Made by a program: the position numbers and the translations under genes
Notes under the pieces: model-generated
The model's database searches: none
What the model was told of the DNA's origin: nothing
What the model saw: only the letters and a program-made list of their open reading frames with translations
In this document: in pieces, positions 1 to 39,536 of the stretch
How the letters are laid out: every line of letters starts with the position of its first letter
Position numbering within the stretch: position 1 is the first letter of the stretch
Assembly (NCBI GenBank): GCA_021775595.1
Contig: JAJFHN010000042.1
Location: forward strand, 1 to 39,536
Reading direction: 5' to 3'
From: Hyphomicrobiales bacterium
GTDB lineage: Bacteria > Pseudomonadota > Alphaproteobacteria > Rhizobiales > Methyloligellaceae
DNA length: 39,536 nucleotides

Positions 1-1230
1 AGTCTCGGATTTCAGGTCCAAGACATCACCTCCGCCTTTGCGGTCGTCATGCTTTGGATCGTCGGCGGCATCGTGGCGTTGTGCGGCGCGCTCTCCTATG
101 GCGAGCTCGCGGCCACCTTTCCGCGCTCGGGCGGTGAATATCACTTCCTGACCCGGACCTATTCCCCGGCCCTCGGCTTCATGGCGGGTTGGCTGTCGGC
201 GACGGTCGGCTTCGCTGCGCCCATCGCTCTGGTGGCAATCGCCTTTGGCGCCTATTTCAAAGGCATCTTCCCCGATGCACCCTCGCCGTTGTGGCTGGGG
301 CTCGGTGTCGCGTGGTTGGTGGGTTTGGTGCATCTATCGGGCATTCGCCACGGCAGCACATTTCAGAACGTCTCAACGGTCTTGAAGGTGCTGCTGATAG
401 TGACATTTATTGTCGCGGGCTTCGCCATTGGCGAACCCCAGCCGGTATCCTTCATGCCCTCGCTCGCCGGCTTCAGCCAAATGTCGGGCGCGCCTTTTGC
501 CATCGGCCTGGTCTTTGTGATGTACGCCTATTCCGGCTGGAACGCCTCGACCTATATCATCGGCGAAATACACGACCCCCAACGCTCGGTGCCGCGCGCG
601 CTGTTCCTTGCCACGCTCATCGTCGTGATCCTCTATGTCGGCCTCAATGCGGTCTTTCTCTACACCACGCCAATAGACAAAATGGCAGGTCAGATCGAGG
701 TTGCTCTTGTGGCGGGCAGCCATATTTTCGGTGAGGCGGGCGGGCGCATCGTCGGCGGTCTGATCTGTTTTGGGCTGATCTCCACGATCAGCGCCATGAC
801 GTGGATCGGCCCACGCGTCACCAAGGTAATGGGCGAGGATATTCCCATGTTGCGCTGGTTTGCGCAGGAGACGAAAAACGGCGTTCCGACCGCGGCGATC
901 GTCTTACAGCTCGTCATCGTCACAGGGCTAATCTTGACGCAAAGCTTCGAGGGCGTTCTGGATTACATCCAATTCAGCTTGATCCTCTCCTCTTTTCTCG
1001 CCGTTCTTGGCGTCATAGTACTGCGCTGGCGCCAGCCCGAGCTGGAGCGCCCCTATCGAACTTGGGGATATCCACTGACGCCGTTGCTGTTTCTTGGCGT
1101 AACGGGTTTCATGATGGTCTATCTGGTTACCGAGCGGCCGCTGCAATCGCTCGGGGGACTGGCAACGCTGGCAGCCGGGCTTCTGGTTTATTTTGTCTCG
1201 CAGTGGCGATCTTCTTCCCAAGCAAATTGA
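1..1230 (+). CDS. APC-family amino acid permease, 5' partial
   Basis: Integral inner-membrane transporter of the amino acid-polyamine-organocation (APC) superfamily, probably importing or exchanging amino acids. The reading frame is open from base 1, so the first Met in view (base 49) lies inside the first membrane helix and the true start is outside the window; probably a few dozen residues are missing. The visible 409 residues form about eleven hydrophobic helices. A family-typical segment after the first one reads ALSYGELAATFPRSGGEY, with the conserved small-residue and acidic pattern of the APC fold. A later helix holds YAYSGWNAS, also typical of the family. The C-terminus is short and polar. 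Substrate cannot be told from the sequence; amino acid is the default for the family. The next gene starts 13 bases after the stop codon, so the two may share a transcript. Confidence 0.88.
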   Translation, partial: SLGFQVQDITSAFAVVMLWIVGGIVALCGALSYGELAATFPRSGGEYHFLTRTYSPALGFMAGWLSATVGFAAPIALVAIAFGAYFKGIFPDAPSPLWLGLGVAWLVGLVHLSGIRHGSTFQNVSTVLKVLLIVTFIVAGFAIGEPQPVSFMPSLAGFSQMSGAPFAIGLVFVMYAYSGWNASTYIIGEIHDPQRSVPRALFLATLIVVILYVGLNAVFLYTTPIDKMAGQIEVALVAGSHIFGEAGGRIVGGLICFGLISTISAMTWIGPRVTKVMGEDIPMLRWFAQETKNGVPTAAIVLQLVIVTGLILTQSFEGVLDYIQFSLILSSFLAVLGVIVLRWRQPELERPYRTWGYPLTPLLFLGVTGFMMVYLVTERPLQSLGGLATLAAGLLVYFVSQWRSSSQAN

Positions 1231-1243
1231 GGAACGACATTCG

Positions 1244-2389
1244 GTGATCAGGACTCTTCGAGAGACGCAACTTGTGGCCTTCCTTTTGGGCTTGCTGGCG
1301 ATGGCATCGGCGGTTCATGCGGGCGAAGCCAACGACACCGCCCGCTTCCTTGCCGGCCTGCCGCCTGCTTCTGGCTCAACGCTGGCGCCGATGACGAAGG
1401 AGGCGAGCTGGGCGCGCCACGCGCGGCTGTTGAACCAAGCCTGGCAGCGGCTCGACAAGGGGCAGCTTTCCAGGATCAACGCGTGGTCAAAAGCGAACAT
1501 CAAACAGTCCAGTCCCCTCATGCTTTACATGTTCAGCGGGCCGGATTTTCTCTATGCCAACGCCTTCTTCCCCAACGCGACGACCTATGTCTTGGCCGGG
1601 CTCGAGCCCGTTGGACGCATACCCAATGTGGCGCGGCTTTCACGCGGGGCCCGCGGTGCGGCTCTGCAAAACTTGCGTGCATCGATGCAGGAGGTGCTGA
1701 CCTACAGCTTCTTCATCACCAAGAACATGAAGTCGGAACTGCGCGCAGGCAGCCTGCCCGGCGCCCTGCCGCTGCTTTATGTCTTTCTGGCGCGCTCCGG
1801 CAAAACCGTTCAGTCGGCAACCCTTGTCAGCCTGAAGCCCGACGGCACGGTGACGCCGCGCGAAGGCCGGGCGCCCAAGGGGAGCTCCCAGGGCGTCAAA
1901 ATCGACTTCAGCGACGCGGGAGCCGAAAAGCGCACGTTGTATTATTTCAGCACCGATCTTTCCAACGGCGCGCTGCCCAAGAGCGGATTCATGACATTTT
2001 GCGAAAGCCTCGGGCCCGCCGACAGCCTGCTCAAGAGCGCGTCTTACTTGCCCCACTCGGGCTATTTTTCGACGGCGCGAAAATTTCTGCTCGATCACAG
2101 TGCGGTCATCGTTCAAGACGATTCCGGCGTGCCGCTCAGGTTTTTCGCCAGAGATCAGTGGGACCTGAAACCCTATGGGCGCTATGTCGGTCCGATTTCG
2201 ATTTTTCCCGGACGGTACCAGTCTGAGATGCGGCGGCTGTTCGCCGGCGGCCGCGCCCAAAAAATCAATTTTGGCATCGGCTATCGTTGGCGTACGCACG
2301 AGACCAATGTGCTCCTGGCGCAAAAACGCCCGCCGCCTGCCGCCCCCGTGGTGGAGGCGACGCCCGAGCCTGCGCCAACGGCCGACTAG
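1244..2389 (+). CDS. Exported protein of unknown function
   Basis: I do not recognise a named domain. I place the start at GTG 1244, because GAGGA at 1229-1233 sits about ten bases upstream and the product then begins with a clean signal peptide: basic MIRTLRET, a hydrophobic core and a likely cleavage after VHA. An in-frame upstream start at 1193 would overlap the permease gene by 38 bases. The mature protein is about 355 residues. It has a striking segment around YMFSGPDFLYAN followed by FFPNATTYVLAGLEPVG, which looks like a conserved core, and a Pro/Ala-rich tail (RPPPAAPVVEATPEPAPTAD). It is probably periplasmic or secreted. The small gene downstream, 51 bases away, is also exported (MliC-like). 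Coding status is well supported by length, codon pattern and signal peptide; function is unknown. Confidence 0.75.
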   Translation: MIRTLRETQLVAFLLGLLAMASAVHAGEANDTARFLAGLPPASGSTLAPMTKEASWARHARLLNQAWQRLDKGQLSRINAWSKANIKQSSPLMLYMFSGPDFLYANAFFPNATTYVLAGLEPVGRIPNVARLSRGARGAALQNLRASMQEVLTYSFFITKNMKSELRAGSLPGALPLLYVFLARSGKTVQSATLVSLKPDGTVTPREGRAPKGSSQGVKIDFSDAGAEKRTLYYFSTDLSNGALPKSGFMTFCESLGPADSLLKSASYLPHSGYFSTARKFLLDHSAVIVQDDSGVPLRFFARDQWDLKPYGRYVGPISIFPGRYQSEMRRLFAGGRAQKINFGIGYRWRTHETNVLLAQKRPPPAAPVVEATPEPAPTAD

Positions 2390-2440
2390 CGGACGCACGG
2401 CTGCAGCCAAACGCGTTTCCCGAATAAAACGAGGGCAGTT

Positions 2441-2869
2441 ATGAGTTTTGAAATTGGATCCGTGCCACCGATAGGCCGCGCGCTCGCCGTCACGATCTTG
2501 CTTGTTTTGGCAGGCGGAAGCGAGGTCAGCAGGGCCGGCAGTACGGTTGTTTATGACTGCAAGGACGGCACCAAAATGAATGCGGTCTACGACACCGACG
2601 CCGATACCGTAACGCTGGAAATCGATTATGGCGTCCCCATCATCCTCAAGCAGGCGGTTTCAGGCTCCGGCATCCGCTACATCGGCGCTGGATACGAGCT
2701 CTATGGCAAAAGCGATTGGGCCAATGTCATCCGCCCCGGTCAGCGGGAGCTGGAATGCAAGGAAATCGGCCGGATAAATGGGATCCCTACCCGCCCCGCA
2801 GCCGAGCCGGCCTCAGGCGGACAATCGGACACGATCAACACGGAAAAACCGCCGGAGACCGGCGGCTAA
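2441..2869 (+). CDS. MliC-like C-type lysozyme inhibitor domain protein
   Basis: A 142-residue exported protein resembling the MliC/PliC family, which binds the active site of c-type lysozyme in the periplasm and protects peptidoglycan. The N-terminus carries a hydrophobic export signal (ALAVTILLVLAGG). The mature part has the family layout: VVYDCKDGTKMNAVY (the Y-x-C-x-(D/N)G start), a central beta-strand region ending in VSGSGIRYIGAGYELYGK, where MliC has its conserved Ser-(A/G)-x-(R/A)-Y segment, and a closing Cys in LECKEI, which may pair with the first Cys. No clear lipobox Cys is seen, so it may be soluble rather than lipid-anchored. The start has GAGGGCA just upstream. A disordered tail of about 30 residues (Pro, Glu, Gly rich) follows the domain. 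Assignment rests on motif pattern only. Confidence 0.65.
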   Translation: MSFEIGSVPPIGRALAVTILLVLAGGSEVSRAGSTVVYDCKDGTKMNAVYDTDADTVTLEIDYGVPIILKQAVSGSGIRYIGAGYELYGKSDWANVIRPGQRELECKEIGRINGIPTRPAAEPASGGQSDTINTEKPPETGG

Positions 2870-2902
2870 TCTCAAATTTCGATAAATCGCTGTCCTCTGG
2901 CG

Positions 2903-3058
2903 TCAGCGGCTGGTGCGCCGCTCGGACTCCGACCGGCGATCTTTGGTCCGCCGCTCGCCGCTTTTGCGCATGCGTTCGGACGAACGACGGTCACCACTCG
3001 ATCGCCTGTCTTCGTCGGAGCGCCTGTCCGTGCCAGAACGTTTTTCTTCATCGCGCAT
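2903..3058 (-). CDS. Small DRRS-repeat arginine-rich protein (51 aa)
   Basis: A short reading frame of 51 codons with an ATG at 3058-3056 and TGA at 2905-2903. GGAG lies eight bases upstream of the ATG (minus strand), a good ribosome binding site. The product is built from a degenerate repeat: DRRS occurs at residues 11-14, 17-20, 23-26 and 40-43, with ERR at 35-37 and 46-48. The first three copies are spaced exactly six residues apart. It has no aromatic residues, no Cys and hardly any hydrophobic residue, so it should be a disordered, highly charged polypeptide; nucleic-acid or acidic-protein binding is only a guess. It ends 33 bases from the convergent MliC-like gene without overlapping it. 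I know no family name for it. Confidence 0.55.
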   Translation of the reverse strand: MRDEEKRSGTDRRSDEDRRSSGDRRSSERMRKSGERRTKDRRSESERRTSR

Positions 3059-3170
3059 GGTTCAAACTCCATAGACCTGCTCAGACAAGTCTAAATGCGC
3101 CAGATGAACAGGTGGTAAAGCCGACGTGGCGAGGAATTTAGCAGCCCAACCCCAGAGCGGATAATGGCGT

Positions 3171-3404
3171 CTAGAGGTCCCGTTTCACTTTGCCGACGAG
3201 GATCACGAAGTATGTCGCGACCGTCACCAGGGCGGCATTGACTCCAACAAGCAGGCACACTTGCTCAAGCATGGTGCTGGCTGCCTGGCCCACAAATGGA
3301 ATTCCGAAATACACACCCATCGCGCACAGAACGCTGAGTATTAGCGCCGTGCTGAAAATTTTGAAGCTCGGCATCGAGTAATCGTCAATCTGCTTTTTTG
3401 GCAT
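3171..3404 (-). CDS. Small two-helix membrane protein, unknown function
   Basis: A 77-residue protein with two clear membrane segments, about residues 14-36 (IFSTALILSVLCAMGVYFG) and 47-70 (CLLVGVNAALVTVATYFVIL). A short polar N-terminus (MPKKQIDDYS) and a basic end (GKVKRDL) suggest both ends lie in the cytoplasm. The ATG at 3404 has a GGGGG tract immediately upstream on the minus strand that could serve as ribosome binding site; a second Met at residue 11 is an alternative. It sits downstream of xseB and upstream of the DRRS microprotein on the same strand. I do not recognise the family. The hydrophobic pattern is too regular to be a chance frame. Confidence 0.55.
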   Translation of the reverse strand: MPKKQIDDYSMPSFKIFSTALILSVLCAMGVYFGIPFVGQAASTMLEQVCLLVGVNAALVTVATYFVILVGKVKRDL

Positions 3405-3455
3405 CCCCCGTTCCCAAAAAGTTGTCCAGCCGTATATCAGCTCTCCAATGCCCCG

Positions 3456-3713
3456 CTAATCGGCGCCATCGAGCGCTTGCGCGCCCGCCGGCTTGCCATC
3501 GGCATCCAACGTGATCTTCTCGACCTTGGCTTCGGCCTGTTTGAGCAACAGGTCGCAGCGGGCTTTCAGCGCCTCGCCACGCTCATAGATCGCAATCGAT
3601 TCCTCAAGCTCGACGTCACCACGCTCGAGCCGGTCGACGATCTGTTCGAGCTCCTTGAGCGCCTGCTCGAAGCTCATTTCGTCGACGTCGCCGTGATCGG
3701 TCTTCTTTGCCAT
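3456..3713 (-). CDS. xseB: Exodeoxyribonuclease VII small subunit
   Basis: Small subunit of exonuclease VII, which with several copies per XseA large subunit degrades single-stranded DNA from both ends to oligonucleotides. The 85-residue length is normal. The core [18 protein letters not shown], then [15 protein letters not shown] and [12 protein letters not shown], is the XseB helical-hairpin signature. The C-terminal tail ([18 protein letters not shown]) is variable, as in other alphaproteobacteria. The gene lies 31 bases downstream of the histone-deacetylase-like gene on the same strand, a pairing I have met in other alphaproteobacteria. xseA is not in the window. Confidence 0.95.
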
Positions 3714-3744
3714 AAGCTCGCTCTGTTGTTCGCTGTTTTTTGCC

Positions 3745-4677
3745 TTAAGAGCCCGCCGACATCAAGACAGAGACGTGCGCCGCGCTCGAGCCCGCCAGCG
3801 CCTGGAGATCGTACCCACCCTCCAGCATCGAGACGAGGCGGCCGCCGGAATGTTTGTCGGCAACGTCCACGAGCTTTTGAGTGACCCAGGTGAAATCGTC
3901 CTCGACCAATTGGATGTTGGCCAGCGGATCGCGCTTATGAGCATCGAAGCCCGCCGATATGAAGACGAAATCGGGTTCGAATTTATCGAGTCCGGGAAGA
4001 ATGCGCTCGTTGAATGCCTCCTGGAATTTGGTCTGCCCGTCACCCGCCTTGAGCGGCGCGTTGAACACATTGCCGACACCCGTCTCATCCAGAGCACCGG
4101 TACCGGGAAACAGCGGCATTTGGTGGGTTGAACCGTAAAACAGATCCTTGTCCGACCAAAAGATCGCTTGCGTACCGTTGCCGTGATGGACATCAAAATC
4201 GATGACCGCAACGCGTTCGGCGCCGTGTTTGGCGCGGGCATGCAATGCAGCGAGCGCGATGTTGTCGAACAGACAGAATCCCATGGCGCGCGAGCGCTCG
4301 GCGTGATGGCCCGGTGGGCGCATGGCGCAAAAGGCGTTCTTGGTCTTGCCGGCCACCACCTGATCGACCGCCCGGATACCGGCGCCAACCGCCCGCACGG
4401 CGGCCTTGAAGCTCGCCGGCGAGAGCGTGGTGTCGCCATCGACCATGACGTGCCCCTCCTTGGGCACGGCGTCTCGAATGGCCTCGATATAAGCCTTGGG
4501 ATGGGCGCGCTCGATTTCCTCGAGGCTGGCCTCCGGCGCCTCCTCACGGACCAGACCCTTGAACTGCTCCTGCCCAAGCGCCGTTTCGACTGCGCGCAGG
4601 CGATCGGCGCGTTCGGGATGTCCGTAGCCCGTATCGTGCTCAAGGCAGATCGGGTGTGTCAGATAAAGCGTCGCCAC
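3745..4677 (-). CDS. Histone deacetylase family protein (zinc-dependent deacetylase)
   Basis: A 310-residue member of the arginase/deacetylase fold, class II-like (acetylpolyamine amidohydrolase/AcuC relatives). It would remove acyl groups from lysine side chains or small amines in the cytoplasm. The catalytic set is complete: the tandem histidines H124-H125 in RPPGHHAE, the zinc ligands D162 and H164 in [10 protein letters not shown] and D245 in [10 protein letters not shown], and the EGGYD motif with Y289, the transition-state tyrosine. The start is GTG at 4677 with AGGAGG nine bases upstream. It is likely co-transcribed with xseB. The true substrate cannot be inferred. It is a normal full-length gene. 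Confidence 0.92.
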
Positions 4678-4717
4678 GGCGCGCGGCCTCCTGCCATGGA
4701 TAGGTCGATCGATGCAC

Positions 4718-5578
4718 TCATTCAGCCGCCTGCAGGCTGGCCGGCGCCGGATAGTCGTCGGGTACGAAGAAATCCAGCTGCAATTTGCTGGTGGGATCGA
4801 CGCGGTATTTATCGAAGTCGCTCACGCCGTGTTCGGCAAGAAACGTATCGTCGATCACGAAATTGCCGGTGAACTCACCCGCCGGTTTGGTGAAAATCAA
4901 ATGAGCGGCATCGGCTAGAATTTCGGGCGTGCGGCTCATGCGTATCAATTGCTCGCCCAGCACATTTTGGACGGCGGCGGTCGCTATGGTCGTGCGCGGC
5001 CACAGCGCGTTCGCCGCGATACCCTTTGGTTTGAGTTCCTCCGCCATGCCCAGCATGCAGATGCTCATGCCGAACTTGGCAAGCGAATAAGCCACATGGC
5101 CGGAAAACCATTTGGCGTTCATGTCCAGCGGCGGCGAGAGCGACAAAATGTGGGCGTTGTCCGATTTCTCCAAATGCGGAATGCAATATTTGGAGACCAT
5201 GAAGGTGCCGCGCGCATTGATGGCGTGCATCAGGTCAAAGCGCTTCATTTCAGTCGAAAGCGTGTCGGTGAGCTGAATAGCGCTCGCATTATTGACGCAA
5301 ATATCGATGCCGCCGAATGCCTTGACCGTTTCATCGACGGCCGCTGCCACCTGTTCCTCATGACGGATATCGGTCACCAGCGGCAGCGCCTTGCCGCCGG
5401 CCTTCTCGATTTCTTCTGCCGCCGTGTAGATCGTGCCCGGCAGATTGGGATGGGGTTCGGCTGTTTTGGCCAGGACCGCGACATTGGCGCCGTCGCGCGC
5501 TGCGCGAAGGCCAATAGCAAGCCCTATGCCCCGGCTTGCACCGGAAATAAGCAGCGTCTTTCCTTTGAGATCGGTCAT
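4718..5578 (-). CDS. SDR family oxidoreductase (HSDL2-like)
   Basis: A 286-residue NAD(P)-dependent short-chain dehydrogenase/reductase. The nucleotide-binding glycine motif is GASRGIG at residues 11-17, the structural NNAS follows in ICVNNASAI, and the catalytic Tyr-Lys pair is in AYSLAKFG. The usual catalytic Ser region reads ILSLSPP. The segment AKTAEPHPNLPGTIYTAAEEI after the second strand, and the tail with FVIDDTFL, match the hydroxysteroid dehydrogenase-like protein 2 (HSDL2) branch, found in mitochondria, peroxisomes and bacteria and thought to act on fatty-acyl or steroid substrates. It follows an enoyl-CoA hydratase and an acyl-CoA dehydrogenase on the same strand, which fits a role in acyl-chain metabolism. 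Confidence 0.88.
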   Translation of the reverse strand: MTDLKGKTLLISGASRGIGLAIGLRAARDGANVAVLAKTAEPHPNLPGTIYTAAEEIEKAGGKALPLVTDIRHEEQVAAAVDETVKAFGGIDICVNNASAIQLTDTLSTEMKRFDLMHAINARGTFMVSKYCIPHLEKSDNAHILSLSPPLDMNAKWFSGHVAYSLAKFGMSICMLGMAEELKPKGIAANALWPRTTIATAAVQNVLGEQLIRMSRTPEILADAAHLIFTKPAGEFTGNFVIDDTFLAEHGVSDFDKYRVDPTSKLQLDFFVPDDYPAPASLQAAE

Positions 5579-5614
5579 ATGTTCTGGTCTTTCAAATTGA
5601 GGCTTCGATAAGCT

Positions 5615-6409
5615 CTAGGAGTCGGCCTGTTTACGGGCACGGGCAAAATCCGGCGGCCGCTTTTCAGCAAACGCCGCAAAGGCCTCGCGGGCTTCGGCGC
5701 TTCTCAGGCAAGTTTTGAAAAGATCGATTTCCTCGTCAATGCGGGCATCGAGCTGGGCGCGATCGGAGCGCATCAACCGGCGCGCGGCCAACAGGGCGGC
5801 TTGGGGCTTTTGCGCCAATGCCAGGGCTGCATCACGAGCGTGGGCCTCAAGCTCTGACGAAGGCACGATGGTGTTGATGATGCCAGCCGCCAAGGCCCCC
5901 TCAGCATCCATCGGCGCGCCCATACAGAGCAGCTCGAAGGCGCGCTGATGACCGATGCGCGCCGGCACCAACAGCGACGATGCGGCCTCTGGCACCAGGC
6001 CAAGATCAATGAATGGCGTTCGAAAAGTGGCTTGCGGCGTGGCGAACACCAGATCGCAATGGAGCAACAGCGTCGTGCCGATGCCGATGGCCGGACCATC
6101 GACCGCGGCGATCATCGGTTTCTCGGTCGCCGTCAGCGCCCTCAGGAAGGCCAGCGCGTTTTCGTCGAATTTGCCGCTTTGGGCAGTGGCGAGAAAGTCA
6201 CCCAAATCATTGCCAGCCGTAAATCCGGCCTCGTTGCCCCTAAACAGGTTCACGCATACATCAGGATCGTCATCGGCCGTGCCCAACGCCTCGGCCAGCG
6301 TGCGATACATGGCGCTGGTGATGGCGTTCTTCTTTTCGGGCCGGTCGAACGTCAGACTCTGGACGCCGTCGCTGACGCTGCATTTTATCCCATTACTCAT
6401 GGCACTCAC
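5615..6409 (-). CDS. Enoyl-CoA hydratase/isomerase family protein
   Basis: A crotonase-fold protein of 264 residues that would hydrate or isomerise an enoyl-CoA. The N-terminal LTFDRPEKKNAIT, the first oxyanion-hole segment GFTAGNDLGDF and the second one AAVDGPAIGIGTTLLLHCDLVFA are all typical. The loop DLGLVPEAASS holds a Glu at the position of the usual catalytic acid, while the first acid position is less clear, which leans towards an isomerase or a specialised hydratase (PaaG or ECI-like). It starts six bases after the acyl-CoA dehydrogenase stop codon. The frame opens with GTG 6409; ATG at 6400 is an alternative, and AAGG between the stop and the GTG is the only ribosome binding site for either. 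Probably one operon with its neighbours. Confidence 0.9.
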   Translation of the reverse strand: MSAMSNGIKCSVSDGVQSLTFDRPEKKNAITSAMYRTLAEALGTADDDPDVCVNLFRGNEAGFTAGNDLGDFLATAQSGKFDENALAFLRALTATEKPMIAAVDGPAIGIGTTLLLHCDLVFATPQATFRTPFIDLGLVPEAASSLLVPARIGHQRAFELLCMGAPMDAEGALAAGIINTIVPSSELEAHARDAALALAQKPQAALLAARRLMRSDRAQLDARIDEEIDLFKTCLRSAEAREAFAAFAEKRPPDFARARKQADS

Positions 6410-6415
6410 TCGACC

Positions 6416-8200
6416 TTATGACGCCCGCAACAGGCTCTCGCCCTGGCTCAAGACGCCATCGGCGCCGCTTGAGACGGCGCGCGCCAGACCCGGCGCCTCG
6501 ACACTCAATTGATCGGCGAAATGACGCGCCAGCACGGTGAACGTCCGCCCGTTGCCATTATCGTCCCGCTGCTCCGCCAATGCGCCCTTGGCGAGAAACG
6601 CGCCGCCTGAGGCGATGCCGAACAGGCGCAAATAGGCGCAAGCGCCGACAAGGGCCGCATCCGGATTGCCGCTCATGGTACGCAGCAGCCAATCGCTTGC
6701 TTCCTCCAGGGCCGAGATCGCGTCTTCCAGGCGATCGGCGGTTTCGCCGAAACTTGGTTCGTTCGAACCCCGCACGCCAGCGACGATCTCCTTGAGTTCG
6801 GCGATATGACCGCGCACAACCTCGCCGCCTTCCATCGGCAGCTTCCGGCTGACGAGGTCGATGGCTTGGATGCCGTTGGTGCCCTCATAGATCGGCGTGA
6901 TGCGGGCATCGCGAAGATGTTGGGCGGCGCCCGTCTCTTCGATATAGCCCATGCCGCCATGGACCTGGATGCCCTGGGAGGCCACCTCGACGCTCAGATC
7001 CGTCGAATAAGCTTTGGCGACAGGCGTGAGCAGGCCGGCATAGGCAAGGGCTCGGGCGCGCTCGGCCTCGTCTTGTGAGCGTTCAGCCACATCGAGCGCC
7101 TTGGCCGTGACGTAACAGAGCGTGCGCGCAACCGCCGTTTTTGCCTTCATGTCGAGCAGCATGCGCTGCACATCGGGATGACGGATGATTTCCACCATGT
7201 CGCCTTTTTCGGTCTCAGCGACTGCGCCTTGCTTGCGCTCCTGTGCGTAAGCCAACGCTTGCTGGAAAGCGCGTTCGGCGATGCCGACGCCCTGGATACC
7301 GACGCCCAGCCTGGCCCGGTTCATCATCGTGAACATGCAATTGAGGCCGCGGTTTTCCTCGCCGACCAGCCAGCCCGTGGCGCCGCCATTATCGCCCATC
7401 TGCATCACGCATGTGGGACTCGCATGAATGCCGAGCTTGTGCTCGGTGGAGATGCAGTGAACATCGTTTCGCTCACCCAGCGAACCGTCTTCGCCGACGA
7501 GAAATTTCGGCACCAAAAACAGCGAGATACCTTTGGTGCCGGGCGGCGCGCCGGGAATGCGTGCGAGCACCATATGGACGATGTTCTCGACCATGTCGTG
7601 CTCGCCGAAGGTGATGAAAATCTTCGTGCCGGAGAGATTGTAGCTGCCGTCGCCTTGGGGCTCGGCCTTCGTCTTGAGGAAGCGCAAATCCGATCCGGCA
7701 TGGGACTCGGTGAGCTGCATGGTGCCGCTCCATTCGCCCGAGACGAGCTTGGGCAAATAGGTGGCCTTCAGGCTATCGTTTCCGTGCAGCGCGAGGGCAT
7801 CGACGACGCCGGTCGTCAGCATCGGGTTCTCGGAAAACGACACGCAGGCGGCATTCCAAATTTCACTCACCGCCATGGCGAGCGTGAGCGGCAGTCCTTG
7901 GCCGCCGAATTCCTCAGGCCCGGCCAAACCGCCCCAGCCAGCTTCCACCCAGTCGAGATAGGCTTCTTTGAAGCCAGCCGGCATGGCGACTGAGCCATTT
8001 TCGAATTTTGTACCGGCCACATCACCTGGTTGATTAAGGGGCGCAACTTGCTCGGAAGCGAATTTTCCCGCTTCTTCCAAAATGGCGTCGACGACATCGT
8101 CATCGAGATCACCAGCAAGGTCTTGATCAATCAAGTCGTTCAGGCCGGCAATTGCGCGCAACGTGTGGGCGATATCGCCTATGGGTGCGGAATAACTCAT
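6416..8200 (-). CDS. Acyl-CoA dehydrogenase, large (DmdC-like) subfamily
   Basis: FAD-dependent acyl-CoA dehydrogenase of 594 residues, the long subfamily with an additional C-terminal domain that includes 3-methylmercaptopropionyl-CoA dehydrogenase (DmdC). It oxidises an acyl-CoA to the enoyl-CoA and passes electrons to ETF. Seen motifs: the flavin/substrate stretch MQLTESHAGSDL, HKLGIHASPTCVM, the long-subfamily VHGGMGYIEETGAAQ and, near residue 440, IYEGTNGIQAIDL with the usual catalytic Glu. I start it at ATG 8200 (MSYSAPIGDI, the family N-terminus), since GGGAG stands six bases upstream; the frame stays open to 8278. First gene of the three-gene acyl-CoA group. Substrate is uncertain: many DmdC-like proteins act on ordinary fatty acyl-CoAs, and no other dmd gene is seen nearby. 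Confidence 0.92.
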   Translation of the reverse strand: MSYSAPIGDIAHTLRAIAGLNDLIDQDLAGDLDDDVVDAILEEAGKFASEQVAPLNQPGDVAGTKFENGSVAMPAGFKEAYLDWVEAGWGGLAGPEEFGGQGLPLTLAMAVSEIWNAACVSFSENPMLTTGVVDALALHGNDSLKATYLPKLVSGEWSGTMQLTESHAGSDLRFLKTKAEPQGDGSYNLSGTKIFITFGEHDMVENIVHMVLARIPGAPPGTKGISLFLVPKFLVGEDGSLGERNDVHCISTEHKLGIHASPTCVMQMGDNGGATGWLVGEENRGLNCMFTMMNRARLGVGIQGVGIAERAFQQALAYAQERKQGAVAETEKGDMVEIIRHPDVQRMLLDMKAKTAVARTLCYVTAKALDVAERSQDEAERARALAYAGLLTPVAKAYSTDLSVEVASQGIQVHGGMGYIEETGAAQHLRDARITPIYEGTNGIQAIDLVSRKLPMEGGEVVRGHIAELKEIVAGVRGSNEPSFGETADRLEDAISALEEASDWLLRTMSGNPDAALVGACAYLRLFGIASGGAFLAKGALAEQRDDNGNGRTFTVLARHFADQLSVEAPGLARAVSSGADGVLSQGESLLRAS

Positions 8201-8387
8201 GAATTCTCCCAATGGCCGTGTCAGCCCGCAAGCGCCCTTGACCCGGGCGTACTGGCGGGGCGAAATGCCGGTCGACATGAGCCCTGGTAAAAAATCAGCA
8301 CTCAGGCGCCGCGTCTCCCGTCACTCTAAGGTATGGAATAGGCCGCGCAAGTGGAAGTCGTAATGCAGGCAGTAACGGGACATTTCG

Positions 8388-9344
8388 GTGATGATTGTCG
8401 CGGCTGACGATAACGCCATTGGGCAGGCCGCGCGCGCGCTCGCAAATGGTGAGCTCGTCGCTTTCCCCACCGAAACCGTATTCGGTCTGGGCGGCGATGC
8501 CTGCAACGGCAAGGCGGTGGCTGCGATCTTCGCCATGAAGCAGCGGCCGCGCTTCAATCCGCTCATCGTACACGTCACCGGATCGCAGATGGCGGCCCGC
8601 TATGGGGAACTGAATGCGGCCGCGTCAAAATTGATCACTGCTTTTTGGCCTGGTCCGCTGTCGCTGGTTGTACCGCTTATAGCCGACTGCGGCATCGCAT
8701 CGCTTGCGACGGCGGGCTTGGAGACGATTGCCCTGCGCGCGCCAGCACACCCCATCGCCCGCGCCCTGCTGAAGGCCGCAAATTGCCCGATCGCCGCGCC
8801 AAGCGCCAATGCATCGGGCTATGTCAGTCCGACCAGGGCCGAGCACGTCGAACACGATCTTGGCGACGGCCCGGCTTTTATCTTGGAGGGCGGTCCCCCG
8901 CCGCTCGGTCTGGAATCAAGCGTGGTGGACGTGACGGGCGATCCGCCGATCCTGTTGCGTCCGGGCGCGATCACCCGCGATGAGATCGAAAATGTGCTCG
9001 GCACGAGCCTCGTCACACCAGACGCCAACGATCCGGTCCGTTCACCGGGTCAGCTCGCCAGCCACTATGCGCCGCGCGCGCACCTCCGGCTCAACGCCAC
9101 ATCGCTCGAAGCCGGCGAGGCCTTGCTGGCCTTCGGCCCCAATCCGCCGACTGGCGCGACGACGACAATCAATCTTTCGGCCACGGGCGATCTTTTGGAG
9201 GCGGCTGCGAACCTGTTCGACGCGCTACGCGAGCTTGATCGCCTGGGTGCTGATGGAGTTGCGGTGGCGCCCATTCCAAAACATGGCGTGGGCATTGCGA
9301 TTTGCGATCGGCTGGAACGCGCCGCTGCGCCGCGGGAGACCTGA
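8388..9344 (+). CDS. tsaC: Threonylcarbamoyl-AMP synthase (TsaC/Sua5)
   Basis: Makes L-threonylcarbamoyl-AMP from threonine, bicarbonate and ATP, the first step of t6A modification at position 37 of ANN-decoding tRNAs. At 318 residues it is the long Sua5 type: an N-terminal YrdC domain (about 1-200) and a C-terminal Sua5 domain, joined by the linker with SPGQLASHYAPR that is typical of Sua5. Conserved segments are AFPTETVFGLGGDA, the basic motif MKQRPRFNPLIVHV and CPIAAPSANASGYVSPT. Two starts are possible back to back: GTG 8388 and ATG 8391. It is divergent from the acyl-CoA dehydrogenase with 187 bases between them, where I see no clear promoter motif. Confidence 0.95.
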   Translation: MMIVAADDNAIGQAARALANGELVAFPTETVFGLGGDACNGKAVAAIFAMKQRPRFNPLIVHVTGSQMAARYGELNAAASKLITAFWPGPLSLVVPLIADCGIASLATAGLETIALRAPAHPIARALLKAANCPIAAPSANASGYVSPTRAEHVEHDLGDGPAFILEGGPPPLGLESSVVDVTGDPPILLRPGAITRDEIENVLGTSLVTPDANDPVRSPGQLASHYAPRAHLRLNATSLEAGEALLAFGPNPPTGATTTINLSATGDLLEAAANLFDALRELDRLGADGVAVAPIPKHGVGIAICDRLERAAAPRET

Positions 9345-9348
9345 GTGC

Positions 9349-9858
9349 TTACTTGAACGGGCGTGGACTGTAGGGACCGCGCTCGTAGATCTCGACATCG
9401 CGTTCATAAATGCCCCGACCGCGCTTGATCTCGACGGATTCGCGCTCATAAATATCGGTGACTTCGAAGCGGTTGATGCGGCACCCTCGGCAGGATCGCC
9501 GCCAACACGAAGCCATGCATTGAGCAAACTGCGGCTCGCAGCTGTCGCCGAAACAGTTGGTTCGCCAATGCCACGTGCAACCGTCGCGGCAATAGGTGCA
9601 GGCGGGCGTGCACATGTTTTCATTTCGTCTGGTGGGCAGCGGTGCAAGAAATTCGGGCGCGGTGAATTCAAGCAGCCTGGCGTCGATACCTGGTCCCACG
9701 GGCACTTGCATATTGCCCAGCGACTTCTCGACCGTCCAATAGTCGTCGCGCATATTGCCCAGCGACCGCTCATAGGCGCTTGCAATACTGAGAGCCTGTA
9801 AAATGAGCACCACAGCCAAGACCGAGGCTACGAACACGCGATACATGGGACGATCCAT
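9349..9858 (-). CDS. Cysteine-rich exported protein with internal repeats, unknown
   Basis: A 169-residue protein, starting at ATG 9858 (a TTG at 9870 would add four residues). It opens with a signal peptide or anchor (MYRVFVASVLAVVLILQALS, likely cleavage near ASA). After it the motif SLGNM occurs at 32-36 and 46-50. Ten cysteines lie between residues 83 and 126 with spacings 4,3,4,8,5,7,4,5,3, suggesting a disulfide-rich or metal-binding knot in the periplasm. The C-terminal part repeats IYER at 136-139, 150-153 and 157-160 and is highly charged. The SLGNM repeat is exact at DNA level as well. It ends four bases from tsaC, tail to tail. I recognise no family. The signal peptide and the organised cysteines argue for a real gene. 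Confidence 0.6.
   Translation of the reverse strand: MDRPMYRVFVASVLAVVLILQALSIASAYERSLGNMRDDYWTVEKSLGNMQVPVGPGIDARLLEFTAPEFLAPLPTRRNENMCTPACTYCRDGCTWHWRTNCFGDSCEPQFAQCMASCWRRSCRGCRINRFEVTDIYERESVEIKRGRGIYERDVEIYERGPYSPRPFK
9709..9766. repeat. Pair of exact 16-bp direct repeats inside the Cys-rich gene
   Basis: CATATTGCCCAGCGAC occurs at 9709-9724 and again at 9751-9766, 42 bases apart, which is 14 codons in frame. On the minus strand it encodes the repeated SLGNM segment. Identity at base level suggests a recent internal duplication or conversion, or selection on the DNA itself. Confidence 0.8.
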
Positions 9859-10015
9859 ACAGCCGACCAACTGCCGTTATCATATGCCGGTGTCGGTTAA
9901 CCAATCGTGGGCATCGCGCGTTGGATCGCGATGTCCGGGCCTTTGACGCCCGCGCGCGCATGTGTCACCCATCGCCCGATAGGCGCAGCTGCTAAGGCTG
10001 AAACGGCGTAACGCC

Positions 10016-11458
10016 ATGAGCAAAAAAGCTTCAAATACGTGCAAGGCGCCCACGCGCCAGCTGCTCAAGCGCTTCAGCGCGATTGTCGGCGAGGCCAACG
10101 CCATTGATGACCCCTCAGAGATGGCGCCTTTCCTGCGCGAATGGCGCGACCTTTATGCCGGGCAAGCAGCCCTCATTCTCAAGCCCCGCACGGTCGACGA
10201 AGTTTCGCAAATACTGATCCTTGCCAATGAGAGCGGCACCGCCATCGTGCCCCAGGGCGGCAACACCGGCCTTGTCGGGGGGCAAATCCCCTTCGAGAGC
10301 GGCCATGAGCTGGTCCTCAATCTCTCGCGCATGAACGCCATACGAAACGTCGATCCGCTGTCCAACACGATGACACTCGAGGCCGGCGTCATACTCGAGA
10401 ACGCCCAAAAGGCGGCCGATGAAGCCGGCCGGTTGTTCCCACTGAGCCTGGCCTCCGAGGGCAGCTGCCAGATTGGCGGCAATCTTGCCACCAATGCGGG
10501 CGGCACGGCGGTTCTCGCCTATGGCAATGCGCGCGATTTGGTGCTGGGGCTGGAAGTTGTTCTGGCCGACGGGCGCATCTGGGAGGGGTTACGCGCGCTG
10601 AAAAAAGACAATACGGGCTACGACCTAAAGGATCTTTTCATCGGCTCGGAAGGCACGCTGGGGATCATCACGGCGGCGGTCTTGAAGCTGGTGGCCAAGC
10701 CCGCCGAACGCGCCTGCGCCTTTGTGGGACTTAAGAGCCTCGACGACGTAGCCCGGCTCTTCGAAGCCTCAGCCAACGCCGCCGCCGCCAACCTCACCGC
10801 CTTCGAGATCATGCCGCGCATTGGGCTCGAATTTGCGATCAAGCACGGCTCAGGCGCGCGTGATCCGCTCGAGCGTTCCCATCCCTGGTACGCGCTGATC
10901 GAAATCTCGGGCGCCCGCGCGGATGGACGCGCCGGCGGCGTGCTGGAGGCGGTTCTGGTTCAGGCGGTTGAAGACGGCTTGGCGAACGATGCCGCACTCG
11001 CTGCGAGCCTCGCCCAGGCCAAGTCATTCTGGCAATTGCGCGAGCTGCTTTCGGAGGTCCAAAAACTAGAAGGCGGCAGCATCAAGCACGATGTCTCGGT
11101 GCCCGTTGCCCGCGTACCGGATTTGATCAAACAGGCCAGCGCCTGCGTCGAGGCCATGATCCCGGGCTGCCGTCCGGTGCCCTTCGGCCATTTTGGCGAC
11201 GGCAACATCCACTTCAACGTGTCCCAGCCAACCGGTATGGAGCGTGACGTGTTCATGTCGAATTGGGATCGGGTCACGCAAGCCGTCCATGACATTGTCC
11301 TCTCGCTCGAGGGCTCGATCGGCGCCGAACACGGCATTGGCCGCATGAAACGCGCGCTACTGGCCCGCGTCAAATCGGATGTGGAGTTGAGTTTGATGGG
11401 CGACATCAAGCGCGTGCTCGATCCCAACGGTATCCTCAATCCAGGCAAATTGCTCTAG
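10016..11458 (+). CDS. FAD-binding D-2-hydroxyacid dehydrogenase (D-2-hydroxyglutarate type)
   Basis: Flavoprotein of 480 residues in the FAD-binding type 4 / GlcD family, closest in pattern to D-2-hydroxyglutarate dehydrogenase; it would oxidise a D-2-hydroxyacid and hand electrons to a carrier such as ETF or quinone. The N-terminal PCMH FAD domain (about 45-225) contains LKPRTVDEVSQIL, the phosphate-binding PQGGNTGLVGG and ATNAGGTAVLAYGNARDLVLG. The C-terminal domain has GSIKHDVSVPV, the metal/substrate motif GHFGDGNIHFN and, near the end, GSIGAEHGIGRMKR, followed by LDPNGILNPGKLL. Glycolate or D-lactate dehydrogenases are alternatives. The serine biosynthesis by-product D-2-hydroxyglutarate would be its likely substrate. 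It stands alone, 113 bases upstream of an unknown gene. Confidence 0.9.
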   Translation: MSKKASNTCKAPTRQLLKRFSAIVGEANAIDDPSEMAPFLREWRDLYAGQAALILKPRTVDEVSQILILANESGTAIVPQGGNTGLVGGQIPFESGHELVLNLSRMNAIRNVDPLSNTMTLEAGVILENAQKAADEAGRLFPLSLASEGSCQIGGNLATNAGGTAVLAYGNARDLVLGLEVVLADGRIWEGLRALKKDNTGYDLKDLFIGSEGTLGIITAAVLKLVAKPAERACAFVGLKSLDDVARLFEASANAAAANLTAFEIMPRIGLEFAIKHGSGARDPLERSHPWYALIEISGARADGRAGGVLEAVLVQAVEDGLANDAALAASLAQAKSFWQLRELLSEVQKLEGGSIKHDVSVPVARVPDLIKQASACVEAMIPGCRPVPFGHFGDGNIHFNVSQPTGMERDVFMSNWDRVTQAVHDIVLSLEGSIGAEHGIGRMKRALLARVKSDVELSLMGDIKRVLDPNGILNPGKLL

Positions 11459-11571
11459 TTTGACGGCTCCAACGCCCACAGCGTCAATTCCCGGTTTCGG
11501 TAAGGCTTTCGCAACCCTCGTCGGTCATGCTTGGTGGCTCATTCTGGCCATTTCGTATGGAGTATCGGGCC

Positions 11572-12159
11572 ATGACCGTCGTCCCATTCCGCAAACACGA
11601 ATCTTGGAACGCCCAATCGCGTGAAGAGCTGGCGAGCACCTATCGCGACGCCATCTTCGACCATATTCGAGCCCATACGGTCGGCACAAACATCAATCCG
11701 ACCACGCTTTTGACGACGGATTATCTCAATCATTTCAATGAAGTGGTGATGATGCTCGAGATGTTGCCTTCGGCGCCTGGCGAGCTCGCCGCCGACCTGG
11801 CCGACTGGAACCCCGTGTCCTACGAGGAACACTTCGACGAATCGGGCTTTCGCGACAAAGCGCTCGCCGTCACGGCATACGAAAACGCTCCCCTTGAGAT
11901 ACGCGAAGCCTTCGATCTCGCGGTCGCCGATCTGGACCAGGAAATGGTTCTGGCGCTGCAAGAGGTTCAAAAACTTGTCAATTTGGGCAATGTCGGCGAT
12001 CTGCAATCGCTTTGCGGCAAATGGGTGCCGGAGCTCCAAAGCCTGATCATGCACGTCGCAACGATCGTCAACGGCGAATTGGGCGATGGCGCCAAGGTCG
12101 ATGCCGACGCCCATGCAAGCGACGAAGCCCAGGCCGCCGTCGACGCGCTTTTCGACTGA
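11572..12159 (+). CDS. Conserved-looking hypothetical protein, acidic, cytoplasmic
   Basis: A 195-residue protein without signal peptide or membrane segment. I start it at ATG 11572 (MTVVPFRKHESW) because GGAG lies nine bases upstream; in-frame Met codons at 11557 and 11527 are less well placed. The sequence is mostly helical in character, with an ordered stretch TTDYLNHFNEVVMMLEMLPS and another with DLDQEMVLALQEVQKLVNL, and ends in an acidic tail (AHASDEAQAAVDALFD). A single Cys is in LQSLCGKW. I do not recognise a family. It lies between the D-2-hydroxyacid dehydrogenase and the Nudix hydrolase on the same strand, so the three could be read through, but the spacing gives no strong coupling. 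Confidence 0.7.
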   Translation: MTVVPFRKHESWNAQSREELASTYRDAIFDHIRAHTVGTNINPTTLLTTDYLNHFNEVVMMLEMLPSAPGELAADLADWNPVSYEEHFDESGFRDKALAVTAYENAPLEIREAFDLAVADLDQEMVLALQEVQKLVNLGNVGDLQSLCGKWVPELQSLIMHVATIVNGELGDGAKVDADAHASDEAQAAVDALFD

Positions 12160-12207
12160 GCGCCAACCCATTGCTAGACTGCCGGGCGAGAGGTCTTCCG
12201 CCCGACC

Positions 12208-12639
12208 ATGACCCAGTCACAATCAATGCCCCGCGCTGGCGCTAGCGCCGCAGTTTTTCGCGGGCAAGCCGTGCTCCTCGTCAAGCGCGCCGCCACGCCT
12301 TTCGCCGGCGCCTGGAGCCTGCCGGGTGGCGCCATCGAGCCGGGCGAGCGGGCAGCTCAAGCCGCAGCACGCGAACTCAAAGAAGAAACCGGAGTGGAAG
12401 CGGACCTTCTGGGCTTTGCCGGCTTGATCGACGTGCAGTCAAAGGTTGCAGCCGATGGAGCCGCGCTGCGCTATGCCGTGGCCGCCTTCTACGGGCATTG
12501 GCGATCGGGCGAAGCGGTGGCGGCAAGCGACGCGGTCGCCGTACGCTGGGCCACGACCAGCGAACTTTCAAGCTTGAGACTTGCACCAGGCACGGCCGGC
12601 ATTATCGCCATCGCCGCTGCAAAAATTGGATCTTCTTGA
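12208..12639 (+). CDS. Nudix hydrolase
   Basis: A 143-residue Nudix-fold pyrophosphohydrolase. The full 23-residue Nudix box is present from residue 35 on: Gly, then Glu in PGE, then the REL-x-EE-x-G core (RELKEETGV), so metal binding and activity are expected. The C-terminal half is short. Likely substrates are ADP-ribose or a related nucleoside diphosphate derivative, but the specificity cannot be read from the box. It is followed 51 bases downstream by the TIGR02301 protein, a neighbour pair I recall from other Hyphomicrobiales, which suggests a shared transcript. Confidence 0.9.
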
Positions 12640-12690
12640 CTCGTCCAAGCCGCCCTATGCCCGTCCAGCCTTTTGGGTTAAATAGGCAAT

Positions 12691-13098
12691 ATGAGCCAAT
12701 TCGCTCCATATCGGCTCGCGCGCACGTGCCTGATCGCACTGGTCTTGACCCTGGTGCTTGCTGGACCCGGCGCCGCCCAAAGGCGATCGACCGCCGACGA
12801 CCGTCCCTATGACGACCGGCTGCTGCGGCTCTCGGAAATCCTGGGCGCGGTGCATTATTTGCGCGAACTTTGCGGCGCCGAGGAAGGCCAACTCTGGCGC
12901 AGGCAGATGGAAGAGCTGGTGAATGTCGAGGGCACCACGGCGATCCGCCGCGCCAAGCTGGTCAAGGGATTCAACAAAGGCTACCGGGGTTACCGGCGCA
13001 CCTACCGCTCATGCACAGATCCGGCCCGCACCGCCATCGACAGCTTCATGGAAGAGGGAGAGCAGATCGCCTCCCTGCTCGTGCAGCAAAACCGCTGA
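12691..13098 (+). CDS. TIGR02301 family exported protein
   Basis: A 135-residue exported protein matching the pattern of TIGR02301, a family of unknown function limited to alphaproteobacteria. The signal peptide is LARTCLIALVLTLVLAGPGAAQ, with cleavage likely after GAA or AAQ. The diagnostic core is RLSEILGAVHYLRELCG, followed by WRRQMEELVNVEG, then RRAKLVKGFNKGYRGYRRTYRSC. Two cysteines (in ELCG and YRSCTD) could form a disulfide in the periplasm. Function is unknown in the family. It is placed directly behind the Nudix gene. Confidence 0.85.
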   Translation: MSQFAPYRLARTCLIALVLTLVLAGPGAAQRRSTADDRPYDDRLLRLSEILGAVHYLRELCGAEEGQLWRRQMEELVNVEGTTAIRRAKLVKGFNKGYRGYRRTYRSCTDPARTAIDSFMEEGEQIASLLVQQNR

Positions 13099-13125
13099 CA
13101 CCCCATCATCGCCGGCGTGTTGCGG

Positions 13126-13144
13126 TTAACCGTTTAACGGTTAA
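13126..13144. promoter_or_regulatory. TTAACCG inverted repeat, possible operator
   Basis: Perfect inverted repeat TTAACCG (13126-13132), spacer TTTAA, CGGTTAA (13138-13144). It lies 28 bases past the TIGR02301 stop and about 95 bases before the next start. No T-run follows, so a rho-independent terminator is unlikely. The TTAACC half-sites resemble CtrA half-sites, but the spacing is not the CtrA TTAA-N7-TTAA. Confidence 0.4.
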
Positions 13145-13239
13145 TCGAGGTGCCTCATCGGCTCCCCAAGAACCCTGTGATAGGACAGTGACTTAAGAAA
13201 GCCGGGTCCGGATTGCCGGAGACCGATAAGGGGAAAACA

Positions 13240-13503
13240 ATGCACGAGTTGATGCGCATGCGTACTGCAATTTTGTCCGACCACGACGAGCACAGGCGCG
13301 CCGCGTTGCACTATATTCTTGAAGCGTGGGAAGAAGCCTTGCACGACGGCGTCGAGCCCGAGATGCTGGCGAACGCCGCGCTTTTCGCCGCCCTCTCCGA
13401 CCTCGTCTCGGCCTATGGCGAGGACGCCGTCTCGCAAATGACCAAGGGCCTCGAGCGCCGCATCGAGCATGGCGAATTCACACTTCACCGCACGACCCAA
13501 TAG
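13240..13503 (+). CDS. Small hypothetical protein (87 aa)
   Basis: An 87-residue cytoplasmic protein, starting at ATG 13240 (MHELMRMRTAIL) with AAGGGG about seven bases upstream; the frame is open from 13213. It is helical, with histidine and acidic residues in the first half (DHDEHRRAALHYILEAWEEAL) and FAALSDLVSAYGEDAVSQM in the second. No signal peptide, membrane helix or known motif is visible. The good ribosome binding site and separate intergenic space with an upstream palindrome (13126-13144) support a real gene. Function unknown. Confidence 0.65.
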   Translation: MHELMRMRTAILSDHDEHRRAALHYILEAWEEALHDGVEPEMLANAALFAALSDLVSAYGEDAVSQMTKGLERRIEHGEFTLHRTTQ

Positions 13504-13602
13504 CACCGGCCACTCTCGTTCTTCCGATCTCTCCGGCTTGCGCCCAACAGCGCGAATCGGATCATCTCTCAGCTTGCATGCCTCAAGATCGAGAGTGTGA
13601 TC

Positions 13603-14202
13603 ATGTCATCGCGCCCCAACCGGCCACACGCATTCACATTTGCAATCGCCATGGCGCAGTTGATCGGCGTTACGGCAATTGGCGTCACCGCTTGCGACGA
13701 TGCCAATTCACCCGCCGTCTCGCAGCCGACCTATGAGATTCTAAGCAGCGAGAGCGCCCTCCCAGAAGCGGTCGCACGCACGCGCCAAGCTATGCTGAGC
13801 GCAGCCCGCAGCGGTGATCTGGCAGCGCTCAACCGCGTCTTGCAGACGAGCGAGCTGAAACCCGTACTGGCGCCCAAGCCCGTCAAAGATCCTGTCGCAT
13901 TTTGGAAAGAGGCGTCCGTCGATGGCGAAGGCCGCTCGGTGCTGGCTGCAATGATCAACGTGTTGGAGGCCGACGGCGTTCGCGTCAGCGGTGGTGGGAC
14001 CGATGAGAGCTATATCTGGCCCGCCTTCGCAGAGTTGCCGCTCGATCGCCTCACACCGTCCCAAACGGTTGAAATCTATCGCTTGGGCAATGCCCGGGCG
14101 ATCAAGCAAATGATCGCCAATAAGGCCTACACCTATTATCGGGTGAGCATTGGCAAGGACGGCACCTGGCACGCCTTCGCGCGCAAGCCACAGCCACAAT
14201 AG
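13603..14202 (+). CDS. Putative lipoprotein of unknown function
   Basis: A 199-residue protein starting at ATG 13603 (GTG 13597 is an alternative, two codons up) with GAGAG about eight bases ahead. The N-terminus is a basic stretch and hydrophobic core ending in GVTAC, a plausible lipobox with V-T-A-C, so the mature protein may begin at this Cys and be membrane-anchored. The remainder has ARSGDLAALNRVLQ, reminiscent of an ankyrin-like helix pair but only once, then FWKEASVDGEGRSVLAAM and a C-terminal beta-rich part ending YYRVSIGKDGTWHAFARK. I do not know the family. It is convergent with the dihydroorotase-like gene, 11 bases apart. Confidence 0.65.
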   Translation: MSSRPNRPHAFTFAIAMAQLIGVTAIGVTACDDANSPAVSQPTYEILSSESALPEAVARTRQAMLSAARSGDLAALNRVLQTSELKPVLAPKPVKDPVAFWKEASVDGEGRSVLAAMINVLEADGVRVSGGGTDESYIWPAFAELPLDRLTPSQTVEIYRLGNARAIKQMIANKAYTYYRVSIGKDGTWHAFARKPQPQ

Positions 14203-14213
14203 ACGCCTCTCTG

Positions 14214-15539
14214 TTAAAGCGTTGCCTCGAAGCGAACCGCTTGGCCGCGGGCGGGTTCGGCAATCTCGCCCTGCCACATAGCGCAATGACCGCGGACAAT
14301 CGTACCAATCGGCCAACCGGTCACCTCGCGACCGGCAAACGGCGTCCAACCGGATTTGCTCTCAATCCAGTCATCCTCGATTGTGCGCCGGGCCTTCAGA
14401 TCGACGATGGTGAGATCGGCATCGTAGCCTAGCGCGATGCGTCCCTTGCCAGCGATGCCAAACAGTCTTTGGGGACCTAGGCTGGTGAGCTCAATGAACC
14501 GCTCCAAGGACAGCTTGCCCGCATTGACGTGATCGAGCATGACCGGCACCAATGTCTGCACGCCCGTCATGCCCGAGGGAGAATCCGGATAGGGCTTGGA
14601 TTTCTCCTCAAGCGTGTGGGGCGCGTGATCAGAGCCCAGCACATCGACCGTGCCGGCGCGCAATCCCTGCCACAGCGCCTCTTGATGTGTCACATCGCGG
14701 ATCGGCGGATTCATTTGCGCTTTGGTGCCAAGGCGTTCGTAGGCATCCGGTGCAGAAAGGGTGAGGTGCTGCGGTGTGACCTCCACGCTGGCAACGCGTT
14801 TGTGGTCGGCCAGAAACGCCATCTCCTGCGCGGTCGTGATGTGCAGCACGTGAATACGTGAATCCGCCTCTTCGGCCAATCTGACCAGCCGTTGTGTCGA
14901 GATAAGCGCGGCTTCGGGATCGCGCCACTCGCTGTGGCTGGTCGGATCGCCCGCCCGGCGCAGGCCCTCGCGCTCGTTGAGGCGGGCCTCGTCTTCAGAG
15001 TGAAAGGCGGCCCGGCGGCCAATCGTCTCGATAACTGCTTTCAGCGACGCTTCATCGTCAACCAGCAGCGTGCCGGTCGATGATCCGGCGAACACCTTGA
15101 CGCCGGCGGCGCCAGGTAGACGCTCCAGCAGGCTGAGTTCGCCGATGTTTTCTCTGGTCGCGCCGATGTAAAACGCGAAGTCGCAAAACATGCGGTCCGT
15201 GGCACGCGATACCTTATCTGCAAGCGCTTGGACGCTGGTGGTTGGTGGCGAGGTATTTGGCATTTCAAACACGGCCGTCACACCGCCGGCGACCGCACCA
15301 CGGCTGCCGCTCTCGAGATCTTCCTTGTATTCGGCGCCTGGCTCGCGAAAGTGGACTTGACTGTCGATCACGCCGGGCAGCACGTGCAATCCGCCGGCCT
15401 CGATCACCCGGTCGGCCTCCTGCCCGAGCGAGCCGATCTCGGCAATCCGTCCGTCGCGCACGCCGATGTCGGCGATGGCGCTCCCGTCGGCGCCCGCGAC
15501 CATACCGCCCTTGACAATGAGATCGAATTTAGCCGCCAA
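14214..15539 (-). CDS. Dihydroorotase-like cyclic amidohydrolase (Gln in HxH motif)
   Basis: A 441-residue amidohydrolase of the dihydroorotase/allantoinase/hydantoinase group with a TIM-barrel fold. Recognised segments: the N-terminal strand domain with LIVKGGMV, the metal-site loop DSQVHFREPG, GGVTAVFEMPNT, the candidate carboxylated lysine K148 in AGVKVFAG, H180 and H233 as metal ligands (RAAFHSED, HVLHITTA), MNPPIRD and the catalytic D304 in GSDHAPH. The unusual point is Q61: the first His of the HxH pair is Gln while H63 remains. A true dihydroorotase uses both histidines for a binuclear site, so this may be a mononuclear variant, a different amidohydrolase or a non-catalytic partner of aspartate carbamoyltransferase. 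No other pyrimidine gene is nearby. It is divergent from ygfZ. Confidence 0.85.
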   Translation of the reverse strand: MAAKFDLIVKGGMVAGADGSAIADIGVRDGRIAEIGSLGQEADRVIEAGGLHVLPGVIDSQVHFREPGAEYKEDLESGSRGAVAGGVTAVFEMPNTSPPTTSVQALADKVSRATDRMFCDFAFYIGATRENIGELSLLERLPGAAGVKVFAGSSTGTLLVDDEASLKAVIETIGRRAAFHSEDEARLNEREGLRRAGDPTSHSEWRDPEAALISTQRLVRLAEEADSRIHVLHITTAQEMAFLADHKRVASVEVTPQHLTLSAPDAYERLGTKAQMNPPIRDVTHQEALWQGLRAGTVDVLGSDHAPHTLEEKSKPYPDSPSGMTGVQTLVPVMLDHVNAGKLSLERFIELTSLGPQRLFGIAGKGRIALGYDADLTIVDLKARRTIEDDWIESKSGWTPFAGREVTGWPIGTIVRGHCAMWQGEIAEPARGQAVRFEATL

Positions 15540-15633
15540 TGGATGTCACCCTTTTTCGCACCCGCGCTTGAAGCACGCGCTTCGATTATATAGATCCGTT
15601 CTGCCGTTCAAGCCGCCAGATAGTCCCATAGTG

Positions 15634-16518
15634 ATGACAAAATCCGACTGCACCATTTCGAAGCTCGGCGATCGCGGCGTGTTGGCCGTGACCGGCGCCG
15701 AGGCAAAGAGCTTTCTTCAAGGGCTTATCACAAATGACATGGATCGCGTCGAGGCCGCTGCAGCCATACACGCCGGTCTGCTGACGCCGCAAGGCAAAAT
15801 CCTGTTTGATTTCTTCGTGGTGGGCGATGGACCGGGCTTCCTGCTCGAATGTCCGCTGGCCAATGCGAGCGAGCTCGCCAAGCGGATGACCTTTTACAAG
15901 CTGCGCGCCGCGGTGGAGATCGAGGACATCTCCGAGGAACACACGGTCTGCGCGGCATGGGGCAGCGCGCCGGAAGCAACAGGCGCGCGCGCCTGTTATG
16001 CCGACCCTCGCCTGCCAGAGCTCGGCTTCCGCCTTATCCTACCGAGCGATGCCGCGCCCGAGACATCGGGTTGTGCGCCGGCGCCAGAGGCGGCCTACCA
16101 CGCTCATCGCATCGGGCTGGGCGTGCCTGAGGGCGGTAAGGATTTCGAGTTCGGCGACGCTTTTCCGCATGAAGCGGATTTCGACCAGTTGAACGGCGTC
16201 GACTTCAAGAAAGGTTGCTATGTCGGCCAAGAGGTCGTCTCGCGCATGGAGCATCGCGGAACCGCGCGCAAGCGGGTCGTACCCATTGAGGGGGTTGCGG
16301 CGCTGCCGCAGGGCGGCGGCGATATATCGGCTTCGGGCGTGGCGATCGGGCGTCTGGGATCGGTATCCGAAACGTCCGGCCTTGCCCTGTTGCGCCTCGA
16401 CCGCGCCAAAAAGGCCCAGACCGACGGCAAGGCGATCAGCGCCGGCGCGGTGGAGATACGCTTGCGTCAACCCGCTTGGGCGAACTTCGAGGTGCCCGTG
16501 GAAGGCGACCAAACGTGA
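15634..16518 (+). CDS. ygfZ: YgfZ/GcvT-like folate-binding protein
   Basis: A 294-residue protein of the YgfZ family, related to GcvT (aminomethyltransferase) and to mitochondrial Iba57, that binds tetrahydrofolate and assists repair or assembly of certain Fe-S enzymes. The decisive motif is KGCYVGQEVVSRMEHRG, containing the invariant KGC(Y/F)xGQE. The N-terminal half has the GcvT-like VTGAEAKSFLQGLITNDM and GLLTPQGKILFDFFV. I start at ATG 15634 (a GTG is immediately before it at 15631); the frame is open further upstream into the divergent gene but that is unlikely to be translated. The stop codon overlaps the start of tag (GTGA). Confidence 0.92.
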   Translation: MTKSDCTISKLGDRGVLAVTGAEAKSFLQGLITNDMDRVEAAAAIHAGLLTPQGKILFDFFVVGDGPGFLLECPLANASELAKRMTFYKLRAAVEIEDISEEHTVCAAWGSAPEATGARACYADPRLPELGFRLILPSDAAPETSGCAPAPEAAYHAHRIGLGVPEGGKDFEFGDAFPHEADFDQLNGVDFKKGCYVGQEVVSRMEHRGTARKRVVPIEGVAALPQGGGDISASGVAIGRLGSVSETSGLALLRLDRAKKAQTDGKAISAGAVEIRLRQPAWANFEVPVEGDQT

Positions 16519-17126
16519 GCCACGAGACCGATGGCCTCATTCGCTGCGCTTGGGCAAATTCCGAACCCATCTACGCCGCCTATCACGACGACGAATGGGG
16601 CGTCCCCAAGTGCGACGATCGTGCCTTTTTCGAAAAGCTGGTGCTGGAGGGGTTCCAGGCCGGCTTGTCCTGGATCACGATCTTGCGGAAACGCGATCAC
16701 TTCCGGCAAGTCTTCGACGGCTTCGAGCCCGAAGCGATCGCCGGATATGGCGACGACAAGGTGGCGAGCTTGATGGCCGATCCCGGCATCATCCGCAACC
16801 GCGCCAAAATCGAAGCGACGATCGCCAACGCCAAGGCCTATCTCGATTTGCGCCAAACCCAGAGACTCGGCGCGTTTCTGTGGGATTTTCTCGACGGCAA
16901 GCCGCAGCACAACGATTTCCGCAGCCACACGCAGATCCCCGCTCAAACGCCGATCAGCACGGCAATGGCCAAAGCGCTGAAATCAAAAGGATTTCGATTT
17001 TGCGGCCCCACCACCGTTTACGCCTTCATGCAGTCGGTCGGCATGGTCAATGACCATCTGGTGGATTGTCACCGCCACGCCGCATGCGCTGACCTCGCGG
17101 CTGCGTTTTCGCCGCCAGGTTCCTGA
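16515..17126 (+). CDS. tag: DNA-3-methyladenine glycosylase I
   Basis: Base-excision repair enzyme of 203 residues that removes 3-methyladenine from alkylated DNA. It has the helix-hairpin-helix fold and the zinc-snap residues of E. coli Tag: C11 (IRCAWAN), H24 (AAYHDDEWG) and, near the C-terminus, the His and Cys of VNDHLVDC with the same four-residue spacing. LEGFQAGLSWITILRKR and GFRFCGPTTVYAFMQSVG are strongly conserved. The start is GTG 16515, whose last two bases begin the TGA stop of ygfZ, so the two are translationally coupled. An HD-domain gene starts eight bases after the stop. Confidence 0.95.
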   Translation: MSHETDGLIRCAWANSEPIYAAYHDDEWGVPKCDDRAFFEKLVLEGFQAGLSWITILRKRDHFRQVFDGFEPEAIAGYGDDKVASLMADPGIIRNRAKIEATIANAKAYLDLRQTQRLGAFLWDFLDGKPQHNDFRSHTQIPAQTPISTAMAKALKSKGFRFCGPTTVYAFMQSVGMVNDHLVDCHRHAACADLAAAFSPPGS

Positions 17127-17134
17127 GACAAACC

Positions 17135-17746
17135 GTGAGCGCGCCCAAGTCCAAACCGCCTCGCGCCTGGCAACGCATGTTGAGCGGCCGCCGGCTCGAT
17201 CTGCTCGATCCCTCGCCGCTCGATGTCGAGATCGAGGACATCGCACACGGACTGGCCCGCGTCGCGCGCTGGAACGGACAAACCCTTGGCGATCACGCCT
17301 ACTCGGTCGCCCAGCACTGTGTATTGGTGGAACGCATCGCCGGTGATCTGGACCCCGCCTTCAGCGACAAATGGCGCCTTGCCGCCCTGCTGCATGACGG
17401 TCCCGAATACGTCATCGGCGATCTGATATCGCCGTTCAAGGCCGCGATTGGGCTCGATTACAAGTCACTCGAAATGCGGCTTCTGGAGGCTATTCACATC
17501 CGCTTTAGTTTGCCGGCACGCTTGCCGGCGAAGGTGAGAGACACAATCAAACGCGCTGATAGGCTGGCTGCTTTTTTCGAGGCCATACATCTGGCTGGAT
17601 TTGAAGAAAGCGAAGCACGCGCATTCTTCATCAGCCCGCGCCGCGGCCAAGCGCACCTGCGCGAAGAGCTGTCGAATTTGCAGCCTCTGCCCGCCGCCCA
17701 AGCCCAACAGAGCTATCTTGAACGATTTCAACGGCTCACGACATAA
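17135..17746 (+). CDS. HD-domain phosphohydrolase (YfbR-like)
   Basis: A 203-residue HD superfamily metal-dependent phosphohydrolase, similar in pattern to YfbR 5'-deoxynucleotidases. The metal site is seen as HAYSVAQHC (first His), LAALLHDGPEYVIGD (His-Asp pair plus the following acidic residues) and a distal Asp in IKRADRLAAFFE. Where family members typically read LHDAxEAYxGD, this one reads LHDGPEYVIGD, a mild variation. It starts at GTG 17135 only eight bases after tag. The role could be dNMP housecleaning, consistent with the neighbouring repair gene, but the substrate is inferred from family only. Confidence 0.85.
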   Translation: MSAPKSKPPRAWQRMLSGRRLDLLDPSPLDVEIEDIAHGLARVARWNGQTLGDHAYSVAQHCVLVERIAGDLDPAFSDKWRLAALLHDGPEYVIGDLISPFKAAIGLDYKSLEMRLLEAIHIRFSLPARLPAKVRDTIKRADRLAAFFEAIHLAGFEESEARAFFISPRRGQAHLREELSNLQPLPAAQAQQSYLERFQRLTT

Positions 17747-17760
17747 AGGGTAAGGCGGGC

Positions 17761-17785
17761 GTGCAGAACGCATGGCGTTTTGCAC
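17761..17785. other. Strong hairpin between the HD hydrolase and phosphatase genes
   Basis: Arms GTGCAGAACGC (17761-17771) and GCGTTTTGCAC (17775-17785) are complementary over eleven positions, one of them a G-T (G-U in RNA), with a three-base ATG loop. No T-run follows, so it is not a canonical terminator. It lies 14 bases past the stop of the HD gene and 32 before the phosphatase start; it may pause transcription, stabilise the upstream mRNA end or be an operator. Confidence 0.5.
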
Positions 17786-17817
17786 CCGTCGCACACAACC
17801 GTTAGATTTGGAGAACG

Positions 17818-18345
17818 ATGAGTGAAAAACGCCTGATTGTCGGACCGTTGAGCGCGGTCAACGACACGGTTCGCGCCGCTAACGTTCAGTGTCTGGTAAC
17901 GCTGATCAATGGCGAAACACACATCGCCACGCCCGAGAGCATCGCACCGGGCAACCATCTGCGGCTTTCCATGAACGACATCATCGAACCCCAACAGGGT
18001 CTGGTTCCACCGAGCGAAAATCACGTGGTCGAGCTGGTGGAGTTCGCCAAGTCTTGGGACCGGGAACAGCCGATGATGATCCATTGCTGGGCCGGCATCA
18101 GCCGCTCGACGGCGGCCGCTTTCATCACGCTCTGCACACTCAATCCAGGGCGCGACGAACGCGCAATCGCCAAGACCATTCGCGAAGCCTCCGCCACCGC
18201 CACACCCAATCGCCGGCTGGTGCACTTGGCCGACAGCCTGCTGCAGCGCGAGGGCCGGATGCTGGATGCGGTCGATCTCATTGGGCGCGGTGAAATGACA
18301 TTCGAGGCCGACGTCTTCGAACTCGACGCAACGATCACGGCCTGA
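17818..18345 (+). CDS. Tyrosine/dual-specificity phosphatase family protein
   Basis: A 175-residue cysteine-based phosphatase. The P-loop signature HC-x5-R is intact: H89, C90 and R96 in HCWAGISRSTAAA. The upstream segment LRLSMNDIIEP may carry the general-acid Asp (D54) of the WPD-type loop, as in compact dual-specificity phosphatases. The ATG has GGAG seven bases upstream. The stop is followed three bases later by the nadQ start, so the two genes are very probably co-transcribed and possibly co-translated. Whether it acts on protein, inositol phosphates or another phosphoester cannot be told. Confidence 0.88.
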   Translation: MSEKRLIVGPLSAVNDTVRAANVQCLVTLINGETHIATPESIAPGNHLRLSMNDIIEPQQGLVPPSENHVVELVEFAKSWDREQPMMIHCWAGISRSTAAAFITLCTLNPGRDERAIAKTIREASATATPNRRLVHLADSLLQREGRMLDAVDLIGRGEMTFEADVFELDATITA

Positions 18346-18348
18346 GAG

Positions 18349-19365
18349 ATGACGCGCACCGCATCAGCCCCTGCCAAAGGCAACCGTTCTGCCCGCTCCG
18401 GGGACGCGCCCATCGAAATCGGCTTGAACGCGGCCATCGTCAGCCTGGAAAAAGATCAACCGCAGATTTTGATCGTGCACGCGGCGGGCAAGAGCGAACA
18501 CATCTGGGACGGTTTGCCCTACGGACCCTTCACGCCGCTCGATCACCGAACGTTGGAAATCGGCCTGCGGCGTTGGGTACGCCAGCAAACGGGTCTCGAT
18601 CTGGGTTATGTCGAACAGCTCTATACATTCGGCGACCGCGGGCGCCACGCCGAACAGGGCGATCGCGGACCCCACGTTGTCTCCATCGGCTACCTGGCGC
18701 TCACGCCACACGGCGCGGACGCGCCACTGCCCGGCACGGCGTGGCGCTCCTGGTATCACTACTTTCCGTGGGAGGACCGGCGCACCGGCGAGCCACAGAT
18801 TCTGACCCGCATCATCGAACCCCGGCTGCGCGCCTGGGCAGAGCGCGACGTCGAGCCCGAAGCTTCGTCCCATCCGCTCAAGCGGCAGGAGCGGCTCAAC
18901 GTCTGCTTCGCCATGGAGGGCGGACGCTGGGATGAGGAAAAAGTGCTCGAGCGTTACGAGCTTCTCTATGAGGCGGGTCTCTTGGCCGAGGCCGGCCGCG
19001 ACGGGCGCAAGGCGGCCGGTGCCTGGGACGACCTGCCGGCCCTCGGCCGTCCAATGCAATTTGATCACCGCAGGGTCCTGGCGACCGCCATGGGGCGGTT
19101 GCGCGCCAAGCTGAAATACCGGCCCGTGGTGTTTGAACTGCTCGCCTCGGAATTCACGCTGTTCAAACTGCAAAAGACCGTCGAGGCCGTCTATGGCAGC
19201 CATTTGCACAAGCAGAACTTCCGCCGGCTGGTGGAAAACGCAGGGCTGGTCGAACCAACGGGTGATGTCGATACGCGAACCGGCGGACGCCCGGCCAAAT
19301 TCTATCGCTTCCGGCGCGAAGCGCTGCTTGAGCGTCCGGCGCCTGGTGTGCGGGTTCGGACCTGA
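18349..19365 (+). CDS. nadQ: NadQ-type NAD biosynthesis regulator (Nudix-related, COG4111)
   Basis: A 338-residue transcription regulator of the type called NadQ in alphaproteobacteria, which represses NAD synthesis genes. The N-terminal half (about 20-160) is a Nudix-like domain: GLNAAIVSLE, then the degenerate Nudix helix LEIGLRRWVRQQTGLDLG, in which the catalytic REx2EE glutamates are missing, so it should bind a nucleotide ligand rather than hydrolyse it. The C-terminal part (about 255-330) is a winged-helix segment: FELLASEFTLFKLQKTVEAVYG, HLHKQNFRRLVENAGLVE and RPAKFYRF. The nearness of nadABC, one gene away, and palindromes at the nadA promoter support the call. Ligand identity (NAD or a precursor) is inferred. 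It starts just after the phosphatase stop. Confidence 0.85.
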   Translation: MTRTASAPAKGNRSARSGDAPIEIGLNAAIVSLEKDQPQILIVHAAGKSEHIWDGLPYGPFTPLDHRTLEIGLRRWVRQQTGLDLGYVEQLYTFGDRGRHAEQGDRGPHVVSIGYLALTPHGADAPLPGTAWRSWYHYFPWEDRRTGEPQILTRIIEPRLRAWAERDVEPEASSHPLKRQERLNVCFAMEGGRWDEEKVLERYELLYEAGLLAEAGRDGRKAAGAWDDLPALGRPMQFDHRRVLATAMGRLRAKLKYRPVVFELLASEFTLFKLQKTVEAVYGSHLHKQNFRRLVENAGLVEPTGDVDTRTGGRPAKFYRFRREALLERPAPGVRVRT

Positions 19366-19371
19366 ACGGGC

Positions 19372-19986
19372 CTATTTGGGCTCTTTGTAGAGGCGCTCGT
19401 GCTCAAGCTTGGTGGTCCACGGATGATCGGCGTTTTTCCAACCGTTAAGCGTACGCCTGCCGTCCTTGTCGGCATCGCCTTCGAAGCCATCGACCATTGA
19501 GTAGACGTGAGCGTAGCCGAGCTTGGTCAGCTCGTTCGCCGCCTTTGAGCTGCGCGTCCCCGAGCGGCACATCAGAATTAGGGTCGTTGATTTGTCTCCG
19601 CCTTTTTTCGCCACGTGCGCTGCAAGCTCCTCGGCGAAGGCTGGATTGGGATCGAGCTTGTAGGTCTTTTTCTTTTTGTCATAGGCGTAGCTGCCGAGTT
19701 GGAGGAACGGGATGTTCTTGGCCGCATGAACCGGCATGCCGACAAACATCGCCTCGGCGCGGGTGCGCACGTCTATCAGCAAGATATCGGGGTTATCCTT
19801 CAGCAAGTCGCCAGCCTCTTCCGCCGTGACATAGAGGCCAAGCCGCGTCTGCTTCTTTTTCGACAGAGATTTTGGTTCGACTTCGCTGGCAATGCGCGCG
19901 TCAGCCGCAATGGCTCCTCTTGGACCAGAAACGAACAGCACAATCGCCAGGCTCAGACACACAAGGCACGCTTTGATCACTGTCAT
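19372..19986 (-). CDS. Exported rhodanese-domain protein
   Basis: A 204-residue single-domain rhodanese with an N-terminal signal peptide ([22 protein letters not shown], cleavage probably after AIA or IAA), hence periplasmic or anchored. The rhodanese core begins with [13 protein letters not shown] and [16 protein letters not shown]; the active-site loop is [18 protein letters not shown] with the nucleophile Cys and a normal six-residue loop. A lysine-rich insert ([11 protein letters not shown]) follows the substrate loop, and the end is charged. Sulfur transfer to an unknown acceptor is the expected chemistry. The start has GGAGAG eight bases upstream. It is opposite in direction to nadQ, whose end is six bases from its stop, and it is divergent from nadA. 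Confidence 0.88.
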
Positions 19987-20094
19987 CGTCGCTCTCCATC
20001 AGGCCGATACCATCAAGTATACACCGGCAACCGCCCAACGGGGGCGATTGCCTGCCCCCTGGAAATTTCAGTCGCGATGACTTATATTACAAAC

Positions 20095-20106
20095 GAGCAT
20101 TTGCTC
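20095..20106. promoter_or_regulatory. Palindrome GAGCA-TT-TGCTC upstream of nadA
   Basis: Perfect short palindrome, 114 bases before nadA. A -10-like TATATT lies at 20083-20088 just ahead of it, so a bound repressor would cover the start of transcription. The GAGCA half-site recurs in the second, longer palindrome at 20171-20193. Confidence 0.3.
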
Positions 20107-20170
20107 TTAAGGGACGCACCAAAGGATAAGTTTTACCCGCCGGCCCAGTGCCGGATGTTTTATCACCCCC

Positions 20171-20193
20171 TATATACTCATTTTGAGCATATA
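20171..20193. promoter_or_regulatory. 23-bp palindrome upstream of nadA, candidate NadQ operator
   Basis: Nearly perfect inverted repeat with half-sites TATATACTCA (20171-20180) and TGAGCATATA (20184-20193) around a TTT centre; nine of ten arm positions pair. It contains TATACT, a possible -10 element, and lies 27 bases before the nadA start, so occupancy would block the promoter or early elongation. The nearby nadQ gene makes NadQ the natural binder. The match to the known NadQ motif was not computed. Confidence 0.55.
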
Positions 20194-20220
20194 GATTCAT
20201 TTCCAGGCGAGGAGGACACC

Positions 20221-21282
20221 ATGTCAACAGCTGCTAGCGAAATCGCACTGACCGGCGCAGCAGAGAAATATGGCGTGCTCGATATGCCCGATCTGAGCTA
20301 CACGCCCGAATTGGCCAAGGCGACGCAGGCCGATTACGAACGCGTATCATCTGTCGTTCCCCCCATCGAATGGCCGGCCTTCGCTCCCTATGTCAGCGCG
20401 ATCAATGAACTCAAAAAGAAGCGCAACGCGGTCATTCTGGCGCACAATTACATGACGCCGGAGATCTTTCATTGCATTGCCGATTTCATGGGCGACTCGC
20501 TGCAGCTCGCCAAGGAAGCGGCCAACACCGAGGCGGAAATCATAGTCCAGTGCGGCGTCCACTTCATGGCCGAGACGTCCAAGCTGCTCAATCCCGATAA
20601 GACGGTTTTGATTCCGGATATGAAGGCCGGTTGTTCGCTCGCCGATTCGACCACCGCCGCCGACGTGCGCGCCCTGCGCGAGGCTTATCCCGGCGTTCCC
20701 GTCGTCACCTACGTCAATACGTCGGCCGAGGTGAAGGCCGAATGCGACATTTGCTGCACTTCGTCTAACGCCGTCAAAATCGTCGAGTCGCTTGGCGTGC
20801 CCAAGGTGATCTTTCTGCCCGACGAGTATCTGGCGAAATACGTCGCCTCGCAGACCGATGTCGAAATCATCGCCTGGAAAGGTCACTGTATTGTGCACGA
20901 GCGCTTCACGCCCGAAGAACTGCGTCAGGCGCGCGAAGCCGATCCTGGACTCAAAATCATCGCCCACCCGGAGTGTCCGCCCGACGTGCTCGCCGAAGCC
21001 GATTTCACCGGCTCGACCAGCGGCATGATCAATTGGGTCAAGACCAACCAGCCGCCCAAAGTGATGATGGTGACCGAATGCTCCATGAGCGACAATGTGG
21101 CGGTCGAAACGCCGGGCGTGGAATTCATCCGCCCATGCAACCTCTGCCCCTACATGAAGCGCATCACCCTTCCGAAGATCCTCGATTCACTCGTCTACAT
21201 GAAGGACGAAGTGACGGTCGACTCGGCCGTGGCCGAGCGCGCACGTCGCGCCGTCGAAGCCATGGTTGCGCTCAAGACTTGA
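20221..21282 (+). CDS. nadA: Quinolinate synthase
   Basis: Condenses iminoaspartate with dihydroxyacetone phosphate to quinolinate, using a [4Fe-4S] cluster with one open iron site. The 353-residue length is usual for the long type. The three cluster cysteines are C111 ([10 protein letters not shown]), C179 ([10 protein letters not shown]) and C309 (CNLCPYMKR). Other signatures are [22 protein letters not shown] and AHPECPPDV. The start is ATG 20221 with GAGGAGG five bases upstream; the frame is open for 200 codons before this but that region is the promoter and rhodanese gene. First gene of nadABC. Probably controlled by NadQ through the palindromes in the 234-base upstream gap. Confidence 0.97.
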
Positions 21283-21325
21283 GTCCGCGAGCGACAGTCA
21301 TAGGGAACCCAACTGGGGGACACCA

Positions 21326-22978
21326 ATGAGCAACAGGGCGCGATCAGCGGATTTCCCTTCACCCTCGGCCAGTGACGCCGGCGATGTCGTAATCGTCGGC
21401 GCCGGACTTGCCGGACTCTTCACCGCGCTCAAATTGGCGCCAATGCCGGTGACGCTTATCGCGGCCGCGCCGCTGGGCGAACGAACATCGAGCGCCTCAG
21501 CCCAGGGCGGCATAGCGGCCGCGGTGAGCCAGGGAGACAGGCCCGAGGACCACGCCAAGGATACGATTGCTGCTGGCGCCGGCCTGGTCGATGAAGGCAT
21601 CGCACATCTCCTCGCCCGCGACGCGCCCGAACGTCTCGACGATCTGTTGGCCTATGGCGTGCCCTTCGACCGCGATCTCGAGGGCAAACTCAAACTCTCG
21701 CGCGAGGCCGCCCACGGCGCGCGGCGCATTGCGCGCGTCAAGGGCGATATGGCCGGCAAGGCAATCATGGCGGCTGTCACCAAAGCCGCGCTCGACACAC
21801 CTTCAATCCGTGTGCTCGACGGATTCTCCGCCCACGGATTGCTGCTCGATGGCGGCCGCGTCAGCGGCATCGCACTCTCGCACACCGGCAGCTGGGGCCT
21901 TGGAGAGTCGTTGCATTTGCCGGCACGCGCCGTCGTTCTGGCAACTGGCGGCCTCGGCCAGCTCTACCGCATCACCACGAATCCCAAGGGCGCCAATGGC
22001 GACGGCCTGGCGATTGCAGCGCGCGCCGGCGCCGTTATTGCCGATGCGGAATTCGTTCAGTTTCACCCGACCGCGATGGATGTGGGCCGCGATCCCGCGC
22101 CGCTGGCAACCGAGGCGTTGCGTGGCGAAGGCGCCCTGCTGATCAACGGCGAGGGCCAACGCTTCATGTTGGACATACATCCCGACGCCGAATTGGCACC
22201 GCGCGATATCGTGGCGCGCGCCGTCTTTGCCGAGGTGATGAGCGGCCGCGGCGCATTTCTCGATTGCCGCGAAGCGATCGGAACGCGCGTCGAGGCCGAA
22301 TTCCCGGCCCTCTTCAACAACGCGGCCAAGGCCGGGCTTGATCCAGCCACCGACCCAATCCCCATCCAACCCGCCGCCCACTACCACATGGGCGGCGTTC
22401 TGACCGACGCCAGCGGACGGACAACGGTCGAGGGACTGTGGGCATGTGGCGAGGTCGCCTCGACCGGCGCCCACGGCGCCAATCGGCTCGCCTCGAATTC
22501 GCTGCTCGAAACGGTGGTGTTTGGCGCCCGGGTCGCACAGGACATCGCTAGCTTAACGGCCACGCGAACAGGCCATACGGAGCTCTCCAAACCCGTTGCG
22601 CATCACACCACTGCCAACCAAGCAGATCTCAATGCCAGCGTGGACGAGTTGCGCGAATTGATGAGCACCCATGTCGGCGTGGTGCGTAACCGCGAAGGTT
22701 TGGAGCAGGCGATGTCCGCCCTGCGCGCCGTCGAGCGTTCCAAAGACGCACCGCCTGCCCTCTCGAATATGGCGCTTGCGGCAAGCTTCATCGCCTTGGC
22801 GGCCCTGGAGCGCAAGGAAAGCCGCGGTGCGCATTTCCGCACGGGCTTTCCTCAAGTCCGTGACGAGCTCGCCCGCCGCAGCTACCTCTCCTATGGCCGC
22901 CTGGAACGCTTCGGCGGCCGCACTCCGGTCAAGGGCGAGACCAGGCCTCTCGCAGCCACCACGACGCACCCAGCATGA
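21326..22978 (+). CDS. nadB: L-aspartate oxidase
   Basis: FAD enzyme of 550 residues that oxidises aspartate to iminoaspartate for NadA. The N-terminal dinucleotide fold is VVIVGAGLAGLFTALKL; SSASAQGGIAAAV and the HYHMGGVLTDASGRT active-site segment follow, then GEVASTGAHGANRLASNSLLE, a hallmark of the succinate dehydrogenase/aspartate oxidase family. The C-terminal helical domain ends with ESRGAHFRTGFP. ATG 21326 has GGGGGA upstream. The usual GLHGANR is AHGANR here, a small change. The end overlaps the nadC start (ATGA). Confidence 0.96.
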   Translation: MSNRARSADFPSPSASDAGDVVIVGAGLAGLFTALKLAPMPVTLIAAAPLGERTSSASAQGGIAAAVSQGDRPEDHAKDTIAAGAGLVDEGIAHLLARDAPERLDDLLAYGVPFDRDLEGKLKLSREAAHGARRIARVKGDMAGKAIMAAVTKAALDTPSIRVLDGFSAHGLLLDGGRVSGIALSHTGSWGLGESLHLPARAVVLATGGLGQLYRITTNPKGANGDGLAIAARAGAVIADAEFVQFHPTAMDVGRDPAPLATEALRGEGALLINGEGQRFMLDIHPDAELAPRDIVARAVFAEVMSGRGAFLDCREAIGTRVEAEFPALFNNAAKAGLDPATDPIPIQPAAHYHMGGVLTDASGRTTVEGLWACGEVASTGAHGANRLASNSLLETVVFGARVAQDIASLTATRTGHTELSKPVAHHTTANQADLNASVDELRELMSTHVGVVRNREGLEQAMSALRAVERSKDAPPALSNMALAASFIALAALERKESRGAHFRTGFPQVRDELARRSYLSYGRLERFGGRTPVKGETRPLAATTTHPA

Positions 22979-23835
22979 GTGGCGGTCCCGAGACTGACCG
23001 CCTGCCGCAATTCCAAGTCTATCGGGCCGTAGCTGCAGCACTCGATGAAGACCTGGGACAGGCGGGGGATATCACCACCCAAGCCACCATCGACGCCGAC
23101 GCGACGGCCACGGCCGTGATAATGGCGCGCCAAGCCGGCCGTATCGCAGGTATTCAATTCGCCGAAGCTGCCTTCAAGACGTTCGATCACGGCGCCCGCT
23201 TCGAGGAAACGGCGGGCGATGGCATGTTGGTCGAACCTGGGGAGCCGGTTGCGCGCATCGAGGGCAATGCGCGCGCGCTTCTAACCGGCGAACGGGTTGC
23301 GCTGAACTATCTCTGTCACCTCAGCGGCATCGCAAGCCTGACGCACCGCTACATGGAAAAAATCGCCGGCACCGGCGCGCAGGTTTGCTGCACGCGCAAG
23401 ACGACGCCGCACCTTCGCGCCTTCGAAAAATATGCCGTTCGCATGGGCGGCGGCGCCAATCACCGCTTCACTCTTTCTGACGCAATATTGATCAAGGACA
23501 ACCACATCGCCGCGGCCGGCGGCATCGGCGAGGCAATCGCACGCGCGCGCGCGTACGCCGGCCACATGATCAAAATTGAAGTGGAAGTGGATTCACTCGA
23601 TCAGCTCGACCAAGCTCTCAAACACGAGATAGATGCGGTCTTGCTCGACAACATGGATGCCGCGACGCTCGCCAAGGCGGTCAAGCGCGCCAAAGGACAC
23701 GCGATTCTGGAGGCTTCAGGCGGTGTGAATTTGGAGACGGTTCGGGCGATTGCCGAGAGTGGGGTCGATCTGATTTCGATCGGCGCCCTGACGCACTCTG
23801 CGCCTACACTGGACCTTGGTCTGGACTGGTCGTAA
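22975..23835 (+). CDS. nadC: Nicotinate-nucleotide pyrophosphorylase (quinolinate phosphoribosyltransferase)
   Basis: Converts quinolinate and PRPP to nicotinate mononucleotide, CO2 and pyrophosphate. At 286 residues it is standard length. Conserved segments: DEDLGQAGDITTQATI near the N-terminus, GERVALNYLCHLSGIASLT, CTRKTTPHLRAFEKYAVRMGGGANHR, LIKDNHI, KIEVEVDSLDQL, VLLDNMD and LEASGGVN. ATG 22975 shares four bases (ATGA) with the nadB stop, so translation is coupled. The last 32 bases overlap the end of the convergent cell wall hydrolase gene. Confidence 0.97.
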   Translation: MSGGPETDRLPQFQVYRAVAAALDEDLGQAGDITTQATIDADATATAVIMARQAGRIAGIQFAEAAFKTFDHGARFEETAGDGMLVEPGEPVARIEGNARALLTGERVALNYLCHLSGIASLTHRYMEKIAGTGAQVCCTRKTTPHLRAFEKYAVRMGGGANHRFTLSDAILIKDNHIAAAGGIGEAIARARAYAGHMIKIEVEVDSLDQLDQALKHEIDAVLLDNMDAATLAKAVKRAKGHAILEASGGVNLETVRAIAESGVDLISIGALTHSAPTLDLGLDWS

Positions 23836-24844
23836 CCGCTTCGGCCTCGCGTATCTGCGGCTGAGGCATGATGTAAAAGATGTGCTGGCCGATCTTCTTG
23901 ATGCGGTTCATGTCGCGGCGCCAGCGCGGTTTCACATAAGTTGCGTGGTAGTGGGTGGCATGGCCGATATCGGTAAGCCACACTTTGCCTTCGGTCACCC
24001 GCTTGGCCAGCGTGTTGGCGAGAGCCCAGAGCCGTTTGTCGCGCGGCACATCGGCTTGGCCATCGCAGGCAAACGAGAACTGACAGCCCTTGCGCTGCCA
24101 CTGACCCTGATAGACGACGCCACAAATCGTGTCGGCATATCTTGTCGTGCGTACCCGATTCATAACCACTTGGGCGACTGCCAGTTGTCCGCGCATCGGT
24201 TCGCCGCGGGCTTCGAAATAAATCGCCGTCGCCAAGCAGCGGCGCTGCCGGGCCTGATATTCATCTTCACTCTCGCCCTGGAAGACAAGACCGCGGGAGA
24301 TCTTCGACGGGCCGCTGTTCTTCAGAATTTGCTCAGGCCGTTCGGCAAGTGCTGCGCGCGCCCGGCTGAACGTATAAGCGGTCGAACCCGCCAAAGACGC
24401 CATCATCAGCGGCGCGCTGATCTGCGCCTGTGCGGTTTGCAGAGCGCTCTCGCGCCGCAGCGAGCCCGTCTTGCGGCGGCGGTTGATCGTGTGTTCTTCC
24501 GCCCCAATCGATCCCGTAATCTCGACATCGAGCGGCGCCAAGGCGGCCATCACGCTGGCTGGCTGTTTGGCGATGCGGCTGGTGCGGATCTTTTCAGCGT
24601 AATGATCGGCGCGCGGTCCCTTGCCCCTCTTGGCAAAGAGCGTCGCGGTCGGACCCGTCGCTTCTAGCGGGCGTTGATCCAGGCCAACACTACGGTGATG
24701 GGCCGAGCCCTCGCCCGACATCAGCAATTCCGCGCGCAGCAGAAAGCTCGACGGATCTGCGGTGATATAACCCAAACCAAAGAGTGGTATCGGCGCGAAT
24801 GCGCCAATCAAGCGCCGAAATCGGCTGGTAAAACGTCGACCCAT
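23804..24844 (-). CDS. Cell wall hydrolase (SleB/CwlJ family)
   Basis: A 346-residue protein with a C-terminal SleB/CwlJ hydrolase domain that would cleave peptidoglycan. The domain starts near residue 200: RRCLATAIYFEARGEPMRGQ with the likely catalytic Glu of the family, VAQVVMNRVRT, CGVVYQ, CQFSFACDG and ATHYHATYVKPRW near its end. The N-terminal 200 residues are low in conserved features: a hydrophobic stretch near residues 10-30 (probably an anchor) and a basic, disordered region. In non-spore-forming alphaproteobacteria these proteins are presumed to act in growth or division. ATG 24844 has AGGA four bases upstream. The upstream region carries a CtrA-type site and a hairpin. Its 3' end overlaps nadC by 32 bases. 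Confidence 0.9.
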   Translation of the reverse strand: MGRRFTSRFRRLIGAFAPIPLFGLGYITADPSSFLLRAELLMSGEGSAHHRSVGLDQRPLEATGPTATLFAKRGKGPRADHYAEKIRTSRIAKQPASVMAALAPLDVEITGSIGAEEHTINRRRKTGSLRRESALQTAQAQISAPLMMASLAGSTAYTFSRARAALAERPEQILKNSGPSKISRGLVFQGESEDEYQARQRRCLATAIYFEARGEPMRGQLAVAQVVMNRVRTTRYADTICGVVYQGQWQRKGCQFSFACDGQADVPRDKRLWALANTLAKRVTEGKVWLTDIGHATHYHATYVKPRWRRDMNRIKKIGQHIFYIMPQPQIREAEAVTTSPDQGPV

Positions 24845-24911
24845 ACGTCCTGCCGTCCAAAATGACCAAATTTTGGAGAAGCGCCGAAGATCGACGAGAC
24901 CAACTTCCCCC

Positions 24912-24945
24912 TGCCCGCACAGGATTTTTTCCTTTTATGCGGGCA
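24912..24945. other. Stem-loop in the leader of the cell wall hydrolase gene
   Basis: Inverted repeat TGCCCGCA (24912-24919) and TGCGGGCA (24938-24945), with an inner pair AGGA / TCCT (24921-24924 and 24930-24933) inside the loop. On the minus strand it lies about 67 bases before the start codon and downstream of the CtrA-type site, so it would be in the 5' leader. No T-run follows on either strand, so it is not a simple terminator. Confidence 0.45.
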
Positions 24946-24984
24946 CTTTCCCAATGGAATTCGGTCAATTAGGCAGGAGAACTC

Positions 24985-24999
24985 TTAACTGAGTCTTAA
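24985..24999. promoter_or_regulatory. CtrA-type box TTAA-N7-TTAA containing a GANTC site
   Basis: TTAA at 24985-24988 and TTAA at 24996-24999, exactly seven bases apart, the consensus spacing for the alphaproteobacterial cell-cycle regulator CtrA. The spacer holds GAGTC (24991-24995), a CcrM methylation target (GANTC). It lies 140 bases upstream of the cell wall hydrolase start and 88 bases past the end of ppdK, so the hydrolase is the likely target. Confidence 0.55.
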
Positions 25000-25086
25000 A
25001 TCCACCCGGTGTGCCCGATTCCCCGTCTGTTGTTATTTCGTCACACTGCAAGGGAAATTTGGGCAAAATGTGGTGCCGCGAGGGCT

Positions 25087-27804
25087 TTATTTAGTGCGTT
25101 TTCCGTCCCTTGCGCGCAACGCCGCCTGGGCTGCGGCGAGACGCGCAATCGGCACCCGAAAGGGCGAGCACGAGATATAGTCGAGCCCTGCCCGCTCAAA
25201 GAAGTCGATCGACTGGGGATCGCCACCATGTTCACCGCACACACCGATCTTCAGTTTCTTTCGAGCCTTACGCCCGCGCGCGACGCCGATGGCGATGAGT
25301 TCACCCACGCCAGCCTCATCCAGCTGGGAAAACGGATCGATTTCCATAATTCCGCGAGCGATATAGTCGTTCATGATGGGCCCTGAATCGTCGCGGCTCA
25401 GTCCCATCGCCGTTTGCGTTAAATCGTTGGTGCCGAAACTGAAAAATTCAGCCGCCTCGGCGATCTCGCCGGCCCGCAGGCAAGCCCGCGGCAATTCGAT
25501 CATCGTGCCGACCTGATAGTCGATCTCAACGCCGCGCTCTTGGGCAACCGCATTTGCAACCGCGTCGATGCGCGCCTTGATGAAATCGAGCTCGCTGCGG
25601 GCTTGCACCAACGGCACCATGATTTCCGGCGTCACCGCGCGCCCGCTAGAGCCCGCCACATCGCACGCCGCCTCGAAGATCGCACGCGCCTGCATGTCGG
25701 TGATCTCGGGATAGCTGATCGCCAACCGGCAGCCGCGATGTCCCAGCATCGGGTTAAATTCCTTGAGCTGGGAAATGCGTTGCTTCAGCGCCTTCTCATC
25801 GACACCCAACGCCTTGGCCGCCTCCGCCACGTCCTCGCCCTCGTTCGGCAGAAACTCGTGCAGCGGCGGATCGAGCAGCCGGATGGTGACGGGCCGCTCC
25901 CCCATGATCTCAAAGATTTCGGCAAAATCGCTGCGCTGCATGGGCAAGAGTTTGGCGAGCGCGTCCCGGCGGCCTTCTTCGCTGGTCGCCAAGATCATTT
26001 CACGCACCGCGACGATGCGCTCGGGTTCGAAAAACATATGTTCCGTGCGGCAGAGCCCAATGCCCTCGGCGCCGAAATCGCGCGCCTGGGTCACGTCGTG
26101 CGGCGTCTCAGCGTTGGCGCGCACTCCCAGACGGCGGGCTTTGTCCGCCCAACCCATCAGGGTCACGAAATCACCGCTGAGCTCGGGTTGGCGCAGCGCC
26201 ACCTCCCCTTTCAGCACCTGGCCGCTGGTGCCATCGACTGTGACGATCTCGCCTTTGGCGATCACCAGACCGTCAACGCTGAGCGTCTGCGCCTCGTGAT
26301 CAATGCGCGCACGCCCGGCCCCCGAAACACAGGGCCGCCCCATGCCGCGCGCCACCACGGCCGCGTGCGATGTCATGCCGCCACGCGTTGTGAGGATGCC
26401 CTGGGCTGCATGCATGCCATGAATGTCTTCTGGTGAAGTCTCACTGCGCGCCAAGATCACTTTGCGTCCCTGGGCGGCGAGCGCCTCTGCCTCATCGGCG
26501 TCGAATACGATTTCGCCCGTTGCCGCGCCGGGTGAGGCGGGAAGGCCTGTCGTGATCACATGGCGCTGGGCGTCGGGATCGAGCGTGGGATGTAGCAGCT
26601 TGTCGATTTCGCGGGGCTCGATCCGCATCACCGCTTCGCTCTGGCCGATCAGACCCTCACCCACCATGTCAGTGGCGATTTTCAGCGCGGCACCGGTGGT
26701 GCGCTTGCCGGTTCTGGTCTGCAGCATCCAGAGTTTGCCTTCCTGGATGGTGAATTCAACGTCTTGCATATCGCGGAAGCGGGCTTCGAGGTTGTCGCAA
26801 ACCCCGGTCAGCTGCGTAAAGAGTTCTGGCATCAGCGCTTCGAGCGAGGCCGCCTTGTCACCCATTTCAATGCGCGCTTGTTCGCTCAAACTCTGAGGCG
26901 TCCGAATTCCGGCCACGACATCCTCGCCCTGAGCATTGACCAGGAATTCGCCGAATAGGATTTTTTCACCGTTGGAGGGATTGCGCGTGAACGCGACGCC
27001 GGTCGCACTCGTCTCGCCCATATTGCCAAACACCATGGCCTGGATGTTGACCGCCGTTCCCCAATCATCGGGGATGTCGTGCAGGAGTCGATAGGTGACC
27101 GCGCGCGCGGTGTTCCAGGACGAAAAGACCGCGCCGACCGCACCCCAAAGCTGAGCGTGAATGTCCTGTGGAAACGGCTCGTCGAGCTCAGTCTCGACCA
27201 GCTCCTTATAATCCTCGACAACCTCGCGCCAGTCTTCCGCCGACAATTCAGTGTCAGCGCCATAGCCGTTCAGGTTCTTGTAGTTGTCGAGCACGTCCTC
27301 GAACTGGTGATGATCGAGGCCGAGCACCACGCTGCCGTACATCTGGATGAAGCGCCGGTAGCTGTCGAAGGCAAAGCGCGCATCGCCCGAGCGCTGCGCC
27401 AGCCCCTCGCAGGTCGCATCGTTCAGCCCCAAATTGAGTACGGTGTCCATCATGCCGGGCATCGAAGCCCTGCCGCCCGAGCGCACCGATACCAGCAACG
27501 GGCTGGCCTCATCGCCAAATTTCGATCCCGCCACCTTGCCCACAAGCTCGAGCGCCTTTTCCATTTGCGGGCGGAGCTCATCAGGCAGCGCCTTGCCGTT
27601 GGCGAAGTATGCCGTGCAGACCTCCGTCGTGATGGTGAAACCCGGCGGTACGGGCAGCCCGAGATTGGACATCTCTGCAAGATTGGCGCCCTTGCCGCCA
27701 AGCAGCTCACTCAATTCGCTGCGCCCCTCCGCCGCGCCATCGCCAAAGGTGTAGACCCACTTGGCCGCGGTCTTGGAGTTTTTCGATTGCTTGGACCTGC
27801 CCAT
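25087..27804 (-). CDS. ppdK: Pyruvate, phosphate dikinase
   Basis: A 905-residue enzyme interconverting pyruvate + ATP + Pi and phosphoenolpyruvate + AMP + PPi; it supplies PEP for gluconeogenesis or pyruvate for catabolism. Domains in order: N-terminal ATP-grasp (LLGGKGANLAEMSNLGLPVPPGF, then SGGRASMPGMMDTVLNLGLND), the swivelling phosphohistidine domain with TRGGMTSHAAVVARGMG near residue 478 (catalytic His), and the C-terminal PEP/pyruvate barrel with FGTNDLTQTAMGLSRDD and GVCGEHGGDP, including its catalytic Cys. Length and all parts are normal. It starts 12 bases after the glyS stop, in a glyQ-glyS-ppdK order. Confidence 0.97.
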   Translation of the reverse strand: MGRSKQSKNSKTAAKWVYTFGDGAAEGRSELSELLGGKGANLAEMSNLGLPVPPGFTITTEVCTAYFANGKALPDELRPQMEKALELVGKVAGSKFGDEASPLLVSVRSGGRASMPGMMDTVLNLGLNDATCEGLAQRSGDARFAFDSYRRFIQMYGSVVLGLDHHQFEDVLDNYKNLNGYGADTELSAEDWREVVEDYKELVETELDEPFPQDIHAQLWGAVGAVFSSWNTARAVTYRLLHDIPDDWGTAVNIQAMVFGNMGETSATGVAFTRNPSNGEKILFGEFLVNAQGEDVVAGIRTPQSLSEQARIEMGDKAASLEALMPELFTQLTGVCDNLEARFRDMQDVEFTIQEGKLWMLQTRTGKRTTGAALKIATDMVGEGLIGQSEAVMRIEPREIDKLLHPTLDPDAQRHVITTGLPASPGAATGEIVFDADEAEALAAQGRKVILARSETSPEDIHGMHAAQGILTTRGGMTSHAAVVARGMGRPCVSGAGRARIDHEAQTLSVDGLVIAKGEIVTVDGTSGQVLKGEVALRQPELSGDFVTLMGWADKARRLGVRANAETPHDVTQARDFGAEGIGLCRTEHMFFEPERIVAVREMILATSEEGRRDALAKLLPMQRSDFAEIFEIMGERPVTIRLLDPPLHEFLPNEGEDVAEAAKALGVDEKALKQRISQLKEFNPMLGHRGCRLAISYPEITDMQARAIFEAACDVAGSSGRAVTPEIMVPLVQARSELDFIKARIDAVANAVAQERGVEIDYQVGTMIELPRACLRAGEIAEAAEFFSFGTNDLTQTAMGLSRDDSGPIMNDYIARGIMEIDPFSQLDEAGVGELIAIGVARGRKARKKLKIGVCGEHGGDPQSIDFFERAGLDYISCSPFRVPIARLAAAQAALRARDGKRTK

Positions 27805-27816
27805 CGCGCGCCGATC

Positions 27817-29916
27817 CTAGCCTTCGATTTTGGTGAAGTCGGCCACACTCAAGGTCGCGCTGCGAATTTGCGCCAGAAGCTTTAGGCGGTTTTCGCGCAA
27901 TTTGACGTCATCCGCATTGACGGTGACGTGATCGAAAAACGCATCGACGGGTTGGCGTAATTTGGCGAGCGCCGCCATGGCGGCTTCCAAATCTTCGTTC
28001 TCGATTGCCTTAGCGACCGCCTTCTCGCTCTCGCCAATCGCCTTGGCGAGCGCCTTTTCTTGGGCGTCTTTCAAGAGCTTGGCATCAAGCTCGCCGTCAT
28101 AGGCGCGTTTGTCCTTCTTCTCTTCGATGCGCAGGATGTTTTGCGCCCGCTTGACGCCGGCAAGCAGATTGGCGCCGTCATCGCTTTCGAGAAAGACGCC
28201 GAGCGCCTCGACCCGCCTAACGATCATCACGAGATCGTCCTGGTTGGGCAGCGCAAAGACCGCATCGATCAAATCGTGCTTGGCGCCGCGATCGCGCAGA
28301 TAGACTTTCAGGCGATCGGCAAAGAAGCCCAGCAGCTCCGAATTCACGTCATAGGCGTCGGTCCAGTTTTCGGTGACGACGTTCTCACCGATATCGCGAT
28401 AAACCTCGGCGGTGCGTGTGAACCAGCGGTTGAGATCAAGACGCAATTCGTTTTCGAGAATGATGCGAATGACGCCGAGCGCTGCGCGCCGCAGCGCATA
28501 GGGATCCCGCGATCCCGTCGGCCGCTCATCGATACCGAAAAATCCGACCAGGCTGTAGAGCTTGTCGCCCAAGGCAGCGACGATGGCGGTTGGATCGCTT
28601 GGCACCGCATCTGAAGGCCCTTGGGGCGCATAGTGCTGCGCGATGGCCTGTGCGACCGCCTCATCCAGCCCGTCGTGGCGGGCGTAATAGCCGCCCATCA
28701 CGCCCTGCAGATCTGGAAACTCGCCGACCATTTCGCTCACAAGATCGGCCTTTGCGAGCAAAGCTGCCTGCTCGCAATGCTTTTTGTTGGCGCCCGGCAC
28801 CGCCTCCGCCAAATCCATGGCAAGACGCGCGACGGCGTGCGACTTGTCGTGGACCGAGCCAAGCTTGGCGTGAAAAATCAGCTCCTTGAGCCGGGGCAAA
28901 CGGCTCTCCAACGACGATTTCAAATCTTGCTCCCAGAAGAAGCGAGCATCCGACAGCCGCGCTCTGATCACGCGTTCGTTGCCAGCAACAATGGCGGCGC
29001 CGCCGTCTTCGGCAATCAGATTTGAAACCAGAACGAAGCGGTTGACGAGCTTGCCGGTCTTGGGGTCGCGCAACGAAAAACATTTTTGGTGCGCCTTCAT
29101 CGAGGTCACCAATACTTCCGCTGGTACGTCGAGATAGGCCTCGTCAAATGCCCCCATCATCACCACCGGCCATTCGACCAAGCCGGCGTTTTCATCGAGC
29201 AAGCCATTGTCTTCGACCAGTTCGAGGCCGGCCTCACTTGCAGCACGGCGCGCATGCTCGATGATGATCTGCCGGCGCGCATGGGGATCGAGCACAACGT
29301 ATGCTGCTTTCAGTTTCGCTAGATAATCCTGAAGGCCCGTGACCTCGATTGGATCGGGCGCCATAAAGCGGTGACCAAACGTGTGGTTGCCGCTCTCGAT
29401 CCCATCCACCTCGAGGGCGACCACTTGTCCCTCGAGCAGGCACAGAATGGCGTGCATGGGGCGCACCCAGCGCAAAGAGCCGGCGCCCCAGCGCATGGAT
29501 TTTGGCCAAGGAAAGCGCCTGATGACGTCGGGCACGACATCGGCGATGACATCGGATGTTTGCCGGCCGGGGCGCTCGATACGCGCCAGATAATAGTCAC
29601 CCTTCTTGGCATCGGAAACGATCTCGGCTTGATCGACGCTGTCGAGCCCGGCCGCGCGCAAAAAGCCCTCAATCGCCTTATCGGGCGCGCCGACCCGCGG
29701 CCCCTTGCGCTCCTCGCTGACATCGGCCGAACGCTCCGGCAAGCCAGTGAGGCCCAGCATCAACCGGCGCGGCGTCGCAAAGGCGGCCGCATCCTTGGGC
29801 ACGAGTCCCGCTTCGCCCAAGGCCTCGCAGACCAAGCGTTGAAGGTCAGCGCCTGCACGGCCCTGAAGGCCGGCCGGGATCTCTTCGCAAAACAGCTCAA
29901 GCAGCAGCTCAGCCAT
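27817..29916 (-). CDS. glyS: Glycyl-tRNA synthetase beta subunit
   Basis: Beta chain of the bacterial alpha2-beta2 glycyl-tRNA synthetase, 699 residues, with tRNA-binding and anticodon-binding functions. The start [18 protein letters not shown] is the family N-terminus. Also seen: [60 protein letters not shown], the HD-like middle part and [19 protein letters not shown] choose ATG 29916 over GTG 29925 because AGGTGG is five bases upstream of the ATG; it overlaps the end of glyQ by eight bases, so translation is coupled. Confidence 0.97.
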
Positions 29917-30838
29917 GGCCGCCACCTGCCGTCTTCAACCAAGCCTCGCAGCAGGCCTTGGCCAGATCACGCACGCGCAGAATGTACGCCTGGCGCTCGG
30001 TCACCGAGATGACGCCGCGGGCATCGAGCAGATTGAACAAGTGGCTCGCTTTGATACATTGGTCATAGGCCGGCAGCGCCATCGTGTGGCGCTCACCCTC
30101 ATCGCCCGCCGCGAGCAAGGCTTTGCACTCGTCTTCGGCGTCGGCGAAATGGCGCGCCAGCGTTTCCGTGTTGGCATGTTCGAAATTGAACCGCGAATAC
30201 TCTTGTTCGGCCTGCAGGAAAATATCCCCATAGGAGACTTTCGCCGCCCCCTCTCCACCATTGAAGTTGAGGTCGTAGACGTTATCGACGCCCTGCACAT
30301 ACATGGCGAGACGCTCGAGGCCATAGGTCAGCTCGCCCATAACCGGATCGCAGTCAAAGCCGCCGACCTGTTGAAAGTAGGTGAACTGCGAGACCTCCAT
30401 GCCGTCGCACCAGACCTCCCAGCCCAATCCCCAGGCGCCCAGCGTCGGACTTTCCCAATCGTCTTCGACGAAACGAATGTCGTGATTCTTGGCGTCGATG
30501 CCGATGGCAAACAGACTGTCGAGATAGCGCTGCTGGATATCGGCGGGTGATGGTTTCAACACCACTTGGAATTGATAATAGTGCTGCAGCCGGTTCGGAT
30601 TGTCGCCGTAGCGCCCATCCGTCGGCCGGCGCGAGGGCTGCACATAGGCCGCTTTCCAGGATCTAGGCCCAAGCGCACGAAGCGTCGTGGCGGGATGAAA
30701 GGTGCCGGCCCCGACTTCCATGTCATAGGGTTGCAGGATCACGCAGCCAAAGTCGGCCCAATAGTGCTGCAACACCAGAATCAGATCCTGAAACGACAGG
30801 TCCGGCCGAAGGCGCGTTTGCGCGGATTTTTTGTTCAT
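29909..30838 (-). CDS. glyQ: Glycyl-tRNA synthetase alpha subunit
   Basis: Catalytic subunit (class II) that activates glycine and charges tRNA-Gly, 309 residues from ATG 30838 ([12 protein letters not shown]). A longer frame opens at TTG 30871 but has no better ribosome binding site. Conserved parts: [76 protein letters not shown] and [13 protein letters not shown]-like [13 protein letters not shown]. The C-terminal helical part ends in [24 protein letters not shown]. It is followed by glyS with an eight-base overlap and preceded by a 105-base gap. Confidence 0.97.
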
Positions 30839-30943
30839 GGAGTGAGCCCGGAATGACGCCCTGTGCGACAAACGCGCTTGGACCCTAGTCGCGGCTCAGA
30901 TCGGGGTCAAGCAAGGCCATGAGCGGCCGGCAGGGCGGGGAAT

Positions 30944-31150
30944 TTAGCGGGCGCGGCCATTGCCCACGGGCCGGTAGACGCCCGTCTCGGGATCGCGTTC
31001 AAGGGTTGGCCCCTCAGCCCGCTCGCGCGCATTGAGCGATGCTTCTGCTTCGCGCAACGCTTGCGCCACCCGCTTGCTCTCGCGCACGTAATAACGATAG
31101 CCGGCCACCAGGCCAACGCCAGCCAGAGCCAGAATCAATAGGTGCGGCAT
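30944..31150 (-). CDS. Small membrane-anchored protein next to glyQ, unknown
   Basis: A 68-residue protein from ATG 31150 (MPHLLILALAGVGLVAGYRY) with AGGACCAGG just upstream. One N-terminal membrane helix (about 3-19) is followed by a charged helix (RESKRVAQALREAEASLNARERAE) and a short tail, LERDPETGVYRPVGN. It would sit in the inner membrane with a cytoplasmic tail. A small protein of this build between the S49 peptidase and glyQ recurs in my memory of other Hyphomicrobiales, but I cannot give a family or function. Confidence 0.65.
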   Translation of the reverse strand: MPHLLILALAGVGLVAGYRYYVRESKRVAQALREAEASLNARERAEGPTLERDPETGVYRPVGNGRAR

Positions 31151-31184
31151 AACCTGGTCCTCGAAACGAAATACTGACCGTGGC

Positions 31185-32147
31185 CTAAAAGCCGAAGCGC
31201 GACCACAATGCCCTGGCTTCAATCGCCGATATGACCTGTTCGGCCAGACCGGGCGCCGAGAAATCAATCTGTGCCAACTCCGCGGCGCCAACCGCATCGA
31301 CACCCGTCACCCTGCGGCGGAACAACGTCCGCTCGGGACTGACAAGGCGCATGCGAACGCGCTTGCCAAATTTTTCGCGCATCTTGGAGCGAATGTCGGC
31401 CAGACCGTCTATGAGGCCGAGCTCGACCGCCTTAGTGCCGGACCAGAATTCACCCGTAAAGAGATCATCGCCCGCCTCGGCGATCCGCTCGCCTCGGCGC
31501 TCTTTGACCAAATCGATGAAGTTCTTATGGATGTCGCCTTGAATTGCTTTGATGCGCTTCACGTCATCGGGATTTTCCGGCTTAAAGGAATCCAACGTCA
31601 TCTTGTATTTGCCGGACGTGTGCACGCGGCGCTCAACGCCGATTTTTTCGATCGCCTTGTCGAATCCAAAGCCGGCCGAAATGACACCGATCGATCCGAG
31701 GATCGAGCTGGGATCGGCGTAAATCTCATCACCCGCCAGCGCCAACAGATAGCCGCCCGAGGCCGCCACGTCTTCGGCGAAGACATAAACAGGCAGCTTC
31801 TTTTCGTCGGCCAATTCGCGAATTCTGTTGAAAATCAAAGTCGATTGAACCGGCGAGCCGCCTGGAGAATTGATTTGGATGGCGACCGCCTTGGCTCCGC
31901 GCAGCGAAAAAGCGCGTTGGATGGCCGATGCGGTTGTCGCCAGCGAGAGACCGGGTCGAAGCGGCGTCGCCACGCCAATTGGTCCGCTGAAGCGCAAAAC
32001 CGGAACGACCGGTCCCGGTGGTTGCATTTTACCTGGCAGCCAACTGGTCAGGCGCGCAAAGGACTCCATTGCGTTCCCACCAGGCTGCCGGTCTTGGGGA
32101 TCCGTCGCTTCGGCGTTGTCATCGTCGTGTGGTGCATTTTGTGTCAT
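31185..32147 (-). CDS. S49 family serine peptidase (SppA/SohB-like)
   Basis: A 320-residue serine protease of family S49 (signal peptide peptidase-like), single-domain. It begins at ATG 32147; a TTG at 32168 is possible. After a polar N-terminus comes VPVLRFSGPIG, then IQINSPGGSPVQS, the catalytic Ser in VAASGGYLLALAGDEI (S130) and, about 50 residues later, the region HTSGKYKMTLDSFKP with the likely catalytic Lys (K182). GERIAEAGDDLFTGEFWSGTKAVELGLIDG is the usual end of the domain. There is no obvious membrane anchor or signal peptide, so the protein may be cytoplasmic. Substrate unknown; family members degrade membrane-embedded leftover peptides. Confidence 0.92.
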   Translation of the reverse strand: MTQNAPHDDDNAEATDPQDRQPGGNAMESFARLTSWLPGKMQPPGPVVPVLRFSGPIGVATPLRPGLSLATTASAIQRAFSLRGAKAVAIQINSPGGSPVQSTLIFNRIRELADEKKLPVYVFAEDVAASGGYLLALAGDEIYADPSSILGSIGVISAGFGFDKAIEKIGVERRVHTSGKYKMTLDSFKPENPDDVKRIKAIQGDIHKNFIDLVKERRGERIAEAGDDLFTGEFWSGTKAVELGLIDGLADIRSKMREKFGKRVRMRLVSPERTLFRRRVTGVDAVGAAELAQIDFSAPGLAEQVISAIEARALWSRFGF

Positions 32148-32207
32148 GATGAAAAGATAAGCCCACAAGACATAAAATCAAGCACGCTCAGAGGTCTGCC
32201 GGCGCCG

Positions 32208-33029
32208 TTAGGCCGAAAGATCAAGAGCGACGCCCTCGCGCAACACACGTTCGGCCTCGGGCGTATAGCAGCCCTTTTCGTCGTGCAGCACCATTCCTGA
32301 AGCGATCTTGAACGGTGCCCGGCTGCCCTTCACGCCCTGGACGATTATGCGCCCTGCAGGGTCGCCCTTATGGGGATACAACGGAAACACCGTCAGGGCG
32401 CCAAAACGCCCCTCCAGCTGGGCGAGCAGGCTGGGCAGCGCGTCGGCGCGATGAATCAAAGTCAGCGAGCCATGCGGCGCCGCCATGGCGGTGAGAAATC
32501 TGATCCAGCGATCGAGCGCGCCAGCCTTGGCCATGTGCGCTCTGGTCTTGGCGGGCAATTGCGATTCACGCGCATTGCCCACCGTATGGAACGGCGGATT
32601 TGCGGCCACGTGATCGAAGCTTTCGAGCATCAGCCCCTGGGCTTCCAATTGGCTGCGGGGCGCATCCATATCGCCCTCGATGAAGCTGACGCGTTTTACG
32701 AGATTATTGGTCTCGGCATTGCGCTGGGCCAATTTGCACAGCGCGCCCTGCAATTCGATGCCCGTTACCCGAACATCTTCAATGCGCTTGGCCAGCGCCA
32801 GCGCGACGACGCCACAACCCGTGCCGGCCTCCAATACACTTTCTCTCCGGCCATGGCGTGAAGGTATCGCCGCTGCCAGAAAAACAGCATCAATGCCCGT
32901 TCGTGGACCCGATCGTGGTTGGTGAATCTTGAGCCGCCCGCCAAGAAACGCGTCGCAGGTCGCTGCGCCCGCGTCGTCCTTGCCAACCAGCCCTTCAGGC
33001 GCTTTCGCGCGTTTGCCCTGTAACGTCAT
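32208..33029 (-). CDS. tRNA1(Val) (adenine(37)-N6)-methyltransferase family protein
   Basis: A 273-residue SAM-dependent N6-adenine methyltransferase of the TrmN6 (YfiC) type. The SAM motif is VLEAGTGCGVVALALAKR, followed by TGIELQGALCKLAQRNAE and the catalytic NPPF tetrad in VAANPPFHTVGN. The preceding FLGGRLKIHQPRSGPRTGIDAVFLAAAI is typical for this family and includes the first substrate/cofactor segment. The start at 33029 overlaps the end of the DUF2007 gene by 35 bases. The methylated target is inferred from family membership; related enzymes can act on other RNA or protein substrates. Confidence 0.88.
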   Translation of the reverse strand: MTLQGKRAKAPEGLVGKDDAGAATCDAFLGGRLKIHQPRSGPRTGIDAVFLAAAIPSRHGRRESVLEAGTGCGVVALALAKRIEDVRVTGIELQGALCKLAQRNAETNNLVKRVSFIEGDMDAPRSQLEAQGLMLESFDHVAANPPFHTVGNARESQLPAKTRAHMAKAGALDRWIRFLTAMAAPHGSLTLIHRADALPSLLAQLEGRFGALTVFPLYPHKGDPAGRIIVQGVKGSRAPFKIASGMVLHDEKGCYTPEAERVLREGVALDLSA

Positions 33030-33231
33030 TGAGGCCCGCCTCAGCCAAAACGCGACGTGCGCGATTCCAGTCGTCCAACTGGACGAGCATGCGGCGCGGC
33101 AGAATACCGATCGATCCTTCGACGATGCTCATATTGGCGTCCGCCACCACATGAGCGACGCCGGCTTCGTTGAAAAGCGCCTCGACAAAGGACAACAAAA
33201 CCGCGTCATTGGTGCAAAACAGTTCTTTCAT
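32995..33231 (-). CDS. DUF2007 domain protein
   Basis: A 78-residue protein matching the DUF2007 pattern (putative signal transducing, alpha-beta fold). It starts at ATG 33231, MKELFCTNDAVLLSFVEALFNEAGVAHVV, then DANMSIVEGSIGILPRRMLVQLDDW, with C-terminal LAEAGLND. The frame is open to 33303 but that part crosses the promoter region of the polyprenyl synthase. The C-terminal 35 bases overlap the methyltransferase gene. Function of the family is unknown. It is divergent from the polyprenyl synthase gene. Confidence 0.85.
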   Translation of the reverse strand: MKELFCTNDAVLLSFVEALFNEAGVAHVVADANMSIVEGSIGILPRRMLVQLDDWNRARRVLAEAGLNDVTGQTRESA

Positions 33232-33377
33232 AAGTCGCTTTTCAACGCCGAAGTCGCTACCAAAGACGCGGTGACAAGCATCGTGCTGCCCGAGCCGTAT
33301 CACAGGCTAGCAGCTTGACGCTGACACGGCACCTCCGAATATACTGGTGCCAGGACGAGACTATCTTGGAGGTATAT

Positions 33378-34394
33378 GTGGGCGTTGTAGTGCCATTGAC
33401 GGATGCATCGAGTGCGCAGGCCAGCCTGAAACCGTTGCAGGATCTCATTGTCGACGACATGGCGAGCGTCAACAGGGTCATCCTGGACAAGGCCGCCTCG
33501 GAGGTCGAAATGATCCCCGAGCTTGCCCGTCATCTGATCGAATCTGGCGGCAAGCGCTTGCGTCCCATGCTGACATTGGCGACCGCAAAGATGTGCGGCT
33601 ACGAGGGCGACGGCCACGTCTGGCTGGCAGCCAGCGTGGAGTTCATGCACACCGCGACCCTGCTGCACGACGACGTGGTCGATGAAAGCGACATGCGGCG
33701 CGGCGAATCGACGGCGCGCATCCTGTGGGGCAATCAGGCAAGCGTGCTCGTTGGCGACTATCTGTTGGGCCAAGCCTTCAAAATGATGGTCGATGTTGGC
33801 TCGCTGAGCGCGCTGCACATTCTCTCAAACGCCGCCGCCGTCATCGCCGAAGGCGAGGTCGCTCAACTGATCGCTTCGAAGAACACCGCCACGACGGAAG
33901 ATGAGTATCTCGCCGTCATCACGGGCAAAACCGCCGCACTGTTTTCGGCCGCTGCCGAAGTCGGCGCGGTGATCGCAGACCAACCTAAGGCCGAGCAGGC
34001 GGCATTGCGCTCCTATGGCAAGAATCTCGGACTGGCCTTCCAGTTGATCGATGACGCGCTCGACTATTCAGGCGAGATGGCCAAGCTCGGCAAATCGGTC
34101 GGCGATGATTTCCGCGAGGGCAAGATCACGTTGCCGGTCGTACTCTCATTCCGACGCGGCAATGACGAGGAGCGCGATTTTTGGCGGCGCACCCTGCAAG
34201 AGGGCGCAATTGGCAGTGACGATTTGGAAAAGGCGATCGCCTATATGGAAACCCACGGGGCGATCAGCGACACGGTGGAACGCGCCCGCCATTACGGCGC
34301 CATCGCAAACGACGCGCTCGCCATCTTCCCCGACAGCGCCCACAAGAACGCCCTGATGGAAGCGATCGCCTTTTGCGTCAATCGCGCCCACTGA
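33378..34394 (+). CDS. Long-chain polyprenyl diphosphate synthase
   Basis: Trans-prenyltransferase of 338 residues making the all-trans isoprenoid tail for quinones (octa- or decaprenyl diphosphate; Hyphomicrobiales usually make Q10). I start at GTG 33378 since GGAGG lies five bases ahead. Motifs: GGKRLRPML, first aspartate-rich region LLHDDVVDESDMRRG (D98, D99, D102), GNQASVLVGDYLLGQAF and the second, QLIDDALDYSG. The residue five before the first Asp of the DDxxD motif is Ala (A93), small, as expected for long-chain products. The end is 12 bases from the convergent ispE. Confidence 0.92.
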   Translation: MGVVVPLTDASSAQASLKPLQDLIVDDMASVNRVILDKAASEVEMIPELARHLIESGGKRLRPMLTLATAKMCGYEGDGHVWLAASVEFMHTATLLHDDVVDESDMRRGESTARILWGNQASVLVGDYLLGQAFKMMVDVGSLSALHILSNAAAVIAEGEVAQLIASKNTATTEDEYLAVITGKTAALFSAAAEVGAVIADQPKAEQAALRSYGKNLGLAFQLIDDALDYSGEMAKLGKSVGDDFREGKITLPVVLSFRRGNDEERDFWRRTLQEGAIGSDDLEKAIAYMETHGAISDTVERARHYGAIANDALAIFPDSAHKNALMEAIAFCVNRAH

Positions 34395-34406
34395 ACGCTG
34401 GCAGGC

Positions 34407-35273
34407 TCAGCCGAGCGTCGTCTCGGCCACCCACCAATCTGGATTGAGGCCGATATTGGCGGCGGCCATCGCGGCGTGCCGCTTATCGCAGTAAAGCCCG
34501 ACGCATGTCGGCCCGCTGCCCGAGAGCTGAACCAGCAGACAGCCCATTGTCTGGCGCATCGCCAACTGCACGGCCGCGATTTCCGGCGCCAGCCTGCATG
34601 CGGCTTCCTGCAGATCGTTGCCGATCGCGTTGGCATAGTCGGCGACTTCCTCGAATGTCTTGAAGGTCAGCGGCGCATCGGGCAGAGGCGGTTCGTCGGG
34701 CCCGTCCCAGACCGGCGCCTGCAACGCGCCAAAGACATCTGCTGTGGCGAGCTTGACGCCCGGATTGACCAGCACGGCGGGGATTTGCGGAAAACTCTGA
34801 AGCGGCTTAACGCAGTCACCCCTGCCCCACATCAGGGCCGGCTTGCTCTCCAGGCAGACGGAGACGTCCGCGCCCAATGAGCGCGCAAGCTCGAAATAGC
34901 CATCCTGCATGCCATCATCGCCATTGAGCCGCGCCAAGAGCCGTAATGTGGCTGCCGCATCGGCCGAGCCGCCGCCCACGCCGCCTGCGACGGGCAAGCG
35001 CTTTTCCAGCCGTATGTTGGCGTTGCTGTTTCCGGGATTGGAAAATCCGTAATACTCGACCGCCCGCTCCACGATATTGCGGCCTTCGAGCCGATCGGCG
35101 AACCTGCCTTCCACCTCAAGCGAGAAGGCGTCAGCCGGTTCCAGCGTCAATCGATCGCCAATGTCGGCAAATGCCACAAGACTTTCGAGTTGGTGATAGC
35201 CGTCCGCGCGGCGCCCAAGCACACGCAAGCACAGATTAATTTTGGCTTTTGCCAGCTCGGTCAATCGATCCAT
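34407..35273 (-). CDS. ispE: 4-diphosphocytidyl-2-C-methyl-D-erythritol kinase
   Basis: GHMP kinase of 288 residues that phosphorylates CDP-methylerythritol, a step of the MEP isoprenoid pathway. It begins LAKAKINLCLRVLGRRADGYHQLESL, the family N-terminus with the conserved Lys and Asn. The ATP-binding glycine loop is PVAGGVGGGSADAAATLRLL. GADVSVCLESKPALMWGRGD and near the end QLSGSGPTCVGLY, the third GHMP motif, are complete. It is downstream of the TPR gene (96 bases). With the convergent polyprenyl synthase it places two isoprenoid genes side by side. Confidence 0.96.
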   Translation of the reverse strand: MDRLTELAKAKINLCLRVLGRRADGYHQLESLVAFADIGDRLTLEPADAFSLEVEGRFADRLEGRNIVERAVEYYGFSNPGNSNANIRLEKRLPVAGGVGGGSADAAATLRLLARLNGDDGMQDGYFELARSLGADVSVCLESKPALMWGRGDCVKPLQSFPQIPAVLVNPGVKLATADVFGALQAPVWDGPDEPPLPDAPLTFKTFEEVADYANAIGNDLQEAACRLAPEIAAVQLAMRQTMGCLLVQLSGSGPTCVGLYCDKRHAAMAAANIGLNPDWWVAETTLG

Positions 35274-35355
35274 AGGCGCTTATGGATTGGCTGGCAGGCC
35301 GATGGGCCGCATGAGCAGATGGAGAAACAGGAAAAGCGCACGAACCGGCCCCACC

Positions 35356-35371
35356 GACGCATTGGTGCGTC
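35356..35371. other. Hairpin at the TPR gene stop codon
   Basis: Perfect arms GACGCA (35356-35361) and TGCGTC (35366-35371) around TTGG, overlapping the TGA stop of the TPR gene (minus strand). On the minus strand no T-run follows. On the plus strand a T-rich tract follows, but no plus-strand gene ends here. It could pause or protect the TPR mRNA end, or be chance. Confidence 0.3.
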
Positions 35372-37124
35372 AATTGTCTTTTTTGGCGTCGGGTACGCTC
35401 GCCTGGGCTTTGATTTGGCGTTGTTCGGCAAGGCCGTTGGCGATCTTCTTCTTGATCTTGATCTCTTCTTCGGGCTCGGGTTCCAGCGTAAGCGCTTGCG
35501 ACCACTGGTAACGGGCCTCAAGACGCCGGCCAACGCGCCAATAGGCGTCGCCCAAATGGTCGTTGATGACGGAGTCGTCGGGACTGAGTTCGGTGGCGCG
35601 CTCGAGATGTTCGACCGCCTCGGGGAAATTGCCGAGCCTGTAATGCGCCCAGCCCAAACTGTCGACGATGTATCCTGCGTTTGGATCGAGCTTCACCGCC
35701 TTGCGGATCAGATCCATGGCCTCGTTCAGATTGAGGCCCTTGTCGATCCAGGTGTAGCCCAAATAGTTCAACACCGATGGCTGTGCCGGATCGAGCTCGA
35801 GCGACTTCTTGAAGTCAATTTCAGCATCTTGCCATTGGTCGCTCCGCTCGTGGCAAATGCCGCGTGAGAAATAGAGTGCCGCGTGCTGTTTTTTGGCGTC
35901 CTTCACCAATTCGATCGCGCGGTCGTAATAGGGCAAGGCTTCTTCGCAGCGCTTGTGCACGCGCAGAATATCGCCAAGCGCATCGAGTGGCCTGGTGTCG
36001 TCCTTCGCCTTGTCCGCCAGCGCGTCCAGTATCGTTTTGGCGTCATCGACACGCTCGAGCGAATTTAAGCTGAAGGCTTTCTTGATCTGCGATTCGAGCC
36101 AAGGCTGCGAGCCCTCGGGAACGGCGTCATAGGCCTTGATCGCCAATTCGTGCTTGCCGCCCGATTGATATATTTCGCCAAGTGACACTTGGGCGAGCGT
36201 GAAGTCGGTCGCCAAATAGAGCGCCATCTGCAGATAGATGGTGGCGATCTCGAACCCTTCCTCACCGGCCAGCGCATCGCCAATGCCGTAGAACACTTCG
36301 GCGATGCCATCGGCCGGATCGACAACAATCAGCTCGGGCGTTTCGCCCGCATCCAGCCGCTTGAGCAGGGTGGCGGCGCGCGAGCTGCGCGGCACGCGTT
36401 CGAGATGGGTGCTCAGCACCTGGCGCGCCAAATTCAGATCACCCTTGTGAGCAGCGTGGCTCGCATAGGCGATGGCCAAACGTCCAGCCCGCGGATTCTT
36501 TTCGAAGGCCTTTGCATAGGCCCGGCCGGCAATTTCGGGCTGCCCGGCAATGTCGGCGATCAGCGCCTTGTGGTAGCGGCGATGATGCAGCGTCCAGTCG
36601 GCCATGGTTGAATTGTCGAGGGTCTTGAAGGCGTTGTCGGATTGCCCCTGGGCCAGTTCGATCCAGGCGCGCGCCAGCAGTCGCGTCAGATCCGAGATCG
36701 GTTCCTTGTCGGCCGCCGCCAGATGGGTTTTCGCATCCGCATGCTCACCGTCCTTGAAGGCGCGCATGCCCAGCATGAAGCGGGCCAAGCGGTTGTTCGG
36801 CTCGCGATCGACCAGGTCCTTGGCGAGCGAGATTGCGCGCGGCCAGTCAGCCGCCGCAATTTCGAGCAAAAAGGCCTGCTCAAGGATCACAGCATTCTTG
36901 GGATCTTCAGACAGCGCCTTTCCGTAATAATCGGCCGCCGTCGACGTGTCGCGTTGACCGCGCGCAAACCGTCCCGCGAGATAGTTGCCGAGCAGATTTC
37001 CCTTTTCGTCATATTGCTCGCTGATCGGGCGAACATTCGAAAAGGCGGCCGTGAGTCCCACCACCACGAGCGCCAATACCAGCGCCTGGCCCAGGCGTCT
37101 CAGCCATATTTTTGATTTATCCAT
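35370..37124 (-). CDS. Tetratricopeptide repeat protein, membrane-anchored or exported
   Basis: A 584-residue protein with an N-terminal hydrophobic segment (about 11-30, LGQALVLALVVVGLTAAF), so its body lies in the periplasm or is anchored to the inner membrane. The rest is almost wholly helix-turn-helix repeats; clear TPR units include TAADYYGKALSEDPKNAVI near residue 70, EALPYYDRAIELVKDAKKQH, DAEIDFKKSLELDPAQPSVL, NEAMDLIRKAVKLDPNAGYI and EAVEHLERATELSPDDSVI. Such proteins assemble or scaffold envelope complexes. No enzyme motif is seen. It stands between ETF-QO and ispE, in the arrangement common to related bacteria. The ATG at 37124 follows a 167-base gap with a TATATA stretch that could include its promoter. 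Confidence 0.88.
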   Translation of the reverse strand: MDKSKIWLRRLGQALVLALVVVGLTAAFSNVRPISEQYDEKGNLLGNYLAGRFARGQRDTSTAADYYGKALSEDPKNAVILEQAFLLEIAAADWPRAISLAKDLVDREPNNRLARFMLGMRAFKDGEHADAKTHLAAADKEPISDLTRLLARAWIELAQGQSDNAFKTLDNSTMADWTLHHRRYHKALIADIAGQPEIAGRAYAKAFEKNPRAGRLAIAYASHAAHKGDLNLARQVLSTHLERVPRSSRAATLLKRLDAGETPELIVVDPADGIAEVFYGIGDALAGEEGFEIATIYLQMALYLATDFTLAQVSLGEIYQSGGKHELAIKAYDAVPEGSQPWLESQIKKAFSLNSLERVDDAKTILDALADKAKDDTRPLDALGDILRVHKRCEEALPYYDRAIELVKDAKKQHAALYFSRGICHERSDQWQDAEIDFKKSLELDPAQPSVLNYLGYTWIDKGLNLNEAMDLIRKAVKLDPNAGYIVDSLGWAHYRLGNFPEAVEHLERATELSPDDSVINDHLGDAYWRVGRRLEARYQWSQALTLEPEPEEEIKIKKKIANGLAEQRQIKAQASVPDAKKDN

Positions 37125-37291
37125 GACCGCGTTTCACTGCCCTACCAGTTCATAGGGTTTGCAAATCAAAGGACCCGCAAACTGACCTCTTTTATATATT
37201 CCCGCAAGGGATTTCCCGCCATCACTAAGGCAGCACATGGACGAGGAGCCATCACGTCTGCATCTGCGCCACGCCTCGCCGCTAGCCCTAT

Positions 37292-38947
37292 TCACATATT
37301 GGGATAGTTGGGCCCACCGCCACCCTCCGGCGCTGTCCATGTGATGTTGCGCTCGGGATCCTTGATATCGCAAGTCTTGCAGTGCACGCAATTTTGCGCG
37401 TTGATTACGAACCGTTTTTTGCCGTCATCACCGTCTTCGACCCATTCATAGACGCCGGCCGGGCAATAGCGCGCCGAGGGCCCATCAAACACGTCAAGTT
37501 CATCCTGCAATCTCTTTTGGTCAGCCACTTTCAGGTGGCACGGTTGGTCTTCCTCATGGTTGGTGGCAGAGAGAAACACCGACGAAAGTTTGTCGAAGAT
37601 GAGGACACCATCGGGCTTGGGATAGGTGATGGGCTGACATTGGGCTGCGGGTTTCAGGCATTCATCGTCGCGCTTGCCGTGACCAAGCGTGTGTCCCAGG
37701 AACGGCAAAAGCGTGCTGAGCCACATGTCGAGCCCCCCCAGCATCACGCCGAGCCTGGTGCCAAATCGCGACCAAAGCGGCTTGGTGTTACGCACAGGCT
37801 TGAGGTCTTTGGCGATTGCGCTCTCAGCCAACGCGCTGGGATAGGCCGTCAGTTCCCCACCCACCTCGTCCTTGGCAAGTGCCGCGCAAATGGCCTCACC
37901 CGCCATGATGCCGCTCAGCATTGCGTTGTGCGAACCCTTGATGCGCGGCACGTTCATGAAGCCCGCGCCACAGCCGGCCAACAACCCTCCGGGCACCACA
38001 AGCTTTGGGATCGATTGCCAGCCGCCCTCGGTGAGCGCGCGCGCTCCATAGGCGATCCGCCGCCCGCCCTCGAAGGTCGAGCGGAATTTGGGATGGGTCT
38101 TGAAGCGCTGGAATTCCTCGAACGGCGAGAGATAGGGATTCTGGTAATTGAGGTGAACGACGAAACCCACCGACACAAGGTTCTCGCCAAAATGATAGAG
38201 AAACGAACCGCCACCGGTGGCGTCATCGAGCGGCCAACCCATTGTGTGTTGAACCAGGCCGGGTTGGTGCCGATCGGCGCTGACCTCCCATAGCTCTTTG
38301 AGGCCGATGCCGAACTTTTGAGGCTCGCAATCACGCTCAAGATCGAAGCGCGCGATCAGCTGTTTGGTCAGCGAGCCGCGCGCGCCTTCGGCCAGGATCG
38401 TGTATTTGCCCCGCAACTCCATGCCCGCCATATGACCGTCTTTGGGTTTGCCGTCGCGACCCAGTCCCATCTCGCCGGTGGCAACGCCGTACAAAACCCC
38501 GTCATCGTCAATCAGAAGTTCGCTCGCCGCGAAGCCAGGATAAATCTCGACGCCGAGCTCTTCGGCCTGCTGGGCCAGCCAGCGGCATAGATTGGCCAGG
38601 CTGGCGACATAGTTGCCGTGATTTTTCATCAGCGGCGGCATGAAGATACCCGGAATGCTCACGGCCCCCTGTTCGGTCAGATAGTAGAATTTGTCGGCCG
38701 TGACGGGGGTCTCAAGCGGCGCGCCGCGGTCACGCCAGTCGGGAAGCAGCGCGTCCAACCCCACCGGGTCGATCACAGCGCCTGAGAGAATGTGGGCGCC
38801 GACTTCCGAGCCCTTTTCCAAAACGACAACGGAGACTTCGCTCTCTTGCGAGAGGGCCAGCTGCTTGATCTTGATGGCGGCCGCGAGCCCGGCCGGTCCG
38901 GCGCCGACGATGACAACGTCGAAATCCATCGATTCGCGTTCGGCCAT
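37292..38947 (-). CDS. Electron transfer flavoprotein-ubiquinone oxidoreductase
   Basis: Membrane-associated enzyme of about 551 residues, with FAD and one [4Fe-4S] cluster, which moves electrons from ETF (fed by acyl-CoA and other dehydrogenases) to ubiquinone. I start at ATG 38947 (MAERESMDFDVVIVG); the frame is open to 39010. The FAD motif is VVIVGAGPAGLAAAIKI. Further signatures are GAHILSGAVIDPVGLDALLPDW, AEGARGSLTKQL, GWPLDDATGGGSFLYH and GAGFMNVPRIKGSHNAMLSG. The C-terminal ferredoxin-like part has the cluster cysteines in YCPAGVYEW and NCVHCKTCDIKDP, then TWTAPEGGGGPNYPNM. Divergent from the uracil-DNA glycosylase. Confidence 0.97.
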   Translation of the reverse strand: MAERESMDFDVVIVGAGPAGLAAAIKIKQLALSQESEVSVVVLEKGSEVGAHILSGAVIDPVGLDALLPDWRDRGAPLETPVTADKFYYLTEQGAVSIPGIFMPPLMKNHGNYVASLANLCRWLAQQAEELGVEIYPGFAASELLIDDDGVLYGVATGEMGLGRDGKPKDGHMAGMELRGKYTILAEGARGSLTKQLIARFDLERDCEPQKFGIGLKELWEVSADRHQPGLVQHTMGWPLDDATGGGSFLYHFGENLVSVGFVVHLNYQNPYLSPFEEFQRFKTHPKFRSTFEGGRRIAYGARALTEGGWQSIPKLVVPGGLLAGCGAGFMNVPRIKGSHNAMLSGIMAGEAICAALAKDEVGGELTAYPSALAESAIAKDLKPVRNTKPLWSRFGTRLGVMLGGLDMWLSTLLPFLGHTLGHGKRDDECLKPAAQCQPITYPKPDGVLIFDKLSSVFLSATNHEEDQPCHLKVADQKRLQDELDVFDGPSARYCPAGVYEWVEDGDDGKKRFVINAQNCVHCKTCDIKDPERNITWTAPEGGGGPNYPNM

Positions 38948-39082
38948 GTCTCGCACCCCTATATGACGGTCCGCTACGCTGATGCCTGTGGATAGACTGG
39001 CCCGGCGCACGCCGTCAATTGCTTCGCCCGGACCTTGGCCTGTGTTACACGCTGATTGAGCGCCGCCGGACCCGCAGCCGTC

Positions 39083-39536
39083 ATGTCATCGCAACACCAA
39101 AGCACGAGAACAGACCTCCTCGCCTGGTACCTGGAAATGGGTGTCGATGCGGCCGTCGCCGATGAGCCGGCCGACTGGTTTGCGCGTGCGGCAACGGCCA
39201 GGCGCACACCGAGCAAACCGCAGCCAGCAGCTCCTACCGCTCGACCTGCCCGTCCGCAAAGCCCGCGCTTCAAGCCCGAGACAAGTCCGCGCTCAGAAGC
39301 CAAAGCGCACGGCGGGGCGGCACAAGCTGCAAGTCTCGATGAGCTGCGAGCGGTACTGCAGGACTTCGACGGCTGCTCTCTCAAGGCGACCGCGAAGAAT
39401 TTGTGTTTCTCGCGCGGTTCGCCTGATGCGCGGCTGATGTTGGTCGGCGAAGGCCCCGGGCGCGACGAGGATCTGCAAGGTTTGCCCTTCGTTGGCCGGG
39501 CCGGACAATTGCTCGACAAAATGCTTGCCGCAATCG
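39083..39536 (+). CDS. Uracil-DNA glycosylase, family 4, 3' partial
   Basis: The start of an Fe-S type uracil-DNA glycosylase that removes uracil from DNA. It begins at ATG 39083 ([25 protein letters not shown]) and runs off the window end, leaving 151 codons. After a roughly 65-residue Pro/Ala/Arg-rich linker the catalytic domain begins: [12 protein letters not shown] with the first cluster Cys, then [27 protein letters not shown], the active-site region with [12 protein letters not shown] in place of the more common GEAPGxxED. The missing part would contain the remaining cluster cysteines and the HPS-type motif. It is divergent from ETF-QO across 135 bases. Confidence 0.92.

Follow-up and report, generated by a model that had tools for sequence, protein, structure and literature searches.

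The locus described here raises a single question: is a gene for a cell wall hydrolase switched on by CtrA, the cell-cycle master regulator, through a TTAA-N7-TTAA box lying ahead of it? The window, meaning the whole stretch of DNA that was analysed, comprises 39,536 nucleotides from a Hyphomicrobiales bacterium of the family Methyloligellaceae (contig JAJFHN010000042.1). An earlier note on this DNA had suggested that the box gives the hydrolase cell-cycle timing, with the methylation state of a GANTC site in the spacer as a second input. The answer favored here, as judged from sequence, is that the hydrolase promoter is likely bound and activated by CtrA at this box, and that production of the hydrolase is probably tied to a particular stage of the cell cycle.

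The hydrolase gene and the box ahead of it

The hydrolase gene occupies positions 23804 to 24844 of the minus strand and encodes a protein of 346 amino acids, at whose N-terminus a hydrophobic stretch can be seen by eye. The protein matches the Pfam Cell Wall Hydrolase family PF07486, a SleB/CwlJ-type domain, at 97.7 bits (cut-off 27), but reaches only 57.8 bits against the NCBI SleB equivalog TIGR02869, far under the cut-off of 236.5. Because the equivalog cut-off is missed, the protein is described as a hydrolase with a SleB/CwlJ-type domain and is not filed as a spore enzyme; the term "SleB/CwlJ gene" used in the earlier note holds for the domain and not for the equivalog. Going upstream from the hydrolase gene, the next genes are ppdK, which encodes pyruvate phosphate dikinase (25087 to 27804, also on the minus strand; TIGR01828, 1346 bits), and then glyS.

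The CtrA-type box is located at 24985 to 24999, in the 242-base gap between ppdK and the hydrolase gene. Its letters are TTAACTGAGTCTTAA on the plus strand, an exact match to the coordinates first reported for it, and TTAAGACTCAGTTAA on the coding (minus) strand. The box lies 140 bases upstream of the hydrolase ATG, and both read on the minus strand. The earlier observation of an exact TTAA-N7-TTAA box at this distance is thus borne out, as is that of GAGTC within the spacer (24991 to 24995). The motif occurs once in the window, as against a mean of 0.06 occurrences in 100 dinucleotide shuffles; at least one copy appears in 6 of the 100 shuffles, so the box taken alone is only moderately improbable. 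An Rfam scan of the window returned no matches.

The gene order also suits a plainer account, in which the box is there by chance and transcription of the hydrolase runs on from ppdK. The two genes share a strand, 242 bases separate them, and the only terminator-like site in the region 24700 to 25300 lies inside ppdK and occurs at the chance rate. The position of the box is, however, conserved across genera and families, and this account is considered very improbable; a chance box was rejected on the spacing controls, the shuffles, and the footprinting.

Conservation and promoter geometry within the family

The starting set for the comparison of orthologues comprised 60 relatives and the window's own genome; 55 gave a match, and the best 30 places were used as loci. 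Three genomes of the family are without an orthologous locus in the counts: no match was obtained in G022, and the best places included none from G023 or G026. The 48-locus count omits L040, which has an interrupted frame, and L043, which lies at a contig end. L040 was read separately and has the box, which brings the total for genera g1 (the window's genus), g2, g5, and g6 to 11. Conservation and hexamer counts throughout are raw, with the kinship of the genomes ignored.

The box is present in all 11 orthologues of g1, g2, g5, and g6, the window included; two copies are exact, and nine have GTAA as the second half-site. In a 22-locus alignment of the gap between ppdK and the hydrolase gene, the box and a block reading CTTTTCCTGCCTAAT (or similar) are, by eye, the best-kept stretches in these four genera. 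The earlier note had named absence of the box in orthologues as grounds for giving up its proposal; in these genera the box is invariably there. Among the 15 orthologues examined from g3 (13) and g4 (2), none has a box in the 250 nt before the start. In L031, from g4, an exact pair is present farther out, at -266, where ppdK ends; this pair does not align with the box of the window.

Downstream of the box, a -10-like hexamer, CCTAAT (24968 to 24973, minus strand), was recognized from the alignment, the box rows, and an offset test. The hexamer starts 26 nt downstream of the 5' end of the box, and CCTAAT or CCTAAA begins at this same offset in all 11 orthologues. If this hexamer is the -10 element, the 5' end of the box falls at about -38, and the box would cover -38 to -24, the -35 position included. 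A sigma-70 consensus scan of 24700 to 25300 found no promoter; the proposed -10 is based on conservation rather than on that scan.

Among 47 non-redundant boxes, 17 have a -10-like hexamer (4-of-6 rule) at offset 26. In a control covering offsets 15 to 43, offset 16 also gives 17/47, which is attributed to the GGTTAAT of a variant form of the site (described below), and every other offset gives at most 5. The window's genome contains 22 other perfect boxes outside one aberrant contig, C36. None of these has CCTAAT at +26, and just two have a hexamer there under the 4-of-6 rule (both CATAGT); the geometry is therefore not established for the regulon at large. The composite pattern in its entirety (box, TTTT, GCCTAAT) turned up in a single genome of 297, at the hydrolase gene of a g2 genome, and is absent from the window's own genome. 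This pattern is judged too strict.

The same geometry bears on the direction of control. Were the true start elsewhere, CtrA might instead switch the hydrolase off; in Caulobacter, sites for CtrA located at -10 or -14 are interpreted as repressing (PMC4287350). Against such repression, a hexamer fixed at +26 in four genera favors the position of an activator, and a repressing role for CtrA here is regarded as distinctly unlikely.

The hydrolase mRNA would start near 24961, as placed from the proposed -10, and would have a 5' leader of about 117 nt (24845 to 24961, minus strand) with predicted stem-loops. The fold of 24845 to 24962 has a z-score of -2.02, and 7 of 200 shuffles are equally good, which is a modest result; the consensus fold of 10 leaders shows little covariation (3 of 18 pairs changed on both sides). 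The leader stem GGGGAAG...CTTCTCC has a counterpart in g2, GGGGAAGTC...GCCTTCCC. Tandem units resembling ATTGGGTA...GCTCGG are found in the leaders of L021, L022, and L023, right before the hydrolase start, and a single copy of this unit is present in the other g2 sequences that were read.

Boxes, regulators, and GANTC sites in the genome

Genome-wide, there are 146 TTAA pairs with spacers of 2 to 14, of which 29 have a spacer of 7. Contig C36 accounts for 81 of the 146 and shows no preference for a spacer of 7 (6/81). This contig of 63 kb (L046 to L049) has a GC content of 35%, as against 61% for the window, and carries the genome's second PF07486-type match; it probably reflects an error in binning, or else DNA that is mobile or of foreign origin. 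Outside C36 there are 23 N7 pairs versus 42 for the other 12 spacings combined (about 3.5 each), an excess with a Poisson P of about 4e-12 on the assumption that all spacings are equally likely. According to simple, crude ORF calls, 21 of the 23 N7 boxes outside C36 are intergenic.

The genes beside the other boxes were scanned against Pfam. The scan covered 30 genes beside 21 of the 22 boxes (L058 was left out, and L002 shares the genes of L001), and some of these neighbors point toward their box, not away from it. A Pfam family was matched by 19 of the 30. FlgI and FliX flank one box; the others include a flagellar rod protein, three bactofilins, a class A PBP, and two YkuD transpeptidases, one of them barely above the cut-off. 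Two outer-membrane barrels, a GGDEF protein, and a housekeeping-type sigma-70 factor are also encoded beside boxes, and the neighbors that are neither envelope nor flagellar genes include a patatin, a TetR protein, a DUF463 protein, an endonuclease/exonuclease/phosphatase, an amino-acid dehydrogenase, and a GT87 protein. The perfect boxes at L001/L002 and L056 precede the three bactofilin genes; two boxes lie 67 bases apart at one gene, and one box lies between a divergent pair. The sigma factor gene rpoD has a CtrA motif in S. meliloti and is bound by CtrA in Brucella, as stated in the available part of PMC3616915.

CtrA is encoded in this genome (equivalog NF045991, 426.9 bits, cut-off 350) and is 93% identical to Caulobacter CtrA. 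GcrA is also encoded, with a Pfam score of 189.7 bits (above the cut-off) and an NCBIfam score of 176.8 bits against a 280-bit cut-off; CcrM was judged by its RAMA domain only (65 bits, cut-off 35.2). No box with up to one mismatch is found within 450 nt upstream of ctrA.

Among the nearest counterparts are the CtrA-full promoters of Caulobacter, whose boxes start near -35 (at -39 in ctrA P2) and act as activators following CtrA levels (PMC4287350, in the portion available). The hydrolase promoter resembles them in its motif and spacing, in its proposed position over -35, in the presence of an encoded CtrA, and in the flagellar and envelope genes that neighbor other boxes. It differs in that the target is a PF07486 hydrolase and in that no box is found in the 450 nt before the organism's own ctrA.

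The CtrA reading is thus supported by the box in 11/11 orthologues of four genera and in 19 of 23 other families (see below), by the N7 enrichment, by the encoded CtrA, and by the position proposed at -38 beside a conserved hexamer. Phosphorylated CtrA would bind the box at about -38 to -24 and would recruit the housekeeping RNA polymerase to the CCTAAT -10. Expression of the hydrolase would then coincide with the phase of CtrA activity in the cell cycle, with its transcription uncoupled from the upstream metabolic gene ppdK. Binding by CtrA, its role as an activator and not a repressor, the position of the start, and the timing are our inferences; since a CtrA-type box is kept ahead of the hydrolase in many relatives, cell-cycle-timed expression is probable. 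Among the papers listed for CtrA or CwlJ and cell wall hydrolases, no report of CtrA control of this hydrolase was seen, and supplementary CtrA target tables may list it; no word beginning with "hydrolase" occurs in the main texts of two CtrA regulon papers (PMC4433202, PMC7200025).

The GANTC site in the spacer, of the type methylated by CcrM, lies at 24991 to 24995, or -34 to -30 by the proposed start, and its plus-strand context TGAGTCT fits YGAKTCK, the form hypothesized to be needed for activation by GcrA (PMC7987155, in the part available). A second GANTC of the intergenic region is found at 25017 to 25021, 17 bases upstream of the box. In the family alignment, GANTC sites that differ in the middle base line up with this second one in g5, in a single g2 sequence (L023), and in 6 of the 10 g3 sequences included, although g3 is without the CtrA box. 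These aligned counterparts are suggestive only.

The spacer GANTC may let GcrA and CcrM modulate the promoter in the window's lineage. In a stronger form of this proposal, CtrA control is joined by a real second input, with GcrA and sigma-70 acting on the site in its methylated state or in the hemi-methylated state left behind by the replication fork. In its favor, the genome encodes GcrA and a RAMA domain of the CcrM type, the window has fewer GANTC sites than expected (65 versus 183), and the site at -34 to -30 has the YGAKTCK form. There is also precedent: in Caulobacter, the promoter inside CCNA_00876 shows equal relative placing, its CtrA motif lying at -39 and its GANTC at -35, and differs in belonging to another gene and in having a degenerate CtrA motif, TTAC-N7-TTCA (PMC4287350). 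In the available part of PMC7987155, the Brevundimonas sciP promoter similarly has CtrA and GANTC/GcrA sites together, and there CtrA is needed and GcrA alone is insufficient.

The distribution of the site argues the other way. The spacer GANTC is present in 8 of the 11 boxes of g1, g2, g5, and g6 (of the three without it, two are one base off and one is two bases off), and the g6 copy does not fit YGAKTCK. It is found in 9 of 70 box rows, all in the family and two of them duplicates of other rows, and in no box row outside the family; it is likewise absent from all of the genome's other perfect boxes outside C36 (0/22). With 8/11 in four genera and none outside the family, a methylation input is lineage-specific at best, and the spacer GANTC is not a conserved part of the promoter element. 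The second input suggested by the earlier note therefore retains its regulators and its precedent, but conservation does not favor it as a core input; that methylation acts here as a genuine second input is rather unlikely.

The element across the order

Conservation of the CtrA-type box extends beyond the family. For the wider comparison, 31 genomes of the same order were reduced to 23, one for each of 23 other families (five had no match; G033, G055, and G060 were left out). An N7 pair with up to one mismatch is present in 19/23, as compared with 1-12 for other spacings and a mean of 2.8 (maximum 8) in 300 dinucleotide shuffles. In a named set of 80 loci, nearly all from Hyphomicrobiales, the counts are 45 for N7, 42 for N13, and 39 for N2. 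The high N2 and N13 counts are attributed to TCAAGGTTAA, a sequence with near-TTAA pairs at N2 and N13; because they lie so near the N7 count, the named set alone does not single out N7. Among the 31 named loci with ppdK close upstream, an N7 box is found in 8, N2 in 10, and N13 in 9. All 11 Devosia loci and both Pelagibacterium loci are without the box. The expectation that the motif would be conserved upstream of orthologous hydrolases thus holds for the four genera (11/11) and for 19/23 families, and not for the g3 and g4 orthologues examined (0/15 within 250 nt) or the ppdK-linked named loci (8/31). Outside the order, 18 of 115 genomes of the class matched the hydrolase at E 1e-20, two of the 18 being inside the order, and upstream scans of 22 distant homologues gave two boxes, which is the background rate.

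In boxes from other families, TTAA as the second half-site mostly gives way to TCAA, or to GTAA, ATAA, or TAAA, and in many families of the order the site reads TTAAC-N6-TCAAGGTTAA. This variant is present in 113 of 397 genomes of the order (114 places), as a single copy in 112 of the 113; the reversed pattern, used as a control, gave three matches in total. Written out as the pattern TTAACNNNNNNTCAAGGTTAA, the variant is an element of 21 bases (L194 to L232). In a 61-genome sample of the order, the variant was found in 14 genomes from 13 families, one copy each. The hydrolase gene lies downstream of it in 12 of these 14 (the exceptions are G065 and G037) and in 25 of 30 loci checked from the 114 places; 18 of the 30 come from one family, f44, and one locus that ends before the domain (L207) was scored as a miss. 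The sequence at offset 26 is CATTAT in 18 of these 30 loci, every one of them from f44. Two loci of family f40 (L224 and L228) combine the variant box with CTTAAT or CCTAAT at offset 26 and so link the variant form with the form in the window. Across the order, the variant is an unexpected gene-dedicated element.

One copy per genome is unusual for the target of a global regulator, so another or an additional factor may read the variant. Carried to its end, this suggests a regulator other than CtrA, for which the order-wide element would be the dedicated operator of the hydrolase gene, CtrA-like only in the window's lineage. For a CtrA site, many copies per genome would be expected; the variant occurs once in 112/113, and the hydrolase gene follows it in most of the sampled and checked loci (12/14 and 25/30). 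Direct control of such a gene by another response regulator is described in the available part of PMC7240162, in which RSP_1860 of Rhodobacter sphaeroides, a CwlJ-like wall hydrolase, is a direct target of NtrX; RSP_1860 is likened to the window's gene as a CwlJ-like hydrolase only. The TGA-N8-TGA motif of CenR (PMC9275681, part available) is, by eye, unlike the family alignment. In the window's own genome, exact TTAA-N7-TTAA is strongly over-represented, with many copies by flagellar and envelope genes, which speaks against a different regulator at this promoter, and we consider one improbable.

Activation by CtrA therefore remains the preferred reading for the window, and it may be set in a broader evolutionary history that we offer tentatively. 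The hydrolase promoter could be an old gene-dedicated element of the order whose core is kept (TTAA, seven bases, a second half-site, and a -10 at +26). In much of the order, this element might have become the once-per-genome TTAAC-N6-TCAAGGTTAA, whose reader would be either a second factor by itself or that factor acting jointly with CtrA. The pure CtrA form, supplemented by a GANTC, would be that of the window's lineage, and the box would have disappeared from relatives of the Methyloceanibacter type.

Hyphomicrobiales are known for budding. The order is known also for polar growth, as noted in the available part of PMC7327166. Wall hydrolases need timing, or else cells lyse. The promoters described here form a natural series (pure CtrA, CtrA with GANTC, the TCAAGGTTAA variant, and lost) for dissecting CtrA input, methylation input, and rewiring. 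Retention of a CtrA-type promoter before a single PF07486 hydrolase in many Hyphomicrobiales families would link wall cutting directly to the master regulator of the cell cycle.
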